Origin: a virus
Direction: 5' to 3' (one strand)
Length of the DNA: 64,000 bases
IMG/VR virus record: IMGVR_UViG_3300013137_000018
Location: 1-64,000 of that record
Shown: piece by piece, positions 1-64,000 of the stretch
How the letters are laid out: every line of letters starts with the position of its first letter
Position numbering within the stretch: position 1 is the stretch's first letter
Program-made: the position numbers and the translations under genes
Notes under the pieces: generated by a model
What the model saw: the letters and a program-made list of their open reading frames with translations, nothing else
Told to the model about the DNA's origin: nothing
The model's database searches: none

Positions 1-1
1 T

Positions 2-1813
2 AATGTTACAAAAGAATTATTTCAACATAACATTTTATATCTTAAGAATTCTGTTAAGGTTTTGGACATTGATAATACGCAAAACAAAAAAATTGCTCAA
101 CAAACAGCAAGAATCGCAGGTTATAATACTTGTAGATCCATTTCTGCTACTGGTACTTTAAGATTTAAATTAAGACCTGGTGTTGATATTGCAAAAGATA
201 TAAAAGATTCAGTTGTCATTATTCAAAATGGATTAATAATAAAGAATAAAACAAATTCTTTGAGATATGTTGCCAATCTTAATACAGAAAAAAATATTTA
301 CCCTATTTCAAATATTATAACATCATTTCTTATACCAATAATACAAGGCACTTTCGAAACACAAAGATTTACTGGCAATGGTTATAAAAATCAATCATTT
401 AGTGTAAATGCACCAAATAATAAAGATGTAGAAAACACAAATTACATTATAAAATTGAATGGAAAATTATTAGAAATAAAAGATAGTATTTGGGATATGT
501 TACCAAACGAATATGCTTGTGTTGTTAAAAGTGGTTTTAATGGTGGTATAGACATTTATTTTGGCACAAGTAGTTACGGAATTGTTCCAGCTAAAGGCAG
601 TGTTATAGAAGTAAGATATTTACTATCTGATGGTATTGATGGTGAAATTTTAAATCCTGTTACAAATGATTGGAAAATAGAAGATGATATAACAGATGGT
701 CAAGGCAACACATTAAATATTGGAAATTTATTTGATATTTCTGTTGAAACTGACATTAATTTTGCTTCAGATGGTGAATCATTGTCTTTCATAAAAACAG
801 CAATACCATATGTTTCCAGAAATTTTGTTTTAGCAACACCTAATCAATTTATCTTTCATCTTAAAAGATTAAATATGTTTTCAAAAGTTAATGCTTTCAA
901 TAAATTAGAAGATAATAATTTTAGTGTTAGTGATTTAATGATAGAAGATAGTATAAAGAGAATAAACAATGCTATTAATCAAAATAAAACAAGAGCTCAA
1001 GTTGTTTCTACTTTAAATAATTTCAATAACTTATATTCTCAATATAAGAATAATATGAATGATAATGAGATTTATCTTTATTTGATTCCAGATATTAAAA
1101 AATATTTCAATGAAGATTTAAATTATTTTAATATTCCGTTTGATGCATTCTATTTAGATGAGGATGAACAAAATAAAATTCTTTCTTATTTAAGACAACT
1201 TGGTACTATGTCAATAACATCAGAGGTTAAAATTATTCAACCAGTCATTTCAAGATATACAATGCATGTGTATATTAGAAGATTCAGTGATGGTAATGAA
1301 GATAATATAAGACAAGAAATTATTGCCAAAACATCTGATTATTTCTTGACAACAGAAAGATTTGATAGAATTCCAAAAGCAGATTTTATTAAATTATTCA
1401 AAGAAATAGATGGTGTAGATTCTGCATCTGTTTATTTTGTTTGTAAGAAAAATGAAGATTATCATAGAAAGGCTTCTGATTTAGGTTATGTAAAACCCGC
1501 ATTTCAATCAAGATATGATACATCTCAAATGTCTGAACAATTACAAAGAATTAAAATAAAAGATAAAGTACAACCTATATTATCCCAGAGTGTCAAAATA
1601 GTTAATGGTGTTGCAAAAGTTAGTAGTAAATATGATCAAAACACATTTCTTGGAATTGATAATGTACATGGTGATATTATATGTGATAAAAATGAATATG
1701 CTATATTAAGAGGTGGTTGGAGAGATAGAAAAGGCATTTGGTATAATGATACAGTTGATAATAATTCTTTATGTAGTGTTAATGTTGTTTTCAATGGTAT
1801 AACAGAAAAATAA
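2..1813 (+). CDS. Baseplate wedge protein, gp6/baseplate J-like (5' end cut off)
   Basis: The reading frame is open from base 2, so the gene enters from the left; the TTG at 62 is internal and should not be taken as the start. The visible 603 or so residues look like the C-terminal part of a T4 gp6/baseplate-J-type wedge protein, which builds the ring around the tail hub and drives sheath contraction. The best evidence is the stretch around residues 265-300 (VSRNFVLATPNQF, then HLKRLNMFSKVNAF), typical of the family, and the alternating beta-rich and short helical segments. A late region (about residues 400-480) with ISRYTMHVYIRR followed by a DFIKLFKEIDGVDSASVYF segment also fits the conserved C-terminal domain of these proteins. 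It is followed after 8 bases by a small gene. Identity as a baseplate protein is likely; exact equivalence to gp6 is inference. Confidence 0.7.
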   Translation, partial: NVTKELFQHNILYLKNSVKVLDIDNTQNKKIAQQTARIAGYNTCRSISATGTLRFKLRPGVDIAKDIKDSVVIIQNGLIIKNKTNSLRYVANLNTEKNIYPISNIITSFLIPIIQGTFETQRFTGNGYKNQSFSVNAPNNKDVENTNYIIKLNGKLLEIKDSIWDMLPNEYACVVKSGFNGGIDIYFGTSSYGIVPAKGSVIEVRYLLSDGIDGEILNPVTNDWKIEDDITDGQGNTLNIGNLFDISVETDINFASDGESLSFIKTAIPYVSRNFVLATPNQFIFHLKRLNMFSKVNAFNKLEDNNFSVSDLMIEDSIKRINNAINQNKTRAQVVSTLNNFNNLYSQYKNNMNDNEIYLYLIPDIKKYFNEDLNYFNIPFDAFYLDEDEQNKILSYLRQLGTMSITSEVKIIQPVISRYTMHVYIRRFSDGNEDNIRQEIIAKTSDYFLTTERFDRIPKADFIKLFKEIDGVDSASVYFVCKKNEDYHRKASDLGYVKPAFQSRYDTSQMSEQLQRIKIKDKVQPILSQSVKIVNGVAKVSSKYDQNTFLGIDNVHGDIICDKNEYAILRGGWRDRKGIWYNDTVDNNSLCSVNVVFNGITEK

Positions 1814-1821
1814 GTAAAATT

Positions 1822-2079
1822 ATGATAGAAAAGACTAAACATACAGACCAAATGTGGTATATTCAACACAGAAACGATAATCTTAAAAATACAGGGTTTG
1901 ATTATGAGAATAAATTATTGCGTAGAGTATTAAGTTCTCAAATGTTTAACAATCCAAACACATCACAATTTTTAACATATTTACAAAATATGTTAGTGTG
2001 GATGATAGAATCGACACTCGTTGTCAGAAATTTTTGGAATTATACTGTCGATAAATATTATAATAAACACAATAATTAG
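1822..2079 (+). CDS. Small hypothetical protein downstream of baseplate gene
   Basis: An 85-residue protein starting 8 bases after the baseplate wedge gene, so probably co-transcribed and translated with it. It has no motif I recognise. It is rich in aromatic and Asn residues, has a mostly helical middle part (about residues 25-75) with LRRVLSSQMF and FLTYLQNMLVWMIESTLVV, and no signal peptide. The hydrophobic stretch at 52-68 is too short and charged for a certain membrane helix. Position suggests a small tail or baseplate component; this is inference from context only. Confidence 0.6.
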   Translation: MIEKTKHTDQMWYIQHRNDNLKNTGFDYENKLLRRVLSSQMFNNPNTSQFLTYLQNMLVWMIESTLVVRNFWNYTVDKYYNKHNN

Positions 2080-2131
2080 AAAAATTACCAACTATTTTTT
2101 ATATATACATATAAAATAAAAACTATTTTAT

Positions 2132-3793
2132 ATGATAGTAACAACATCTGTTTGTGTAAAAATTCAGGGACCAAATATAAAATATTATAGACAATTAGGT
2201 TATAATGTAAAAGTTGGTGAAATTTTAACAATTCCTGTAGAACATTTAAGTAAAAAATCACATCATAAAGTTAAAATAAAATGTGATGATTGTGGAATAG
2301 AAAAAGAAACTTTTTATTTCGCATATATCAAATATTTAGAAAAATCACCAGACAATAAATATCGTTGTAATAAATGTAACAATGTATTGAGAGAAAAAAC
2401 CTGTTTAGAAAAATATGGTGTTAAAAATCCAATTCAATCAGAAGAAATAAAAGAAAAAAGAACTCAATTATTTTTAGAAAAATATGGTGTAGAACATTAT
2501 AATAAATTGGACATTTTCAAAGAAAAACGAAAAAACACTAATTTAGAAAAATATGGAACCAAAACACCTATGGAAAACGAAACAATTAAAAATAAACAAT
2601 TAAAAACAACTTTTGATAAATTTGGCGTAAAATGTTCGTTACAAAACGAAAATGTTAAAATCAAAACATTAAAAACAATGAATGATAGATATGGAGTTGA
2701 TTATTCGATGCAAAATACCGAAATTAAAGAAAAAATTTTAACAAAAAGTTTAGAAACAATAAAATACAAAATTCAAGAAAAAAACGAACATATACTAAAA
2801 ATATCAAATAATATATATACTATTAAATGTGATTCATGTAATAAAATATACGAAATCACTCCTCATATGTACTATCAAAGACGAATACAAAACACAGTGC
2901 AATGTACAATATGCAATCCAATAGGTAATAAATTTTCTGGTAAAGAAAATTTATTACTGAATTTTATAAAAGAAAACTATAACGGTGAAATTATTTTAAA
3001 TAGTAGAAATATTATATCTCCATATGAATTGGATATTTATTTACCAGAATTAAAAATAGCTTTTGAATTTAATGGTTTATATTGGCATTCAGAATTATAT
3101 AAAGAAAAAAATTATCACAAAAACAAAACTGAAAAATGCTTTGAAAAAGGAATTCAACTAATTCATGTTTGGGAAGATGATTGGAATTATAAACAAGAAA
3201 TAGTTAAATCAATGATTTTAAATAAATTATATAAAACATCTAATAGAATATTTGCAAGAAAATGTGAAATTAAAGAAATTAATGATAATAGATTAGTTAA
3301 AGATTTTTTAAATGAAAATCATATTCAAGGTTTTGTTGGATCTAGTATAAAATTGGGTTTGTTTTATAATAATGAATTAATTTCTTTAATGACTTTTGGT
3401 AAAAAACGAATTTTTATGAATTCAGTTTCAAAAGAAAATGAATGGGAACTTTTAAGATTTTGTAATAAATTGAATACAAATGTGATAGGTGGTGCTAGTA
3501 AATTATTTAAATATTTTATTAAAAATTTTACATTTAAAGAAATAACTACATATGCAGATAGAAGTTATTCAAATGGTAAATTGTATGAAACAATTGGTTT
3601 AAATTTTATGAGTAAAACGAATCCAAACTATTATTATATAATAGACGGTGTAAGAAAACATAGATTTGGTTTTAGGAAAGATATTCTAATTAATGAAGGC
3701 TATGATAAAAATAAATCTGAACACGAAATTATGTTAGAAAGAAAAATAAATAGAATTTATGATTCAGGTTCGCTTAAATATACATTTGAATAA
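2132..3793 (+). CDS. Vsr-like (EDxHD-type) homing endonuclease with repeat DNA-binding modules
   Basis: A 553-residue free-standing homing endonuclease. Residues about 45-90 hold a zinc-binding module (CDDCG ... CNKC). Residues 90-210 hold five imperfect copies of an EKYGVxNPxQ-type module that recurs in phage homing endonucleases and probably reads DNA. A second CxxC pair (CDSC, CTIC) lies near 235-270. The nuclease core is at about 290-355, with ELDIYLPELKIAFEFNGLYWH then H and VWEDDW; the E/D-EF-G-WH pattern matches the Vsr-fold EDxHD family. The C-terminal 180 residues (FLNENHIQGFVGSS onward, ending in FRKDIL and EHEIMLERK) look like a GNAT-type fold often joined to these enzymes. The ATG lies 52 bases after the preceding gene, behind an A/T-rich leader. 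A close relative faces it from the other strand. Confidence 0.85.
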   Translation: MIVTTSVCVKIQGPNIKYYRQLGYNVKVGEILTIPVEHLSKKSHHKVKIKCDDCGIEKETFYFAYIKYLEKSPDNKYRCNKCNNVLREKTCLEKYGVKNPIQSEEIKEKRTQLFLEKYGVEHYNKLDIFKEKRKNTNLEKYGTKTPMENETIKNKQLKTTFDKFGVKCSLQNENVKIKTLKTMNDRYGVDYSMQNTEIKEKILTKSLETIKYKIQEKNEHILKISNNIYTIKCDSCNKIYEITPHMYYQRRIQNTVQCTICNPIGNKFSGKENLLLNFIKENYNGEIILNSRNIISPYELDIYLPELKIAFEFNGLYWHSELYKEKNYHKNKTEKCFEKGIQLIHVWEDDWNYKQEIVKSMILNKLYKTSNRIFARKCEIKEINDNRLVKDFLNENHIQGFVGSSIKLGLFYNNELISLMTFGKKRIFMNSVSKENEWELLRFCNKLNTNVIGGASKLFKYFIKNFTFKEITTYADRSYSNGKLYETIGLNFMSKTNPNYYYIIDGVRKHRFGFRKDILINEGYDKNKSEHEIMLERKINRIYDSGSLKYTFE

Positions 3794-3860
3794 TTTTTTA
3801 TCTTCCTACACATAACAAGGTGTATAAGAAAGTTTGCTATAAACAGTTAAAAATTTACCC

Positions 3861-5375
3861 TTAAAAAGTAAATTTTAAATTACCAGCATTATAAATTCTA
3901 TAAAAATTTCTTTCTAACATTATTTCATGTTCTGTTTTATTAGAATTAAATCCTTCTTTAACAAGAACGTCTTTCCTAAAATTAAATCTATAATATCTTT
4001 TTTTATCAATTACATAATAATAATTTGATTTTGTTTTTAAAACGAATTTAAATCCTAATTTTTTATAAAGATTTCCATTCGAATGACTTCTATCTGCATA
4101 AGTTATTATTTCTTTTGATTTATAATTTTTAATAAAATATTTAAATAATTTACTAGCGCCACCTACTACATTAGTATTTAATTTGTTACAAAAACGAATT
4201 AATTCGTATTCGTCATCTTTATTAATAGTATTCATTATTTTTCTTTTTTTACCAAAAGTCATTAAACTAACCAATTCGTTTTTTATAAATAAGCCTATTT
4301 TTATATTTGAACCAACGAATCCTTGAATATGATTTTCATTTAAAAATTCTTTAACTAATTTATTATCATCAATTTCTTTGATTTTACATTTTCTAGCAAA
4401 TATTTTATTAGATGTCTTTCCTAATTTATTTAAAATCATTGACTTAACTATTTCTTGTTTATAATTCCAATCATCTTCCCAAATATGAACTAGTTGAATT
4501 CCTTTTTCTTCGCACAAATCACTTTTCATTGTGTGATAATTTTTATCTTTATACAATTCATTATGCCAATAAAGACCATTAAATTCGAATGCTAAACTTA
4601 AATCTGGTAAATAAATGTCTAATTCATAAGGTTTTATAATTTCTCTTGAATTTTCTATTATTGTTTTGTTATAATTTTTTGTTATAAAATTTAACAATTT
4701 ATTTTCTACATCTGAAAATTGAATTCCTATTGGATTACATATTGTACATATATTTGCATTATATTTATATCTATCATATAATAAAAATCTATTTATTTCA
4801 AATTCATGTCCTTTATCACATTTAAATTTTATTAAATGTTTATCACTATCATAATTTATAAATAAAAAATTTGTATATTTTTTAATAATTCTTTTAATTT
4901 TTGATAAAGTTTGTTTTAGTCTAACTTCCTTATTTTGTGATACTACTTTAGTGCCGTATTTTTTAAAATTAGTTTCATATAATTTGTTTTTTATTATATT
5001 ATTTTGTAATGCCCATTCTGTGCCATATATTTTTTTATTAGTTTCTTTTATTTTTAGTTTTAAATCAATACTCTGCATAGGAAATTCGACACCATATTTT
5101 TTAATCATTGTTTTTTTTCTTCTTTCTAGATTACAAATATTACAATAATATAAATTATTATTATTGTTAATATATTTAATATATGTTTTATATGACATAT
5201 ATTTAATTGTTCCACATTTGTCACAACTTACTTCAACTTTTACATGAGAGCCTAATGTAACATTCTCAATATCAATTTCTATTTCATCATTTAATTTTAA
5301 ATCATTAAATATTTTAGAGTAATGCTTTATGTTTATATTATTTATTCTTATTTTAACCTTTTTTGTTATTAACAT
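3861..5375 (-). CDS. Second Vsr-like homing endonuclease, convergent paralogue
   Basis: A 504-residue paralogue of the gene at 2132-3793, on the opposite strand, 3' end to 3' end with a 67-base gap. The order is the same: zinc module (CDKCG ... CNIC) at about 50-85, three rather than five KYGVEFPMQ-like modules, a second CxxC region near 185-215, the EDxHD-type nuclease core at about 240-310 (ELDIYLPDLSLAFEFNGLYWH, HIWEDDW), and the GNAT-like C-terminal part. Similarity is highest over the nuclease core and C-terminal part and falls off in the N-terminal modules, which suggests target specificity changed while the catalytic part was kept. It separates the gene at 5476 from the baseplate genes. 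An intact frame suggests recent activity. Confidence 0.85.
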   Translation of the reverse strand: MLITKKVKIRINNINIKHYSKIFNDLKLNDEIEIDIENVTLGSHVKVEVSCDKCGTIKYMSYKTYIKYINNNNNLYYCNICNLERRKKTMIKKYGVEFPMQSIDLKLKIKETNKKIYGTEWALQNNIIKNKLYETNFKKYGTKVVSQNKEVRLKQTLSKIKRIIKKYTNFLFINYDSDKHLIKFKCDKGHEFEINRFLLYDRYKYNANICTICNPIGIQFSDVENKLLNFITKNYNKTIIENSREIIKPYELDIYLPDLSLAFEFNGLYWHNELYKDKNYHTMKSDLCEEKGIQLVHIWEDDWNYKQEIVKSMILNKLGKTSNKIFARKCKIKEIDDNKLVKEFLNENHIQGFVGSNIKIGLFIKNELVSLMTFGKKRKIMNTINKDDEYELIRFCNKLNTNVVGGASKLFKYFIKNYKSKEIITYADRSHSNGNLYKKLGFKFVLKTKSNYYYVIDKKRYYRFNFRKDVLVKEGFNSNKTEHEIMLERNFYRIYNAGNLKFTF

Positions 5376-5440
5376 ACAATTTTATTTTTATAGTATATAT
5401 AAAATATAAGAATACCATAAAAAAGAAAATTCAGACTTTA

Positions 5441-5466
5441 TTTATTAAATATATAAGTAAAAATAA
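5441..5466 (+). promoter_or_regulatory. Phage promoter-like AT motif
   Basis: TTTATTAAATATATAAGTAA lies 10-35 bases before the ATG at 5476. It matches the TTAATATATAA-type motif found ahead of many transcription units in this window and is similar in size to T4 late promoters (TATAAATA). Function is inferred from recurrence. Confidence 0.4.
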
Positions 5467-5475
5467 AGTTTTTTG

Positions 5476-5892
5476 ATGGCAGATAAAGAAAAAGATAACA
5501 AGAAAGTTGATTTTTTTGGCAAAGTAGCGAAATTTCCTAAAAATACAAAAGCCCAAAAGGCATATAATTTTCTTGAGAATATAAGAATTCCAAAAAATAA
5601 ACTTTGGTATTTCATTATTGAAAAAGAACTTATTGTTAAGGATGAAAATGTCTATGAAGAATTACAAGTCATAAAATATAACAACAAACAAGGTGTAAAT
5701 TGTTCTAAATTTGTCGAAGCTTTAAAAGAATATTATTCTGATGAACCATTAATTTCAGAACATATTAAAGATTTAAAAATAGATGGTAATGATAAATTTT
5801 CTATAATTAGAAATATACCTAATATTGATGTCAATGGTAAAAAATTGATTTCAATAATAACTGAAGATTTGATAAGATTATTATATAAATAA
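5476..5892 (+). CDS. Conserved-looking hypothetical phage protein
   Basis: A 138-residue soluble protein. The ATG at 5476 is preferred to an in-frame TTG one codon upstream. The N-terminus is highly charged (ADKEKDNKKVDFFGKVAKF), followed by a compact mixed fold with NFLENIRIPKNKLWYFIIEK and a C-terminal half with DGNDKFSIIRNIPNIDVNGK. I do not recognise the family; there is no signal peptide, membrane segment or catalytic motif. It is the only rightward gene between the endonuclease pair and the leftward genes at 6-10 kb, with its own promoter-like motif just upstream. A weak GC-containing hairpin (around 5920-5935) follows its stop. Confidence 0.6.
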   Translation: MADKEKDNKKVDFFGKVAKFPKNTKAQKAYNFLENIRIPKNKLWYFIIEKELIVKDENVYEELQVIKYNNKQGVNCSKFVEALKEYYSDEPLISEHIKDLKIDGNDKFSIIRNIPNIDVNGKKLISIITEDLIRLLYK

Positions 5893-5971
5893 TTAAAACG
5901 GTTTGATATTTAAGGCTCCAATTATTAATATGGGGCAAAAATAGAATTATTGAATTTTTCAAATAATATTA

Positions 5972-6304
5972 TCATATATTCATTGTATTTGACATTGGTG
6001 TATCTGGCATTCCACCATTAATAGCCATATCATTTGAAGGATTTGTAGACGGATTTATTGTCATATCAGAACCAATCGCTGGTGCATTATTTCCTTTTAC
6101 TAAATCTACAATTTGATTTTCCCTAATTTCAATAGGTTCTTTTGAAAATTGTTGATTAAACATAACAGCAACAAGATATGATTTTTTAGAATTTATCTTT
6201 GTTATTTTTGCAACATCACCTGTATCTAGTTTGACTAAATCTCCAACAGTATATAATTGTTGTTCAAATTCTTCATATGTTTGTAAATATTTCATATTAA
6301 CCAT
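5972..6304 (-). CDS. Hypothetical protein with capsid-targeting-like N-terminus
   Basis: A 110-residue protein; the ATG at 6295 (MKYLQTYEEF) is as plausible a start as 6304. The N-terminal MKYLQTYEEF resembles the MKTYQEF capsid-targeting sequence of T4 internal proteins, and similar N-termini recur in this window. Residues 18-70 look like a small beta-barrel (VGDLVKLDTGDVAKITKINS), the spacing expected of an SH3-like fold. The last 35 residues are low complexity, rich in Asn, Met, Pro and Thr, and probably disordered. It lies 22 bases downstream of the gene ending at 6326, in the same direction, so the two are probably in one transcript. Confidence 0.55.
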   Translation of the reverse strand: MVNMKYLQTYEEFEQQLYTVGDLVKLDTGDVAKITKINSKKSYLVAVMFNQQFSKEPIEIRENQIVDLVKGNNAPAIGSDMTINPSTNPSNDMAINGGMPDTPMSNTMNI

Positions 6305-6325
6305 ATTTTTCTTCGTAGTATTCGC

Positions 6326-6727
6326 TTACAAGTTTTGTACCATTTCTGGTTCTATTTTTCCACAATCTACATTTATATCAAATTTATCAAAAATATCATA
6401 TAATTTATTGTAAACTGTTTCTGATTCTTCTACATTTGTTGCTTTTCTTAATTCATCTGCTACAATAGGTTCTATTTCATTCCAACAAGCATCACCAACA
6501 GTTGAAGAAATATTTTGTTGTTGTTCCATTAAGAGTGAAGCGTATTCATTGTTAAAATCAACGATTGATATTTTCTGTGAAGTATAATCTTGCCATTGTT
6601 TTGAAATATCAATAGTCATTGTCCAATTTTCATCATATTGACCATCATCAGTTTCAATAAACAATTTGCCTTTTTCAGGTTGAGTTTGAGTTTGCACAAA
6701 TGCTTCAAATTTTTTTAGAATTTTCAT
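6326..6727 (-). CDS. Small acidic hypothetical protein
   Basis: The frame extends upstream to an ATG at 6775, but that would run through a terminator-like hairpin; the internal ATG at 6727 (MKILKKFEAFVQTQ) gives a normal start and a 133-residue protein. The N-terminus again resembles MKxLKxFExF capsid-targeting-like sequences. The body is acidic and helical (YNKLYDIFDKFDINVDCG near the end) with DDGQYDENWTMTID near residue 35. No known family recognised. It precedes the gene ending at 5972 and sits just beyond the bidirectional terminator at 6754-6780. Confidence 0.55.
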   Translation of the reverse strand: MKILKKFEAFVQTQTQPEKGKLFIETDDGQYDENWTMTIDISKQWQDYTSQKISIVDFNNEYASLLMEQQQNISSTVGDACWNEIEPIVADELRKATNVEESETVYNKLYDIFDKFDINVDCGKIEPEMVQNL

Positions 6728-6753
6728 ATAACTATATATTAAATTATATAAAT

Positions 6754-6780
6754 AAAAAATGCCCCACACTGGCATTTTTA
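6754..6780. terminator. Rho-independent terminator
   Basis: A stem AAAAATGCC / GGCATTTTT around a 7-base loop, with A-runs and T-runs on the two sides. It stands 18 bases after the stop of the secreted-protein gene and before the start of the next leftward gene, so it should end leftward transcription of the secreted-protein gene. Confidence 0.75.
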
Positions 6781-6797
6781 TTTTGAAAACACTTTAA

Positions 6798-7898
6798 TTA
6801 CCTTCTTCCACCGCTTCTTGAAACTCCTCCACCAGAAGGTTTTGAGTTGAATGATGAATTAGATGGTCTTGTACTTGAAGAATTGCTAGGTTTTGAATAT
6901 GAATTATTAGGTTTTGAATATGAATTATTAGGTCTTGAATTATTTTGATAATTAGGTTTTGAATAATTGTTATCATTTGAAGGTCTTGTGCATGAATTAT
7001 TAGGTTTTGAATCATTATATGTTGGTCTATTATAATTATTAGTAAGTTTTGAATAATTTATTGTTTGTCCTTCATTTGGTTTACTATAAGGATTAACATT
7101 TGTAGGTTTATTATAAGTTGGTTTTGAATAAGTATTATTTGGCTTTGCGTATGTAGGCTTACTGCCTATATCTATAGGTTTATTATTTAATGGTTTATAA
7201 TCAACCACTGGTTTTGTATAATCATTTATAGGTTTTGAATTAAAAGAAGGTCTTGTTTGATTATTTACAACATTTGAACCAGAACCAGAATTGTTATCAC
7301 CTCTTGAACCATTTGTACTACCTCCACCTCTATGACCGTAATAATTATTGTTTCCATGATTTCCACCACCGTAATTTCCGTGATGGTCGTTATAATTGTG
7401 CCAATCATGATGATTGTGATGTCCGTGACTTCCCCAACAACCATAATAACCATAGTCATTCCAACCATAATTCCAATAGTATGGGTAGTAATAATATGAA
7501 GAATATCCATAATACCAAGGGTAAGAATAATCATAATACCAAGGACTCCAATAAAAATCAACTATTCCAATAGAGCCAAGATATAATCCTGATGTATAAT
7601 AAGAAGAATAGTATCCACCATAATAATACGGACTATGAAATCTACTTAATCTTTGTGTATAAGAATAATCATATTCGTCAATTATATAATTTTCTTCATA
7701 ATCGGTAGTGTATGTATTCTTTTCAATGTAAGTTAAAGAATTTGTTTTTACTGTATCAATTTTGACAGAATCAATAACAGTAATTTCTTTTTTTACATTT
7801 TTTTTCTTGGTAGAATAATAAATATCGTCTTCATATACTTGGGAATATGAGAAAATACTTGCTAACATTAGCATCGAAATAATTAATAGTGTTTTCAT
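6798..7898 (-). CDS. Secreted Tyr/Gly/His-rich low-complexity protein
   Basis: A 366-residue protein with a clear Sec signal peptide: MKTL, a hydrophobic core LIISMLMLASIF, then SYSQ, a cleavage pattern common in Bacteroidota. The mature part has three zones: a charged region (20-75); an extremely Tyr-rich zone (about 80-155, runs like YYYYPYYWNYGW) passing into a Gly/His/Asn-rich zone (155-205, HGHHNHHDWHNY); and a C-terminal zone (215-366) of repeated NxYSKPxN units ending in a Gly/Arg tail. No enzyme motif is visible. It looks like a bacterial surface or periplasmic protein and would be a host-derived accessory (moron) gene. It is bounded by a terminator on each side, so it is its own transcription unit. 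A role in altering the host surface is possible but unproven. Confidence 0.75.
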   Translation of the reverse strand: MKTLLIISMLMLASIFSYSQVYEDDIYYSTKKKNVKKEITVIDSVKIDTVKTNSLTYIEKNTYTTDYEENYIIDEYDYSYTQRLSRFHSPYYYGGYYSSYYTSGLYLGSIGIVDFYWSPWYYDYSYPWYYGYSSYYYYPYYWNYGWNDYGYYGCWGSHGHHNHHDWHNYNDHHGNYGGGNHGNNNYYGHRGGGSTNGSRGDNNSGSGSNVVNNQTRPSFNSKPINDYTKPVVDYKPLNNKPIDIGSKPTYAKPNNTYSKPTYNKPTNVNPYSKPNEGQTINYSKLTNNYNRPTYNDSKPNNSCTRPSNDNNYSKPNYQNNSRPNNSYSKPNNSYSKPSNSSSTRPSNSSFNSKPSGGGVSRSGGRR

Positions 7899-7950
7899 AA
7901 CTTTTAAGGTTTTTGTTTATTAAAATAAAAACAAGTATTGTGCCAAAATA

Positions 7951-7980
7951 AATAAACCCCAATTTTTATTGGGGTTTATT
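7951..7980. terminator. Rho-independent terminator after fibre gene
   Basis: A perfect stem AATAAACCCC / GGGGTTTATT with a 10-base A/T loop, directly abutting the stop of the leftward fibre gene at 7982. It should end the fibre transcript and shield the secreted-protein gene from read-through. Confidence 0.8.
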
Positions 7981-7981
7981 T

Positions 7982-10021
7982 TTAAAGTGTTATAATTTTA
8001 TATGTTATATAGACATCTATTGTACCATCACCGGTTGTTGGGTTGGCATCTGTTTTTATATACAATTTTTCATTTGGTATAATTGATATATTTGATGATG
8101 CTTGATTTACAATTGACATTATTTTAAATAAATGTGTTGTTCCATTTACAAAATTTAAAGGGGTTGTAAATTGATCAAGCGAAGAACCACTGATAAATAA
8201 TGATACTTGACCACCAACATCATATGCAGTCGTACCAGTAGTCAATCTTGCACAAGCACTAGTTACTACTATTGCTTCGTTTGCACCAGGTTGTGGTATA
8301 CCAGTGTCTATGAAATTTGTACTTGCAGAATATATCATATCAGAAGTTAATGATACTTTAATATCTTTAAGTCCACCACCAACAGTAGAACCAGATATTG
8401 TTAAGTTTGTACCATCATAAGATAACGGTGATCCACCAAGGTATATTGTTGCACCACTAACATGCAACTCTTTCCATTGATTTGTCGGTGAACCCAAACT
8501 GTATAAACCATCTGCGTTTGGAATTACATCACCACTAAATGTAGCACCACTATAAAAATTTACTGATGCGTTATTATTAATTTTAATAGCTTTTTTATTA
8601 CCAGTATTTCCTATATCTGTTACAGAGAATGATAATTCTGTACCATGACCACTAAGAGAGAAATTTTCAACAGCTGTTGCAGTAATAAATGCTGGTACAT
8701 TTGATGTTATCAATCCTGTTAAACCACTATCTTCAAAACCAGTAAATACAATAGAACCAAGATTATGATTTATTTGAGTTGCTGTAATAGAATTATAATC
8801 TGAACCATAACCTTTTACTAAACTAATTGTTGGTTGATTATCTGTTATTGTATTAACAGAATATAACGCCATTGTAGAATTTAATGAAGTTGAACCATAT
8901 ATTCCTAATGATGTTAAACCTGTCAACACACCACCATTTCCAATACTGACATAATCAGATGTAAATAATTTTGGAACATATACAGAACAATCACACAAAG
9001 TTGATACTCCAGAACAACCTATAACTACAGAACTATTATGTGATACTGTATTATAACTACCTCCTACAATTGCAGAATTATAATTCATTACTACTGTATT
9101 ATAACTACCTCCTATAATTGATGAATAGTTAGCTGATGTTATTATATTTGTAAGACCACCGACTATACTAGAATTTTCTGATTTTGTACCTCCGATAGTA
9201 CCAGTATTACCACCCATTATTGTATTATAAAATCCATCTCCTATAATCCTATTAGCTATACCACCAACAATTGAAGAATATGTATTAGAAACAATACCTG
9301 TTGAGCAACCTAAAATAGTCGCACCTGAGACTAAAGTATTATTATTTTTACCACCAATAATAGCTGAATAATCACCTGTTGCACCAGAAACATCTGGTGT
9401 TGAATTTTCTCTATATGAATGATTGAATGCTGCTAAACCAGAAGCTATTATTTCATTATTTACAAAACCTTCACCACCAGAAAAAGATGACTGACCAGAT
9501 GCTATTGTATATCTATTATTTGAACTTGAATAATCGCCTAAAGCTTTTGTTTGTGAGTTTTTAGCAATAGAAACAGTACCACTTGCTTCACATTGTCCGC
9601 CAAATACGTATGATGCCAAACCTGTATTACCAGTTCTTGAACCAAATGTTACAGATGACATAACAAAATCAAAATAAATATATGGATTTGAACTAAATGA
9701 GCCGCCAGAATTTAATTGAAAATAACCAGTTGAGCCATTTGCTATATCAGTCAAGTTAGAACCATTTCCATAATATGTTGCAGCAGATACAAAATTTGAA
9801 GCATTGAAATTCGTAGCATATACTGTGTCTGTAGCAAAATCAAATGTAAATGATGATGAAGATGCCAATGTTGCAGCAGAGCTTATTTGAATACTACCAT
9901 CTGCACCAGAAGCAAATGCTGTTGCACCGCTACTTCTTGTCCAAGATGAACCATTCCATCTTGCAGTATCACCTGTTAAAAGTGTTGTTGGATCAAGACC
10001 TATAAAAAGTTTTTCACTCAT
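7982..10021 (-). CDS. Tail fibre protein with YadA-like head repeats
   Basis: A 679-residue trimeric-fibre-type protein. The N-terminal 110 residues contain DGSIQISS then FDFATDTVYATNF, a module also present in the fibres at 10039 and 55952. Residues about 120-360 carry repeats of the ASGxxxF and SSIIGGxxN type, the left-handed beta-roll found in YadA-type adhesin heads and phage fibres. Near 500-540 is a YSLGSPTNQWKELHVSG module shared with the 1947-residue fibre. The last 120 residues (from SLTSDMIYSASTN) look like a globular C-terminal knob that may bind the host. No enzymatic domain is seen. It is the last gene of the leftward fibre block, 17 bases after the larger fibre gene, and ends at a strong terminator. 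Confidence 0.75.
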   Translation of the reverse strand: MSEKLFIGLDPTTLLTGDTARWNGSSWTRSSGATAFASGADGSIQISSAATLASSSSFTFDFATDTVYATNFNASNFVSAATYYGNGSNLTDIANGSTGYFQLNSGGSFSSNPYIYFDFVMSSVTFGSRTGNTGLASYVFGGQCEASGTVSIAKNSQTKALGDYSSSNNRYTIASGQSSFSGGEGFVNNEIIASGLAAFNHSYRENSTPDVSGATGDYSAIIGGKNNNTLVSGATILGCSTGIVSNTYSSIVGGIANRIIGDGFYNTIMGGNTGTIGGTKSENSSIVGGLTNIITSANYSSIIGGSYNTVVMNYNSAIVGGSYNTVSHNSSVVIGCSGVSTLCDCSVYVPKLFTSDYVSIGNGGVLTGLTSLGIYGSTSLNSTMALYSVNTITDNQPTISLVKGYGSDYNSITATQINHNLGSIVFTGFEDSGLTGLITSNVPAFITATAVENFSLSGHGTELSFSVTDIGNTGNKKAIKINNNASVNFYSGATFSGDVIPNADGLYSLGSPTNQWKELHVSGATIYLGGSPLSYDGTNLTISGSTVGGGLKDIKVSLTSDMIYSASTNFIDTGIPQPGANEAIVVTSACARLTTGTTAYDVGGQVSLFISGSSLDQFTTPLNFVNGTTHLFKIMSIVNQASSNISIIPNEKLYIKTDANPTTGDGTIDVYITYKIITL

Positions 10022-10038
10022 TGTTAATTATTTTATTT

Positions 10039-13000
10039 TTATGTTGTTGTAGTTATTAAATTTCCACTATTATCAACTGTTACTTTATATCTAGTTCCGT
10101 TAGGACTTCTTAATATAATACCATCACCAGACATGGTCAGTTCCGCTCTTGGCATATAAACCGTACTTGCTGATAATGTTGTCTGATTGTAGCCTCCTAA
10201 AATTACACTATAATCGTGTAATACTGTATTATCAGTACCAGCCAATATAGCACTTGATACAGATGTGACACTATGATCAACACCACCTAATATAACAGAA
10301 TAATTAGCTGTTACTCCTGAAACATTATCTGTGCTATTATTTCTATATGAATGGTTAAATGAAGAAACGCCAGATGCTACGATAGAATATGCTGTTGTTT
10401 GACCATAACCACCAGCATGAGAAGCAGTACCTATAGCATTTGAAAATCTATTTTGAGCGTGAGAGCATTCTCCTGATGCTATTCCATAACGACCTTCACC
10501 ATGAGAATATTTACCAGATGATGTCGAATAATTTCCTTCAGCGTGTGAAAAATGACCATTTGCTGTTGTTCTATAACCTTCTGAGTGAGAACCATCTCCA
10601 CTGGCTGTACTTTCTATGCCTTCTGAGTGTGAACCATATGAACCAGAAGATGTTGTTTTGTAACCTTCTGCAAAGCAAGAACTATTTCCATATGTTCCTG
10701 ATGCTGTTGTTTGATATCCAGTTGCAAAATTATATTTTCCTGTTGCTTTAGATTCATAACCACCAATAACAACGGAGCCTACATCTGTTGCTGAGTTATT
10801 TACACCACCTAATATAACTGAATACTCACCAGTTGCACCTGATACATCAGGTGTTGAAATTAATCTAGTTGAATGATTAAATGATGCCAAACCAAAAGCA
10901 ATTACTTTATAATCTAAATGACCATACCCACCAGCATGAGATTCATAACCACTAGCTGTTGTAGCAAATCCTTCTGCGTGTGAATAATCACCACTTGCTG
11001 TAGTATAAGCACCTTCGGCGTGAGAAGCTTGTCCACTTATTGTTCTATAACCGCTTGCAAAAGAATAATTACCACTTGCTGTTGTTTCTACACCAGTTGC
11101 AAAAGCATAATCACCACTTGCTATAACATCATGACCATATGCCATAGAACCAGAACCAGTTGAGCCACTTCTAACACCAAATGTTATAGCTTCATTAGCA
11201 AAGTCAAAATCAAATTTTGTAGAGTATGAAAATGTTGAACCAGATTTTATTTGAATGCTACCTGTTGTTCCTGCAGGACTACCACCAACCGTAACACCTG
11301 ACCATAAAAGATTTGTACCATCAGTTGAAAGTGGTATAGTTCCTAAGAATAATTGATTACTCTGATGATAAACATCATTTACAAATATTACATTACCTGT
11401 AATTGTTTGTGGAACTGATGTTGGATTTAATTTAACATAATTTGCTAATTCTGTTGTTAAACCACTGACTTTAGACATAGTTAATGCGCCATTTAACCAT
11501 TTTGCAGTACCAACATTATAATATAAATAATGATCTGTCTGAGGTCCAGTTATAATAACATCATTTAATTCTGATAATCTTCCTTTTATAGTGCCTGTAA
11601 AATCTGCTACAGTATATGAATTTGGATGACCATATGCATCAAATGTCATATCTACTAAAATAGATGAAAGTGATGGAATTGTAGTTGACCTGGTTACAGT
11701 TTTTGTTGAGTGTCTTATTTGAACATCATTATCTAATGTACCACCACCTGTTAATCCTGAAATACCAGTCACAGTTCTTCCTGTTAAAACACCTTCAGGT
11801 TTCCAAGTAATAGCAGTCAAATCTATAATATAATTTGTCCAACCTGATGTTGAATCCCATTTTAAGAAACTATTATTTGTTAATATTGGCACATTTAACG
11901 AAACATCAGCCAATGATTGTAATGTTAAACCTGATAAATCATCATATGTAATATACCTAATATCTAATACACCAGAACCACTTATTGGCAACAATTGAGA
12001 TTGTGTATAATATCTATCATCATGATTGTGGTCTTTATCTGAATAATATGTTCTATAAAATGTTCCACCAAAGTATTCATAGAAATAATTTGCATCTATG
12101 TATTTTTGTCCCTCGTAAGTTGTAGCGGTTAAACCTGTAAATGTAAATGTTCTACCTGTCCAATAAGTGTCACCACTAGTTATATATGATATAACTGTAG
12201 GATCTGTTACATAAAGAGAAATAATATCTTCACCTTCTTTAACAGTACCACCAGTATCAACATGTAATATTCTTGTTGTTAAACCAGTCATAAAATCAAA
12301 TACTAATTCACCAGTCATAGTGTCACCACTTTTTACAACAAAATTGCCGACCAATGTTGGTGATGTCACTGGATACCAAGAACCTCCACTATATTGTAAG
12401 AATTGACCATCTGTTGCGCCAGTAACTCTAACATCTGTTAATGCACTAAATGCGTGGGAATGTCCTGTTTGTGAGAATATCGCTGTTTGAGCACTTGTGA
12501 AGAATATTGCATCAGTTTGAGCACTAGTATAATAAGCTGATAAATCTGGTGTTACAGCACTATTAACCCACAATGCACCGTCAAATACTAATGATTCTCC
12601 AGCACTTGCAGTTGTTATTCCAGAATTAACATCTAATAATTGATATAAATATCTTGTTCCTGTCGCACCTGTTAAATTATATAATAATAAATCAACTTCT
12701 GATGCAGTATAATATGCTGATAAATCTAAGGTTACTGCTGAGTTTATCCAAGTACCAGCAGAATATACTAAAACTTGTCCATAACTTATTGCACTTACTA
12801 CAACATCTGTTAAGCCTGTTAAATAATGTGAGTGTCCTGTTTGAGAATAAAGTGCATTTGTTTGGGCACTATTAAAAAATATAGTATTAGTTTGAGCACT
12901 TGTGTAATATCCTGTTAATAGGTTATTAACTTCAGTTGTTGAATATGTTTGAGAACTCAAATAATATCTATCATCGTGTGTATGACTTGTAATAGAATAT

Positions 13001-15882
13001 TGAGAATGTGTGTGTGATGTTGGTGAATATTCACTATGAGTGTGAGATGTATTTGTAATATCAGACCACAAATGAGTATGTGCAGTATTTGTTAAACCAG
13101 TAAAATCATGTGTATGACTTGTTAATGAATAATTTGCGTGAGTATGACTTGTCAAAGAATAATCAGCGTGAGTATGACTTGTTAATGAATAATTTGCGTG
13201 AGTATGAGATGTTGGTGAATATGATCCCAATATTGTCATAGTTTGTGCTGTTGTATAAAATGATGTATTAGCAGACAAGAAACTACTGTTTGCCTGTGAT
13301 TGTGTATAAAATGAAGTATTAGCACTTAAAAAATTTGCATTTGATTGTAATTGTGTATATGCACTTAAATGTGCAGCGGTTGTTGTTGCTGATAAGAAAT
13401 TACCATTTGCTTGTGCTTGTGTATAGAAAGAAGTGTTCGCTGACAAGAAACTAGAATTTGCCTGTGCTTGTGTATATGCACTTAATTGATTAGCTGTTGT
13501 TGATGCAGATAAAAAACCACTATTTGCTTGTGATTGTGTATAATAACTTGTATTAGCACTTAAAAAACCACTATTTGTTTGTGATTGTGTATAATAACTT
13601 GTATTTGCAGAAAGGAAACTTGAATTTGCTTGTGATTGTGTATAGAATGAAGTATTAGCACTAAGGAAGTTTGAGTCTGTTTCAGGTTTTGAATAAACTT
13701 GACTCTTTGTATAATATGAAGAATCATGAGTATGACTCGTTAATGAATATTGATTATGTGTATGTGATGTTAATGAATAGTCAGTATGTGTATGACTCGT
13801 TAAGGAGTAATTTGCGTGGGTATGACTTGATAATGAATAATCAGTGTGAGTGTGAGATGTTGGTGAATATTGAGCATGAGTGTGGCTTGTCAAAGAATAA
13901 TATGCGTGGGTGTGAGATGTAGGACTAAAATTAGCATTTGTTTGAGCAGTAGTATAAAATGATGTATTTGCTGACAAGAAACTAGAATTAGCTTGTGCTT
14001 GTGTATATAAGCTTGTATTAGCACTTAAAAAGTTTGCATTTGTTTGTGCAGTAGTGTAAAATGAAGTATTTGCAGATAAAAATGAATTATCGATTTCACT
14101 TTTTGTATATGTTTGTGGTTTAGTATAATATAATGTATCATGATTGTGACCAGTCAATGAATATTGACTATGTGTGTGACTTGTTAATGAATATTGTCCA
14201 GATATTTCATTTTGTGTCAATATTGTTTGACCACTTATTGTTAATTGACCATCAACAATAGTAATAGGATAACTATCAATATAAATTGTTCCACCAGAAA
14301 CATGTAATTCTTTCCATTGATTTGTAGCAGAACCAAGTGAATATACACCATCACCTACTGGAATTAAATCGCCTGAAATACTTGATGAACCAGATATTGG
14401 AATATATAAATAATCTAATTGTCCACCATCTAATTGAGTTTTTGTGTAAAAATTATTTGTATCAAAAGAAACAGCGGAATTTACCCAAACACCACCATAA
14501 TAAACTAAGAAATTATTATTTTGCGGTGTTGCTATTGTTACACCACTCAAACTTGATAAAGTATGAGTGTGTGATGTTACACTATAATTATTAAATAAAT
14601 TTATAGTACTTGCAGATAAAAAATTAGCATTAGTCTGTGAACTTGTATAATAATTTTGTGATGTATTATAAGTTAATGCAGTTAATAAACTATCAATTTC
14701 TGGTTTGTCATAAACTTGTAATTTTGTATAATAAAGATTATCATGTGTATGACTTGTTAATGAATATTCATCTAATAAAGTATTTATTTCACTTTCTGTA
14801 TAATACCTATCATCATGTGTATGTGCAGTTGTTATCAAATCACTCCATAAGTGAGTATGCGATGTGTTTGTCAAATCGCTTAAATTATGTGTATGACTTG
14901 TTAATGAATAATTTGTATGAGTGTGTGATGTTAAAGCATAATCAGCATGAGTATGTGAACTCAATGAATAATTTGTATGTGTGTGTGATGTTAATGAGTA
15001 GTCGTTATGTGTGTGTGATGTTGGACTAAAATTACTATTAATATAACTTCTTGTATAATAACTTGTATTAGCTGATAAAAAACTATTTTCGGCTTCGGAA
15101 CGAGTATATATTGCAGTATTTGCTGATAGGAAATTATCATCAATTTCATCTTTTGTATAAGTTTGCATTTTTGTATAATATCTATCATCTAATACACCAG
15201 AGCCACTAGGACCACCTGGATTAGGATTTAATTCACTTTTTGAATATGTTTGTGCTGTTGTATAAACATCATTAATACCATAACCACTTGCATCAGTTGG
15301 TGTACCAATTATATGAGACCAATTTATATAAACATCACTTGTTGAAGAACTTAATTCTACAATAGTATAATAATTACTTGTAAAAGCACTTGTATCAAAA
15401 GTAAATGAACTATTAACCCAAACACCATTTTGATATACTAATACTTGATTGTTTGAAATTCCACTTAATTGAACATCTGTCAAACCAGTTAAATAATGAG
15501 TGTGTGATGTTAAAGAATAATTGGATAAAAGATTTGTTACGGCAGTGTTTGTATAATATCTATTATCTAATTGACCTAAATCTAATTCTGTTTTTGTGTA
15601 ATAATCTGTATCTTCGGCAGCATTTTGTGCAATAGTTTTTTTAACAGTATTCAATTTTTCTAATGCTGACATAGCAGTTGAACTACTATCAAAATCTAAT
15701 GTTATATCATTTTCGTTTTCAACTTTTATATAAACATATCTATCTTTGTAGAAATAATAACTTATCATTACATCTATAGTATATTTGTAATTTCCATATT
15801 TATCGTAAATTTTAATGTATTTACTATCACTTGTAGCTTGACTTATAAAATTATTATAAGCATAATTGTATGATACTGCCAT
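10039..15882 (-). CDS. Giant tail fibre with about 30 HxH motifs
   Basis: A 1947-residue fibre. Residues 1-85 contain the attachment module (KIYDKYGNYKYTID ... LDFDSSSTAMSALEKLN) shared with three other proteins here. The long shaft (about 85-1100) alternates YSLTSHTHxxY units with YYTKSQ / FLSANTS units. I count about 30 HxH motifs, the type that coordinates iron along the axis of the trimeric T4 gp37 tip. Middle segments (1100-1550) are beta-rich connector modules, including LTGLTDV and SGxLDxRY. Residues about 1575-1920 form a YadA-like head with ASGDYSHAEG-type repeats, followed by a short end. The ATG at 15882 follows a clear promoter-like motif. A role as a long tail fibre or receptor-binding shaft is well supported; metal binding is inferred. 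Confidence 0.8.
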   Translation of the reverse strand: MAVSYNYAYNNFISQATSDSKYIKIYDKYGNYKYTIDVMISYYFYKDRYVYIKVENENDITLDFDSSSTAMSALEKLNTVKKTIAQNAAEDTDYYTKTELDLGQLDNRYYTNTAVTNLLSNYSLTSHTHYLTGLTDVQLSGISNNQVLVYQNGVWVNSSFTFDTSAFTSNYYTIVELSSSTSDVYINWSHIIGTPTDASGYGINDVYTTAQTYSKSELNPNPGGPSGSGVLDDRYYTKMQTYTKDEIDDNFLSANTAIYTRSEAENSFLSANTSYYTRSYINSNFSPTSHTHNDYSLTSHTHTNYSLSSHTHADYALTSHTHTNYSLTSHTHNLSDLTNTSHTHLWSDLITTAHTHDDRYYTESEINTLLDEYSLTSHTHDNLYYTKLQVYDKPEIDSLLTALTYNTSQNYYTSSQTNANFLSASTINLFNNYSVTSHTHTLSSLSGVTIATPQNNNFLVYYGGVWVNSAVSFDTNNFYTKTQLDGGQLDYLYIPISGSSSISGDLIPVGDGVYSLGSATNQWKELHVSGGTIYIDSYPITIVDGQLTISGQTILTQNEISGQYSLTSHTHSQYSLTGHNHDTLYYTKPQTYTKSEIDNSFLSANTSFYTTAQTNANFLSANTSLYTQAQANSSFLSANTSFYTTAQTNANFSPTSHTHAYYSLTSHTHAQYSPTSHTHTDYSLSSHTHANYSLTSHTHTDYSLTSHTHNQYSLTSHTHDSSYYTKSQVYSKPETDSNFLSANTSFYTQSQANSSFLSANTSYYTQSQTNSGFLSANTSYYTQSQANSGFLSASTTANQLSAYTQAQANSSFLSANTSFYTQAQANGNFLSATTTAAHLSAYTQLQSNANFLSANTSFYTQSQANSSFLSANTSFYTTAQTMTILGSYSPTSHTHANYSLTSHTHADYSLTSHTHANYSLTSHTHDFTGLTNTAHTHLWSDITNTSHTHSEYSPTSHTHSQYSITSHTHDDRYYLSSQTYSTTEVNNLLTGYYTSAQTNTIFFNSAQTNALYSQTGHSHYLTGLTDVVVSAISYGQVLVYSAGTWINSAVTLDLSAYYTASEVDLLLYNLTGATGTRYLYQLLDVNSGITTASAGESLVFDGALWVNSAVTPDLSAYYTSAQTDAIFFTSAQTAIFSQTGHSHAFSALTDVRVTGATDGQFLQYSGGSWYPVTSPTLVGNFVVKSGDTMTGELVFDFMTGLTTRILHVDTGGTVKEGEDIISLYVTDPTVISYITSGDTYWTGRTFTFTGLTATTYEGQKYIDANYFYEYFGGTFYRTYYSDKDHNHDDRYYTQSQLLPISGSGVLDIRYITYDDLSGLTLQSLADVSLNVPILTNNSFLKWDSTSGWTNYIIDLTAITWKPEGVLTGRTVTGISGLTGGGTLDNDVQIRHSTKTVTRSTTIPSLSSILVDMTFDAYGHPNSYTVADFTGTIKGRLSELNDVIITGPQTDHYLYYNVGTAKWLNGALTMSKVSGLTTELANYVKLNPTSVPQTITGNVIFVNDVYHQSNQLFLGTIPLSTDGTNLLWSGVTVGGSPAGTTGSIQIKSGSTFSYSTKFDFDFANEAITFGVRSGSTGSGSMAYGHDVIASGDYAFATGVETTASGNYSFASGYRTISGQASHAEGAYTTASGDYSHAEGFATTASGYESHAGGYGHLDYKVIAFGLASFNHSTRLISTPDVSGATGEYSVILGGVNNSATDVGSVVIGGYESKATGKYNFATGYQTTASGTYGNSSCFAEGYKTTSSGSYGSHSEGIESTASGDGSHSEGYRTTANGHFSHAEGNYSTSSGKYSHGEGRYGIASGECSHAQNRFSNAIGTASHAGGYGQTTAYSIVASGVSSFNHSYRNNSTDNVSGVTANYSVILGGVDHSVTSVSSAILAGTDNTVLHDYSVILGGYNQTTLSASTVYMPRAELTMSGDGIILRSPNGTRYKVTVDNSGNLITTTT
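10380..11130 (-). repeat. YadA-like head repeats (protein-level tandem repeats)
   Basis: Tandem units coding for ASGxYSHAEGxxTT-type 14-residue repeats in the C-terminal part of the 1947-residue fibre; diverged at DNA level. Confidence 0.7.
12960..13230 (-). repeat. SHTH shaft repeat array 1
   Basis: Eight tandem copies of a roughly 30-base unit coding for YSLTSHTHAx, within the 1947-residue fibre. DNA copies are near-identical (TGAGTATGACTTGTTAATGA type), so recombination between them could change fibre length. Confidence 0.75.
13230..13690 (-). repeat. FLSANTSYYTQSQAN repeat array
   Basis: Tandem 45-base units coding for FLSANTSxYTQxQANx in the fibre shaft, about ten copies, some replaced by an FLSASTTANQLSAYTQ variant. 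The same module appears in the largest fibre at 17215-17665. Confidence 0.7.
13715..13930 (-). repeat. SHTH shaft repeat array 2
   Basis: Seven tandem copies of the YSLTSHTHxD-type unit in the 1947-residue fibre, about 30 bases each. Confidence 0.75.
14730..15030 (-). repeat. SHTH shaft repeat array 3
   Basis: Another cluster of about eight HTH-bearing units (SLTSHTH, TTAHTH, NTSHTH variants) near the N-terminal end of the shaft of the same fibre. Confidence 0.7.
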
Positions 15883-15902
15883 CTGAGGATATTAATTTTC
15901 TA

Positions 15903-15917
15903 TTATATATTAAAAAT
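15903..15917 (-). promoter_or_regulatory. Promoter-like motif before giant fibre gene
   Basis: On the minus strand TTTTTAATATATAAT, about 20 bases upstream of the ATG at 15882. Same motif class as the other promoter-like sites in the window. Confidence 0.45.
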
Positions 15918-15980
15918 TGAATTGATTTTTTGATAATTACATTAGTTTTACACTCATTTTATATTAATTTTACATTGTAA

Positions 15981-16000
15981 TTTTAATATATAATTAAAAA
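15981..16000 (+). promoter_or_regulatory. Promoter-like motif before RHH gene
   Basis: TTTTAATATATAATTAAAAA ends 10 bases before the ATG at 16010. It is one of the best matches to the shared motif and drives a single-gene unit closed by a terminator. Confidence 0.5.
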
Positions 16001-16009
16001 AGTCGTATT

Positions 16010-16306
16010 ATGAACAACTCAAAAACTGTAAACATAGATTCTGATCTGCATAAAAAATTAAAAAAATATTGTTCAGATAACAATTTAAAAATAAATGAAC
16101 TTATAAATGAACTAATAGATGACAGAATTTCAATAAAAGAGAAATCTATATTACCATTAATATTAAAAGACAAAGGTGAAGTATATGAAAATATAATATG
16201 TAGTGAGATGTCACCAGAATACAGGAACAGTTTACCAAAAAGTTTGACACTAATAAGAAGTTCAAAAGATGGTACTGTTTTTATAGCAACTTATAAACAA
16301 GTTTAA
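16010..16306 (+). CDS. Ribbon-helix-helix DNA-binding protein
   Basis: A 98-residue protein. The N-terminal 45 residues fit a ribbon-helix-helix (Arc/MetJ-type) fold: a short strand KTVNIDSDLHKKL, helix KKYCSDNN, then a second helix LKINELINELIDDRI. Proteins of this fold bind operator DNA as dimers. The C-terminal half (residues 50-98) is beta-rich (SLTLIRSSKDGTVFIATYKQ) and not recognised; it may be a regulatory or dimerisation part. It is the only rightward gene between two giant leftward fibre genes, with its own promoter-like motif and terminator. A regulator of the late fibre genes is an attractive guess; no operator repeats were identified. Confidence 0.65.
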   Translation: MNNSKTVNIDSDLHKKLKKYCSDNNLKINELINELIDDRISIKEKSILPLILKDKGEVYENIICSEMSPEYRNSLPKSLTLIRSSKDGTVFIATYKQV

Positions 16307-16309
16307 ATG

Positions 16310-16337
16310 AAAAATCCCAACTTCTTGTTGGGATTTT
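16310..16337. terminator. Bidirectional rho-independent terminator
   Basis: Stem AAAAATCCCAAC / GTTGGGATTTTT with a TTCTT-type loop, flanked by A and T runs. It lies between the convergent RHH gene and the largest fibre gene and can end both transcripts. Confidence 0.85.
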
Positions 16338-16339
16338 TG

Positions 16340-19300
16340 TTATCTATCTATTCTCTTAACATTGAACCATATCGAATATGGTGTTATGTTTCTTGATGTG
16401 GCATTGTTTGATGAGAATCTTAAATCAAAATAATCACCACCATTTACTCCAGAAACTTGACCTGCTAGTGATATATTTCTTATTTCACTAGTATTTGTAA
16501 TTGACCATCTAGTTAATAGATTAGGTACAACTGCACCATTTCTATAAACAGCCATTATATATCGTGGTGTAGTATTAGAACAAGAAGAAGACATTGTCAC
16601 TACAATTTCATATGTACCATCACCGCCTGAATCAATTGTTATTCTATCAGCAGTTACATTATTTGTGAATGTAGTATATCTATTAACATTAGATGTAGCA
16701 TTAACCCAACCAGTATAACCTAAGTTTGATACAGCGATAACCGCGCCACCAGCAGTATTTACTTCATACATAGAACCATATGCTATTGGAGTTAATTCTT
16801 GTCTGTAACCTATACCTGAATTATCAGTATAGTAAAATCTTAATCCATCATATTCTATCGCACCAATTTCTGCATTTGTCATTAATGTTCCAGGAGTAAG
16901 CTTAATAGGAGCAGAGTTTGCTGCAGTTGATCCAGAATTTATGTGTAATTGAGCTGTTCTCGAAACAACATTAATTCCTAATGTACCATAAATTGTTCCA
17001 CCTGATATAGAAATAGCATCTGTAATACTATATCCACTTAAAGTCGTAGGCTTATTAGTAATAATAGACCAATCAACAGAAGATACTGTAGCTGTTATAG
17101 CACTATTAACCCAAAAACCATCGCCATTATAAACTAATGCTTGATATATTACTGGTGTTGTTATTGTTACACCTGACAAACTTTGTAGTGTGGTATTATG
17201 AGGATTTGTTGCACTAGTGTGATCTATGAATGTTGTTGCTGATACAAAATTAGCATTGGCTTGCGATTGTGTATAGTAACTTGTATTTGCTGAAAGGAAA
17301 TTAGCATTTGCTTGACTATATGTATAAGCACTCAATTGATTTGCTGTTGTGGAAGCACTTAGGAAATTAGCATTTGCTTGGTTATATGTATATACACTGA
17401 AATATGCGGCAGTCGTAGTTGCTGACAAGAAATTAGCATTTGCTTGTGATTGTGTGTAATAACTTGTATTAGCAGATAAGAAATTAGCATTGGCTTGTGT
17501 ATAAGTATATGCACTCAATTGATTTGCTGTTGTTGATGCAGACAAGAAATTAGCATTAGCCTGTGCTTGTGTATAGTAACTTGTATTTGCACTTAAGAAA
17601 TTATCATTTGCTTGAGATTGAGTATAATAACTTGTGTTAGCACTTAAATAATTTGAATCACTTTGAGTTTTTGTATAAACATCAGCAATTCCATAACCGC
17701 TAACAGTTGTAGGTTTATTATATAAATAATTCCAATCTAAACTACCATAGAAAGTTGTTGCCGTAACATTTAACATTCTTGTGCTACCACTAACATCTAA
17801 AGCAAAAGAATCATTAATGTGATTTATAAACACTTTACTTTGTGAGTAAATACCATTTGTCAAACCACTACAAATATTAATACCATTTAATGTTGTTGTA
17901 GCAGTTGTAGATTTTATAATATCAATAAAATTAAATGTATTAGTTCCGTCTTCTGATATATCATATAAATCCAATAATATACCATTTTTAGTTTGGTTAT
18001 TTGTAGAAACTTTTAATGGTAATATAAGAGACGAAGTGCCTGTTAGTGTACCACCAAGAATCATTTTATCTAAATCTAAATTAGTATCTCTAAGAACTAA
18101 TCCATTTTGATTATATCTAGTATCAGAATTTTCTAATCTTAAATCCCATCTTAAATTATTAGTAATAGTATCAGAATTACCTTTTATAAATTCTATCATA
18201 GGATCGTTTGCTGTACCAACACTAGTATATTGCCATACTCTCATTGATGCTTCATCATCAATAATAGCCAAACTTCTACCAATATCACCAGGTGTACCAC
18301 TTGCTAATCTTGTAGCACTTAAGCTATTACCTAATGCAGTTCTACCAAAATAGTCTACTTGGAAGAATGGTGTTGTATCACCATTTGCACAATATACACC
18401 TAATCTATTAATACCATTATTTGTAAGGATAAACATATATGACGGTTCTGTAATAGCAGTTGCACTAATTCTTATATAATATAGTTCATCAGAATCATTT
18501 ATTGAAGTTGTTGTCCAATTTGTTAATTTACTTTTTGTATATAAAACAGCACCAGGTTTTGTTAGATTGTTTGAGCCATCAACCAAATCATGAGTAGTAT
18601 TGCTCATAGTTATCCAAATAGAACCATTCCAATATTCAAATTTTAATGATGTACCAGTTAATTCATTTTCAGTATATAATAAAATAGAATCGAAAGGGCA
18701 ATATTTACCAACATATGTATAATCTGTTGTTCCAGTTAAGAATATAAATGATGCTTGCGAAGTTTGTCCCGCAATTATTGTATTATCAGTATAACTTGCA
18801 CCATCATAATATAATACCATATCAAATCCTTGTGGGAATATTGATACTACATCAGGTGGTTGTTTTTGATTAGTATATATTAATGGTGGATTTATACCAA
18901 ATCTACCTGTTCTTGATATTATAAATGTATCATGTTTTGATGATTCAGACCATATATTCAAAAATTCACCATCTTCATCATGCCATTGATATAATTCCCA
19001 TCTATTTGTTTCATCTTCGCTTATGTAAAATCCTTTAACGTCTGCTGAAGAACCATTAGCAAATATATAGGAAGCATTCTTATACACATAATCATAACCA
19101 GCATTCCAATCGACTTCTTCATCTAATAATATTTCAGCATCATTATATTTACGAACAACATATCTTGTTTGACCATTAGCAACAATTCTAGCATCTGATT
19201 CAATATGAGTAAATGCACTTGTTGGACTTATTGCTGTGGTTGATGCCGTTGTAGGTGTCTGTATAATACCACTAGCTGTTATTTGCTTATTATCAGCAAA

Positions 19301-22300
19301 GATTGGATAATCATGATGTGTATCACTATTAATATTTACTGAACCATGTGTTTTATCTATTCTAACAGTTTTATCTGAAAAATATAATACATCTGAAACA
19401 GGTTCAACACTATATGTAGTAACTCCTGTTACTGTTAAATTTCCAGTATTAGTTAATGATAATACTGTTGGGTGATTGTGTGTTTCATAATTTGAACCAT
19501 ATTTTAATTCAAAGTTTGTGTTTCCACTATTAAATATTGACCAATAGTCTACTGGATTCCCACTACCATCAATTCTACCAAGAGAAACTGAAGCTGCTGT
19601 ATTACCAAGGAAATATGTTCTACCAGATGTAGAAGCAAAGAAAGCAACATCAGCACCTTCGCATATTGCGTTTGATTGTAAATTACTAATTTTATTAAAC
19701 TGAAATTGTGCTGCGTTTGTTAATCCAGTTCCAAAAATAACTTTGTTATTAAATGTTTTATTACCAGAAATATACTCATCACCAGTTGTATGAACAACTT
19801 CTGTATCAAGTGCTAATTTTACTTCATTTCCATAAAAACCAGCTTTCCAAACTTGATTACCTTCGTCCCACATTACAACAGCATCTTGACTTGTATCACC
19901 AGAATATCTTTCTACTGTAATATAAGCATTTTGAATAGGTGTTGTTTGACCTTTTAACATTGTAATGGTATTACCTGTGGTATCAATAGTTGCTGATTGA
20001 TTTACAGTTTGAGTACCTAAAACAACCAAGTCATTTACTACAAGATTACCATAATTATTATCAGCAGCATTTCTAATAGATAATGTTGAACCAGAAGATG
20101 TATGACTTTTTAATGTTATACCTGTTATACCTTCACCAAGATATAAATAACTAGATTTTAAATTGGCACTATCAAATGTTACATCATCAGTTGTTGATAA
20201 ATTCTGATTTATAACATCTAAATTGGCTTTATTTGTATGAGTATGTGCAGAATATAAAATATCAGATATTTTTGTTCCACTATCAATAACTTTATAATTT
20301 GAATCCCAAGTTAATATATTACCATTATTTGCTACAGTTAAACCAGAAATATATAAATTTGTTGTATGAAAACTTCCACCGCTAGTAAAAATGTATGTTG
20401 TTTGTCCTGTTTGTCCAATATAATAATCTAAATATAAATCATTTAATCCATTTTTATTTTTCATAAATGACCACATTTTTACTTTATCCCAATCTGTTAT
20501 TAATGGATTGTATGTAGTTGCATATGAAATAAGATTAAATGATTGATACATCGATTCTGCACCAGTACCATATGTGGCTGTTATTAATTGTGAATTTCTA
20601 TTTATCGCAGTTGATGCAAAAAATGATGGCTGAACTGATGTTGTATCTGTATTATTAAAAAATAAACCTTTTGAACCTCCCCATAATCCATAATCTATCG
20701 AAGGATTGTCTTCCTCTTGACCAATATTTAATTTAAAAATTGTATTATTTGAATCTGAACCATTGCCAACATACATATAATAATCATCTACATCTATACC
20801 TATAATAGATATTAATTCGCTATTTGTAATATTAAATTTGTTAGGATAATATAATGATTCTACTAAATTTAATCTTATTGATGCAGTTGAATCAACTTGA
20901 TTGAAACAATATTCTGTAACATCTAATACTATTGAAGCAGATAATTGAATTTTTGATGTATCATGAGCTTCAAAACCACTACTTGAATATTGAACATAAA
21001 AATCACTAAAGTAAGCTTCTGAACTACCTTCTGTTGTTAAAACTTTATTATTATATCTTGTACTACTACCATAAACTCTTGTTGCTTGTGCAAGCATTTT
21101 TGTTGGTGGTGTAGCTGATGTTGAATTTAACAATCTTATAGCACTACTTTCACAATATCTAATAGAACATCCAACCATAACACCACAAGCACCATTATCT
21201 AATATGATAGTATCACCACTAGAATATAAGAACACACAATCATTTAATTTGAATGTTTCTGTTCTTTGTGGCACATGAAACATTGTGTAAGCATAATTTA
21301 TTCTTAAACTGTCAAAAAAAATTCTTGTTGTATTATCATATTCTACAGCAATACTTCCTGATGTACCATAATATGAATTGCCTGTTGTGCCTAAATTCGA
21401 ACCATCTATGAATAAGTTTTTTAACAATGATGCGGATTGTATATGGAACATTGTTTTGCCTGTCAAGTTAATAGTTGGATGAATAGTTGTTTCAAAATAT
21501 CCATCACCTTCTATTCCAACAATATTTGAATTATTAATAGTTATAGTATCATCAATATAATATGTGCCAGCCGCTACTGAAATTATAGTAGGAGAAACAA
21601 CATTAGCATTTGCCCAAATAACAGCAGATGATATATCTCTAAACTCATCACTATTAACATGTACATAAATTACAGATGGTGTAGTTCTTGTTGTATTAGC
21701 CATTCCCCAATGTGTTCCATGAGAAATTAAAGTTATACCTTGACCATTTTTAGAAATTTTTTGTTCTGAAAAGTTGTCTATTAATTGACCACCAATAGTT
21801 GATATGATAACTTCATTTGGTTCATCTGTATATTTATAAATTCTTATTATTTTGTTTGTTACAGAACTATTAGAATCTGGTATATAAATATTGACATCAC
21901 CCAATTCATCATATACTGCAAAACTATCAAATGTTGTTGCTGTGTAACTTGTTACTGCGCTAACATCAATTAAGAAATTCTTTTGCGTATAACCTGTTAA
22001 TATAGTATCTATTTCTGTTTCAGTATAATATCTATCATCATGTGTGTGGGCAGTTGTTGCCAAATCAGACCATAAATGAGTATGGGCAGTATAAGTTAGG
22101 GCACTAAAACTTGTTCCATGAGGATTTACAAGTGATGTATGATAACTAACAGCACTATTTATTTGTGTATTTGTTTGTGATGATGTCCAATATGGTGAAA
22201 AATCAGATGAATCTGGCAAACCAACCCAAGTACCAGCAGAATAAACTAAATAATATCCTTGTGAAGTACCAGCAGTATTTACATCACCTAAATTATCTAA

Positions 22301-25189
22301 CGTTATACTATTTTTTGTAAAATGAATAGAAGTGTCAGCGGTATGTGAATTTAAATTAATTATTGTTGCAAAAGTATTATCTGACTGTGTATAAGTATAT
22401 GCACTTATCTGAGCCGCTGTAACATTATGAGGATTACTAGTATCAGCTGTATGACTTGCAAATGTTATAGCAGAAACAAAATTAGCATTTGCTTGTATAT
22501 AGGTATATGCACTTATCTGAGCCGCTGTAACATTATGTGGGTTACTTGTATCTGCAGTGTGTGAGTTAAAGTTTTGTACATGGTTTGCAAATGTTGTAGC
22601 AGAAACAAAATTAACATCCGTTTCAGTTTTTGTATAAGCATCTGTAATACCATAACCTGATATTGTTGTTGGTTTACTTATAATATCATTACTCCATACA
22701 TGAGTGTGTGCAGTATATGTTAATGCAGAGAAATATGTTCCATGAGGATTAATTAAATCTGTATGAGCAGTCAAAGCATTTGCTGCACCTAAAGTTACGG
22801 CTGAAATCCAGCCAGAATATTGTGTATCATGATTGTGTAATGAACTTGCATCGCTACCATCAGTTAATATACTATGTTGAGAATTTGTTAAGTGATAATA
22901 TTGATTAGCTGTACCACCATTAAGACCTGTTAATAAATTATGACTTGTTGTTACAGTTGTTGCAACAGTTACATCAAAAGCGCTTGTTACTAATTGAGCC
23001 ATACTAGTTCCTTGTTTACCAATAATACGACCAACAAACATTGTATGAAATGATATTAAATCTGGTAAAACTGTTGGAATTCTTTCATTCTGTGCATCTG
23101 CTATAGAAGGATACTCTCCTGTACCAATAATATAATACAAGTGAGATAGATCTTCAATACCAGCATAAACCCAGTTTACATTATAAGATCCTGCACTCAA
23201 TGGAGGTAATGTTAAACCACTAATAGAACCAGTATAATCAGAATAATTTGTATTATTAAATCCACTTGTACTTACATCAATTATCCAATTTGTAGTTGTT
23301 CCTGATGGATAACATAAAAATAAAGTTGTTGCAGAAGCAGTATTGTATTCTGGTTGTGTTCTTCTTATACCACCATACCACATAATACCTTCTGTACATG
23401 TAATTGCATCACCATGTGTTGAATCTCCTGTATTACCAGATGTTCCTAATTCAAAACCACTTTCTCTGTGAAATCTATCTGTTTTTATGAATCTTTCATT
23501 TAGCTTGTTAACCAAACCATCTGCTAAACCATTCCATTCTAATATATGCAAATATATTCCAGTTCTATAAACAGAAACAAAAGGAACTATATTTTGTTCA
23601 TTTATTATTGTGGCATCAGTAGTTATTGTGTATGTTGGTGAACCACTATTATAATCACCTACAACATAACTTAAACCATTTGGTAAAGCAGGATAATCTA
23701 TACCTGTTATACCACTCGCTAACATATATTTTGTTAATAAACCACTACCATCAGATTCTTGATTTAAAACAACTTCAGTATATGGTAATGTTATAGAACC
23801 ATCACCATTATCAATATCTATTTCATTTATTCTAAAACCAGCACTACCAAATTCAGAAGAATTATCAAAATTATACCAATAAGAACCAGAATATAATAAT
23901 ATTTGTCCATCTTGTGGATTGGTTACAATAACATCTTGTAAATTATTAAGATCGTGTGAGTGAGAATCTATTGTTACTAATGCTTTCTGTACAGTATCAT
24001 CATTTGTTGATAAAATATCAGTGAAATTTTCTGTATCAACACTAATAGCAGTTGATTCGTGAGCACCATCATCATTTCTATTTGATAGAAGATTGTGTTT
24101 AAATGATGATTGATTAATTTTATAACCAATTAAACTTACAACATCGGTTTCTAATCTACAATGACCACTATTTGTGAATCCACTGAAAGAATAAAATGTT
24201 AATTTGTATAATGGTGCAATTTCACTAAAAGGCAAACCTGTTAAATTTAAATTACTAATAGTATAACTTTCAGCGTCAGATAAGGTTGAAAATTCAGTTT
24301 GACCTAAAAATGTAACATATCTAAAATCACTTGTAGTGTGTGGATAAGCGTTTGTTGCACAAATATAAGCATTAACATATTTACCACTTGTTAGTTCTGT
24401 TAATTGCCATGTTGGATTATTAAAGTCATTATATTGAATATAATCATCGTACATAAATGGCATATCACTTCTAAAAAATGTCCAATTTCCGGTTGAACCA
24501 CTTTGATATAATATAACATAAGGACCTCCAGAATTCAATTCTGTGACATCTTGAATTAAATCTTCATCTGCTATTGTACCACCACTTATATGTGGTTGAT
24601 TATTTGCATTTGTTGGGTTTGTAGGTTGAAAACTGTAATCAGAAATACCAAAATCTGTTTTGTGAAATATTTGTGTACCATTAACATGATGTAGATATTC
24701 ATGTGTCATCCAATCCATTACCATTCCGTGTCTTTCATCCAATAAAGCACCTTCTGCTTTATCTGCAAAATAAAGAATTATAGCAACTGGTGTAGCATTT
24801 GATAAATCAGAGAATGTAACAGCTGTTAATATATTATCTTGTGTAAAATAAATATAATAAGGACCAGTTGTTGGCTGAATTTCAACATGACTTGTGCCAG
24901 AATTAACATATAAATAACCTTTATTGTAATATGTATAACTTGTATAACTTGGTGCTGGTTCAATATAAAATGTCAAACCAGTATTATCAAACCATAAATA
25001 AGAATCATTTGTATTTGGAAAACCTATAGGTTCACCAGTAACTCTACCAAATTGTACAAGTGCATTATTAGCATCAATCTCATCTTTTGTATAAGCATCT
25101 GAAATAGAATAACCACTTAATGTTGTAGGTGTATCATATACTTTTGACCAAGATATTGATATTGATTCATTTACAGCATCTATAAAAAG
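16340..25189 (-). CDS. Largest tail fibre, main part (-1 frame of a probable frameshifted gene)
   Basis: This frame codes for about 2949 residues. It has no good start of its own: upstream the frame is closed by two TGA codons, and it joins the 81-residue frame at 25180-25431 through the AAAAAAC heptamer at 25189-25195, giving a product of about 3030 residues. Counting from an internal TTG at 24976: beta-rich connector modules and SHSH/THTH motifs (1-1090); a parallel beta-helix resembling pectin-lyase folds at about 1100-1290 (IISVAAGTYYIDDTITI, GIEGDG); more connector modules; YTQSQANANFLSANT repeats at about 2440-2590; and a C-terminal 150-residue jelly-roll resembling C1q/TNF heads (WVNATSNVNRYTTF, ending SIWFNVKRIDR). 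The beta-helix could be a scaffold or a depolymerase; I see no definite catalytic residues. Confidence 0.75.
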   Translation of the reverse strand, partial: LFIDAVNESISISWSKVYDTPTTLSGYSISDAYTKDEIDANNALVQFGRVTGEPIGFPNTNDSYLWFDNTGLTFYIEPAPSYTSYTYYNKGYLYVNSGTSHVEIQPTTGPYYIYFTQDNILTAVTFSDLSNATPVAIILYFADKAEGALLDERHGMVMDWMTHEYLHHVNGTQIFHKTDFGISDYSFQPTNPTNANNQPHISGGTIADEDLIQDVTELNSGGPYVILYQSGSTGNWTFFRSDMPFMYDDYIQYNDFNNPTWQLTELTSGKYVNAYICATNAYPHTTSDFRYVTFLGQTEFSTLSDAESYTISNLNLTGLPFSEIAPLYKLTFYSFSGFTNSGHCRLETDVVSLIGYKINQSSFKHNLLSNRNDDGAHESTAISVDTENFTDILSTNDDTVQKALVTIDSHSHDLNNLQDVIVTNPQDGQILLYSGSYWYNFDNSSEFGSAGFRINEIDIDNGDGSITLPYTEVVLNQESDGSGLLTKYMLASGITGIDYPALPNGLSYVVGDYNSGSPTYTITTDATIINEQNIVPFVSVYRTGIYLHILEWNGLADGLVNKLNERFIKTDRFHRESGFELGTSGNTGDSTHGDAITCTEGIMWYGGIRRTQPEYNTASATTLFLCYPSGTTTNWIIDVSTSGFNNTNYSDYTGSISGLTLPPLSAGSYNVNWVYAGIEDLSHLYYIIGTGEYPSIADAQNERIPTVLPDLISFHTMFVGRIIGKQGTSMAQLVTSAFDVTVATTVTTSHNLLTGLNGGTANQYYHLTNSQHSILTDGSDASSLHNHDTQYSGWISAVTLGAANALTAHTDLINPHGTYFSALTYTAHTHVWSNDIISKPTTISGYGITDAYTKTETDVNFVSATTFANHVQNFNSHTADTSNPHNVTAAQISAYTYIQANANFVSAITFASHTADTSNPHNVTAAQISAYTYTQSDNTFATIINLNSHTADTSIHFTKNSITLDNLGDVNTAGTSQGYYLVYSAGTWVGLPDSSDFSPYWTSSQTNTQINSAVSYHTSLVNPHGTSFSALTYTAHTHLWSDLATTAHTHDDRYYTETEIDTILTGYTQKNFLIDVSAVTSYTATTFDSFAVYDELGDVNIYIPDSNSSVTNKIIRIYKYTDEPNEVIISTIGGQLIDNFSEQKISKNGQGITLISHGTHWGMANTTRTTPSVIYVHVNSDEFRDISSAVIWANANVVSPTIISVAAGTYYIDDTITINNSNIVGIEGDGYFETTIHPTINLTGKTMFHIQSASLLKNLFIDGSNLGTTGNSYYGTSGSIAVEYDNTTRIFFDSLRINYAYTMFHVPQRTETFKLNDCVFLYSSGDTIILDNGACGVMVGCSIRYCESSAIRLLNSTSATPPTKMLAQATRVYGSSTRYNNKVLTTEGSSEAYFSDFYVQYSSSGFEAHDTSKIQLSASIVLDVTEYCFNQVDSTASIRLNLVESLYYPNKFNITNSELISIIGIDVDDYYMYVGNGSDSNNTIFKLNIGQEEDNPSIDYGLWGGSKGLFFNNTDTTSVQPSFFASTAINRNSQLITATYGTGAESMYQSFNLISYATTYNPLITDWDKVKMWSFMKNKNGLNDLYLDYYIGQTGQTTYIFTSGGSFHTTNLYISGLTVANNGNILTWDSNYKVIDSGTKISDILYSAHTHTNKANLDVINQNLSTTDDVTFDSANLKSSYLYLGEGITGITLKSHTSSGSTLSIRNAADNNYGNLVVNDLVVLGTQTVNQSATIDTTGNTITMLKGQTTPIQNAYITVERYSGDTSQDAVVMWDEGNQVWKAGFYGNEVKLALDTEVVHTTGDEYISGNKTFNNKVIFGTGLTNAAQFQFNKISNLQSNAICEGADVAFFASTSGRTYFLGNTAASVSLGRIDGSGNPVDYWSIFNSGNTNFELKYGSNYETHNHPTVLSLTNTGNLTVTGVTTYSVEPVSDVLYFSDKTVRIDKTHGSVNINSDTHHDYPIFADNKQITASGIIQTPTTASTTAISPTSAFTHIESDARIVANGQTRYVVRKYNDAEILLDEEVDWNAGYDYVYKNASYIFANGSSADVKGFYISEDETNRWELYQWHDEDGEFLNIWSESSKHDTFIISRTGRFGINPPLIYTNQKQPPDVVSIFPQGFDMVLYYDGASYTDNTIIAGQTSQASFIFLTGTTDYTYVGKYCPFDSILLYTENELTGTSLKFEYWNGSIWITMSNTTHDLVDGSNNLTKPGAVLYTKSKLTNWTTTSINDSDELYYIRISATAITEPSYMFILTNNGINRLGVYCANGDTTPFFQVDYFGRTALGNSLSATRLASGTPGDIGRSLAIIDDEASMRVWQYTSVGTANDPMIEFIKGNSDTITNNLRWDLRLENSDTRYNQNGLVLRDTNLDLDKMILGGTLTGTSSLILPLKVSTNNQTKNGILLDLYDISEDGTNTFNFIDIIKSTTATTTLNGINICSGLTNGIYSQSKVFINHINDSFALDVSGSTRMLNVTATTFYGSLDWNYLYNKPTTVSGYGIADVYTKTQSDSNYLSANTSYYTQSQANDNFLSANTSYYTQAQANANFLSASTTANQLSAYTYTQANANFLSANTSYYTQSQANANFLSATTTAAYFSVYTYNQANANFLSASTTANQLSAYTYSQANANFLSANTSYYTQSQANANFVSATTFIDHTSATNPHNTTLQSLSGVTITTPVIYQALVYNGDGFWVNSAITATVSSVDWSIITNKPTTLSGYSITDAISISGGTIYGTLGINVVSRTAQLHINSGSTAANSAPIKLTPGTLMTNAEIGAIEYDGLRFYYTDNSGIGYRQELTPIAYGSMYEVNTAGGAVIAVSNLGYTGWVNATSNVNRYTTFTNNVTADRITIDSGGDGTYEIVVTMSSSCSNTTPRYIMAVYRNGAVVPNLLTRWSITNTSEIRNISLAGQVSGVNGGDYFDLRFSSNNATSRNITPYSIWFNVKRIDR
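17215..17665 (-). repeat. FLSANTSYYTQSQANAN repeat array in largest fibre
   Basis: About ten tandem units of 40-50 bases coding for NFLSANTSYYTQSQANA and NFLSASTTANQLSAYTY variants; the same module occurs in the 1947-residue fibre at 13230-13690. Confidence 0.7.
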
Positions 25190-25431
25190 TTTTTTACATC
25201 ATCAAATCTAGCAATAGCTTGTTCAGCTTCGCTGTCTGATGCAAAATCTAAAACATTATCATAATTTATTTTTCCATCTCTCATGATATAAGCATATCTT
25301 GACTTTTGGAAAGCGGTTGATGTATATGGGTCAATAGCCATTACAAGCGTACCAGCACAATTATAAATATACATCAATCTATCACCAGGAGAGGGGTCTC
25401 GTACAAAGTTTCCTATACAGAAATTAGCCAT
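25180..25431 (-). CDS. Fibre attachment module, frame 0 of the frameshifted fibre gene
   Basis: An 83-residue frame from the ATG at 25431 (an in-frame TTG at 25434 is less likely) to a TAG at 25180. Its sequence (YIYNCAGTLVMAIDP ... NVLDFASDSEAEQAIARFDDVK) aligns with the N-terminal attachment modules of the fibres at 10039 and 59847. In those proteins the module continues straight into the fibre; here it stops and the fibre resumes in the -1 frame. In the 1947-residue fibre the matching text is ALEKLNTVKK, which aligns with AIARFDDVK here, so the break falls just inside the conserved join. Read alone it would be a free attachment domain. It may be both: a terminated short form and a frameshifted long form. 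Confidence 0.7.
   Translation of the reverse strand: MANFCIGNFVRDPSPGDRLMYIYNCAGTLVMAIDPYTSTAFQKSRYAYIMRDGKINYDNVLDFASDSEAEQAIARFDDVKNFL
25189..25195 (-). promoter_or_regulatory. Candidate -1 ribosomal frameshift slippery site A_AAA_AAC
   Basis: On the minus strand the frame-0 codons are GTA AAA AAC TTT TTA TAG. The heptamer A AAA AAC has the canonical X_XXY_YYZ form; slippage by -1 gives CTT TTT ATA GAT GCT, exactly the frame of the giant fibre. Frame 0 ends only two codons later, and the -1 frame opens only three bases before the heptamer, so the shift must occur here. I see no obvious strong downstream hairpin. The alternative is loss of one A from an A-run, by mutation or sequencing error. 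Confidence 0.55.
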
Positions 25432-25450
25432 CAATAATCACTTCTTTTTT

Positions 25451-27154
25451 TTATAATGTTATCACCAAATCTTTTGTGTCCGTTGTTTCATTGCCAGATG
25501 AATCACTAACTGTATATGTTAATGAATATGTATCTACTGATGAAATTGGGAATGTTGTTCCTGAAAGAATAATATTTGTTATAGGAATATTTCCATCATA
25601 ATTATCTGTTACAGCACTAACAGTGTATGTTATAATATCAGCGGATGTTAATCCTGCACCAACTGACATATAGTATGTATCACCAGTAAAATTGTAATAA
25701 ATTATAGGTGCAACACTCTCAACGACATTTAATAAAGTATAGCTTGTTGCTTCATTACCAGCACTATCAAATACACTGAAATTAAGATTATAATATCCTA
25801 ATGCTGTTATACTAGTATATGTTGTATTACCAGATGTAATAGCAACAGTCATAGCACTATTAGTTATTATTCCATCTACATCATCCCAAATATAATTTAG
25901 ATAATATCTTCTAATATCATCTTTAAGTATTGCTCCTGGCGTTTGTGTATCACCAGTCAAATCCATTGTTGTATTTGCTAATAATATTCTATATTGTGTA
26001 TCTGAAGTTAAACCACTATTATATATAATTGTTGGCGATGTACTATCAACTACTATTTGTTTTGTTGATGTTGACTGATTGCCTGCCAAATCTCTTGATA
26101 TAAATGTTACAGAATAACTACCATCACTTGTAATTCCAGAAAATTGCTCACCAGTACTATTTTTTGTAATCAATAAATCTAAATCATTGTTATTTATTAC
26201 ACCATCTCTTACAACACCGTTATTATCATAGTCTATAACAGTATTTACAAATCTCCAAATAATATCTTCTTTAGAAATTGTACCACCAGATGTAAATGGA
26301 ATTGTTGGTGACATTGGTTGTGGAATGCTATATGGTTTATAAGTTACTGTTGGTGCAGTTGTATCTAAACCAGGATAACTAAATGTAGCATATCTACTTA
26401 TTGAACCTTCCAATGCCCAGTTCATTCTACTCAATGCTTGTAAAGCATTAAATGAACTTAAGAAATATAATTGTATATTATCATCATAATGTGTTGATAC
26501 AGTAAGTAATTCATTTGCTATATGAATAATATCAATTTTATTATAAGGAATAATCATTTGAAGATTACCACTAATGTCGTAAATTTCAAATTGAGTAGAA
26601 CCAGTATATTGAGAATTGTATATTGTATCTGTTCTTATTGAAGAATAAGCCAAACCACGCAATTCTGTATAACTTGGAACAAGTGAAGTAGATATTTCAT
26701 TTTCATCAAGATTAGCCGCCATAATATCTAATGTTACAGTATTTGGTGTAGGATTATACAAATATATTTGTGGAATCCTATGATCTTCATTACCTGATAA
26801 AATTAAAATATCTGTAAAAGTTCTTCGTACAAGTGGTTCATCTTCAAAATAATATTCAATATAATTTGTGTTAGTTGTTCCAGAACAATTTGAAACATAT
26901 GAACTTGATGTATTAAATGTTGGAATTATTGCTAAAAATGTTATATTAGTTCCTAAGAAACCATACATTATTGGTGTATCTCTGGAATCACTTTTTAATG
27001 TTTGTTTTGTAGTAAGAACAGAATCATAATTTATATTTAAACCACCTAAACCAAATTTTGAAACCATGTTCGGACCTTCTTTTGCTACAAGACAAGAATT
27101 GACTATCTGTATATTCTTTGTTGCTCCGAAAAAACTGTTATTTTCAATTTTCAT
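25451..27154 (-). CDS. Structural protein with attachment module and Ig-like domains
   Basis: A 567-residue protein from the ATG at 27154 (MKIENNSFFGATKN); the longer frame from 27193 has a poor start. The N-terminal 180 residues are beta-rich and not recognised. Residues about 185-250 carry the fibre attachment module (FEIYDISGNLQMIIP ... FLSSFNALQALSRMN). The C-terminal half holds three Ig-like repeats, each beginning with an APTVTY / SPTIIYN / APIIYYN strand and containing SRDLAGNQST, FDSAGNEATS or SDSSGNETTD, typical of HYR/Ig-like domains on phage tail proteins and adhesins. Ig-like domains on virions often bind cell-surface sugars weakly. It precedes the frameshifted fibre by 19 bases, so the two are probably co-transcribed from the divergent promoter at 27170-27189. 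Confidence 0.7.
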   Translation of the reverse strand: MKIENNSFFGATKNIQIVNSCLVAKEGPNMVSKFGLGGLNINYDSVLTTKQTLKSDSRDTPIMYGFLGTNITFLAIIPTFNTSSSYVSNCSGTTNTNYIEYYFEDEPLVRRTFTDILILSGNEDHRIPQIYLYNPTPNTVTLDIMAANLDENEISTSLVPSYTELRGLAYSSIRTDTIYNSQYTGSTQFEIYDISGNLQMIIPYNKIDIIHIANELLTVSTHYDDNIQLYFLSSFNALQALSRMNWALEGSISRYATFSYPGLDTTAPTVTYKPYSIPQPMSPTIPFTSGGTISKEDIIWRFVNTVIDYDNNGVVRDGVINNNDLDLLITKNSTGEQFSGITSDGSYSVTFISRDLAGNQSTSTKQIVVDSTSPTIIYNSGLTSDTQYRILLANTTMDLTGDTQTPGAILKDDIRRYYLNYIWDDVDGIITNSAMTVAITSGNTTYTSITALGYYNLNFSVFDSAGNEATSYTLLNVVESVAPIIYYNFTGDTYYMSVGAGLTSADIITYTVSAVTDNYDGNIPITNIILSGTTFPISSVDTYSLTYTVSDSSGNETTDTKDLVITL

Positions 27155-27169
27155 TTTATACGAATTGCT

Positions 27170-27189
27170 TTTTAATATATATATTAAAA
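27170..27189. promoter_or_regulatory. Palindromic divergent promoter-like motif
   Basis: A perfect 20-base palindrome, TTTTAATATATATATTAAAA, midway between the divergent starts at 27154 (leftward) and 27213 (rightward). It reads as the shared TTTTAATATATA motif on both strands, 15 and 23 bases from the two ATGs. Confidence 0.5.
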
Positions 27190-27212
27190 TCAATTTTCAA
27201 AATTAGTTTAAA

Positions 27213-29588
27213 ATGTCAGAACTAAAATATCACATAAGCAAGAAATTTAACGAAACATACACCGTATTTTTTATAAGCGATGATGGCTCTGAACAAACAA
27301 TTACAGGTAATGGTGCAATATTTCAAACAGATATTATGACAAATATCACTTCAATTGACACATTCACAGATGATTGTGATGGAGAAAATAGTACAGTATA
27401 TTTCAAGAAATATTTTAAATATAAGAATGGTGATGAATGGACAGACCTTATCGAAATTGAAAAATTATCTGGTATGACATTCACATCATGTAGCGATTTA
27501 GAATTACAATTGTATTACTTTAGAGCTGTAGATGGTGATGAGGCAGCATTGGTGACACCTGCCGTTTTAAGTGTAACAAATATATTTATAACAGGCAAAT
27601 ATAATTTAAGTGAATATGAATCAGAAGCACAATTACCAAATGAAGGTGATACTGTTATTTTAGCACCAGATGATATTTACAAAGTATTTTCACTCTCAAA
27701 TTTTAGTGTCTTATCAGCACCACACCAGAATTATGATATAAAGTTCAGATTTACACAAGATAATGGTAGAACTTTTACACCATGGGAACTACTAACAAAA
27801 GAAAATATAGAAACAATAAAACTCAATCCATTGAGATTTGCAAAAGCAGAATATGCTATAACAAATTTAGATTCAAGAGGATTGTTAATTTATGATATTA
27901 TTTTAGAAGGAGATTTTCAAAATGTTTCCGCAAATTATTTAAAAACAAATAGATATGGTCTTAAAGAAGATTGTTTAACAGGTATGTTAAACGGATCTGA
28001 TGGTATAACGAGTGCTTCGCCTATTCCAGGTGCAGACAACACCAATAGAGATTTTTATACATCTTGTATTAGTTCATATCAAACAAACACAGATATTTCA
28101 AGTCAGATTTATGCAGAGAATACTCAAGCATCTGGAAATTTTTGGAATCCTTATCAACAAAGTCAAAAGATCACAAGCTTTGCAAATATGTTAGGAAACC
28201 AAGTTTCATCGGTTTTGGGTTGGACTGTTGATTATCATTTAACAGATCCAGATGGAAATGGTATTGATAAATATATGAATGAATATACACTTACGAATAT
28301 TGTTGATGTTAAAAAGATAAAAATTGTTGTACCAGATAATAAGTTTCCTATTGAAACAATGATTATTAATCAATTCAATTTAAATCTATTTGATACTTTT
28401 GAAGTTCATATAATGAAAGACGAATTTAAAAGAGCTTTCGGTCCTTCAAAAAGACCAAGTCAAGATGATATCCTTTACATTTGTGAAGCAAATATGTTAT
28501 ATTATGTGAAACATTCACAAGCAAAAAAAGATATTATGAATGCTGCACTTTATTACAGAATTATATTGGAGAAATATGAAATGAAAACTAATATGCGTAA
28601 TCTTGTTAAAGAATCACAAGATAAGATTGATGCTCTTACTGACAACACAACTATAGATTCGTTATTTGGTGATTCTCATAAAGAATCAGAAAAACAAGTT
28701 GCAAATAAATTGCAAACATATCCTACATCTTTTGATAAGATAAGACATACAATATCAACGAAAACAAAAATTGTCAAGAATGATATACTTGTGGATGGTT
28801 TTAAAATATCAAAACAATATTATAATTTAAGTAATGTTGCCATAAAAAATAAAACCGCTGTGGATTATACCAAAGCGGATAACAAATTATTAAAATCTGA
28901 TAATAGGTCATTTATATTTTGGTTTAATTTCAACAATGCTTATGATGAAGATTCAAGACCAAATAATACAATGTATCAAGAATATTTTGTGAGAAGTGGT
29001 GTAGAATTCAATTTCTTAAACAATTATGATACAGGAACAACTGGTTATAAAATATATTACAGAGGTGACAGTTTATTCTTTAAATTAAATGAAAATATGT
29101 ATAAATTGGAAAAACAATTAAGTACAAATGTTTGGTATGCAGGTGTTATAAATTTAGACCAAAGACAAGAAACATTAAGGATGTCAATATACAGAAGAAA
29201 TGGCGAACTATCATCAATATTAATAGAACCAACATCGTTTATAAAAGTAGAATCGATTTCAGGTACAACTGAATATAACGATTATTTATATAATGGATAT
29301 AAAAGAGTTGATAATATTGAAAGTAATGTTTGTACAGATTTTGAATTAGTAGCAAGTACTAGTTACGGTGTTGCACCAGTAGAATTTGAACACACAGAAT
29401 CATTAAAATTATTGGGCTCAAATATAAAATATACAAATTTAAGAATATTGAATGATGTTATACCAGATGATAGTATAACTAATTTATTGAAAGAGGAAAT
29501 ATTAAGAGATGAACAAAATCTCATTCTTGCTGATAATGCAACCAAACAATTAATTACAACTGTATATCAAAACAACAATTGGAGATAA
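27213..29588 (+). CDS. Large virion structural protein, putative baseplate/tail component
   Basis: A 791-residue protein with no family I can name. The first 250 residues look like tandem beta-sandwich domains (TVFFISDDGSEQTITGNG; FRFTQDNGRTFTPWE). The centre (about 255-400) is Asn/Ser-rich, and residues 395-500 are helical, with DEFKRAFGPSKRPSQDD then AKKDIMNAALYYRIILEKYE. The last 220 residues resemble a concanavalin/LamG-like sandwich (RSFIFWFNFNNAYDE, VWYAGVINLDQRQETLRMSIYRRNG). It has no signal peptide or membrane segment. It is transcribed away from the fibre block from the divergent motif at 27170 and lies close to baseplate and fibre genes, which makes a tail or baseplate role likely. 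The gene ends 12 bases before a convergent gene. Confidence 0.6.
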   Translation: MSELKYHISKKFNETYTVFFISDDGSEQTITGNGAIFQTDIMTNITSIDTFTDDCDGENSTVYFKKYFKYKNGDEWTDLIEIEKLSGMTFTSCSDLELQLYYFRAVDGDEAALVTPAVLSVTNIFITGKYNLSEYESEAQLPNEGDTVILAPDDIYKVFSLSNFSVLSAPHQNYDIKFRFTQDNGRTFTPWELLTKENIETIKLNPLRFAKAEYAITNLDSRGLLIYDIILEGDFQNVSANYLKTNRYGLKEDCLTGMLNGSDGITSASPIPGADNTNRDFYTSCISSYQTNTDISSQIYAENTQASGNFWNPYQQSQKITSFANMLGNQVSSVLGWTVDYHLTDPDGNGIDKYMNEYTLTNIVDVKKIKIVVPDNKFPIETMIINQFNLNLFDTFEVHIMKDEFKRAFGPSKRPSQDDILYICEANMLYYVKHSQAKKDIMNAALYYRIILEKYEMKTNMRNLVKESQDKIDALTDNTTIDSLFGDSHKESEKQVANKLQTYPTSFDKIRHTISTKTKIVKNDILVDGFKISKQYYNLSNVAIKNKTAVDYTKADNKLLKSDNRSFIFWFNFNNAYDEDSRPNNTMYQEYFVRSGVEFNFLNNYDTGTTGYKIYYRGDSLFFKLNENMYKLEKQLSTNVWYAGVINLDQRQETLRMSIYRRNGELSSILIEPTSFIKVESISGTTEYNDYLYNGYKRVDNIESNVCTDFELVASTSYGVAPVEFEHTESLKLLGSNIKYTNLRILNDVIPDDSITNLLKEEILRDEQNLILADNATKQLITTVYQNNNWR

Positions 29589-29599
29589 TTATGATTTTC

Positions 29600-30088
29600 T
29601 TACCTTGTTATTATTTTATTAATTTCGGCTGATAGAACATATGTATATATCTTACCATCCCTCATAGGTATTTGTAATGTTTCTAATTTTTCAATTTGTT
29701 CATATACATCAACACAATACTTCTTCATATCATCTATTGTTTTTTGATATGCTGCATTAGGTTTATATGATTCAGGAAACATGTCTTTATATTCTACTAT
29801 TTCCCTTAGTAAAGAGGATTTGTTTATTATTACCTTATCGTTGTTAATAGTAGATTTTACTTTTAAAAAGTCTTCTAAGTATAAATTAAACTGATGTATA
29901 ATATTATCAGTTTCTACAATTTTTAATAATCCTATCACATAAGCATCATTCTCTGATAATACTTCAGGTTTATTTTCTTGAATCCATTTGTCAATGTAAT
30001 CATGTGATTTGCCCTTTAATACGAATTTTTTATATTTGTTAAATAAACATCTTTTAATGATGTCTTCTGGAGTTATTAAAATTTGCAT
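29600..30088 (-). CDS. Hypothetical protein
   Basis: A 162-residue, probably all-helical protein (ITPEDIIKRCLFNKYKKFVL; NIIHQFNLYLEDFLKVKS; MKKYCVDVYEQIEKLETLQ). No signal peptide, membrane segment or catalytic motif is visible, and I do not recognise the family. The ATG at 30088 follows an A/T-rich leader of about 47 bases after the T5orf172 gene. Position at the end of the leftward string from uvsY/uvsW suggests shared transcription; function unknown. Confidence 0.6.
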   Translation of the reverse strand: MQILITPEDIIKRCLFNKYKKFVLKGKSHDYIDKWIQENKPEVLSENDAYVIGLLKIVETDNIIHQFNLYLEDFLKVKSTINNDKVIINKSSLLREIVEYKDMFPESYKPNAAYQKTIDDMKKYCVDVYEQIEKLETLQIPMRDGKIYTYVLSAEINKIITR

Positions 30089-30135
30089 AAAATTACCGTT
30101 TATTTTTTAATTATATTTTTAAATTTTGAAATTGT

Positions 30136-30462
30136 TTAAATAAAAGCATTATTGTATTTTTGCAATGCATCAAAGTTCTCTTCAATCCTTTGACAAGCTA
30201 ATTTAAAAGAAACAACATCTTCTAAATCAAGAATAAACCATTCACCACCTTTTCTTTTATGTGAGAAAAAGTTATGCAATGCAATTTCTACTTTTCTACC
30301 ATATTTTGTTTGAAAATTGTCGACACAGGATATTTTGTCTTTGTTACCTGTTTGTAATCCACGAATTCTTCTTTTGAAATCTTTGTTTCTTGTAAAACCT
30401 ATTTTGTAAGAGGTCTCATTATCGGAGACACATTCAAACAAATAAATATATCCTTCTGCCAA
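30136..30462 (-). CDS. T5orf172 / GIY-YIG-like nuclease domain protein
   Basis: A 108-residue single-domain protein resembling the T5orf172/MUG113 branch of the GIY-YIG superfamily. The opening GYIYLFECVSDNETSYKIGFTRN matches the GYIY...YKIG core with the first conserved tyrosines, followed by the RRIRGLQTGNKDKI arginine-bearing helix, then a FQTKYGRKVEIALHNFF helix and KGGEWFIL, the usual position of the conserved Glu. The only possible initiator is TTG at 30462, as a TAA lies immediately before it. Free-standing proteins of this type occur widely in large phages and may be homing or restriction-like nucleases; activity is inferred. Confidence 0.75.
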   Translation of the reverse strand: MAEGYIYLFECVSDNETSYKIGFTRNKDFKRRIRGLQTGNKDKISCVDNFQTKYGRKVEIALHNFFSHKRKGGEWFILDLEDVVSFKLACQRIEENFDALQKYNNAFI

Positions 30463-30509
30463 TTATATAAGTATATTTTTATTTATATATTGTTATGTGT
30501 TGGTCTAAA

Positions 30510-31028
30510 TTACCACTCAACCCAAACTTTTAAACTATCACCATCACTATATTCACCAAATTCTTTGAAAATCAAATCTGTAATCTGTTGTCTCCATCCT
30601 TTCCAAGGATCTACTTTTGGATTTTTCTTTTCTTCCTCTTCGCGTTTGATAAGAATATCTACATTTTTCTTTATCTCTTTGTCATTTGGATACATATTTA
30701 AAAGTTGCTTATACATATCTATATTATCATCTGTTGTTCTATCTACTTTAGGAACAACTTTTGGAATGTAAATAAATGAACCGTTTCCCAAACCATCATT
30801 TTGGTCAACTAAATAATGCCAAAAATCCATGTAAGGCGGTTTTGCTTTTTTACCATCATCTGCATTTTTATATTCTGCATGTGAGTCGTAATTCATTGTT
30901 GATGGTATACCTGTAAAACCTCTTGATTCAAAATTATATTTCTTTTCAAGATAATCCATCATATCATCATAGTCTAATTTTGGTTCTTGTTTTGGTGCAG
31001 GTTTTTTAAAATTCTCATATGTTTTCAT
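30510..31028 (-). CDS. Hypothetical protein with MKTYENF N-terminus
   Basis: A 172-residue protein if started at the ATG at 31028 (MKTYENFKKPAPK), 178 if started at 31046. The shorter start is favoured because MKTYENF closely resembles the MKTYQEF capsid-targeting start of T4 internal proteins. The rest is polar and Lys/Asp-rich (DYDDMMDYLEKKYNF, DDNIDMYKQLLNMYPNDKEIKK) and ends with WRQQITDLIFKEFGEYS. No enzyme motif is seen. It could be an internal head protein or a cytoplasmic protein; unresolved. A promoter-like motif (TTTTTTAATATATACATG, minus strand) lies at about 31060-31080, overlapping nothing else. Confidence 0.55.
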   Translation of the reverse strand: MKTYENFKKPAPKQEPKLDYDDMMDYLEKKYNFESRGFTGIPSTMNYDSHAEYKNADDGKKAKPPYMDFWHYLVDQNDGLGNGSFIYIPKVVPKVDRTTDDNIDMYKQLLNMYPNDKEIKKNVDILIKREEEEKKNPKVDPWKGWRQQITDLIFKEFGEYSDGDSLKVWVEW

Positions 31029-31080
31029 AAATAGAAATGTTTTCATTTATATAATTATTTTTCATGTATATATTAAAAAA

Positions 31081-31731
31081 TTATTTAGTACCTTTTAAAT
31101 GTGGTTGTAATTTTCCCTTATAATATACATTTCCTTCTGAATCAATAAATTCTTCCATAAAATGCCAACCTCTAGGTTTTTTAACTTTTTTAGCATCTTC
31201 TTCAAGTTTTTTAATTTCGTCTTCGGAATAAATTGTTTTTTGAGGTCCAGCTTCAAGCATTATAGGTTCGTCAAAGCTAACTACGCTTATACCTTGAACA
31301 TTCTTTTTCTTATTTTTAATTCTATCAAAAAATCCTCTATCTTCAAGGTATTTAATATATTCTTCTAATTTGATTATCTGATTTTTATAAATATTCTCCA
31401 TTTCTCTATATTTAAGAATAATTAATTGTTTTTGATTTTCAGCGTTATCTATTTTTCTTGATAATTCATCATATCTTTCTCTAACTCTATAATTTTCTTG
31501 TACTAAATCTGTTAAAATATTTTTCTCTGTGGTTTTATATTCATGAACATCTGGTTTGTCTTGACTTTTGACAATAACTAAAATGTTCTCACCACTATCT
31601 TTTAAGAACGCAATTTCTTTTTGGAGTTTTGCAACTTCTTGCTGACAATTTCCAACTTGTGTTCTTAATTGATCAATAGTTTGAGAATATTTCATATATT
31701 CTTCATAATCTATTTGAATCAATTTTTTCAT
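31081..31731 (-). CDS. Coiled-coil hypothetical protein
   Basis: A 216-residue protein dominated by a long coiled coil (about residues 10-130: QTIDQLRTQVGNCQQEVAKL; ENYRVRERYDELSRKIDNAE), followed by a basic linker (DRIKNKKKN), a short acidic segment and a C-terminal tail GWHFMEEFIDSEGNVYYKGK. No signal peptide. Its start overlaps the stop of the upstream gene by 4 bases (ATGA), which implies translational coupling. I do not recognise the family; a structural or scaffolding role is possible but only a guess. Confidence 0.6.
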   Translation of the reverse strand: MKKLIQIDYEEYMKYSQTIDQLRTQVGNCQQEVAKLQKEIAFLKDSGENILVIVKSQDKPDVHEYKTTEKNILTDLVQENYRVRERYDELSRKIDNAENQKQLIILKYREMENIYKNQIIKLEEYIKYLEDRGFFDRIKNKKKNVQGISVVSFDEPIMLEAGPQKTIYSEDEIKKLEEDAKKVKKPRGWHFMEEFIDSEGNVYYKGKLQPHLKGTK

Positions 31732-32219
31732 TTCTTTAATTTATCATCATTTCCTATAAATTTGTTAATATATAAATTTGATTCTGTACTAATATCTTTT
31801 TTATAAAGAAAATAATATTTTTTACCCCTTATTTCTTTTGTTGAACTAATATCATCTTTTCTACATATATTCTGTAACATTAACATATATAAACTGTCTC
31901 TTTCATCATCGAAGGATGAATATCCTAAAAAATCTACATCATTTTTGTCAATAAATTCTTCTATACAGTTTTTAATATTTGATATTACTTTGTATCCACG
32001 ATTATCTATATTTCTTAACAATTTATATACTTTATTTTTTTCTAAATCAATATAATAAAAATACACATTATAAGCATTAAAACCAATCGAATCAAAATGT
32101 ATAAAATATTCATCATTAAAAATATCAAATTTTGCAACCCAGCCATATTCTGATTTTTTAATCCACTTATAATTCTTAGTCTCAAATAACTCTTTTATGT
32201 AAGTTATAAATTTTTTCAT
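31728..32219 (-). CDS. Hypothetical protein
   Basis: A 163-residue protein beginning MKKFITYIKELFETKNYKW. The N-terminal helix is followed by a beta-rich part (GWVAKFDIFNDEYFIHFDSIGFNAYNVYFYYI) and a C-terminal Lys-rich end. The layout recalls a family of small single-domain proteins common in large phages, but I cannot name it. It overlaps the next gene by 4 bases and starts 13 bases after the gene ending at 32232, so it belongs to a tight leftward operon. Confidence 0.6.
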   Translation of the reverse strand: MKKFITYIKELFETKNYKWIKKSEYGWVAKFDIFNDEYFIHFDSIGFNAYNVYFYYIDLEKNKVYKLLRNIDNRGYKVISNIKNCIEEFIDKNDVDFLGYSSFDDERDSLYMLMLQNICRKDDISSTKEIRGKKYYFLYKKDISTESNLYINKFIGNDDKLKK

Positions 32220-32231
32220 ATTATTATATAT

Positions 32232-32759
32232 CTATTTAACCAAATCCCCTTTCAAAATCCTATTTATTTTATCTTCTCTTTCATAGAATTTTTGTTTTTC
32301 TGGTGATAAAATACACTCTATTTTTCTATCTAAAAAAATACAAATGATTTTATCAATCTTTTGTTGATGTTTAGGATTTAAAAATTTTCCATCTTCTATT
32401 CTTATATTATGTTCTAATAACAATCCTCTTTTACCAGTTATTGTATTATAATATTCATTAATTATATTTAATTTTGTTCTTGGATCATTTAATATAAAAT
32501 CGTTAAATTCATCTCTTAATGTTCCTAATATTTGTGGTAATTTGTTATCGATTAAAGGAGATGCTGGATGCCATGGTGGACTAGCATAAATAGGTTCTAT
32601 AATACTACACTTTTCAGCAAAAACACTTATTTTTTTCATAAATATGATATTATTAACACCAAGTTGTTGTTCTAAAACAGGTCTCCATTTCTTAAAACAA
32701 GCTTGTTCATCAACTGCTATAGATTTATAATAACCTATATAATCATATTTTACTTGCAT
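32232..32759 (-). CDS. Hypothetical protein
   Basis: A 175-residue protein of unknown family. It begins MQVKYDYIGYYKSIAVDE and includes EQQLGVNNIIFMKKISVFAEK and the striking EPIYASPPWHPASPLIDNK segment, which may be a conserved loop; the C-terminal half is helical and basic. It overlaps the end of the zinc-ribbon gene by 10 bases. There is no signal peptide, membrane helix or recognisable catalytic motif. Confidence 0.6.
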   Translation of the reverse strand: MQVKYDYIGYYKSIAVDEQACFKKWRPVLEQQLGVNNIIFMKKISVFAEKCSIIEPIYASPPWHPASPLIDNKLPQILGTLRDEFNDFILNDPRTKLNIINEYYNTITGKRGLLLEHNIRIEDGKFLNPKHQQKIDKIICIFLDRKIECILSPEKQKFYEREDKINRILKGDLVK

Positions 32760-33025
32760 AATCTATCTATCTTATTTTTTCTTTTTTTGATTTTTTTCAT
32801 CCTTAAATAATCTTCTGTTATTTCATTATCATAAAATCCATAATACCAATAGTTTACATATGAGTCACATTCTATACACCTTATTTCATACTCACTTACT
32901 GTTCCTTCATCAAGTATGTCTTTTTGTATTTTGTAAAACTTTTCTGAGCCGCATTTCGGACAATATTCTATAATATTTCTATCATTAAAATTACTTAATG
33001 ATATTTTTTTAATTATATCTTCCAT
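32750..33025 (-). CDS. Zinc-ribbon protein
   Basis: A 91-residue protein with a C4 zinc ribbon: CPKCGS at about residues 22-27 and CIECDS at about 50-55, 28 residues apart, a typical spacing. The C-terminus is very basic (RMKKIKKRKNKIDRLCK), suggesting nucleic-acid contact. In an ancestral arrangement it followed uvsW directly: the bases just upstream of its ATG still encode a copy of the UvsW C-terminus (QEYPFDELKIV). An insertion now separates the two. Confidence 0.7.
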   Translation of the reverse strand: MEDIIKKISLSNFNDRNIIEYCPKCGSEKFYKIQKDILDEGTVSEYEIRCIECDSYVNYWYYGFYDNEITEDYLRMKKIKKRKNKIDRLCK

Positions 33026-33041
33026 ATATTACAATTTTTAA

Positions 33042-33269
33042 TTCATCAAATGGATATTCTTGTTTCTTGACATAAAAATATATAAGAATAAATATTAATA
33101 GTTTAAAATGAAATATAAAAAACTACAGAAGAATTTATAAGAGAAGATAATCCAAAACAAAAAGAAAAAGATCGTATTAGACAACAAGATATTATAGATT
33201 TTCTTAAATGTAAATTTATTAGAATAAGTATTAAATAATTACTTTAATTTCATCAAATGGATATTCTTG
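33042..33269. repeat. 21-bp direct repeat flanking an insertion at the uvsW 3' end
   Basis: The 21 bases at 33042-33062 are identical to 33249-33269. The second copy codes for QEYPFDE near the end of UvsW; the first sits just upstream of the zinc-ribbon gene in the same orientation, and the matching protein text extends a few residues further. The roughly 190 bases between the copies contain the endonuclease relic. Confidence 0.85.
33108..33238 (+). pseudogene. Remnant of homing-endonuclease C-terminus
   Basis: From 33119 a 39-residue open stretch reads TTEEFIREDNPKQKEK, DRIRQQDIIDFLKCKFIRIS, ending at 33238. A terminal DFLKCKFIRI motif of this type is common at the end of phage and nucleocytoplasmic-virus homing-endonuclease or antirepressor-like proteins. 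An ATG at 33108 (MKYKK) lies in a different frame, so the 5' part is lost or frameshifted. It is antisense to uvsW and overlaps its stop codon. It is too short to be functional. Confidence 0.5.
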
Positions 33270-34169
33270 AGGTATATATAAATCTTTTTTTCTTGAGATA
33301 TAATGATTATATAAAATGGTTTTATAAGAACTGTGAAACTGGTCAACTATATCAAATATAACAGCTTTATCACCTTCTTTATCTTTGTGCAATCTTAAAG
33401 CACGACCAATAGATTGTAATACAATACGAGCAGACTTAAACGAATCTGCAAATATTATATTTTTCAAAGCTTTTATACTAACACCAGTAGAAAGAGTACC
33501 AAAAGATGCGACTAATATTTTAGGTCTGCCATCAGTTATTTCCATTTGTTTTTTGATATATTCTCTTTTTTCAGATGTTGTTTGACCATCGATATAATAG
33601 AAGTCTTTATCAAGAACATTTGACCTAAAATAATTATATAACGTTGTGCCATAATCTATGTTATGAAAAAGTACAAGTGAATTGTTTTTGAATTTACCAA
33701 CTAATTTACTTAAAAATATTTTTCTTTTGTCTGAATTTTGAGCATATTCTTTTTCTAATTCATAGGCTCTTTTACCATTACCATATTTCTTAATTGTATA
33801 AACACTTTCAGCAAAAGACGAATCATCATATTGTAATATTAAACATTTAACTTTTACATTTGAAATTAGACCTTTTGACATAAGTTCTTTTGCTTTAACT
33901 GCGATTAATTTAGGTCCAGTAACAGATTCAATAGCCATCCATTCAGATGTTCCTTCTAATGGATATGTACCTGACATACCAAGTCTATAATGTGCGAAAC
34001 CAAAAGTTTTCTTCATTATAGATTGTAGAGTTTGCGCTTTCGCAGTATGACAATTACTTACACATATATCATTTGCAAAATAGTTGTTTTTAATATTACG
34101 TCCATTCTTAACTCTTAAATTATAAACTTCACCATTATAATTTATTTTTTTTATTGTTTTTATTTTCAT
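33231..34169 (-). CDS. uvsW: UvsW helicase C-terminal half with C-intein
   Basis: A 312-residue protein from the ATG at 34169 (a TTG one codon upstream is less likely). Residues 1-39 are a C-intein: GEVYNLRVKNG is block F and ICVSN the splice end, with Ser instead of the usual penultimate His. Residue 40 is the +1 Cys of CHTAKAQT, which joins VDE of the other half to rebuild the DECH box. After it come HYRLGMSGTYP (motif III region), SLVLFHNIDYG, LVASFGTLSTGVSIKAL (motif V) and SIGRALRLHKD (motif VI). T4 UvsW is a superfamily 2 helicase that remodels D-loops and stalled forks and helps switch from origin- to recombination-dependent replication. Trans-splicing would give 251 + 273 = 524 residues, close to T4 UvsW. 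Its start overlaps the endonuclease gene by 35 bases. Confidence 0.85.
   Translation of the reverse strand: MKIKTIKKINYNGEVYNLRVKNGRNIKNNYFANDICVSNCHTAKAQTLQSIMKKTFGFAHYRLGMSGTYPLEGTSEWMAIESVTGPKLIAVKAKELMSKGLISNVKVKCLILQYDDSSFAESVYTIKKYGNGKRAYELEKEYAQNSDKRKIFLSKLVGKFKNNSLVLFHNIDYGTTLYNYFRSNVLDKDFYYIDGQTTSEKREYIKKQMEITDGRPKILVASFGTLSTGVSIKALKNIIFADSFKSARIVLQSIGRALRLHKDKEGDKAVIFDIVDQFHSSYKTILYNHYISRKKDLYIPQEYPFDEIKVII
34053..34169 (-). other. C-intein of the split uvsW intein
   Basis: A 39-residue C-terminal intein half, a normal length for natural split inteins (about 35-50). Block F GEVYNLRVKNG and block G ICVSN, then +1 Cys. The final Asn needed for cyclisation is present; the penultimate His is replaced by Ser, a variation known in some inteins. 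Confidence 0.85.
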
Positions 34170-35145
34170 CAAATTGTCTTAAATTTTTAATTAATTTTTC
34201 TTTATTTATTTGATTATTTAATAATTCTTTGTTATAATTTTTCTTAAACCACTCATCTTCAATTATTACATATTTATAATCATTTTCAACAGACCATTTA
34301 ATAGCATATTCTCTTTTAATTTTGTTTTTTAATTTTGTTTTTTCGCTTCTAGGTTTTATTTCATATAAAATTTTATTAACAACATCTAAAAAATCTATAA
34401 TATAAATATGTTTTTTATTTTCATAAAAATATGGTATTCTGATTTTTTCATATAACAATTCAGGATTTACAATATGAAAAAAAGATTCCCAAGAACTTCT
34501 ATGTTTTATTATCTTATCGTTGATCAATGTTTCTATTCTCGAATGACACCAACTATTAGTTACACAAGGTGTAAAAGTTCCATTAATTATGCGTTCTTTT
34601 ATAGATATCGAAATTTTTTCTTTCCATTTTTTTTTATTTTTTATTTTATAAACACTATTATTATCAATTTGTTTTTTTGATCTATATTCAAATAAACATT
34701 TATCAGAACAAAAATGATTATATACATTTCTACTCCTTATACCTATAAATTTTGTTGTTTTTCCACATATTTTACATTTTCTATCTTTCTCACTAATATT
34801 CGATAATAGAAAATATATTTCTTCTACTGTTTGTTCTACACCTTCAATTTTAATATAATTTATATCTAACCATTTTTTTAAACTTTCATCTATATTTTTT
34901 CTATTTAAAAATTTATTTTTTGATTTTAAGTCACAAAAAAGAAAATTAAATATTTTTTCTTTTACATCTTTATCACTATTCTTATCCACTATTAAATAGT
35001 CACTTTCTATTAATATTCTTTCTTTTTTTGTATTAATATTAAACATTTTATTACAAGATAAACATTTATATCTTAAATTATTTTTTTCATACCAACTTGT
35101 TACTATCTTTGATTCACATTTTGGACAAATTGTTATTTTAGTCAT
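34135..35145 (-). CDS. Free-standing PD-(D/E)XK-like homing endonuclease inside split uvsW
   Basis: A 336-residue protein lying exactly between the two intein halves. Two zinc modules are seen: CPKCES ... CLSCNK (residues 8-37) and CKICGK ... CSDKC (about 125-152). A basic linker follows, then HRSSWESFFHIVNPELLYEKI, IYIIDFLDVVNK and YEIKPRSEKTK at about 215-270. The spaced E, ID and EIK residues fit a PD-(D/E)XK nuclease core. It does not show the WH signature of the Vsr-like enzymes at 2.1-5.4 kb. The gene starts 18 bases after the first half of uvsW and overlaps the second half, and a promoter-like motif precedes it. This is the fractured-gene layout in which a nuclease gene travels between the halves of a split intein. 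A role in homing into uvsW is inferred. Confidence 0.8.
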   Translation of the reverse strand: MTKITICPKCESKIVTSWYEKNNLRYKCLSCNKMFNINTKKERILIESDYLIVDKNSDKDVKEKIFNFLFCDLKSKNKFLNRKNIDESLKKWLDINYIKIEGVEQTVEEIYFLLSNISEKDRKCKICGKTTKFIGIRSRNVYNHFCSDKCLFEYRSKKQIDNNSVYKIKNKKKWKEKISISIKERIINGTFTPCVTNSWCHSRIETLINDKIIKHRSSWESFFHIVNPELLYEKIRIPYFYENKKHIYIIDFLDVVNKILYEIKPRSEKTKLKNKIKREYAIKWSVENDYKYVIIEDEWFKKNYNKELLNNQINKEKLIKNLRQFDENKNNKKNKL

Positions 35146-35155
35146 AGCCTTTGTT

Positions 35156-35177
35156 TTTTATATCTATATATTAAAAT
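35156..35177 (-). promoter_or_regulatory. Promoter-like motif before the uvsW-embedded nuclease
   Basis: Minus strand TTTTAATATATAGATATAAA, about 10-30 bases ahead of the ATG at 35145 and overlapping the stop region of the first uvsW half. It would allow the nuclease and the second uvsW half to be transcribed separately. Confidence 0.45.
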
Positions 35178-36213
35178 CTAAAATATCATCTTTTTCTAAA
35201 AGTTCATCAACTCTTTTCCATAAATAATTTTTTAATAGTACTTCGTGATTTCCTGTGATTTTAATAATATCACCATTTTCCATTTCTAATTCATACATCT
35301 GTTGTCCTTGTGATAAATTTTTATACACATATTCAACTTCTGTAATTTCTTTGTTTTTGGTTTCTTCATTAAAAGATATTATTTTATCACCAATAATTAA
35401 TTCTTTTATCATTTTTTTACTACCATCAAACATCGTTATTTTTGTTTCTGGATGTAAACACTCATCAACCATAACAACATTAAATTGTTTAAAGAAATTA
35501 GGTTCTAACTCAGCTGTACCATAATTTATCAACGATTGATATGTACCTATATAAATATTTGGTTCTTTGCCATCACGAACCTTTCTTGGTTTGTCTGACA
35601 TAATCTCTTGTATGTTTATTTCTAAAGGATTTTTATTTTCTTTACCAAATCCTAAATTATAATCTATCATATCATCATAGAATTGTGTTACAAGTGATAT
35701 TGAAGGAACTATAAGTAAAATTTTTGTATCTGGTCTTCTTTTTAAAATATAGAAAACCATAATAGAAAATATTAACGATTTACCACCAGATGTTGCGACC
35801 TCTACTGTTCCGTATCTGTGCTTTAACATTCTATATGCCGCATTAATTTGATGCGAATATGGTTTAAAATCTTCGCCTTTTAATTTATGGTCTTTAAAGA
35901 AATCATCACAAAAATTAGATACATCTTCTAATGTTATTTTATTGTCTCTTGGGAATTGTTCTTTATTAAGAACAACAAATGGATAACCATATTCTTTACA
36001 GCAATTATAACATTCTTGCCATAAACCAAAATCAATTATACCCGTATCAGTCATATATTCAAATTTTCCATTCCATTTTGTTAATTTAAATCTTGGCATG
36101 AAACGATATCCTTTTACATAAGGTGACAACCAATTTTTCAAATTATTGAACTCCTCTCTTGTAGATTCTTTTAATATGAATTTACTACGATCTTTGCTAA
36201 TTTCAAATTTCAA
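35164..36213 (-). CDS. uvsW: UvsW helicase N-terminal half with N-intein
   Basis: A 349-residue protein. Residues 1-100 match the UvsW N-terminal domain (KDRSKFILKESTREEF ... GYRFMPRFKLTKWNGKF). Walker A is VEVATSGGKS at about 137-146, motif Ia LLIVPSISL, and Walker B begins MVDE at 248-251. There it is cut: Cys252 starts an N-intein to residue 349, followed by TAA. The visible start is TTG at 36213; the frame extends 16 codons further up (ATLVRYGNSKCYFKAL) to a TAG, with no ATG, and this extension looks protein-like, so the true start is uncertain. The gene lies 72 bases after the uvsY-like gene, an adjacency also seen in T4. Confidence 0.85.
   Translation of the reverse strand: MKFEISKDRSKFILKESTREEFNNLKNWLSPYVKGYRFMPRFKLTKWNGKFEYMTDTGIIDFGLWQECYNCCKEYGYPFVVLNKEQFPRDNKITLEDVSNFCDDFFKDHKLKGEDFKPYSHQINAAYRMLKHRYGTVEVATSGGKSLIFSIMVFYILKRRPDTKILLIVPSISLVTQFYDDMIDYNLGFGKENKNPLEINIQEIMSDKPRKVRDGKEPNIYIGTYQSLINYGTAELEPNFFKQFNVVMVDECLHPETKITMFDGSKKMIKELIIGDKIISFNEETKNKEITEVEYVYKNLSQGQQMYELEMENGDIIKITGNHEVLLKNYLWKRVDELLEKDDILDFNI
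35167..35460 (-). other. N-intein of the split uvsW intein
   Basis: Residues 252-349 of the first uvsW half (98 residues). Block A: Cys1 with CLHPETKITMFDG; block B: GDIIKITGNHEVLL with the T-x-x-H motif at 320-323. It ends DDILDFNI then stop. Insertion is after VDE of the DECH box, a classic hotspot in a catalytic motif. Confidence 0.88.
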
Positions 36214-36285
36214 AGCCTTAAAATAACATTTTGAGTTTCCGTATCTAACTAAAGTAGCCTAAGAAACTATTTCTTCATAACAAGT

Positions 36286-36744
36286 TTAGTCTAAACCAGT
36301 TGCATTATATAAATCAATTTTATTTTTGACTGCATATAATATTTGGTCAACACTTTTTATTGATTCTGTTAAGAAATTTATATAATTTTGAATATATTCC
36401 ATTTTTGCTTCATAATAAGCCATGTCAGCTTCAATGAGTTTTGTTTTTTCAGTACCATTTAGTTTAATGGGATATTTAGTAGAATACCATTCAAAATGTT
36501 TTTTTCTCATTTGTTTTAATTTTGGCAAATCTTTATACATTTTGTATAACCAATTTGTTCTTTCATCTATTAGAAGTTGTCTTTGTGAAGTAGCTTCTGC
36601 TGACAAATCTATAGTTTTTTTAAGTTCACAAGTTATCTTTCTTGATAAGTTTTCTATTATTATATTCCAACTTTTTTGTTTTGTAATTAAATCAGTCTCC
36701 AACTTTTCTAATATTTTTTCAAAATCGATTTTTTCTTCACTCAT
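36286..36744 (-). CDS. uvsY: UvsY-like recombination mediator
   Basis: A 152-residue helical protein. UvsY of T4 (137 aa) helps load UvsX recombinase on single-stranded DNA covered by gp32. Evidence: size, an all-helical outline, the mid-protein LPKLKQMRKKHFEWYSTKYP segment that parallels the IKKEMLRIEAQKK ... DYYSG part of T4 UvsY, the Leu/Ile-rich C-terminal helix with YINFLTESIKSVDQILYAVKNKI matching the CSGALDAIKSRG region, and location immediately upstream of uvsW, as in T4-like genomes. Sequence identity by eye is low, so the name depends partly on synteny. The next upstream gene in this direction is a large structural cluster. Confidence 0.6.
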   Translation of the reverse strand: MSEEKIDFEKILEKLETDLITKQKSWNIIIENLSRKITCELKKTIDLSAEATSQRQLLIDERTNWLYKMYKDLPKLKQMRKKHFEWYSTKYPIKLNGTEKTKLIEADMAYYEAKMEYIQNYINFLTESIKSVDQILYAVKNKIDLYNATGLD

Positions 36745-36809
36745 TTAAATCGGATATTTTTTGTTTTATATTATAAATTAACAAAATAGTTTTGTTATTT
36801 TATATTAAT

Positions 36810-37043
36810 ATGAAAATTCTCACTTGACAAAAATTCAACGAAAAATTACAAAATAAAAACCATGCAATTTTATTAAAAACTGGTGAAAAGTTTTATTTTT
36901 CAGAAGAACAATTAGAAAAAATAAAAGATGAGGAATGTATGTTATTTTGGGTTGATGAAGATGGTGTCAACGGTGAATGGACACATGGTAAAATACCAGG
37001 TAATTTAATCTCAGAAATTGAGAAACAAATAGAAATCATTTAA
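36810..37043 (+). pseudogene. Small gene interrupted by an in-frame TGA at codon 6
   Basis: Frame from ATG 36810: MKILT, TGA, then QKFNEKLQNKNHAILL ... EEQLEKIKDEECMLFW and EWTHGKIPGNL, to a TAA at 37043, 77 sense codons with the TGA. The body looks like a real protein and the codon use matches neighbours. TGA in place of TGG would give MKILTWQKFNE, a capsid-targeting-like N-terminus. Elsewhere in the window TGA ends genes, and TGG is used for Trp within this same frame, so genome-wide recoding is unlikely. Either a recent nonsense mutation, a read-through case or an unrecognised internal start. The 3' end overlaps a convergent gene by 4 bases. Confidence 0.55.
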
Positions 37044-37804
37044 ATTTTCTTGAAATAAATATTAAAATAATAATCAAACTTATAATCAGTTGAAGGTTTA
37101 GTTTGAAAATAATTAATCTTTAAATTAGCCAAAGGATCTATAAAATTTGATATTTCAACATTAGCACTAGTATTTTTATTTGCTACCAATTCAATATCAC
37201 TTCTGAATTGTGGGTCAAATTGCTTTAATGTAGAATTACTCCATATAGTATTGTTTTTAATATCAATATATTTAATATAAAAATCGATGTAATCAAATGC
37301 AAATCTGTCTAATAAATTCAAATCTATATAATTATAAATTGATGTGTTAATATCATTATTTATAAATTTATCATATGTTATACACTTAAAAGTTCTTCTT
37401 TCTTTTATTTTTGCAAAAAGATAATTTCTTAAAATTTGTTTAATATCAACATCAATGAACCATTTTGTGTTATATTTTTCATCTCTTGTTGTTTGAGTTG
37501 CTTTTCTGATAGTATGATTTTGATATTTTAAGTCAACAGAATCTAATATGAAAAATGTCTCATACATTGAATTAAGATTGTAATATTGATAACCATTATT
37601 TTTCATTAATGTTTGACCAGTTGTGTCGTTTGGATCTGTTGATGTATAATAATATTGAAAATATTGAATACTTTTATCATCAACAATGACTTCATCTTCT
37701 AATTCCATTATCTTAGAACCAAAAAACGAATTCTCTTCCAATAAATTAAAAGTACCATTAACATTTTCTTTTACAAACTTTTTAAGTATTAAAGTCTCTT
37801 TCAT
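37040..37804 (-). CDS. Hypothetical structural protein, end of baseplate/tail cluster
   Basis: A 254-residue protein, third in a string of leftward genes spaced by single bases (45189 to 37040), so it is co-transcribed with two large structural genes. The text is rich in Tyr, Asn and Phe with alternating beta pattern (YQYYNLNSMYETFFIL; KYIDIKNNTIWSNS), and it contains an RNYLFAKIKERRTF helix. No signal peptide or motif I recognise. A tail or baseplate accessory protein is likely from context only. Confidence 0.6.
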   Translation of the reverse strand: MKETLILKKFVKENVNGTFNLLEENSFFGSKIMELEDEVIVDDKSIQYFQYYYTSTDPNDTTGQTLMKNNGYQYYNLNSMYETFFILDSVDLKYQNHTIRKATQTTRDEKYNTKWFIDVDIKQILRNYLFAKIKERRTFKCITYDKFINNDINTSIYNYIDLNLLDRFAFDYIDFYIKYIDIKNNTIWSNSTLKQFDPQFRSDIELVANKNTSANVEISNFIDPLANLKINYFQTKPSTDYKFDYYFNIYFKKI

Positions 37805-37805
37805 C

Positions 37806-40800
37806 TTAACTTATTTCATTTTTTGTTCTTGTATAATAATCTGAATCCCAAGAAGATTTGAATATAAATCTTTTATCATATGAATAGCCAAATTCGTCTA
37901 TCATTGGATATATTGATCTGTCTTCTTCTGTGTTTTGTATTTTTAAAATGTTTTCGGTTTCATTAACTTTTGAATACATTAATTCACTAACTTCCCCAAA
38001 TTCATATAATGAAGTATCAAATATAGTATTAGCTTCTGTGCTTGACACATATGTTAGACCAGTTTCAATACTATTAATTGTATAATGAACTGTTATACAA
38101 ACACAATCTATATATCCTATATTAACAAGAGTTCCTAATGATCGTTTATAAGAATTTATTTTTACACTTATTCCAAAGTTATTATCATTTAATTCTTGTG
38201 GCGTTAATGATAATCCCCACAAATCACTATCTCCACCATAAGAAACTGATGTTGAAGCTGTACTCCAGTATGCAAAATTATTACCAGTATTTGTCATTGT
38301 AGAATCTAATGGCAATATTGCATAATTTAATCCTGATGTACCATCTGGTTTAACCAAAACTATATGATTATCTGATATTGTACTATAAGTACTAAATGTC
38401 GAAGCACCAACACCAAGATTTGCTCTTTTTCTTATATTAACAGTTATACCATTTATTGTAGAATCTAATGGAATATTAAAATTAAATGTATTTATTTCTA
38501 ATGTATTTGATTCTGATTTAGTAGGATCAGGATCAGTCGGTGTCATTAAAATATCACAACTTGCATAGTTTCCATCACAAAGACCAAGAGCTTTATCTCT
38601 AAACATCCAAGTAAACCCATCACCGCCACCTAAAATTCCACTCGTTGAACCACTGAGAACATTTATCTGATTTTGAACATGATATGACAAACCAGAATAG
38701 AATAATTGTTGACTTAGTAGTTTATTGATAACATCGGTATCATCATCAATATATGCATCATTCAATTCTTCTGTTATTTCAGACATTCTTATGGTATAAT
38801 AGTCTAATGTGGCGTACAATTTATTTATTTCTATTGCTGTGTTATATTGTGATATTTCATACAATCCTAAATTGTTTATTTCAGCTAAAAATCCGCCACA
38901 TTTATTTTGTGTAAAATATCCACCAGTTATAATATTATAAGATATTGGTGAAAATAGTTCTATGTTTTTGAATATTGGTTCATAAGGACCATTATATCTA
39001 TAAATAGTATTTTCATACTCTGGTGTTGATTTAAATTCTGGTATAGGTTTTTTCTCAGCTTCATTCAATTCTATAACCCTTGATAATGGTTCTTTTATAA
39101 AAGATTTATCATAAATTACTTCTGTAAAATCTGTTTTATACTTATCATAAACATTAAATTTAGGTCCTTTTATCGCAGCAGCATTGTAAGAATTTTTCTT
39201 TGTTGTTAATGAATCTGGTGTCTCACATTCTATTTTTATAGGTGGAAAATCTTTTCCCCAAGTTGAAATATCACGTAAAGGATAAACATTACTTTGAACA
39301 CCAGGATTTATTTCACAAAAACCAAATTCTGCATCCTCATTAATATAATAGAAAGATACATAATAATCAAATGTTCCTTTATCATTCAGATTGTTCAATG
39401 ATACTATAAAATTATAAGCAACAAGTAAATTATTATCATAATCAGAAAAGGCTGTTGTTCCAGATTTGGTCGTATTCATATATAAACCTTCTCTTTGATC
39501 AAAGTGTGATATGTTATTTAATGTCAATATTTCATTATTTGTTGGTTGTTTAAAATTAACATTTACTATAATTAAAATATTTTTATATTTATCATTAACA
39601 AAAATATGAATACCATTATCATCACCTAAAATATTGTTTGATGAATATACTTTATCCAAAGGTAACAAATCTTCATAATCTGATAATAGTTTATTTGTGT
39701 AACCTGTATATTTTTCATTCAATATGATAGAAAATTTATATCCATTATAGTTTGTAGAATTATCTACAATAAACTGATTAATATAACCCGTAGTTTTATC
39801 TCTTATTACATTTGAAACTTTAAATATGTTATATTTAATACCTTTAAATAATGTTGATGATTGAATGTGTGAATCACCATTATTGATAATAGAATAATGT
39901 GCGGTTTGAACATATTCTTCATTCGAATTTATATATCGAATATTTCTGAAAAAGTAATCAAAGTAATCAAATTCACTTTCTATATATTTGTCTAAATCAA
40001 AATAATTTGTTTCCAAAGAAGATGTTTGTATAGAAACAGATTGATTATCATAATACTCTATATTACAAGATATTTGATTATTCGATTCTTCTGTTGAATA
40101 AAAATCACCTATTTTATAAAAATAATCATGCGTTTTTGTTAGAACATTTGATTGTCTAGTAATAACATCGGTAGTTCTATTAAAAACAGAACCAACTTTA
40201 TTACTATTGTTAAGTTTGTATGGATAATCTGAATGAGATAAAGAATTGACATATGCCCACTTGCAAACATTTTGATTTTTTCTCCAAATATTTGTAAGAC
40301 CATTTTTTGTTAATTCATATAGTTCATCAGTTGCAACATATTCTGAAGACACATTCATTATTTTGTCAGAAAGAATGTTATCTTTATCGTATGTTTTAAA
40401 AACCGTGGATTCTGATGCATCACGATGTTCAACCGCATATAATTTATGCTCCGTAGTATCTATATATTGGTCTTTTCTATGGAAGTCAAAATTAGCAAAA
40501 CCAGAATCAATTCTATTAAAATCAAAATCTTTTATTTCTCTGAATTTTACTCTATAAACTGGAAATGTTATTGGTTCTTTTTCGTTTATTGTATCTTCTA
40601 CTTGAACTGTTTTTGAATATGTCGAATCAGTTTGATTTACTAACCAATATTGTAATGTGTTATCATCACACTCTATTGCATAATCTGTTCTTATATAATG
40701 TTCTAATAAACCATCATATTCATTTAATTCACACTCTAAGACATGATATTTACCATCTATCTTTATCAAATACAAATCTGCATATAAATCTGTAATACCA

Positions 40801-42050
40801 TCAGTTTGAATTAAACTATCAATATAATTTGTCATTACAGTTCTAGACCTCAAATAATTATAATAATTTTTATTACCTAAGTCTTCGAAGAATATATCAA
40901 TTTCATTATCTCTTGTTATATCAGATATTAATATATTTTGGTCTGATATTATTTTATAATGCCATTCACGGTTTTCATAAATTTTAATAACTTTATAAAG
41001 ATTATCAATAGCGTAAACATAATAATTCTTTTTATCATCCCACGAATCAATATCAAAAGGCATTGTGCTTCCACTTATCTGATCTTCATCCATGAAAATA
41101 TTATTTTCAATCTTTAAACCACTTTTGAGTTTTGTTGCTCTATAAGGAGTTAAAGTTTTAACTAATTGTAAATCAGCATAAAATCCATAATATCTGTTAA
41201 TTGAATATTTTTTAAGTTCAAATGGACTTGCTGGTGTATCATCGAATAAAAATTTGAAATTAGCAATATTTGGGAATATCAATTCGTTATTTTTATATCC
41301 TTCGGTGATAAATTCTTCCAATTTAAAATGCGGATTTTCATATTTTAATTTATCATCAAGATACATACTTTTACTTGTATAAACACCTGTAAAGTAATCT
41401 ATTCCATACCATCTTGTTAGATTATATTTTTTAGTATCTAGTTCTAATGGTGCTTTTGGAAATCTTGGATTTGATATGTAATTTTGATCTAACCAATAAC
41501 CAAAATCACTTGTTAAAGTCATATCAAATAATGTAACACATTTCCATTTATTAATAATTTCATCTCTAAAATTATCTTTACTTGTGTTTGATAATTTATG
41601 ATCTTCTTCTGACAAAGTGTATGTTGACGGCTCATCTACTCTCAAAATAACAAAACATTCTGGTAATTCATTTTTTGTTACATATAATGGTGCAAAATAT
41701 TCATATTCTTCTTTATAAAATTCATTCTCTTTTACCTTCATTGCACCAGCCCAATAAGTAGTATCATATTGATTTTCATATGAATTATAGACTATATCAT
41801 CATCTGAATCAAATTTAACATTAAAGGCTATGTTTATTGGCAAAGACTTATAAAATTCTGCAACCTTATCTTCTAGATAGGTATATTTTGTCATTGAAAA
41901 ATGTTTATACTTATCATCAGCTAAGAACTTATGAGAATTTATACTTTCTAAATATAATTTATACTCTGAATCAACAACTATTTGAAAGTTTGTCGTTAAA
42001 GAAGGGTTTGTCCTTATTAATTGAAAACTATTATTTACAATATAATTCAT
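37806..42050 (-). CDS. Very large structural protein with C-terminal jelly-roll module
   Basis: A 1414-residue beta-rich protein, adjoining its neighbours by one base on each side. Most of it is an aromatic, Asn/Asp-rich sequence of unknown family (YEYFAPLYVTKNELPECFVI; YYNYLRSRTVMTNYIDS). Residues about 1150-1345 contain a jelly-roll-like module recognisable from phage tail proteins: a conserved opening at about 1190-1215 (LEINTFNFNIPLDSTINGIT), then VNIRKRAN, YGGDSDLWGLSLTPQELND, NFGISVKINS, and IDCVCITVHYTI. No enzymatic motif seen. Size and position beside the 1045-residue protein suggest a baseplate or tail-fibre network component. I cannot link it to a specific T4 protein. Confidence 0.65.
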   Translation of the reverse strand: MNYIVNNSFQLIRTNPSLTTNFQIVVDSEYKLYLESINSHKFLADDKYKHFSMTKYTYLEDKVAEFYKSLPINIAFNVKFDSDDDIVYNSYENQYDTTYWAGAMKVKENEFYKEEYEYFAPLYVTKNELPECFVILRVDEPSTYTLSEEDHKLSNTSKDNFRDEIINKWKCVTLFDMTLTSDFGYWLDQNYISNPRFPKAPLELDTKKYNLTRWYGIDYFTGVYTSKSMYLDDKLKYENPHFKLEEFITEGYKNNELIFPNIANFKFLFDDTPASPFELKKYSINRYYGFYADLQLVKTLTPYRATKLKSGLKIENNIFMDEDQISGSTMPFDIDSWDDKKNYYVYAIDNLYKVIKIYENREWHYKIISDQNILISDITRDNEIDIFFEDLGNKNYYNYLRSRTVMTNYIDSLIQTDGITDLYADLYLIKIDGKYHVLECELNEYDGLLEHYIRTDYAIECDDNTLQYWLVNQTDSTYSKTVQVEDTINEKEPITFPVYRVKFREIKDFDFNRIDSGFANFDFHRKDQYIDTTEHKLYAVEHRDASESTVFKTYDKDNILSDKIMNVSSEYVATDELYELTKNGLTNIWRKNQNVCKWAYVNSLSHSDYPYKLNNSNKVGSVFNRTTDVITRQSNVLTKTHDYFYKIGDFYSTEESNNQISCNIEYYDNQSVSIQTSSLETNYFDLDKYIESEFDYFDYFFRNIRYINSNEEYVQTAHYSIINNGDSHIQSSTLFKGIKYNIFKVSNVIRDKTTGYINQFIVDNSTNYNGYKFSIILNEKYTGYTNKLLSDYEDLLPLDKVYSSNNILGDDNGIHIFVNDKYKNILIIVNVNFKQPTNNEILTLNNISHFDQREGLYMNTTKSGTTAFSDYDNNLLVAYNFIVSLNNLNDKGTFDYYVSFYYINEDAEFGFCEINPGVQSNVYPLRDISTWGKDFPPIKIECETPDSLTTKKNSYNAAAIKGPKFNVYDKYKTDFTEVIYDKSFIKEPLSRVIELNEAEKKPIPEFKSTPEYENTIYRYNGPYEPIFKNIELFSPISYNIITGGYFTQNKCGGFLAEINNLGLYEISQYNTAIEINKLYATLDYYTIRMSEITEELNDAYIDDDTDVINKLLSQQLFYSGLSYHVQNQINVLSGSTSGILGGGDGFTWMFRDKALGLCDGNYASCDILMTPTDPDPTKSESNTLEINTFNFNIPLDSTINGITVNIRKRANLGVGASTFSTYSTISDNHIVLVKPDGTSGLNYAILPLDSTMTNTGNNFAYWSTASTSVSYGGDSDLWGLSLTPQELNDNNFGISVKINSYKRSLGTLVNIGYIDCVCITVHYTINSIETGLTYVSSTEANTIFDTSLYEFGEVSELMYSKVNETENILKIQNTEEDRSIYPMIDEFGYSYDKRFIFKSSWDSDYYTRTKNEIS

Positions 42051-42051
42051 C

Positions 42052-45000
42052 TTATTGTGTATTTGTATTTATTGTCTGTGAATATTGTTGTGATGGTATA
42101 GCAAACTGTCTATGTCTAATCAATTTGAATATAATTGTAAATTCAAATGGTCTTGACCTTGATTCTTCTTCAATATGAAACTTAATAGTTTTCTTTAATA
42201 TTGCAGGAGTTTCAGATGCTAAAGCTATCCAAGTATTACCAGTATACATATCTGGTTTAAAATATATTTGTAATGGTAATTTTTCTGTGTCTTGTGGTGA
42301 TATTATATGAATTCCTTGATTATTTTTATCTACAAGCGTATTTGATTGATTACTATTTGTATATTCAACATATGGGTGAATTGTAGCACCAAATTTATTT
42401 GTAGTGTTAGACCCTAGGGAATCCCAAATATTGTAATTAGCGTCTATACTTAACAATGCAGAAGTTAATAAACCACTAATATTTTTATGGTCTGTAGCAA
42501 GTGAATTATTAAATGTAGTTCTACCAGAACCATCATATAAAGTTGTTTGACTTCCATCTATTGTCGCTGTGTTATAAATCCAAACATATTGATTAGCTCT
42601 TTGAGTATATAATTTACCATCACTACTAATAAATGATGCACAACTCATTCCAACATTTGTTATTTCTCCAGTCATACTATCTGCTGTGCTTAACAAACCT
42701 AAATCATTTTCTTTTGAAATATTTTCCATTTGTAAGTAGTAATCTTGAATCATATATACATTGTTTTGGAAAGATTTTGTAGAATAACCACCAACACCAC
42801 CGATATTACCTGTGGTAGAAATCATGTAATCTTCGCAATTAACTACAATATTAACAACAGAACCATTTATAATTTCTGTTTCTTCTGTTCCTTTGAATAA
42901 AGTAACTTTAATTTCACCCTTAGCTCTCTTAATAGCTTCTTCTAGTGATGTTATTTTATCATTCATTTGTTTAAGATAATCAAATAACGACATAGTATTA
43001 CCGAATGTGTCTTTAAAAGATGTTGCAATATTTTTATCATTATGTGCAAAATATTGTTCATTTACATAAAATGAATCACCAACATGCTTCAATACACCTT
43101 TTGAAGAAAGTTCGTTTTCAAAAGATACTCTCATTTCTTCTCTTGTTGCATCTTGTAAAATGAAAGCATTTTCACCCAAAACTTCATTTAAATTATCTGG
43201 GAATTCTACTGTTAAAATATCACTCCAATCAGAGTATAAAGGTGAATCAGGATAACCAACTTCAGAAATACTTCTTATTCTTACATCAATCTTTTCATTT
43301 CTTTGAATTGATAAATCTAATTGATTAATATTTGGAGTATCTGCATTAGATACATCTTCAATATCCCAATACCATTTACCAGTAGTGTTATCATAACTTC
43401 TTTTTCTAATATCAGTTTTAATGGAAGACCATTGTGAAAAGTAAGCAGTTTTTATTGTAAATTGTTGATTATTACTTGTTAATGAAGTAAAATTTGTAAC
43501 ATTTTTCTTCATTTCAAAACCATCAGTTGTGTTATCTGTTCCTAATTTTGAACCATAACGATATTGAATTTCAAATCCAATAACTTCTTGTGGTCTATAA
43601 CCAGATTTAATTATAGGATCTGGTAAATCCCAGAAACCTCTAACTCTGAATTTTGGATCTGCGGTTGCTTCTACTCTACTATTTGTAATTTGACTTACAT
43701 AAGATGAATATAACTTAGTTGCACTTTCTTGTTGTTGAACTAATTTATTTAATTCATTTTGAGACCTTGATTTTTCAGCAACAGATTTAAAAATTTTTGT
43801 ATTTAATTCTACATTCTTTTGTGTGATAGCATCATCTATCTCTGATAATTTTGATTTTGTTGAATTTTTCTGAGCATGTAACTTCTTCAAAGTTTTATAA
43901 TCCTTTGTATCTGTTAAGTGTTTGTTTATTTGAACAACTTTAAAATTATCAGAAACCAAAACTGGTTTATTTGGTTTATCACCATATTGTGATGGAATTT
44001 TCTTTGCAACCATATCTTTAAGGATTGCACCATAATCATATACATAATTCAAATAAAAATCTGGCATTCCTACATTATTATCTGTGTCTAAAACCAAATC
44101 ATTACTATAAAAAGCCATACCTCTTGACCAACTAGCACAAATAACATTATTGTCTGTATTCACTGGTTTTAAGAATATTGCATTATATTCATCAAATCCG
44201 ATGGTTATTTTTACTTTAGTATCACTTTCTAAATTAGAATAGTACTCTAAAACACCAACTCCAATAGGAATTGGGTCATAACCTTGTACTCTTTCAACAG
44301 TTACTCTAAACAACGATGAAGCAGTACTAATTTCTAATATTTTATAAAGTGTATATGAATTTTTAACTGTAACAGACAATAAATCACCAACCGCCAAAGT
44401 TCTTGTATTTGCATTTCTATCATAATATATTAATGTATTTAAATGATACCAAATTTTATTATTTAGTGCATCATTCTCCATCTTAAGCACATTAAAATAA
44501 CCTTTATAGTTGACAAGTTTATAATTTAAATCAAAATATTCTTCATCTTTATATAAATTTTCATCTTCTTTATTAAGTATACCAACGTTTGTAGGGTTAT
44601 TTAACCAAGTTTGAAATTGTTCAATAGTAAAATCATTTCTATTTAAGAAAGTTTGCTCAAATGATGTCAATGAATTCTGTCCATTTGTTGTTAATGTACC
44701 ATCTTCATTTTTTTCAAATTTTAAAATATATCTTCTTGACAAAACTTTAGTAACACTATCTTCTATCTTACCTGTTAAATCTAACTGTATATTAAGAGTT
44801 GGATTAATCAATCCTTCAAAAAACCAGTTATTGCTTTGTGAAAAATCTGTAACAAGATTTAAATTAGAAATTTGATTTGGTTCTCTACTTAAATCAACTG
44901 ATTTTATTTTACGACTTGTATTATCATCAAGTATAATAACAGAATTATCACCTTCCAAACCTGTTAATTTTTTTATATTAGAATTGGCGGTGTCAATTTG

Positions 45001-45189
45001 TTTTTGTAACCAACCTACAGTTGGTAATTGAAATTTTGAAATTCTACCATCTTCTTCTTGATAGTTTACAATAACACTACTTTTATTTGAACCAACAACA
45101 TCATTAAGTTTTGTTAAAACTTCAACATTGTTTTTATTTAACTGAGCAATCTTTTCCAGTAAAGAAATGAAACTATTTTTTTGTGCCAT
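42052..45189 (-). CDS. Large structural protein with coiled coil, putative baseplate component
   Basis: A 1045-residue protein, first of three adjoining leftward structural genes. It opens with a helical segment (SFISLLEKIAQLNKNNVEVL) that could be an attachment helix, then beta-rich domains, a charged coiled coil at about 435-505 (KKLHAQKNSTKSKLSEIDDA; KSRSQNELNKLVQQQES), fibronectin-III-like sandwiches at about 520-660 (VRGFWDLPDPIIKSGYRPQE; VGYPDSPLYSDWSDILTVEF) and a Tyr-rich C-terminal part (YTQRANQYVWIYN). The WSDILTV strand after SPLYSDWS is typical of FN3-like domains in tail proteins. Likely part of the baseplate or a side-fibre network; a specific T4 counterpart is not clear. Confidence 0.65.
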   Translation of the reverse strand: MAQKNSFISLLEKIAQLNKNNVEVLTKLNDVVGSNKSSVIVNYQEEDGRISKFQLPTVGWLQKQIDTANSNIKKLTGLEGDNSVIILDDNTSRKIKSVDLSREPNQISNLNLVTDFSQSNNWFFEGLINPTLNIQLDLTGKIEDSVTKVLSRRYILKFEKNEDGTLTTNGQNSLTSFEQTFLNRNDFTIEQFQTWLNNPTNVGILNKEDENLYKDEEYFDLNYKLVNYKGYFNVLKMENDALNNKIWYHLNTLIYYDRNANTRTLAVGDLLSVTVKNSYTLYKILEISTASSLFRVTVERVQGYDPIPIGVGVLEYYSNLESDTKVKITIGFDEYNAIFLKPVNTDNNVICASWSRGMAFYSNDLVLDTDNNVGMPDFYLNYVYDYGAILKDMVAKKIPSQYGDKPNKPVLVSDNFKVVQINKHLTDTKDYKTLKKLHAQKNSTKSKLSEIDDAITQKNVELNTKIFKSVAEKSRSQNELNKLVQQQESATKLYSSYVSQITNSRVEATADPKFRVRGFWDLPDPIIKSGYRPQEVIGFEIQYRYGSKLGTDNTTDGFEMKKNVTNFTSLTSNNQQFTIKTAYFSQWSSIKTDIRKRSYDNTTGKWYWDIEDVSNADTPNINQLDLSIQRNEKIDVRIRSISEVGYPDSPLYSDWSDILTVEFPDNLNEVLGENAFILQDATREEMRVSFENELSSKGVLKHVGDSFYVNEQYFAHNDKNIATSFKDTFGNTMSLFDYLKQMNDKITSLEEAIKRAKGEIKVTLFKGTEETEIINGSVVNIVVNCEDYMISTTGNIGGVGGYSTKSFQNNVYMIQDYYLQMENISKENDLGLLSTADSMTGEITNVGMSCASFISSDGKLYTQRANQYVWIYNTATIDGSQTTLYDGSGRTTFNNSLATDHKNISGLLTSALLSIDANYNIWDSLGSNTTNKFGATIHPYVEYTNSNQSNTLVDKNNQGIHIISPQDTEKLPLQIYFKPDMYTGNTWIALASETPAILKKTIKFHIEEESRSRPFEFTIIFKLIRHRQFAIPSQQYSQTINTNTQ

Positions 45190-45306
45190 AAAGATAAAAA
45201 TATATTTTATCCTATATATAAAATATAGACATCTAAAAGGATAAAATTAATATATGTTAATAGGGTATCATGATCTTGCACCTTTTTTGTAACAAATTAA
45301 TGGTCA

Positions 45307-45984
45307 CTATTGTATTTGTGACTTTAATTTTATATAAAAGTGTGCATATTTGTCTGTTAATCTGACATAATAATAGCATTTATCTGACCATGAGAAATTT
45401 CTTGACCATTGAGTTGTGAATATTCTTAATTTTTCTTCATCTCTATCTTCTTGTTTAAATATATCAATAGAATATGTTGATTTTACTCTGTATTCATCAA
45501 GTATTTCAACATCTTTTTCTTTATTATCAAATATTGTATGAAAATCTACCTTTATTATTTGCAATTGTTTTAAGTTCTTTAAATTACTATTTTCTATTAC
45601 TGAACGGATAGTTTTCATACATTTCTTTTTGTATAGTAATTTTCTAAAATCATTATTTGTTGTTCTAAATTTTCCAACTTTATAAACATATCTATTTGTT
45701 TCATTATAAAATCCATAAAAAACTGTATAATCTTTAACACCAAAGAAAAATGATAATCTCATATTCTTTAATGAACCCAAAGTCATGTAAGCAATTTTCA
45801 AAGAATTCTTTCTTCTAAGAACATCTATAATTTCTTGATTCTTTGTCAATCTTTCAGTAGTGAAAAAATAACTATAATTGCCTGTATTATAATAATCTTG
45901 CTTTATAAATAATAACTCAAAATCATCAATAACATCAAGGAAAATGTCAAATGCATGTTTGCCAGATAGTTCTGTGTTTTCCAT
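45307..45984 (-). CDS. Hypothetical protein
   Basis: A 225-residue soluble protein of unknown family, one base after the gene at 45986-46657. The sequence alternates helical and beta parts (HAFDIFLDVIDDFELLFIKQ; YKVGKFRTTNNDFRKLLYKKK; CYYYVRLTDKYAHFYIKLK). No signal peptide, zinc motif or catalytic signature visible. It lies about 120 bases from the next gene cluster; the gap (45190-45306) holds an AT-rich leader with no gene I can support. Confidence 0.6.
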   Translation of the reverse strand: MENTELSGKHAFDIFLDVIDDFELLFIKQDYYNTGNYSYFFTTERLTKNQEIIDVLRRKNSLKIAYMTLGSLKNMRLSFFFGVKDYTVFYGFYNETNRYVYKVGKFRTTNNDFRKLLYKKKCMKTIRSVIENSNLKNLKQLQIIKVDFHTIFDNKEKDVEILDEYRVKSTYSIDIFKQEDRDEEKLRIFTTQWSRNFSWSDKCYYYVRLTDKYAHFYIKLKSQIQ

Positions 45985-45985
45985 A

Positions 45986-46657
45986 TTAAGGTTTGTATAA
46001 AGGATTAGGTTTTATAACGGATGGACCTCTTTTTCCATTATCCATCATCTGACTAAATGATAGATAAGAAAATTTACCAGTACCAATAAGTTTATTATTA
46101 AAAGTGTGTGATGCCGAATTCCAAATTAATTCTATATGCCATAAAACTAATTCCGAATTTTTATCATCGAATTCAATTTCTACAACAGTATCAAAACGTC
46201 CACCATATCTCATTGCACTAGTTGATATTTTTTCTGGATATAAATTCCAATTATTTCTAGCATATTTCCAAACATCAAAAACAAGTGGATTAATATTATT
46301 ATATTCTATAAATTGTTTTATTGTATTTTCATCTCTTACAGCTTCTTTTTCATGTAATACATTAATTGAATATTTTTGACCTGGTTTCCAATCAGGTGTT
46401 TCTTTTTTCATATTTGAATGCTTCCAATTTTTCAATTCTTCTATTGGAAATCTTCTTACCATCGGCTTTTTACCAAATCTCTCTTTTAGTGCTACCCAAT
46501 TATTACCTATATCTACTATTTCATATTCTAAAACTTCTGGTGAAAAAATTATATCACCTTCTTTTGCATATAAAATACCACCTACTCTAATTTGATTTGG
46601 TTTTTTACTAATTGAAACTTCATTAACAAATTCAATATATTTATTTAAGTTTTTCAT
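45986..46657 (-). CDS. Hypothetical protein with EFVNE capsid-targeting-like N-terminus
   Basis: A 223-residue protein starting MKNLNKYIEFVNEVSISK. The first 14 residues fit the capsid-targeting pattern of T4 internal proteins (MKTYQEFIAEA), including a VNE that would suit the gp21-type prohead protease cut (hydrophobic-x-E). Residues 25-75 look like a small beta-barrel (GGILYAKEGDIIFSPEVLEY, EIVDIGNNWVALKERFG), and the C-terminal half is a mixed fold (FDTVVEIEFDDKNSELVLWH). Function unknown; an internal head protein is a reasonable hypothesis. Confidence 0.6.
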   Translation of the reverse strand: MKNLNKYIEFVNEVSISKKPNQIRVGGILYAKEGDIIFSPEVLEYEIVDIGNNWVALKERFGKKPMVRRFPIEELKNWKHSNMKKETPDWKPGQKYSINVLHEKEAVRDENTIKQFIEYNNINPLVFDVWKYARNNWNLYPEKISTSAMRYGGRFDTVVEIEFDDKNSELVLWHIELIWNSASHTFNNKLIGTGKFSYLSFSQMMDNGKRGPSVIKPNPLYKP

Positions 46658-46672
46658 AATGTTTTTATTTTT

Positions 46673-46807
46673 TTATATAGATACTATTAATGTTGTCGAA
46701 TCAGGTGTATAGCATTTAAATCCAAGGTCTTCTTCTAATCTTTTTCTACCTTTTTTTAAATCTGATACTTCATCAAAAATTATTTTAATATCATCACCTT
46801 CTTTCAT
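46673..46807 (-). CDS. 44-residue small protein, coupled to upstream gene
   Basis: A short frame from ATG 46807 to TAA 46673. Its ATG overlaps the TGA of the upstream gene (ATGA), a strong sign of translational coupling. The product (MKEGDDIKIIFDEVSDLKKG ... GFKCYTPDSTTLIVSI) is compact, with a strand-helix-strand outline. Family unknown. Confidence 0.5.
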   Translation of the reverse strand: MKEGDDIKIIFDEVSDLKKGRKRLEEDLGFKCYTPDSTTLIVSI

Positions 46808-47172
46808 ATGAATGGATCAATATCAGCCAATTTTGTTATTACATTATCCATAAAATTTTCTTGTGTAGTATAATGTTTGGCTTCATTAACAAATTCAGAA
46901 TATTTCAACACCTTTCTCTCCATCTTATTTAAAACTCTATCTCCATTAATATGGTCTGAATCTGTTTTATCATCCAAAATTCTTATATTTAAAGATTTTA
47001 ATAATTTTTCACCACATTCTTCTATAGATACGCCATTATTAAAATCTTGGTTTACTATAGGCATAATATTATCTTTATTAAGTTCCTTAATAACATCATT
47101 AATTTCTGATGGTGTATTAAGATTATTCTTTATATATTCTTGTATTTGTTCAAAATATGTTGAAATATCCAT
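46804..47172 (-). CDS. Hypothetical protein with internal YSEFVNEA motif
   Basis: A 122-residue protein. The first 80 residues are helical and acidic (INDVIKELNKDNIMPIVNQDF). Near residue 84, MERKVLKYSEFVNEAKHYTT begins, which resembles the capsid-targeting sequence of T4 internal proteins but lies inside the frame; the Met there could be an internal start giving a 39-residue product. A promoter-like motif is upstream at 47181-47204, and the stop overlaps the start of the 44-residue gene. Confidence 0.55.
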   Translation of the reverse strand: MDISTYFEQIQEYIKNNLNTPSEINDVIKELNKDNIMPIVNQDFNNGVSIEECGEKLLKSLNIRILDDKTDSDHINGDRVLNKMERKVLKYSEFVNEAKHYTTQENFMDNVITKLADIDPFI

Positions 47173-47180
47173 ACCTTAAT

Positions 47181-47204
47181 TATTTTTTAATTTATATATT
47201 AAAA
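47181..47204 (-). promoter_or_regulatory. Promoter-like motif
   Basis: Minus strand TTTTAATATATAAATTAAAA, 9-32 bases ahead of ATG 47172. A full match to the shared motif, including TATAAAT. Confidence 0.5.
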
Positions 47205-47277
47205 TTCAATTTTTAAAAATCTAATAAAAAATACACAAGCATCTTATTTAATTTATAAAAATTGGTAATATTTTAAA

Positions 47278-47427
47278 ATGGACAAAAGAAAATGCAAGGA
47301 AGAATCATTAAAATATAATAACAGAACAGATTTTAGAAAAAAATCTAATGGTTCTTATAGTTCAGCTTTAAAAAATAAATGGTTAGAAGAAATTTGTTCA
47401 CACATGAAAACCAAAAAAAGAAAATAA
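47278..47427 (+). CDS. Single endonuclease-associated DNA-binding module (49 aa)
   Basis: A 49-residue frame: MDKRKCKEESLKYNNRTDF, RKKSNGSYSSALKNKWLEEI, CSHMKTKKRK. The pattern ALKYxxRxxFxKxSxxxYxxAxKNxWLxEICSHM is a module repeated in many phage homing and intron endonucleases, where it is thought to bind DNA. Here only one copy is present, with no nuclease, so it is either a relic or a small DNA-binding protein. It lies 22 bases before the helicase gene. Confidence 0.55.
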   Translation: MDKRKCKEESLKYNNRTDFRKKSNGSYSSALKNKWLEEICSHMKTKKRK

Positions 47428-47449
47428 ACTATAAGAAATAAAAAAATTA

Positions 47450-49081
47450 ATGATAAAAATAAATGATAAATTAAATATTCATTTTCCTTTAAAACTTAAA
47501 CCAAGGCAAGAACAGATAGCAGCATTAAATTTTTTAAAAGAAAGTATAAATAATGGTAAAAGATATGCAATGTTAAATTTACCAACAGGTATTGGCAAAT
47601 CTTATTTAGTAATGATGTTTGCGAATTATTATAGAAATTATATTAATGAAAATGCAAAATTTGATATTCTTACAAATTCAAAAATTCTTCAGAAACAATA
47701 TATAAATGAATTTCCATTCATAAAAAATTATGAAGGTCGTGGAAATTATATATGTGATCCCCATGATAGTGATTGCTCAAAAGGTTGGGAAATTTGTAAA
47801 GTTCTTGGTCCTCACTGTGACACAGAATGTCCATATGATAAAGCTAAAAAAAATTGGCAATGTTCAGAAATAGGTTTGACAAATTTTCATTTATTTAATA
47901 CTATCGCTATTTATGTAAGAAAAATATTAGAAGGTCGTGATTCACATGTTCTTATTATAGATGAATCACATTCATTCGAAGAGGTGTTTTGCGATTTCAT
48001 AACAACTTCTATATCGGCTCGATCATTAAAAAAGTACGGATTTAATATGAAAGAAATAGAAGATTATGATAGAACTTTGATGAGAATAAAAAAAGTTAGT
48101 GATTTTGTTGGATTTATTAAACATCAATTTAGTCAAGATGTGACCGATAAATATACATGGTTAGAGGATATGCTTAAAAATGCTACTCCAAAATTAAGAC
48201 AAGAATATTCACAATATAAATCTCATTGCGAATCTCAATTAATGAAATTTAAATATTTTGTACAGGAATTTGAAAAAAAACCAGATAATTGGATTTTGGA
48301 TATAACAAAAACTAATGATAAAATGTTTTCAGGATTACTTTTAGAATCAAAACCAGTATGGGGTAATGATTATATAAAAGAAAAAGTATTCGACAAATAT
48401 GATTTTATACTTTTTATGTCTGGATCAATTCTTGATAAAAACATGTTTTCTTATATAAATGGATTAGAACCAGAATTAACAACATATTTTGATGTGCCTT
48501 CGACATTCCCTCTAAATCGTAGACCAATTTATTATTTAAAAATTGGTAGTATGTCTATGAAAGAAAAAGAAGAAACATTAAAAAAACAATTAGAATATTT
48601 TAAAAAAATATTAAAAAAACACCAAAATGAAAAAGGCATAATTCATACCACTAATTATGAAAATTTAGAATATATTCAAAAAAATTTAATGGATAAAAGA
48701 CTAATATTTCATACACCAGAAAATAGAGACGAAATGTTAGAAAAACATATTAATGCTGATTATCCTTCTGTAATAGTTTCGCCTTCGATGATTAGTGGAG
48801 TTGATTTAAAAGATGATTTATCAAGATTTCAAATCATACAAAAAATTCCATATCCGTTTCTCGGTTCAGAAAAGATTAAACAACGACAAAAAACAAAACC
48901 AGAATGGTATATTTGGAAAACAATTTGTGATTTGATACAATCTTATGGTCGTTCAATAAGAAGCCATGATGATTATGCTACAACATATATTTTAGATTCT
49001 AATTTCTCAAATGTACTTAAATATAATTCTAAATTATTACCAAGGTGGTTCACTAATGCAATAAAAGAATTGAAGTTATAA
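47450..49081 (+). CDS. DinG/XPD-like superfamily 2 helicase with Fe-S-type cysteines
   Basis: A 543-residue helicase. Motif I is LNLPTGIGKSY at about 42-52, motif Ia FDILTNSKILQKQY, motif II IIDESHSFEE near 168-178 (DESH in place of DEAH), and the C-terminal RecA lobe has VIVSPSMISGVDLKDD and SYGRSIRSHDDYATTYILD (motif VI). Between motifs I and II lie clustered cysteines (ICDPHDSDC, WEICKVLGPHC, DTECPYD, WQC) at about 102-140, in the position where XPD and DinG hold a 4Fe-4S cluster. Such enzymes unwind DNA 5' to 3'. The phage role is probably replication or repair; a direct T4 counterpart is not apparent (Dda is a different superfamily). Its transcript ends at the hairpin at 49086. Confidence 0.8.
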   Translation: MIKINDKLNIHFPLKLKPRQEQIAALNFLKESINNGKRYAMLNLPTGIGKSYLVMMFANYYRNYINENAKFDILTNSKILQKQYINEFPFIKNYEGRGNYICDPHDSDCSKGWEICKVLGPHCDTECPYDKAKKNWQCSEIGLTNFHLFNTIAIYVRKILEGRDSHVLIIDESHSFEEVFCDFITTSISARSLKKYGFNMKEIEDYDRTLMRIKKVSDFVGFIKHQFSQDVTDKYTWLEDMLKNATPKLRQEYSQYKSHCESQLMKFKYFVQEFEKKPDNWILDITKTNDKMFSGLLLESKPVWGNDYIKEKVFDKYDFILFMSGSILDKNMFSYINGLEPELTTYFDVPSTFPLNRRPIYYLKIGSMSMKEKEETLKKQLEYFKKILKKHQNEKGIIHTTNYENLEYIQKNLMDKRLIFHTPENRDEMLEKHINADYPSVIVSPSMISGVDLKDDLSRFQIIQKIPYPFLGSEKIKQRQKTKPEWYIWKTICDLIQSYGRSIRSHDDYATTYILDSNFSNVLKYNSKLLPRWFTNAIKELKL

Positions 49082-49085
49082 AATA

Positions 49086-49110
49086 AAAAAAACCCACTAG
49101 TGGGTTTATT
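49086..49110. terminator. Bidirectional rho-independent terminator
   Basis: Stem AAACCCAC / GTGGGTTT around a TA-type tight loop, with A- and T-rich flanks, between the stop of the helicase gene and the convergent gene at 49113. Confidence 0.85.
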
Positions 49111-49112
49111 TT

Positions 49113-49643
49113 TTAGTATCTACGAGATTCGTTTTTCTTTTTGTCTAGTTCTTCTTCGGCTTTTGATTTTTTCTCACCAGCTTTCTTTTTCTTTTGTTCT
49201 TCACGCCATTTTGCTAAACCAGCACCTTTTTCACCAGTTTTATATTCAGAAAAACTTTTTATTCTTTTCTCTTTCTTTTCTTTTGGACCAGGCACAGGTC
49301 TTTCTTTTTTAACAAATTTTTCAGCATCGGCAGGATCTTTTGCTTTATCGCCAATAAAATAGTAGGTACTATTTTCTTTATTCTTGATAAAAGTTTCTCT
49401 TTCAACTTTTAACTTTGTTAATAAAGGATCATGAGCTAAATTATCAGCAACTTTTCTTGATATTTTATCAATACCCTTTTCTTCGAATTTAGCTTCGACC
49501 TTTTTAATCATTTCGTATCTATTCATTTTTTGTTTAGATAATTCATCTTTAAGAAATTCCATTACTTTCTTTTCCAATTCAACCACTTCAGCTTTTTTTG
49601 CTGCTTCGTTAATATTCAATGTGTCAAACCTTGCTAGTTTCAT
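49113..49643 (-). CDS. Lys/Glu-rich hypothetical protein
   Basis: A 176-residue, highly charged protein. The first 110 residues are structured (LEKKVMEFLKDELSKQKMNRYEM; KVADNLAHDPLLTKLKVER), possibly a winged-helix-like fold; the remaining 65 are Lys/Glu-rich and disordered (KKERPVPGPKEKKEKR; KKKKAGEKKSKAEEE). The beginning MKLARFDTLNINEAAKK has the NEA end of a capsid-targeting-like sequence. Basic, disordered internal proteins are common in T4-type heads; this is a hypothesis. Promoter-like motif at 49662-49682. Confidence 0.6.
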   Translation of the reverse strand: MKLARFDTLNINEAAKKAEVVELEKKVMEFLKDELSKQKMNRYEMIKKVEAKFEEKGIDKISRKVADNLAHDPLLTKLKVERETFIKNKENSTYYFIGDKAKDPADAEKFVKKERPVPGPKEKKEKRIKSFSEYKTGEKGAGLAKWREEQKKKKAGEKKSKAEEELDKKKNESRRY

Positions 49644-49661
49644 TTTTTATTTAAATTATTT

Positions 49662-49682
49662 TTTTATTTATATATTAATTTT
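49662..49682 (-). promoter_or_regulatory. Promoter-like motif
   Basis: Minus strand AAATTAATATATAAATAAAA, about 20-40 bases before the ATG at 49643. Contains TATAAATA, the exact T4 late-promoter core. Confidence 0.5.
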
Positions 49683-49688
49683 AAAAAT

Positions 49689-49973
49689 CTATTTTTTTGG
49701 AGATTCTGAAAGTGGTATCCATTCTAATCCGTAACCTCTAATTCCTTTCCAGCCATCTTTTCTCCAATTTCTTAAATCTCTCATTAAGAAAAATAGTTCA
49801 GATTCAATATCTAATGTGAATAAAGTACCTGGAATGCCAATTTCATTTTCTTCATCATACAATGATTGTAATTCGTTTAAAACTTCATCAAGATCATATT
49901 CGCCTCGCAACATTATAATTTTAGGATTAACTCTCAATCCTTCATTTAATTCACCAACTTTCTTTATCTTCAT
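49689..49973 (-). CDS. Hypothetical protein (94 aa)
   Basis: A 94-residue protein starting MKIKKVGELNEGLRVNPK. The sequence has a helix (DLDEVLNELQSLYDEENE), a beta hairpin (GTLFTLDIESELFFLMRDLR) and a Trp/Gly-rich end (WRKDGWKGIRGYGLEWIPL). The tail GWKGIRGYGLEWIPL looks conserved but I cannot assign a family. Independent start after a short gap; the next gene upstream ends at 50032. Confidence 0.55.
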   Translation of the reverse strand: MKIKKVGELNEGLRVNPKIIMLRGEYDLDEVLNELQSLYDEENEIGIPGTLFTLDIESELFFLMRDLRNWRKDGWKGIRGYGLEWIPLSESPKK

Positions 49974-50031
49974 AACTGTAATATTATTTTATCTATGAAT
50001 TAATTGTAACCATCTTTTAAAATCCATTAAT

Positions 50032-50154
50032 TCATTTTTCAACATCGTCCATTAATTCTTTATTTCTTTTACTTATTTGGTTTTTTAAAGAATCATCCGT
50101 TATTAGTGTTTTTAAATCTTCGAATTTTTTAATGTGTTTCAATGTTATAAACAT
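50032..50154 (-). CDS. 40-residue small protein
   Basis: The frame is open further upstream to 50313, but that stretch is hydrophobic, runs antisense through the decayed endonuclease and has poor coding character. The ATG at 50154 (MFITLKHIKKFEDLKTL) gives a 40-residue protein with an N-terminus like the other LKxFExL starts here. No function evident. Confidence 0.4.
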   Translation of the reverse strand: MFITLKHIKKFEDLKTLITDDSLKNQISKRNKELMDDVEK

Positions 50155-50268
50155 TTTAATTTCTTTTATATATAAAAATTCAAAAACAAAATACTTATTT
50201 TGTAATGATTTTTGATAATCTAAAGAGTGAATAAAACTATTTTTTAAAATTAATATAAAAACAGTTAT

Positions 50269-51047
50269 ACTAAAGTAAAAATAATTTGTAAAAAACACGG
50301 AGTTTTTGAACAAAAACCAAATTCACACTTAAATATCATTCATAATAATAAATATGATTATTCAATGGTAGAATATAAAAATTATAAGGAAAATGTAAAA
50401 ATAATATGTCCAGAACATGGCGAATTTTATCAAAGAGTTAGTAATCATTTAAATGGTAATGGTTGCACAGAATGTGATAATAAAAATAGAAGAAATAAAG
50501 ATTATATCGAAAAGTGTAGACTAAAATTTAAAAATAAGTATGATTATTCATTGGTTGATTATAAAAATAATAAAACTAAAGTAAAAATAATTTGTAAAAT
50601 ACACGGAATTTTTGAACAATAAAAGACCATTTAAATGGAAATGATTGTTCCAATAAAAAAATGAATACAAATCTATTTATTGAAAAATCAAAAATAATAC
50701 ATGGGAATTTATACGATTATTCATTAGTAGAATATAAAAACGCTTTTGAGAAAATAAAATAATAATATACAATATGAATATCAAAAAAGTTTTGACGATT
50801 GTAAACATATTTTAAAACTACCATTCGATTTTTATATTCCAAACAAAAATTTATGTATAGAATATAATGGTATGCAGCATTACAAACCAGTAGACTATTT
50901 CGGTGGGGAAGATGAGTTTAAACTAAGAAAAAAAGAGATAAAATAAAAAAAGATTTTTGTAAGGAATATGGATTAAAATTAAAAATAATTTCATATAAAG
51001 ATAATATTATTAAAAAAATAACTAAGATTTTAAATGCAGAAATATGA
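50269..51047 (+). pseudogene. Decayed Vsr-like homing endonuclease upstream of topoisomerase
   Basis: Broken by several frameshifts and stops, but recognisable throughout. Three copies of a zinc-binding module (KVKIICKKHGVFEQ; KYDYSMVEYKN; HLNGNGCTEC) run from 50269 to about 50760, with a stop at 50620-50622 and a frame change after it. From about 50785 comes the nuclease core DDCKHILKLPFDFYIPNKN, LCIEYNGMQHYKPVDYF, and from about 50940 in another frame KKDFCKEYGLKLKIISYKDN. The D-FYIP-IEYNGxQHY pattern is that of Vsr-fold homing endonucleases. Its last codons overlap the ATG of the topoisomerase gene. It accounts for the 880 bases between 50154 and 51034. Confidence 0.8.
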
Positions 51048-52821
51048 AAAATTAACTCCAATAGAACATGTCTTGAAAAGACCTGGTATGTACATTGGTG
51101 ATAATCAAAATAATTTGAGAAATATATTTGTTGTTACAGATTCCGAATTAGATGAAATAAAATTAACGCAAAAAATAGTAAAATATAATCCTGGATTTTG
51201 TAAATTATTCGATGAAATTATTACTAATGCGGCAGATCATTGTATAAGAACACAAAAAGTAAAATATATTAAAGTTTATGTTTATCAAGATCACATAGAA
51301 GTAGAAAATGATGGACCAGGTATACCAATTGAAATGCACAAAGAACATAAATTGTATATACCCGAAATGATATTCGGTCATTTACATAGCGGTTCTAATT
51401 TTGATGATTCTGAAGAAAGAACTTGGGGCGGAATGAATGGTTTAGGCGCTAAATTAACAAACATCTTTTCCAAAAAATTTATTATAGAGACTGGTGATGG
51501 CAAAAAGAATTATTATCAAGAATTTACAAACAATCTTGATAAAATAGAAAAACCATCTATTACAAAATCAAGCAAAAATTATACGAGAATATCTTATTAT
51601 CCAGACTTTGAAAGATTTGGATTAGAATCTATAACACCCGAAATAGAACAAATTCTTATGAAAAGAGTTATAGATATTTCTGTTTATTGTCCTAAGGTTA
51701 AAGTTTATTATAATGATAAACAAATACCAATCAAGACTTTCAAAGATTACATGAAAATGTATCTTACACCAGAATCAGAAACATTCTATGAAAAATTAAA
51801 TGAAGATTGGGAAATAGGTATATCATCTTCTTCCGATGATACATTTCAACAAGTTTCCATGGTTAATGGTATAGCAACTATTAACGGTGGTTCTCATGTT
51901 AATCATGTTACTAATCAAATAGTTACACAAGTAATAGACACACTTCAAAAGAAACATAAAAAGATTAAGATAAAACCAGCTGATGTAAAAAATAAATTGT
52001 TTATATTTTTGAATAGTAAAGTTGTAAATCCTATTTTTGATGCACAGACAAAAGAAACATTGACAAGTAAATTAACACAAAAAGACATTGGTGGTGTAAA
52101 TGTTTCTGATAAATTAATAAAGCAATTATTACAATCTAATATAGTTGAAGATATTTTAAATTATATTCAATTAAAAGAAAACGCAGAATTAAAAAAATTA
52201 AATAAAGGTAAAGTATCAAAAGTTAAAGTAAAGAAACTTGATGATGCAAATTTTGCAGGAACATCACAATCTGAAAAGACTTATTTAGCATTAACTGAAG
52301 GTGATAGTGCAAAATCTTTTTGCATTAGTGGCTTTGAAAGTACAGGAAGGGATTATTGGGGGGTTTTTCCATTAAAAGGAAAACCGTTGAATGTGCGTGA
52401 TTCATCAATGGCTAAAATAAAAGAAAATGAAGAAATACAAAATATAGTTTCAGCATTAGGATTAGAATTTGGCAAAAAATATACTTCAACAAAGGAATTG
52501 AGATATGGTAATTTGGTATTAATAACAGATGCGGATTGTATAGAAGAAAATACTTTGATAAGAACTAAAAGAGGTGATATAAAAATAAAAGATTTGACAT
52601 ATGATGATTTAGTTTTAACTCATTCAGGAAAATATAGACGTATTAAAAAAATTATAAAAACAAATAAAAAAAAATACGTGGAGATTGAAATTAATGGAAA
52701 AATATTAAAAGTTAGTGAATATCATAAAATGATAGTTATTAGAGACGGTGAGCAGTTAGAATTGTTTGCAAAAGACATATTAAAAACAGATTTGTTATTA
52801 TTTAGAAAAAATTCATCATAA
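51034..52821 (+). CDS. Type IIA topoisomerase, N-terminal half with N-intein
   Basis: A 595-residue protein. Residues 10-25 (HVLKRPGMYIGD) and the GHKL ATPase motifs follow: FDEIITNAADH at about 59-69, VENDGPGIPIE near 90-100, and TWGGMNGLGAKLTNIF near 130-145. The transducer domain follows, then the TOPRIM domain opens with YLALTEGDSAKSF at about 417-429 and continues PLKGKPLNVRD to LVLITDAD at 494-501. There, exactly in the metal-binding DxDxD motif, Cys502 begins a 94-residue N-intein and the frame ends with TAA. The rest of the enzyme lies in the next gene. Together they form a fused B+A enzyme like eukaryotic and large-virus topoisomerase II, unlike the T4 gp39/60/52 arrangement. Start ATG 51034 overlaps the decayed endonuclease. 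Confidence 0.88.
   Translation: MQKYEKLTPIEHVLKRPGMYIGDNQNNLRNIFVVTDSELDEIKLTQKIVKYNPGFCKLFDEIITNAADHCIRTQKVKYIKVYVYQDHIEVENDGPGIPIEMHKEHKLYIPEMIFGHLHSGSNFDDSEERTWGGMNGLGAKLTNIFSKKFIIETGDGKKNYYQEFTNNLDKIEKPSITKSSKNYTRISYYPDFERFGLESITPEIEQILMKRVIDISVYCPKVKVYYNDKQIPIKTFKDYMKMYLTPESETFYEKLNEDWEIGISSSSDDTFQQVSMVNGIATINGGSHVNHVTNQIVTQVIDTLQKKHKKIKIKPADVKNKLFIFLNSKVVNPIFDAQTKETLTSKLTQKDIGGVNVSDKLIKQLLQSNIVEDILNYIQLKENAELKKLNKGKVSKVKVKKLDDANFAGTSQSEKTYLALTEGDSAKSFCISGFESTGRDYWGVFPLKGKPLNVRDSSMAKIKENEEIQNIVSALGLEFGKKYTSTKELRYGNLVLITDADCIEENTLIRTKRGDIKIKDLTYDDLVLTHSGKYRRIKKIIKTNKKKYVEIEINGKILKVSEYHKMIVIRDGEQLELFAKDILKTDLLLFRKNSS
52537..52818 (+). other. N-intein in topoisomerase TOPRIM motif
   Basis: Residues 502-595 of the first half. 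Block A starts at Cys502 (CIEENTLIRTKRGDIKIKD); block B is KILKVSEYHKMIVI with S-x-x-H at 561-564 (Ser for Thr). It ends TDLLLFRKNSS then TAA. Extein junction DAD|C. Confidence 0.85.
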
Positions 52822-52887
52822 TCTATTGGCATTGTAATCCGAAAATATAACAGATTTTAAAAATAAAAATAAAAATATAATATATTT

Positions 52888-53037
52888 ATGATAAATTTAA
52901 ATGAATATGATTTTTATAAAATAGATAATGTTAGTATAAAAATTAATGATATAAAAGAAAAATATTACGATATAGAAATAGAAGATGATAATACTTTTCA
53001 TATTGTGTCAGATAATGATTTAATATTAACACACAAT
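52888..53037 (+). other. C-intein in topoisomerase TOPRIM motif
   Basis: Residues 1-50 of the second half. Block F is KYYDIEIEDDNTFHI at about 25-39; block G ILTHN at 46-50 with penultimate His and final Asn both present; +1 residue Cys51 starts CDGSHIKGLL. Confidence 0.85.
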
Positions 53038-54786
53038 TGTGACGGAAGTCATATAAAGGGACTACTTATAAATTTTTTCGAAAATTTTTTCCCAGAATTA
53101 TTAACTTTAGATTTTATATATGAATTTGTAACCCCGATTATAAAGGCGGAATATAAAAATGATATAAAATATTTTTACAAATTAAATGATTATACTAAAT
53201 GGAAAAATACAAAAACATCAAATAATTATACAATCAAGTATTTTAAAGGGTTAGGTACATTAGAACCTTATGAGGCAAAAATGTTTTTTAAGGATATTAA
53301 AAAACATCTTATAAAATTTAATTATGATAAACCAATAGAAACAAAAGATATTATAGACCTAGTTTTCAATAAGAAGCGTTCAGATGATAGAAAAGAATGG
53401 TTGTTAAATTATAAACCAGGTATATTAATTGACAAATTTGGTGAAAAAACGACATATAATGATTTTTTTAATAAAGAATTTATTGAATTTTCAATGTATG
53501 ATAACATACGTTCTATACCTTCTGTTATTGACGGATTAAAACCTTCACAAAGGAAAATATTATATGCAACATTAAAGAAAAAATTATTCAGTGATACCAA
53601 AGTCAGTCAATTTAGTGGATATGTTATAGAGCAGACATCGTATCACCATGGAAATGTGTCACTTGAAGATGCAATCGTGTCAATGGCTCAGGATTTTGTG
53701 GGGTCTAATAATTTAAATTTACTATTACCGAAAGGACAATTTGGTACTAGAATAAATGGTGGTAAAGACGCAGCATCCAGTAGATATATTTTTACAAAAT
53801 TGAACCCCCTTACAAGATACATTTTCAAAGAAGAAGATGATGACATTTTAAATTATTTAGATGATGATGGTTTTTCTATTGAACCAGAATGGTACACACC
53901 AGTAATTCCTATGATTCTTATTAATGGTGCAGAAGGTATTGGAACAGGTTGGTCAACAAAACTACCAAACTATGATCCTGCAGATATTATTAAATATTTA
54001 GTATTGAAAATAAAAGATAAAGATGTTGAACCATTACATCCTAAATATAAAGGATTTAAAGGAAAAATAGTATTCGATTCTGAAAATAATAGATACATCA
54101 CCAGAGGTATAATTAAAAAGGTTAATATGAGTACATTAAATATTAGCGAATTACCTATTGGTATGTGGAATGATAAATATTATGAGATATTGGATGAACT
54201 TGTAAATGATAAAATTATTAAGGATTACTCTAAAAACGATACAGACACAAAGGTTGATATTACAATAAATATATCAAGAGAGAGTTTAAAAGATATTGAA
54301 AATAGATTGATTGAAACTTTCAAATTAGAAACATATTTAAGTATATCAAATATGCATCTTTTTAATAAAGATGGTCAGATTCACAGATATGAAAGTATAG
54401 ATGAAATTATAAATGAGTTTGTGGAAGTAAGACTCGAATTCTATGAAAAAAGAAAAGAGTATATTTTATCACAATTAGAAAGAGATAGAAAGATTTTATT
54501 TAACAAGATGAAATTCATTAATGAAATTTTAAAAGGTTCATTAGAATTGAAAAATAAGAAACGAGATGAAATTGAATCAAAGATGGAAGAATTAGAAATA
54601 TCTAAACTCGATGATTCATATTCATATTTATTAAATATGTCTTTAGTGTCTTTGACTACTGAAAAATTGGCTGAATTAAAAAAGTTATATTCTGATAAAA
54701 AAGAAGAAATAGAAGCCTTGAGTAAGACTTCTATTAAACAACTTTGGTTAAAGGATCTTAATGACCTTTATAAGAAATTAGGTTAA
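52888..54786 (+). CDS. Type IIA topoisomerase, C-terminal half with C-intein
   Basis: A 632-residue protein. Residues 1-50 are the C-intein. From Cys51, CDGSHIKGLLINFFENFFPELL completes the TOPRIM domain, with KYFKGLGTLEPYEA at 118-130. The breakage-reunion part begins near 185, with SIPSVIDGLKPSQRKILY (209-226), the EQTSYHHGNVSLEDAI region and the active-site tyrosine Tyr300 in AASSRY. A coiled coil at about 500-550 (EVRLEFYEKRKEYILSQLER) forms the C-gate arm. Splicing would give 501 + 582 = 1083 residues, like chlorella-virus-sized topoisomerase II. The frame is the same as the first half, with four in-frame TAA codons in the 66-base gap. Without splicing neither half has a complete TOPRIM motif. 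Confidence 0.88.
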   Translation: MINLNEYDFYKIDNVSIKINDIKEKYYDIEIEDDNTFHIVSDNDLILTHNCDGSHIKGLLINFFENFFPELLTLDFIYEFVTPIIKAEYKNDIKYFYKLNDYTKWKNTKTSNNYTIKYFKGLGTLEPYEAKMFFKDIKKHLIKFNYDKPIETKDIIDLVFNKKRSDDRKEWLLNYKPGILIDKFGEKTTYNDFFNKEFIEFSMYDNIRSIPSVIDGLKPSQRKILYATLKKKLFSDTKVSQFSGYVIEQTSYHHGNVSLEDAIVSMAQDFVGSNNLNLLLPKGQFGTRINGGKDAASSRYIFTKLNPLTRYIFKEEDDDILNYLDDDGFSIEPEWYTPVIPMILINGAEGIGTGWSTKLPNYDPADIIKYLVLKIKDKDVEPLHPKYKGFKGKIVFDSENNRYITRGIIKKVNMSTLNISELPIGMWNDKYYEILDELVNDKIIKDYSKNDTDTKVDITINISRESLKDIENRLIETFKLETYLSISNMHLFNKDGQIHRYESIDEIINEFVEVRLEFYEKRKEYILSQLERDRKILFNKMKFINEILKGSLELKNKKRDEIESKMEELEISKLDDSYSYLLNMSLVSLTTEKLAELKKLYSDKKEEIEALSKTSIKQLWLKDLNDLYKKLG

Positions 54787-54788
54787 TC

Positions 54789-54806
54789 CTACTATTTCAA
54801 TAGTAG
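54789..54806. terminator. Hairpin between convergent genes
   Basis: CTACTATT / AATAGTAG with a very short loop, overlapping the end of the leftward gene at 54792, just after the topoisomerase stop. Weakly GC, so only a candidate terminator. Confidence 0.4.
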
Positions 54807-55151
54807 CATTTGGATATTTTTGTTGTAATTGAGATTTGATGAAATTACACCAGAATAACCTGGACCGGGAGCCAAATTATAACTTTCATTGCTATGAAAT
54901 TCCCATCCAACATTCCAATTGTAAATATCAAAACTTGTTATATTTTGCCATCCAATTTGTGGATTATGAGCTATCATTAAAGTGTCATTACCTTGAACTA
55001 CTCTATCATAATCCATTTTCCATTTAAAGTTAATTAATGAATATTGTAATTCCTTATTATTATCATATTTATCTTTATCAGTATAGTATGATGCTGAAAT
55101 TTTTAATATTTTTCCTGTTATAGGTTGAACAACATTCAATCTTATAATCAA
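54792..55151 (-). CDS. Small beta-rich hypothetical protein at end of fibre cluster
   Basis: A 119-residue protein. It opens MIIRLNVVQPITGKILKISA and includes DRVVQGNDTLMIAHNPQIGWQ and a WEFHSNESYNLAPGPGYSG segment, a beta-rich outline suited to a virion decoration or chaperone protein. Its start overlaps the previous gene by 4 bases, so it belongs to the operon with the fibre at 55952. Family not recognised. Confidence 0.55.
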   Translation of the reverse strand: MIIRLNVVQPITGKILKISASYYTDKDKYDNNKELQYSLINFKWKMDYDRVVQGNDTLMIAHNPQIGWQNITSFDIYNWNVGWEFHSNESYNLAPGPGYSGVISSNLNYNKNIQMLLLK

Positions 55152-55525
55152 TTATTATTTTCTAAACAAGTTATAATAGACCCAATCATTTCAATAGAAT
55201 AGATTTTTTTTATTATTTTTTTTATTAGTGAAATATCTTCGCTTGAAATTTCTCCAATATTATTAAAATTATTTATTTTTTGCGCTAATAAATAAACATC
55301 GTATTTATCCATTCCGGTCAAAACGTCATCTGGCGCATTTTTTAGCGCATTAACACAGGCTTTTTGTAATGTTAAAGGCTCATTAATTTGCTTTTGTACA
55401 ATAATTGGTTGGTTTTGGTCGTTTAGCTGAATTTCGCCCTTTTCATTAACAACTAAACATTCCATAGGAGCTGGAATTGTTTGACCATCTAAATTTTTTA
55501 ATTCTGTTTTAAAATTTATTTGCAT
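55148..55525 (-). CDS. Small phage protein beside tail fibre
   Basis: A 125-residue protein with a pattern seen in small proteins near the tail genes of many phages: an N-terminal LDGQTIPAPMECLVV strand pair, a helical ACVNALKNAP, then DKYDVYLLAQKIN and ISSEDISLIKKIIKKIYS. I cannot name the family; a tail-assembly or regulatory role is possible. It marks the left side of a stretch with visibly higher G+C and more GCG/GCC codons than most of the window, extending to about 59.4 kb, a sign of separate origin. Confidence 0.55.
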   Translation of the reverse strand: MQINFKTELKNLDGQTIPAPMECLVVNEKGEIQLNDQNQPIIVQKQINEPLTLQKACVNALKNAPDDVLTGMDKYDVYLLAQKINNFNNIGEISSEDISLIKKIIKKIYSIEMIGSIITCLENNN

Positions 55526-55543
55526 AATTTGTTTTATTTTTTT

Positions 55544-55891
55544 TTATACTATTATAATATTTCCTGAACCGTAAATATTTTCTAAATGCTCTTTGATGCA
55601 ATTAGTTATAACTGTATTTGATAAATCAGTTATTTCTTGTTGAGTTAATTGTTTACTCCATACATTAGTAGGAGACATGTTAATTGGATTTAACGAAACA
55701 ATAGGTTGAATCTGAGTAAATCCGGATTGTTTATCCTCGAATGATTTGTGAAATGTAAGTCTTCCTCTTACAATGCCTGTTATATCTGTTCGTCCCAGAT
55801 CCACATCTTGAAATGAGTATGAAACATATACATCGGTGGAATAAGTATTTCCTTGATTATCATACACGTTTGTTAAAATTTTAAATGCCAT
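55544..55891 (-). CDS. Small structural-type hypothetical protein
   Basis: A 115-residue beta-rich protein (MAFKILTNVYDNQGNTYSTD; GIVRGRLTFHKSFEDKQSG) ending in a helix (EITDLSNTVITNCIKEHLEN). Likely a small virion or fibre-associated protein by context: it lies between the fibre at 55952 and the small gene at 55148, all leftward. No known motif. Confidence 0.55.
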   Translation of the reverse strand: MAFKILTNVYDNQGNTYSTDVYVSYSFQDVDLGRTDITGIVRGRLTFHKSFEDKQSGFTQIQPIVSLNPINMSPTNVWSKQLTQQEITDLSNTVITNCIKEHLENIYGSGNIIIV

Positions 55892-55951
55892 AGTAGTAAT
55901 TTCCTTTCTATTTTAAATATTAATTATTATTTTATAAATGTATATAGTTTA

Positions 55952-58900
55952 TTATGCCAAAATAGTTGATTTTGTAACATAGCTTCCTAATTCTCTTCTT
56001 TGAATTTCTAAATTATTTCCGCTTCTTATAAATCTCCAAGTACCATCAGTATCTTTATCGCCTAAATGATAAGCCTGTGTTGATTGAACTTCAACATCAG
56101 CATTAAATTTAATATGATTTGTCGAAAAATCTCCAAAAATTAAGGGCGTGCTTGTGTTAGAATTGGAAATATACAACATATTCGAACCTGTTTCATTATA
56201 ACCCGCTTGATAACCGAGAAAAACATTTGATGATCCCGTTGAATTGATCCCAGCGTTATATCCTATAAAGGTATTAGATGAGCCAAGATGAATGGTTGCA
56301 CTTCCGCCTCCTGCTGCGTATCCTATTAAAGTGTTATTATCTCCTGTTAAATTATTTCCAGCGTGAGCTCCTAGTAATGTATTGTAAGATGAGTTTATAG
56401 AGACTGCTCCTCCGGCATAATTTCCTATTGCAACATTGTATAAACCGGTTGTTATATTTGTTCCTAAAGAATATAGTCCAATACCAACATTGTGTTCCCC
56501 CGTAGATATAGAAGAACCTGCGTAATATCCATTTAGAATATTATAATTTCCTGTCGTTAAAGATAAACCGGCATAAGTACCTTGTAAAATATTAAAAGAG
56601 CCTGTTGATAAAGAATATCCTGCTTGATAACCTATGCCTATATTATAAGAGCCTGTTGTTAAAAAATAACCAGCTCGATAACCCTGTAAAATATTATAAT
56701 TTCCTGTTGTTAAAAAATAACCAGCACTAGCCCCTTGAAGAATATTTTGAGCACCTTCTGTTAAAGAATAACCGGCTTGATATCCTTGTAAAATATTGTG
56801 AGCACCTGTTGATAAAGTAAAACCTGCTTGATATCCTTGTAAAATATTGTGAGCGCCTTCTGTTAAATAATACCCTACTTGATAACCCTGTAAAATATTA
56901 TAAGATCCTGTTGTTAAAGTAAACCCTACTTGGTATCCTATGCCTATATTATCATTACCAGTTAACATAGCCGCACTACCGTTTAACGCCCAAAGCCCTA
57001 TTCCTATGTTATTAAATCCTGACGAGATATATCTTCCAGATTGTGATCCTATTAAAGTATTATTGTATCCAGTAGTCAAGCTATTCCAAGTTTGATTTCC
57101 TATGATGGTATTATTGTCACCTGTTGAATCGCCAAAATTTCCATATCCAGCTCTATTTCCAATAACAGTATTTTTATTCCCTTTAATAGTGACTCCGGCA
57201 TATTGTCCAACTATGGTGTTTTCTGTTCCTGTTATATTATTTAACCCGGCTTGTATTCCAAGATATAAATTGTCTCCCGATACATTATTTGCACCAGCCC
57301 AAAAACCAATAGCAGTAACGTGTCCTGATATGTTATTGGCTCCTGCATAAGCGCCTATTCCAATATTTCCCGTGATTATAGTCGTATATAACGAGTAGTA
57401 GCCTAAAGCAATATTATAATCTCCTTCTGTTAAAGAATAACCCGCTTCATATCCCAAGAAAATATTATGAGAACCTGTCGTTAAAGATAAACCCGCTTGA
57501 TATCCTTGTAAAATATTATGAGAGCCTGTTGTTAAAGATAAACCCGCTTGATATCCTTGTAAAATATTATAAGAGCCTGTTGTTAAATAATATCCAGCAC
57601 TAGACCCTTGTAAAATATTATAATTTCCTGTTGTTAAAGAATATCCAGCACTAGCCCCTTGTAAAATATTTTGAGCGCCTTCTGTTAAAGAATAACCAGC
57701 TAGAAGTCCTTGTATAATATTTTGATAACCTGTTGTTAAAGAATATCCAGCTTGATAACCCTGTAAAATATTATAAGAACCTGTTGTTAAATTATGCCCT
57801 GTGTCATAACCTTGTAAAATATTATAAGAACCTGTTGTTAAATTAAGCCCTGTTTGATAACCAATACCTATGTTATAAGAGCCGTCAAATCCTGAAGAAT
57901 TACCTTCTAATGTTGATGAACCTATGGCAACGTTTCCAATGCCTGCTTGTGCATGTAATAAAGTTAATGCGCCAATTCCAATGTTATATCGTCCTGAGTA
58001 AGCAAGAAGTGGATAATTACCCATTCCCCCTAAAATACTTATATTATTATAGAGTTGAACATTAGAGCAATATTTTAAACCATCACCAAAGACAATATTT
58101 GAAAACGATGTTGAACTATTTGTGTTATCTAATCCGTATCCAGCCCAATCGCCTATCAAAAAGTTATTATATCCTGTTGTTAAAGGGTTACCAGCTAAAT
58201 CGCCAAAACAAAAATTATTATATCCTGTTGAAATATATTTTCCTGCTTCTCGTCCTTGTATAAAATTATTATATCCTGTTGTAATTACTTTTCCGCTTCC
58301 AATAATCAAATTATGATGCCCTGAAGTTAAAAGCCACGAATCATTACCTAATAAAAAATTATCGTATCCTGTTGTTACTGAAAATAAAACGTCTCGTCCA
58401 ATACCAAAATTAGCACTTAAACTTTGATTATTTCTACCTCTAATAACAGTGTAAAATTCGTTTGAAGTTAAAAATGGTCCATTTATTGATCCATTATCTT
58501 TAATAGCAAAAACTGAAATATCGTCTGAATTATTAATTTCTAATGTGTTATTTATTCCTAAATTTCCTGCGCCTATAAGAGTTAATTGTGTAGTTAAAGA
58601 TGTATTTGTAATAATCCCTCCAATTTTTAACCCCCCTTTAAGCCAATTTCTATATACCAATGAATTATCGCTTAATTCGCCCCCAAAATGAACTGTTTCA
58701 TTTTCTATATTATCTGTTAAATAAAATTGACCTCCGCTTGATTTAGTACCCCCTAAATAAGCTATATTTCTTGAAGTCGTATTTAATAAATGTATTTTGA
58801 ATGATCCATAATTTATTCCTGAATATGAATCAAATCCTATTTGAGCATAGCCAGATGTCATTGGTGCCGTTTTATTGGAGCCAAAATAAATAGTCGGAAT

Positions 58901-59845
58901 AATATAATTATCAAAACCCAAATTTATTTGCTCAGTCCCATAATCGTTTTCAAATAATCTTAATGATCCTTTTAAATTTTGTGTACCAAATTGTGCTAAT
59001 AAAGATCCGTCTAAATGATTTCTACTTTCAAATAATCCGGTATTGATACCGCTATAATTAGTTGAAGTTATTACTATTGGTGAATGCGTAAATCCAAAAT
59101 TCCAATTTGTGGTGCCATTATCCAGAATTTTAACAATAGAATTTGAATCTGAATTTTGTAAATCTAATATGGTAGTTGACCCGTTATTATTAAATCCCTT
59201 AATTGTTAATTTTTTATTACTTGTATTCCAGACCAAATCATTACTTCCTATTAAGGTTGTTCCGCTACCAAAAGCAATTTGAGTATCCGCAATCACGCCA
59301 TCTATTCCGCTTATTATTGTTTGCCAACTAACATTTCCGTTTTCATCGGTTTGAAGAACTTGTGAATTTAACCCCTTACTTGATGGTAAAGTGTAAGTAT
59401 CACCGGATAATGATCCAATTGTCATTACTCCATTTATATTAATAGGTGTTAAAATATTAAGAGATGAACAACCAGATATATTATGTACTACTAAAGTATC
59501 AGAATTAAAATCATATGTAAGAGATGTTGCAGAAGCAAAAGAACCACCAGAATTTATTTGAATACTACCAGTAATTCCAGCTGGACTTCCACCTAAATCT
59601 ACTTCAGTCCAATCTGTTATATCTCCATTCCATGGTTCATTGTTTAATTTATAATAGTATGTACCGCCTGATACACCAACTATCATACCAGCTCTGCGTC
59701 TATCGGTTGATATATTATTCAAATCATCTATAGTGTCAACATTTCTAAATCCATCAATACCATATTTGGCATCATGAGTTGGATAAGTATCTCCACTTGA
59801 TGTTGGAGCTATAGGTCCCGTTAATTGTACTGTTCCGTCAATCAT
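55952..59845 (-). CDS. Tail fibre with TTGxYNILQGYQAG beta-solenoid repeats
   Basis: A 1297-residue fibre. The first 130 residues include RRAGMIVGVSGGTYYYKLNN and the GSIQINSGGSFASAT module shared with the fibres at 7982 and 10039. Residues 140-500 are beta-rich modules. Residues about 500-1210 are a long array of 15-17-residue repeats of the form GYQAGYSLTTGSYNILQ, expected to form a beta-solenoid. The end (STPLIFGDFSTNHIKFNADV, YHLGDKDTDGTWRFIRSGNN) resembles the region that precedes an S74-type chaperone, but no S74 domain follows. One base separates it from the upstream gene at 59847, suggesting the two act together. DNA of the repeat region is richer in G+C than most of the window. Confidence 0.75.
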   Translation of the reverse strand: MIDGTVQLTGPIAPTSSGDTYPTHDAKYGIDGFRNVDTIDDLNNISTDRRRAGMIVGVSGGTYYYKLNNEPWNGDITDWTEVDLGGSPAGITGSIQINSGGSFASATSLTYDFNSDTLVVHNISGCSSLNILTPININGVMTIGSLSGDTYTLPSSKGLNSQVLQTDENGNVSWQTIISGIDGVIADTQIAFGSGTTLIGSNDLVWNTSNKKLTIKGFNNNGSTTILDLQNSDSNSIVKILDNGTTNWNFGFTHSPIVITSTNYSGINTGLFESRNHLDGSLLAQFGTQNLKGSLRLFENDYGTEQINLGFDNYIIPTIYFGSNKTAPMTSGYAQIGFDSYSGINYGSFKIHLLNTTSRNIAYLGGTKSSGGQFYLTDNIENETVHFGGELSDNSLVYRNWLKGGLKIGGIITNTSLTTQLTLIGAGNLGINNTLEINNSDDISVFAIKDNGSINGPFLTSNEFYTVIRGRNNQSLSANFGIGRDVLFSVTTGYDNFLLGNDSWLLTSGHHNLIIGSGKVITTGYNNFIQGREAGKYISTGYNNFCFGDLAGNPLTTGYNNFLIGDWAGYGLDNTNSSTSFSNIVFGDGLKYCSNVQLYNNISILGGMGNYPLLAYSGRYNIGIGALTLLHAQAGIGNVAIGSSTLEGNSSGFDGSYNIGIGYQTGLNLTTGSYNILQGYDTGHNLTTGSYNILQGYQAGYSLTTGYQNIIQGLLAGYSLTEGAQNILQGASAGYSLTTGNYNILQGSSAGYYLTTGSYNILQGYQAGLSLTTGSHNILQGYQAGLSLTTGSHNIFLGYEAGYSLTEGDYNIALGYYSLYTTIITGNIGIGAYAGANNISGHVTAIGFWAGANNVSGDNLYLGIQAGLNNITGTENTIVGQYAGVTIKGNKNTVIGNRAGYGNFGDSTGDNNTIIGNQTWNSLTTGYNNTLIGSQSGRYISSGFNNIGIGLWALNGSAAMLTGNDNIGIGYQVGFTLTTGSYNILQGYQVGYYLTEGAHNILQGYQAGFTLSTGAHNILQGYQAGYSLTEGAQNILQGASAGYFLTTGNYNILQGYRAGYFLTTGSYNIGIGYQAGYSLSTGSFNILQGTYAGLSLTTGNYNILNGYYAGSSISTGEHNVGIGLYSLGTNITTGLYNVAIGNYAGGAVSINSSYNTLLGAHAGNNLTGDNNTLIGYAAGGGSATIHLGSSNTFIGYNAGINSTGSSNVFLGYQAGYNETGSNMLYISNSNTSTPLIFGDFSTNHIKFNADVEVQSTQAYHLGDKDTDGTWRFIRSGNNLEIQRRELGSYVTKSTILA
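56200..58330 (-). repeat. Long tandem repeat array (TTGSYNILQGYQAG units)
   Basis: About 40 units of 45-51 bases coding for GYxAGxSLTTGxxNxxxG. Neighbouring units are often nearly identical in DNA (for example the CCTGTTGTTAAAGA ... CCTTGTAAAATATT pattern around 57480-57860), so copy-number change by recombination is likely. Confidence 0.8.
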
Positions 59846-59846
59846 A

Positions 59847-61145
59847 TTATGATACTATTATTGAAATTGGTCCACCCAATTGATATTTTGTTCTATACAT
59901 TCTATATGTAGTCGAAATTCCAAATTCATTTATTATTGTCACATTCTTATAATAATAACCACCACTACTACCATCAGTAAAACCATCACTATAACCAGCC
60001 ATAGCCACTCCTAATTTTGTTAAATTATCTGCGAATGAACTTGGCGTTTTTACAACTAAAACACCATTTCTTGTATTATAATAGCCAGATGTAGTTGGTA
60101 TAAAGAAATATTTATAACCATTTCCATCAAAATTATATGTCGTTCCACCGCCTGCTATCAAATCTGTTAAATATGAATCAAAAGATGATAATTCTGTATA
60201 ATTTGTAACACTTGTTATTACACTTGTATTGCTACCATACCAAGTTCTCCAATACCAATTTATTCTTTTTATTGTACCAATATAAGTAGGGGTATTTATT
60301 TTTTTAGCCTTTACTATCCAATAATAATAAGTTTTTGTAGTTCTTGTAACACCTGATAAATAATGAGTTTGTGGTGATACAATACTTTGATTATTTGCAA
60401 TATATGAACCATTCATGTATTGTAGTTTTAAACTATTTGCTTCTAATAGTGTTGGAAATTGATAAGTCCAAGAAAATGTTCTATCACCAGAGTCTACACT
60501 ATCACCAACTTCTAAGTTACTTACATCAGATATGTTAAAACTAAGGAATCTTGATACTAAATCTGGATATAATAAACTATCCCACATGTCTTGCATACTT
60601 TCATTCTCAAAAATAGAACCAGACTCAATTCCACCAAAAGTGACAAGAGTTGATGAACTATTAGTATATGTTAATACATAATCATTATTAACAAATTCTA
60701 ATCCTGTTTCTCCACTATTTACTATAATACTATAACCACTATAACCAGAATATGAACTTGGTGTGTCTGCTAAATCTATAAAAGTGGAACCTGTTATTCT
60801 TTCTATTGTTGATGTTATTCCTGAAATAATTATATCAATTTCAGTTGATGTATAATATTCGCTAAACGTTAAAATAAGATTTTTGGCATCATTCGCTTTT
60901 GTTTCTGCCATTTGAGCAATAGTCATTGAATCAAAATCTAATATTGCATAAGTGTGGTCTCTACATGGTTGTCTTTCGATGTTGGTTCTTAATTGGTGAA
61001 TAACAACATTATTATTCTTATAATAGAAATTAACATCTATTGGTTCTAACAAATACATTAGATTACCACTAGCATCATAAATTTCAAGTTTTTTGTCGCC
61101 AGGTACAGGAACTTTTATAAAATTGTCATATGAATAAGTTGCCAA
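59847..61145 (-). CDS. Fibre attachment / baseplate-linked protein
   Basis: A 432-residue protein. Only TTG at 61145 is available as a start, because a TAA is directly upstream. Residues 15-95 hold the attachment module (KKLEIYDASGNLMYLLEP ... ILDFDSMTIAQMAETKAND). The middle includes a connector like those in the fibres (FIDLADTPSSYSGYSGYSII), and the last 230 residues form a beta-rich globular domain (WTYQFPTLLEANSLKLQY; YWIVKAKKINTPTYIGTIKR; YKYFFIPTTSGYYN). It is one base from the repeat fibre at 55952 and probably connects that fibre to the virion. No enzyme motif. Confidence 0.65.
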   Translation of the reverse strand: MATYSYDNFIKVPVPGDKKLEIYDASGNLMYLLEPIDVNFYYKNNNVVIHQLRTNIERQPCRDHTYAILDFDSMTIAQMAETKANDAKNLILTFSEYYTSTEIDIIISGITSTIERITGSTFIDLADTPSSYSGYSGYSIIVNSGETGLEFVNNDYVLTYTNSSSTLVTFGGIESGSIFENESMQDMWDSLLYPDLVSRFLSFNISDVSNLEVGDSVDSGDRTFSWTYQFPTLLEANSLKLQYMNGSYIANNQSIVSPQTHYLSGVTRTTKTYYYWIVKAKKINTPTYIGTIKRINWYWRTWYGSNTSVITSVTNYTELSSFDSYLTDLIAGGGTTYNFDGNGYKYFFIPTTSGYYNTRNGVLVVKTPSSFADNLTKLGVAMAGYSDGFTDGSSGGYYYKNVTIINEFGISTTYRMYRTKYQLGGPISIIVS

Positions 61146-61173
61146 TTACTTAATATTTATTTTTAAGTATATA

Positions 61174-61563
61174 TTAATTTTTCTTCCAGACTTTACTCCA
61201 AAATAATTCAAAAGTTACAGTCATAAGTGATTTTAAACCAAAAAATATTAGAATATACCAATACCAATTTAAACACAAACAGATACTCAAACACAATACC
61301 ATAGAAATGAATAATGATGATAACATAATCATTTGAAATAAATGCCAAGCGTCTGTTAGCCAAACAAAAATTGTTGTTGAGCCAGGAAATGCAGGTCCTT
61401 TAGAAGGATCTCTGTCTTTGTATTTGTTTTTCCAACTTTCTTTTGGATTAAACCATTCTTTTCCTTTGAATATGGATTGTTCATATTTAAAATTTATAGT
61501 ATCCATTATAGATTTGCTTATACCAGCAATTATAATGAATAAAACAATAAAAAATATAATCAT
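61174..61563 (-). CDS. Small membrane protein
   Basis: A 129-residue protein with a hydrophobic N-terminal helix (IIFFIVLFIIIAGI), a soluble loop (FNPKESWKNKYKDRDPSKGP, TTIFVWLTDAWHLFQ) and two or three further hydrophobic helices (MIMLSSLFISMVLCLSICLC; YWYILIFFGLKSLM). No signal-peptidase site. Family not recognised; an inner-membrane protein that could act in superinfection or lysis control is possible, without direct evidence. It has its own promoter-like motif at 61571-61590. Confidence 0.6.
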   Translation of the reverse strand: MIIFFIVLFIIIAGISKSIMDTINFKYEQSIFKGKEWFNPKESWKNKYKDRDPSKGPAFPGSTTIFVWLTDAWHLFQMIMLSSLFISMVLCLSICLCLNWYWYILIFFGLKSLMTVTFELFWSKVWKKN

Positions 61564-61570
61564 GTGATTT

Positions 61571-61590
61571 TTATTTTTATATATTAATAA
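61571..61590 (-). promoter_or_regulatory. Promoter-like motif
   Basis: Minus strand TTATTAATATATAAAAATAA, 8-27 bases before the ATG at 61563. Confidence 0.5.
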
Positions 61591-61642
61591 ACTTATTATA
61601 CTTATTTGTTATATAAATATAAATATAAATTTTTAATTTACT

Positions 61643-61927
61643 ATGAAACTATTAAAAAAGTATTTTAAAGTAGTTCACGAAATATACGATTACTTTGATT
61701 ATTCAGGTGGTAAAAAAATATTTCCATTTGAAGATTATACAGATTTTGAATGGTATAAAAAAGATAATAGAATATATTATTCCATAGAAGATTCTGATTA
61801 CTTTAACGATGAATATTTAGAAGAATACACAGGTGAAGAATATACAATGTTTCTCATAAAAGATTCATTAAATGTAGATGAATGCCTTGTTATATTTGAC
61901 AATCAAAAATTAAAAAATGTAGAATGA
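61643..61927 (+). CDS. Hypothetical acidic, Tyr-rich protein
   Basis: A 94-residue protein: MKLLKKYFKVVHEIYDYFDY then a very acidic, Tyr-rich middle (DSDYFNDEYLEEYTGEEYT) and a hydrophobic end (CLVIFDNQKLKNVE). No motif recognised. It is a lone rightward gene between leftward genes, with A/T-rich TATAAATA-type sequences upstream (around 61610-61630). The stop is TGA, one of several clear TGA stops in the window. Confidence 0.55.
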   Translation: MKLLKKYFKVVHEIYDYFDYSGGKKIFPFEDYTDFEWYKKDNRIYYSIEDSDYFNDEYLEEYTGEEYTMFLIKDSLNVDECLVIFDNQKLKNVE

Positions 61928-61941
61928 TGTTCTGATAAAAA

Positions 61942-63456
61942 TTAATTTTTTAAATATATATTTCTAACTGAAGTAGGATGCAAATTATATATTTTAGAAA
62001 TTTCAACATAAGTTTTTCCTTCGTTTCTTAATTTAATCATATTTTTAATTTCTTTTTTTGTTGATTTTGTTTTATGATATTGCCATGTTTTATTTTTAAA
62101 ATCATCAAACTTAGACCATTTTCTATTCAGACCAATACCTTTATAAATTTCTTTATACAATTTAACAGCATTTGTACCACTCCAATTAACACGATACAAA
62201 CCTTTTACTTTTTTGATATTTTTTTTAATATTACAGGATATTTCAGGAAACATATTTTTAATATATTCAGATATTTCATATGAGCATAAAACATCAATAA
62301 ATATATTAGATTTATTTTTATTTGTGTATATACAACCATCACCATCGATTAATCCAACCAACCAATATTTTATCAATTCCTTATCTTGTTGTATTATTTC
62401 AGGTATTTCATTTTTTAAACTTTTTCGTGGTCTCAAATTCCATTTTTTAATATTTTCAATTATATATGGATCTTCTACAACTAAAGAATATGCTTGTTTA
62501 TTTTTAATCAATGGTTTAATATAAATTGGTCTATCGGTATTAATATATTTTTTATATGAATCTATTAATTCATAATCTGTGCTGGTAAGTTCAATAATAT
62601 ATCTAAATTTACCATTTTTCTTAATACAACCATCTGCTGAAATCAATCCTGCAAAATATGATGTTAATTCATCTGCGTCATAAAAACAATCTCTATTATA
62701 ATAATAATTTGTTCGAAATAATTTTATATTATATCTTTTAGACCACCAAACAATTTTATCATTAGAACAACTGCAAATTTCAGCAACTTTTGCTGTATTA
62801 AAATCATTATTTTTTAATAATTTTAAAAGATCTAATTTTTTAAATATTTCATTATTTTCTTTATCAATATAATCAAACATTAAATTAAAATCTTTTAATA
62901 GTCTTTTATAACTTATATCATTTATTATAACATTATTTCCAAAATCTTTCCATGATAATTGCGTCTCACTTATATGATTAGAATAATCCCAAACATTTGG
63001 TCTTATTATAAAAAAACAAATAGCACCAATATTCTCCAAATTATTTTTTTCATTAAAAAATCTGGTATCATCAATACAATAATTTTTATTTGGTTTTATT
63101 AATGACATTAATTTATTAACATGAAAATCTGGATCTGCTTTCCGTATTACCTCTGTTGCCAAATATTGAAGCGCAACTCTTACTGATTTAAACATTATAT
63201 TAGTTTTATCGATTTTATCCAAATCTATATTAGTTAATTCTGAAAGTTTGATTCTTTTTTCATCATTCCAAGGTAATGGATGTTCTAATTCTTTTTCTTT
63301 ATTTTTAATTAAATAATCTCTATCAAAACCATATAGTTCACATACCACATTTTTAACTATATTACCAAAACTTAGTATCGTATATCCTCTTTTTCCTAAT
63401 TCTTGTGCTAGAAGTGTTTTTCCACTTTTTTTTCTACCAGACAATGACACTATCAT
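61942..63456 (-). CDS. dNMP kinase fused to a LAGLIDADG homing endonuclease
   Basis: A 504-residue fusion. Residues 1-195 form a T4 gp1-like deoxynucleoside monophosphate kinase: Walker A GRKKSGKT at 7-14, FKSVRVALQYLATEVIRKAD at about 89-108, IDDTRFFNE near 128-136 and SETQLSW near 163-169. The family phosphorylates dNMPs for phage DNA synthesis. Residues 200-250 look like a helix-turn-helix linker (NTAKVAEICSCSNDKIVWWS). Two LAGLIDADG motifs follow, FAGLISADG (268-276) and LVGLIDGDG (366-374), each followed by a basic beta-rich region, so the nuclease part looks complete. Residues 465-504 form a second HTH (YVEISKIYNLHPTSVRNI). There are no intein splicing blocks, so this is a real end-to-end fusion. 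Promoter-like motif at 63471-63490. Confidence 0.82.
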   Translation of the reverse strand: MIVSLSGRKKSGKTLLAQELGKRGYTILSFGNIVKNVVCELYGFDRDYLIKNKEKELEHPLPWNDEKRIKLSELTNIDLDKIDKTNIMFKSVRVALQYLATEVIRKADPDFHVNKLMSLIKPNKNYCIDDTRFFNEKNNLENIGAICFFIIRPNVWDYSNHISETQLSWKDFGNNVIINDISYKRLLKDFNLMFDYIDKENNEIFKKLDLLKLLKNNDFNTAKVAEICSCSNDKIVWWSKRYNIKLFRTNYYYNRDCFYDADELTSYFAGLISADGCIKKNGKFRYIIELTSTDYELIDSYKKYINTDRPIYIKPLIKNKQAYSLVVEDPYIIENIKKWNLRPRKSLKNEIPEIIQQDKELIKYWLVGLIDGDGCIYTNKNKSNIFIDVLCSYEISEYIKNMFPEISCNIKKNIKKVKGLYRVNWSGTNAVKLYKEIYKGIGLNRKWSKFDDFKNKTWQYHKTKSTKKEIKNMIKLRNEGKTYVEISKIYNLHPTSVRNIYLKN

Positions 63457-63470
63457 ATTATTATAATTTC

Positions 63471-63490
63471 TTTTATATTATATATTAAAT
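63471..63490 (-). promoter_or_regulatory. Promoter-like motif before kinase fusion gene
   Basis: Minus strand ATTTAATATATAATATAAAA, 15-34 bases before ATG 63456. Confidence 0.5.
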
Positions 63491-63581
63491 TATGAAAGCC
63501 AAATAGTATAATTACCCATTTTTTTAAAATAAAACTATACTAAAGATTTTATTAAGATGTATAGATGTATAGATAATTTGA

Positions 63582-64000
63582 TTAGTAAATTGCATACTTG
63601 TCATTTAACCAATCATTTATTTGATTGATTTCTGTTAATGACAAACATCTATTAAATACCAGAAATTCAGGTATATATGCGTTAGTTCCATTAGAACTAT
63701 CATATCTTGCACCTAAGTGTAGATTATCTGTTACACCAAGTGCACCAGGATTGTTTGATATTAATGGATTTAATAAAGCATTACTTTTATTTATGTATAA
63801 TTTATGACCTTTGTTTGTACCATCATATTGATGTGATAATATTTTCCAACTACCTGATAACCAATTATCGTTATAATCTTTTGCTGTTGCACTATATGAA
63901 ACACTTAATTTTGCAGTTCTAACAGCACTAACATCACCTGTTAAATAAAATCCAGTTCCTGTATTACAATTATTACCAAACTCATATATATATTTATTAT
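63582..64000 (-). CDS. LamG/concanavalin-like structural protein, 3' end only
   Basis: A leftward frame open from the right edge to a TAA at 63582; the gene starts beyond the window. The visible 139 residues read NKYIYEFGNNCNTGTGFYL, SYSATAKDYNDNWLSGSWKI, LSHQYDGTNKGHKLYINKSN, and end EFLVFNRCLSLTEINQINDW. The HQYDGT...KLYIN and EFLVFNRCLS...INDWLNDKY pattern is that of laminin-G-like/concanavalin sandwiches found in phage tail and fibre proteins. Likely a virion surface protein. It belongs to another leftward transcription unit. Confidence 0.75.
   Translation of the reverse strand, partial: NKYIYEFGNNCNTGTGFYLTGDVSAVRTAKLSVSYSATAKDYNDNWLSGSWKILSHQYDGTNKGHKLYINKSNALLNPLISNNPGALGVTDNLHLGARYDSSNGTNAYIPEFLVFNRCLSLTEINQINDWLNDKYAIY

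What the first reader, a model, noticed from the sequence alone, without database searches (positions are those of the whole stretch)
51034..54786. Topoisomerase II is split inside the TOPRIM DxDxD motif by a split-intein-like element
The N-extein ends LITDAD, the C-extein begins CDGSHIKGLL; between them are a 94-residue N-intein, four in-frame TAA codons over 66 bases, and a 50-residue C-intein ending LTHN. All residues expected for splicing are visible: Cys1, S-x-x-H, penultimate His, final Asn, +1 Cys. There is no nuclease gene in the gap, so this would be a compact natural split intein, or a contiguous mini-intein recently cut by stops, since both halves share a frame. T4 also has a broken topoisomerase subunit (gp39/gp60), so this gene seems prone to such elements.
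Basis: partly seen in the sequence, partly recalled or inferred. Interest (0 to 1): 0.85.

Follow-up and report, generated by a model that had tools for sequence, protein, structure and literature searches.

The report
Split intein interrupting phage topoisomerase II
A huge-phage enzyme that untangles DNA is encoded in two pieces, each carrying half of a self-cutting protein (a split intein) placed in the enzyme's active site, and related phages show that the DNA-cutting gene that once sat between the pieces has been lost here and swapped for others elsewhere.

Summary
Window 51034-52821 and 52888-54786 encode a fused GyrB-GyrA type IIA topoisomerase. It is cut between TDAD and CDG of the TOPRIM DxDxDG motif by a 94-aa N-intein and a 50-aa C-intein with all class-1 splicing residues. 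It is not a recent break or an assembly error. Eight other phage loci are split at the identical residue, and one distant phage has an unsplit 141-aa mini-intein there. Many relatives have an empty site. The space between the halves differs: Vsr-like nuclease (L004), GIY-YIG (L006), HNH (L016, L085), EDxHD (L084), HNH plus a complete EcoRI-family restriction-modification system (L009), or no nuclease (window, L080). The window's 66-bp gap keeps a fossil of a Vsr-like nuclease (17 bp encoding YWHCNP), so the nuclease was there and was deleted. Extein and intein trees conflict, so the intein has moved between phages. Mechanism: trans-splicing of two separately translated halves, after which topoisomerase activity is restored (inferred, not measured). 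This is the known 'fractured gene' arrangement at a host gene for which I found no report. The relatives, with R-M cargo and a three-piece GyrB needing two splicing events, are more surprising than the window.

The parts
51034..52536 (+). N-extein: topoisomerase II ATPase + transducer + first half of TOPRIM, 501 aa, ends LITDAD
   Evidence: phrog_543 4.8e-133, Pfam DNA_gyraseB 2.1e-21; aligned with uninterrupted relatives
52537..52818 (+). N-intein, 94 aa, Cys1, block B SEYH
   Evidence: Pfam Hint_2, PDB split inteins, 36-68% identity among the N-inteins compared pairwise
52819..52887 (+). Stop codon plus 66-bp gap; four in-frame TAA; no nuclease gene
52824..52840 (+). Fossil of a Vsr-like homing endonuclease: 17 bp identical to the L017 gap, encodes YWHCNP in another frame
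   Evidence: 17-bp match against null maximum 14 in 1000 shuffles, WHxNP in 2 of 20000 shuffles
52888..53037 (+). C-intein, 50 aa, own ATG start, block F YYDIEIEDDNTF, ends LTHN
53038..54783 (+). C-extein: second half of TOPRIM from CDGSHIKGLL, TOPRIM_C and GyrA-like cleavage domain, 582 aa
   Evidence: Pfam DNA_topoisoIV 2.9e-117, TOPRIM_C 1.6e-35
50254..51038 (+). Frameshifted pseudogene of a DUF723/EDxHD-type homing endonuclease that runs into the topoisomerase start codon; intact at the same place in L017

Best explanation
A naturally split, nuclease-free class-1 intein sits in the catalytic TOPRIM motif of a phage type IIA topoisomerase. The two genes are translated separately, the second from its own ATG. 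The N- and C-intein halves associate, Cys1 and the +1 Cys carry out the acyl shifts, and Asn cyclisation releases the intein. This joins ...LITDAD to CDGSHIKGLL and restores the metal-binding DxDxDG motif of a 1083-aa enzyme. Historically this was a mobile 'fractured gene' unit with a Vsr-like homing endonuclease between the halves. In this lineage the nuclease was deleted, leaving a 17-bp fossil, while the splicing halves are kept because precise splicing is needed for topoisomerase function. Shown here: anatomy, homology, conservation of splicing residues, ancestral split, nuclease fossil, horizontal movement among relatives. Inferred: trans-splicing activity, dependence of the enzyme on it, translation of the second gene.
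For: All splicing residues are present and kept in the other loci split at the same residue. Sequence and fold matches are to natural split inteins (AceL NrdHF 1.6e-7, Aes123 PolB1 1.7e-5, gp41-1 2.2e-5, Npu DnaE 1.9e-4). Intein-free homologues read straight through DxDxDGxHI, so removing 144 intein residues gives the exact uninterrupted motif. pN is below pS in every N-intein comparison and in nine of ten C-intein comparisons, pN equalling pS in L004/L016. The 17-bp YWHCNP fossil matches the nuclease remnant in L017 and the motif of the intact L004 nuclease. Mobility: inteins of L009 and L016 group at 100/99.9 although their exteins reject that grouping (p-AU 1e-35); L016 and L017 exteins are 83% identical but their inteins 36%.
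Against: No splicing assay, proteomics or expression data. The structure model had low confidence (mean pLDDT 46.8), although its listed best matches were consistently inteins. No clear promoter for the second gene and no obvious Shine-Dalgarno by eye. dS is near saturation at these distances, so selection is only roughly measured.
Confidence: 0.88

Rival explanations
1. A contiguous cis-splicing mini-intein was recently broken by point mutations or by an assembly error; the four TAA are artefacts or new.
For: Both halves are in one frame. A true contiguous 141-aa mini-intein exists at this site in L092/L133.
Against: Eight other loci are split at the same place with gaps of 159 bp to 3.6 kb and different genes inside. 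The C-half starts with its own start codon in those where it is sequenced. The window gap matches a nuclease gene, not intein sequence. Four stops cannot come from one error.
Confidence: 0.03
2. The ribosome skips or reads through the 69 nt, as in T4 gene 60, giving one precursor that splices in cis.
For: The gap is short and in frame, and T4 has a 50-nt bypass three residues away from this site.
Against: Four stops and an in-frame ATG for the second gene. Relatives have kilobase gaps with genes on either strand, where skipping is implausible. No terminator-like hairpin in the gap.
Confidence: 0.03
3. The halves no longer splice; the two proteins assemble non-covalently like T4 gp39/gp60 and the intein pieces are passengers.
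For: Split phage enzymes can work without ligation: T4 topoisomerase, Aeh1 NrdA, phage 25 gp43 (PMC2988022).
Against: Splicing residues and intein sequence are conserved in all loci. Unspliced, 94 and 50 extra residues would lie inside the metal-binding motif.
Confidence: 0.05
4. The interruption is an RNA intron rather than an intein.
For: Huge phages often carry group I introns (PMC12363816).
Against: No Rfam match in the locus or in five relatives. Translated intein motifs are conserved right up to the junctions.
Confidence: 0.01

Closest known systems
Fractured genes with split inteins and Vsr-like homing endonucleases (Dassa et al. 2009, Nucleic Acids Res 37:2560; paper not held, known through citations)
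   Same: Two gene halves, each with an intein half, with a Vsr/EDxHD-type nuclease gene between them in relatives
   Different: Host gene is topoisomerase II, for which I found no report; the nuclease is deleted in the window; relatives carry four nuclease families and an R-M system in the gap
gp41-1 and AceL NrdHF natural split inteins (PDB 6qaz, 6zgq)
   Same: Best sequence and fold matches; split near the usual endonuclease insertion site
   Different: AceL NrdHF is a class 3 intein; this one has Cys1 and Asp in block F, so class 1; only about 21-23% identity in the structural alignment
Split PolB inteins of jumbo phages (MIJ3, PMC6892783; Tenacibaculum phage PTm1 with VSR endonuclease)
   Same: Split intein in a replication gene of a large phage with a nuclease gene nearby
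   Different: Different host gene and site
T4 genes 39/mobA/60 with translational bypass
   Same: The same gene broken at almost the same codons; bypass follows DADHDG, three residues from DAD|CDG
   Different: No intein; T4 uses subunit assembly and ribosome bypass

Membership tests
Natural split intein (class 1) | N-terminal Cys/Ser nucleophile, block B His, C-terminal His-Asn, +1 Cys/Ser/Thr | tested here: met
   C1, SEYH, LTHN, +1 C; kept in the other split loci, with L017's C-half beyond its contig end
Natural split intein (class 1) | Hint sequence/fold | tested here: met
   Pfam Hint_2 2.8e-5, PDB profile 4.4e-7, Foldseek intein hits to 1.6e-7 on a low-confidence model
Natural split intein (class 1) | Halves encoded by separate genes, old split | tested here: met
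   eight other loci split at the same residue
Natural split intein (class 1) | Trans-splicing activity | not testable with these tools
   needs expression assay
Fractured gene (split intein + free-standing homing endonuclease) | Nuclease gene between the halves | tested here: not met
   only a 17-bp fossil in the window; nuclease genes present in L004, L006, L009, L016, L084, L085
T4 gene 60-type bypass | Untranslated gap skipped in one reading, no independent start | tested here: not met
   own ATG and in-frame stops; relatives have kilobase gaps
Group I intron | Rfam-detectable ribozyme at the junction | tested here: not met
   no match

The most novel reading that the evidence does not exclude
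The gap of a trans-splicing intein in an essential active-site motif is a protected harbour in which unrelated nucleases, and even a complete EcoRI-family restriction-modification system, replace one another, so the splicing element and its mobility partner are separable, and an R-M system may spread by homing with it.
Probability: 0.3. Interest if true: 0.75.

Novelty: new member of a known kind. Interest (0 to 1): 0.55.

Why it matters
It adds an essential, drug-targeted enzyme family to the hosts of natural split inteins. With its relatives it lays out the states of the element at one site: empty site, contiguous mini-intein, split with nuclease, split with dead nuclease. It supplies nine natural split inteins at one site, possibly useful for protein ligation, and makes a testable case that nucleases and splicing elements come and go independently.

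Tried and rejected
Rfam search for introns: nothing. Genome-contig scan: only distant bacterial GyrB. Yersinia phage fHe-Yen9-02 hit: an intein in a putative methylase gene, not topoisomerase. Joint alignment of separate N and C halves for structure prediction misaligned, so only N-halves were added and the model stayed weak. The nucleotide comparison of the gap with L006, L004, L009 and L016 gaps gave only A/T-rich matches close to noise. Literature searches for a split intein in topoisomerase II found none in the open library; the library is partial and Dassa 2009 is not held. The huge-phage paper PMC7162821 has no mention of inteins in its main text.

Full report
What is there. Window 51034-52821 encodes 595 aa and 52888-54786 encodes 632 aa, in the same frame. 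The first is a topoisomerase II ATPase/transducer/half-TOPRIM (phrog_543 4.8e-133) followed by a 94-aa N-intein. The second is a 50-aa C-intein followed by the rest of TOPRIM and a GyrA-like domain (DNA_topoisoIV 2.9e-117). The junctions are LITDAD|CIEENT and ILTHN|CDGSHIKGLL. The record is a 66.8-kb viral contig. Its nearest relatives among the public phage records are huge phages, among them the 735-kb LR756501, which has the same fused enzyme without interruption.

The intein is genuine. Pfam Hint_2 matches at 2.8e-5. A profile of six relatives matches the AceL NrdHF and gp41-1 split inteins at 4e-7 to 5e-7. A model of the read-through of the two halves (TAA read as Gln) was of low confidence (pLDDT 46.8), but the 50 best listed structure matches all came from inteins or intein-like (Hint) domains, led by natural split inteins. 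Cys1 and Asp in block F indicate class 1.

The split is old, not a recent break. Distinct loci split at the identical residue are L004, L006 (=L007), L009, L016, L017, L080, L084 and L085. L017 runs off its contig before the second half. Intein-free relatives read DxDxDGxHI straight through; L021 and L031 even have DADCDG without an intein. One distant phage (L092, and the near-identical L133) has an unsplit 141-aa mini-intein at the same residue.

The gap content differs between relatives. L004 has a 326-aa Vsr-like nuclease (EYFGDYWHMNP), whose stop overlaps the ATG of the second half. L006 has a 390-aa GIY-YIG-type protein. L016 and L085 have an HNH-type nuclease on the opposite strand (the HNH reading rests on PHROG homing-endonuclease matches and the motif by eye). 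L084 has a 448-aa CapR/DUF4379/EDxHD-type nuclease. L009 has an HNH-type nuclease plus a D12 adenine methylase (PF02086 5.7e-17) and an EcoRI-family enzyme (PF02963 5.3e-15; EcoRI structures 1.2e-8; 47% identical to a Paracoccus plasmid enzyme that lies beside an adenine methylase). The window and L080 have no nuclease gene.

The window lost its nuclease. Bases 52824-52840 (TATTGGCATTGTAATCC) are identical to part of the L017 gap, where they encode ...EYYGDYWHCNPLFYNK..., the motif seen in the intact L004 nuclease; the window frame reads YWHCNP. A 17-bp shared run exceeds all of 1000 shuffles (maximum 14), and WHxNP arises in 2 of 20000 shuffles. The 159-bp gap of L080 may hold a similar C-terminal remnant (weak match). 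A second, upstream nuclease is also dead in the window: a DUF723/EDxHD gene at 50254-51038 is frameshifted, whereas L017 has it intact in the same place, overlapping the topoisomerase start.

The intein moves. L016 and L017 exteins are 83% identical, but their N-inteins only 36%. L009 and L016 exteins are 52-56% identical, but their inteins 68-72%, and both carry the HNH-type nuclease. The extein tree rejects L009+L016 (p-AU 1e-35) and the intein tree rejects L016+L017 (p-AU 2e-4). These groupings were tested after the identities had been seen. The window, L004 and L006 form an extein clade (100/100), with a Vsr-type fossil, a Vsr-type gene and a GIY-YIG gene respectively, which suggests nuclease exchange within one intein lineage; other orders of events are possible.

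The gene is a hot spot. A second split-intein site lies at the TOPRIM EGD|S motif (L023/L024, L029, L031, L032 = LR756500, L079, L080), and a third at YHHGD|S in GyrA (L032). L080 combines both TOPRIM sites: its middle 212-aa ORF holds a C-intein, a stretch of TOPRIM and an N-intein, so GyrB there would need two trans-splicing events. The T4 bypass lies right after DADHDG, three residues from the window's site, and L139 has an apparent contiguous intein at that T4 position.

How it works. Separate translation, association of the halves, class-1 splicing, and restoration of the metal-binding motif are inferred from the anatomy and established intein chemistry. Nothing here measures splicing. 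Because the site is the catalytic motif, only exact splicing (or exact DNA loss) restores function, which would explain why the intein halves persist after the nuclease died.

Known and new. The arrangement is the 'fractured gene' kind, cited through PMC6892783 and PMC12350094. I found no report of a split intein in topoisomerase II, with the caveat that the library is partial and the founding paper is not held. Membership in natural split inteins is met on every feature testable here; the nuclease feature of fractured genes is not met in the window itself.

Noticed in passing
L009:2588-5687 (IMGVR_UViG_3300042261_000981): A complete EcoRI-family restriction enzyme and D12 adenine methylase lie together with an HNH-type nuclease between the two halves of the split intein.
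   Followed up: partly
L080:482-4876 (IMGVR_UViG_3300014838_001158): GyrB in three pieces with two different split inteins (EGD|S and DAD|CDG); the middle ORF carries a C-intein at one end and an N-intein at the other.
   Followed up: partly
L032:5220-11629 (LR756500, unannotated 462-kb phage): Topoisomerase genes interrupted by split inteins at EGL|S in GyrB and YHHGD|S in GyrA, each with a nuclease-like gene in the gap.
   Followed up: partly
L029:3737-4379: Split intein at EGD|S whose halves are separated by only 4 bp and lie in different frames, with no nuclease.
   Followed up: no
L139:8429-8990: Apparent contiguous intein in GyrB between DPDG and CHINTL, the position of the T4 gene 60 bypass; its first residue looks non-nucleophilic.
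   Followed up: no
window 61942-63456 (-): Deoxynucleoside monophosphate kinase domain fused in frame to what looks like a LAGLIDADG-type endonuclease domain (by eye; the PHROG match is 'endonuclease'); a kinase-like neighbour in L004 (9942-10499) lacks the extension.
   Followed up: partly
window 2132-5375: Two large homing-endonuclease-like genes (phrog_3339) facing each other, on + and - strands.
   Followed up: no
L103:800-2994: Ribonucleotide reductase-like gene ending in an N-intein, followed by a DUF723-like nuclease: another probable fractured gene (by eye).
   Followed up: no
L030:8895-9644, L079:6262-7029: Nuclease-like genes between the GyrB and GyrA parts of the topoisomerase in other phages.
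   Followed up: no

Follow-up and report, generated by a model that had tools for sequence, protein, structure and literature searches.

A phage dNMP kinase joined in one frame to a two-motif LAGLIDADG nuclease without an intein or intron

Homing endonucleases usually persist inside self-splicing introns or inteins. A different arrangement is summarized in PMC12308204 (citing Sethuraman et al. 2009) for the mitochondrial rps3 gene of ophiostomatoid fungi, where a double-motif LAGLIDADG nuclease is joined in frame to the C-terminal coding segment of the host gene and the join is not spliced out. The host there is a ribosomal protein encoded by an organelle gene within an rRNA-gene intron, and the fusion is scattered among strains. 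The WHO elements of yeast also home without splicing, into the 3′ end of FBA1, though as separate genes (Coughlan et al. 2020, PMC7282813). They have their own expression, derive from inteins and possess zinc fingers; duplicated 3′ fragments of FBA1 are left behind, and decayed copies occur (PMC7282813). In phages, free-standing homing endonuclease genes are commonly found beside essential genes (PMC10448857).

The DNA analysed here, called the window, is the stretch of 64,000 nucleotides at positions 1 to 64,000 of the viral record IMGVR_UViG_3300013137_000018. A first-pass annotation made from the letters alone had proposed that a dNMP kinase and a two-motif LAGLIDADG nuclease are fused in one frame near the end of the window. 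The proposal is confirmed by an ORF of 504 codons that starts with ATG and runs without interruption in the ORF list and its translation, and by Pfam, PHROGs and a structure model. The features are as follows.

61942-63456, minus strand: whole fused gene, dNMP kinase, helix-turn-helix (HTH), LAGLIDADG nuclease and HTH, 504 amino acids (ORF call, Pfam, PHROGs)
62866-63456, minus strand: complete dNMP kinase domain, residues 1-197 (Pfam DNMK; model against the T4 kinase 1dek)
62839-62865, minus strand: flexible linker, residues 198-206 (pLDDT under 50 at 197-202)
62734-62838, minus strand: first HTH, residues 207-241 (secondary structure of the model, alignments, pattern)
62077-62676, minus strand: LAGLIDADG nuclease domain, residues 261-460 (Pfam; PI-PfuI and I-Tsp061I structures)
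62629-62658, minus strand: LAGLIDADG motif 1, YFAGLISADG, with the predicted catalytic Asp275 (translation, alignment)
62335-62364, minus strand: LAGLIDADG motif 2, WLVGLIDGDG, with the predicted catalytic Asp373 (translation, alignment)
61948-62058, minus strand: C-terminal HTH, residues 467-503 (HTH_23, model)
61643-61927, plus strand: convergent ORF of 94 amino acids, ending 14 bases from the stop codon of the fusion (ORF list)

Host protein and nuclease thus share one continuous frame, as an unspliced C-terminal fusion of the rps3 type, which together with the WHO elements is the nearest precedent. The window fusion differs from that type in that the host is a phage metabolic enzyme, HTH domains are present, the carriers are deeply diverged lineages, and decayed derivatives occur. 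Like a WHO element, the LAGLIDADG nuclease occupies the 3′ end of a metabolic gene that is essential, and decayed copies occur in both. The two parts form a single polypeptide, however, and lie in one frame in six contigs, with only one further relative split; a second kinase fragment was not found in the 66.8-kb record, which holds one kinase match and may be an incomplete genome. The free-standing phage genes likewise adjoin an important gene but are unfused. The closest relatives in named phages are the recA nucleases of Staphylococcus phages (Stau2, I-MsaII type), with approximately 30% identity over 200 residues. These are annotated as intron ORFs splitting recA, whereas the window nuclease has no intron and leaves its host gene uninterrupted.

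PHROGs assigns residues 1-203 to dNMP kinase (1.7e-23) and residues 174-451 to an endonuclease (1.8e-31). The structure model of the fused protein has a mean pLDDT of 78.9, and values below 50 are confined to residues 157-162, the linker (197-202) and residues 457-464. The fused protein matches the phage dNMP kinase family in Pfam (DNMK, PF21448; E=1.3e-7; 31.9 bits, above the cut-off of 27.1), and the T4 gene 1 dNMP kinase (1dek, 241 residues) aligns over its chain residues 2-241 with residues 1-197 of the model at a Z score of 15.6. Since the alignment spans the whole T4 enzyme, no part of the kinase is missing, in agreement with the earlier estimate of a complete domain of about 195 residues. 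The T4 enzyme has the same whole fold and stops where the linker of the fusion starts. The P-loop (GRKKSGKT) and a DDxR motif are present, and the kinase domain is presumably active in the fusion. The kinases of two relatives, L098 and L301, lack an arginine that most members of the family keep (RP to SP).

LAGLIDADG_3 (PF14528) matches the fused protein in two stretches with an E value of 6.2e-11. In the model, PI-PfuI is matched by residues 261-459 (184 aligned residues, Z 18.4) and I-Tsp061I by residues 261-460 (Z 16.6), giving the alpha-beta saddle typical of LAGLIDADG folds. The two LAGLIDADG helices both carry their acids, Asp275 and Asp373, so that the two motifs reported earlier are intact, and judging from its sequence the nuclease is still competent. 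Three helices at residues 207-241 and three more at 467-503 are both HTH-like in the model. The first segment contains the pattern S-[RN]-D-x-[IV]-[VI]-[WY]-[WY], which alignments and a pattern search find in common among the fused nucleases. The second is matched by HTH_23 at residues 472-500 with an E value of 0.0013, a match that falls short of the Pfam cut-off. Both of the HTH segments in the annotation are therefore found in the window copy, but the second is confined to it and is absent from the aligned relatives.

No intein model in Pfam or further profile libraries matches the fused protein, and no host-protein sequence (C-extein) follows the nuclease. The same libraries do detect halves of split inteins at other places in the window. 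In Rfam, the window has no hit at the gathering threshold, and positions 61000-64000 show no intron even when E values up to 5 are allowed. The absence of intein blocks stated in the annotation thus holds, and since no splicing apparatus was found, the nuclease gene is neither an intein nor an intron-borne ORF. The many named-phage relatives of the nuclease that are annotated as intron-borne, or that lie between fragments of recA, gyrase, helicase or polymerase genes, might nevertheless suggest that the nuclease sits in a group I intron or intein and that its ORF is fused to the upstream exon, with the genuine 3′ portion of the kinase found downstream. This is very improbable, because the kinase is already complete against T4 1dek, no intron core or intein model was matched, and the downstream gene is close. 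The next gene on the same strand starts within 40 bases after the fusion stop in four relatives (L097, L098, L301 and L303), leaving no room for an intron and 3′ exon, and the convergent ORF leaves little room for a 3′ exon in the window.

A split intein and what seems to be a second one were noticed elsewhere in the window. At 33231-36213 (minus strand), a UvsW-like helicase is encoded in two parts. The N-part (35164-36213) has the N-terminal splicing region of an intein at its end (TIGR01445, 7.6e-10), and the C-part (33231-34172) begins with the C-terminal piece of one. Between the two parts lies an endonuclease ORF of its own (34135-35145, phrog_15427). At 51034-54786 (plus strand), the large subunit of topoisomerase II is likewise in two. 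The first ORF has a Hint_2 match (2.8e-5) at 502-545, and the second has an IntC-like start followed by the C-terminus of the large subunit (TOPRIM_C), which continues into the A-type subunit in one frame.

The same continuous fusion is present in five further divergent viral contigs (L096, L097, L098, L301 and L303). These relatives were found by searching with alignments of the kinase, the nuclease and the HTH region; when the window protein or either of its halves served as a single query, scans of viral contigs found nothing. A sequencing error that hides a stop codon, which the annotation had named as a refutation, is excluded as the cause, because five independent, divergent contigs carry the same one-frame fusion. 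The comparison of kinase genes that the annotation had suggested further indicates an old, maintained arrangement and not an accident, since at least five more viral contigs, all of them distantly related, share the join. What stands of the proposed event is accordingly the unspliced join; a recent, one-off event does not, given an old fusion in at least six divergent lineages. The genomes range in G+C content from 27% (the window) up to the GC-rich L098. No fusion was found in named phages, where no record covers 80% of the query, and genome contigs gave only unfused kinases, one of which (L252) is tailed. A near-identical pair of phages with and without the fusion was not found.

A seventh contig, L300, has the kinase and the nuclease consecutively in one frame, split by two in-frame stops (TAA-TCA-TAG). 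The stops precede the last helix of the kinase, and the codons for this helix seem to resume after them. L300 thus looks like a fusion that was split again; alternatively, it was never fused. The position of these stops shows that separate expression can work, and in the window Met193 lies just ahead of the linker. The nuclease might therefore also, or mainly, be made separately from an internal start, with the long frame being only read-through. We regard such an incidental join as improbable, since stops would be expected if the join were unimportant, but the frame stays open through the linker and HTH in six contigs from 27% G+C to GC-rich.

Among the seven proteins (six fused and L300), pairwise identities are 27-41% for the kinase and 33-50% for the nuclease. 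The nuclease is at least as conserved as the kinase in all but one of the 21 pairs, which are not independent of one another, and both of the catalytic aspartates are kept in 7/7. This conservation indicates that the nuclease is not decaying cargo; it is either under selection or spread more recently than the kinases diverged.

When 46 further LAGLIDADG nucleases, taken from phages and viral contigs, are included in a tree, the seven nucleases including that of L300 form one clade (100/100). In the kinase tree, fused, decayed and C-terminally tailed kinases form one clade (98/97), with tail-less outgroup kinases outside. Two kinases with decayed nucleases, L178 and L193, cluster with the fused kinases other than L303 at 86/65 and are nested among fused kinases in a six-row clade at 99/97. 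A clade of fused kinases that excludes the decayed ones is rejected (p=0.012), whereas one clade of fused and decayed kinases including L303 is not (p=0.17). These topology tests show that one old fusion followed by decay suffices, and the best reading is that the fusion arose in one or very few events that predate the divergence of these kinases. The positions of L300 and L303 differ between the kinase and nuclease trees. The kinase data marginally reject a grouping of L097 and L303 (p=0.047), so that exchange of nucleases between kinases, as expected from homing, is possible; the conflict for L300 is not significant (p=0.18 and 0.21). The conflicts could reflect exchange at the junction or weak resolution.

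The L178 and L193 kinases are 47% and 41% identical to the window kinase and carry a tail of approximately 125 residues. In this tail, the first half of the LAGLIDADG domain can be traced along with the helix of its second half, though the acids of the ADG and DGDG motifs are lost, and with them both aspartates. The best non-self matches of a profile of the tail are LAGLIDADG ORFs (E=2.7e-4 and 4.9e-4), and a profile of the fused nucleases matches L193 (E=3.3e-4). The best reading of these sequences is that the nuclease has decayed to a non-catalytic tail in the two lineages.

Further related kinases have C-terminal tails of 80-110 residues (types C and D) ending in NPxIxENLK or close variants. 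Many of the contigs in a large clade of phage dNMP kinases (L305-L353) are 200-400 kb long, and the extension in this clade is variable except for the terminal NPxIxENLK-like motif. In an hhalign comparison of 17 columns only, the terminal motif of the D tails resembles PYIIENIKKW, the helix ending the first half of the nuclease, and a D-tail profile matches the fused nuclease weakly (E=0.0065). The D tail folded alone (pLDDT 85.6) has few and weak structural matches, and the absence of LAGLIDADG proteins among these is uninformative. That these tails (~80-110 residues, NPxIxENLK) are remnants of the same fused endonuclease across the kinase clade is a tentative idea that we hold to be rather doubtful. 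No decayed or tailed kinase was found in named phages at good coverage. The sole long match, in Arthrobacter phage Pixelle, was rejected as a tailed kinase, being 24% identical and spanning two genes.

LAGLIDADG nucleases recur on the 3′ side of this kinase gene. In L336, L321, L182, L331, L181, L337 and L184, the tailed kinase is followed on the same strand, after 66-378 bases, by another LAGLIDADG gene; those compared (L181, L184 and L182) are 25-29% identical to the window nuclease. Within the stretches examined, no LAGLIDADG gene was found directly upstream of a kinase of this type. Since free-standing LAGLIDADG genes occur just 3′ of related kinases, fusion by loss of a stop and a start, as the annotation had proposed, is a plausible route, by which the nuclease may have come under the expression of the kinase.

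Other homing-endonuclease relatives were also noticed. Two adjoining genes on opposite strands of the window, 2132-3793 (plus) and 3861-5375 (minus), match phrog_3339 at 5e-128 and 1.5e-119. In Prevotella phage Lak-B6 (L011, approximately 2300-3500), a LAGLIDADG relative follows a gene whose final ITNIEDEQS recurs beyond the nuclease, suggesting a duplication of the 3′ end or an interrupted gene.

Taken together, we consider it likely that the fusion is an unspliced LAGLIDADG homing element that sits on the 3′ end of a kinase gene of importance to the phage, was fused once or very few times and is decaying in some lineages. The kinase domain would provide dNTP synthesis, so that loss of the gene would be costly to the phage. 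The nuclease would cut kinase alleles without the insert, probably in the 3′ region of the kinase gene, and repair of the break would copy the nuclease along with the 3′ end of the kinase. Later, the nuclease may decay to a non-catalytic tail, as in L178 and L193, or stops may separate the parts, as in L300.

The main rival is a domesticated nuclease, kept because it is useful to the phage in cutting co-infecting competitors or in binding its own DNA, with homing lost. Conservation of the nuclease at least as good as that of the kinase over deep divergence fits such a role, and PMC11620839 reports a phage intron endonuclease that attacks a co-infecting phage. LAGLIDADG folds have also turned into regulators, and WhiA is among the structural matches. 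A pure regulator would not need the catalytic aspartates that all seven proteins retain, however, and decayed and split relatives are what the ordinary life cycle of selfish DNA would produce, although a weapon that the phage can do without might decay as well. Domestication with loss of homing is therefore unlikely in our judgment; use of the nuclease against competitors is nevertheless compatible with the homing account and not exclusive of it.

A search covering part of the literature found no work that combines LAGLIDADG nucleases with dNMP kinase. The window fusion is the first phage case found; the partner is a metabolic enzyme, the arrangement has long been maintained, and it has decayed derivatives. 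A nuclease joined to a working enzyme across phage divergence would be another lasting way of occupying an important gene, and the fusion family allows the idea that fusion protects a selfish gene from loss to be tested. The L178 and L193 copies show a possible next stage, in which only a tail is left of the selfish domain, either inert or put to a new use. If the tails of the wider kinase clade were indeed remnants of the same endonuclease, a selfish nuclease that has lost its active site would, in many lineages, have been kept for good as part of a metabolic enzyme.
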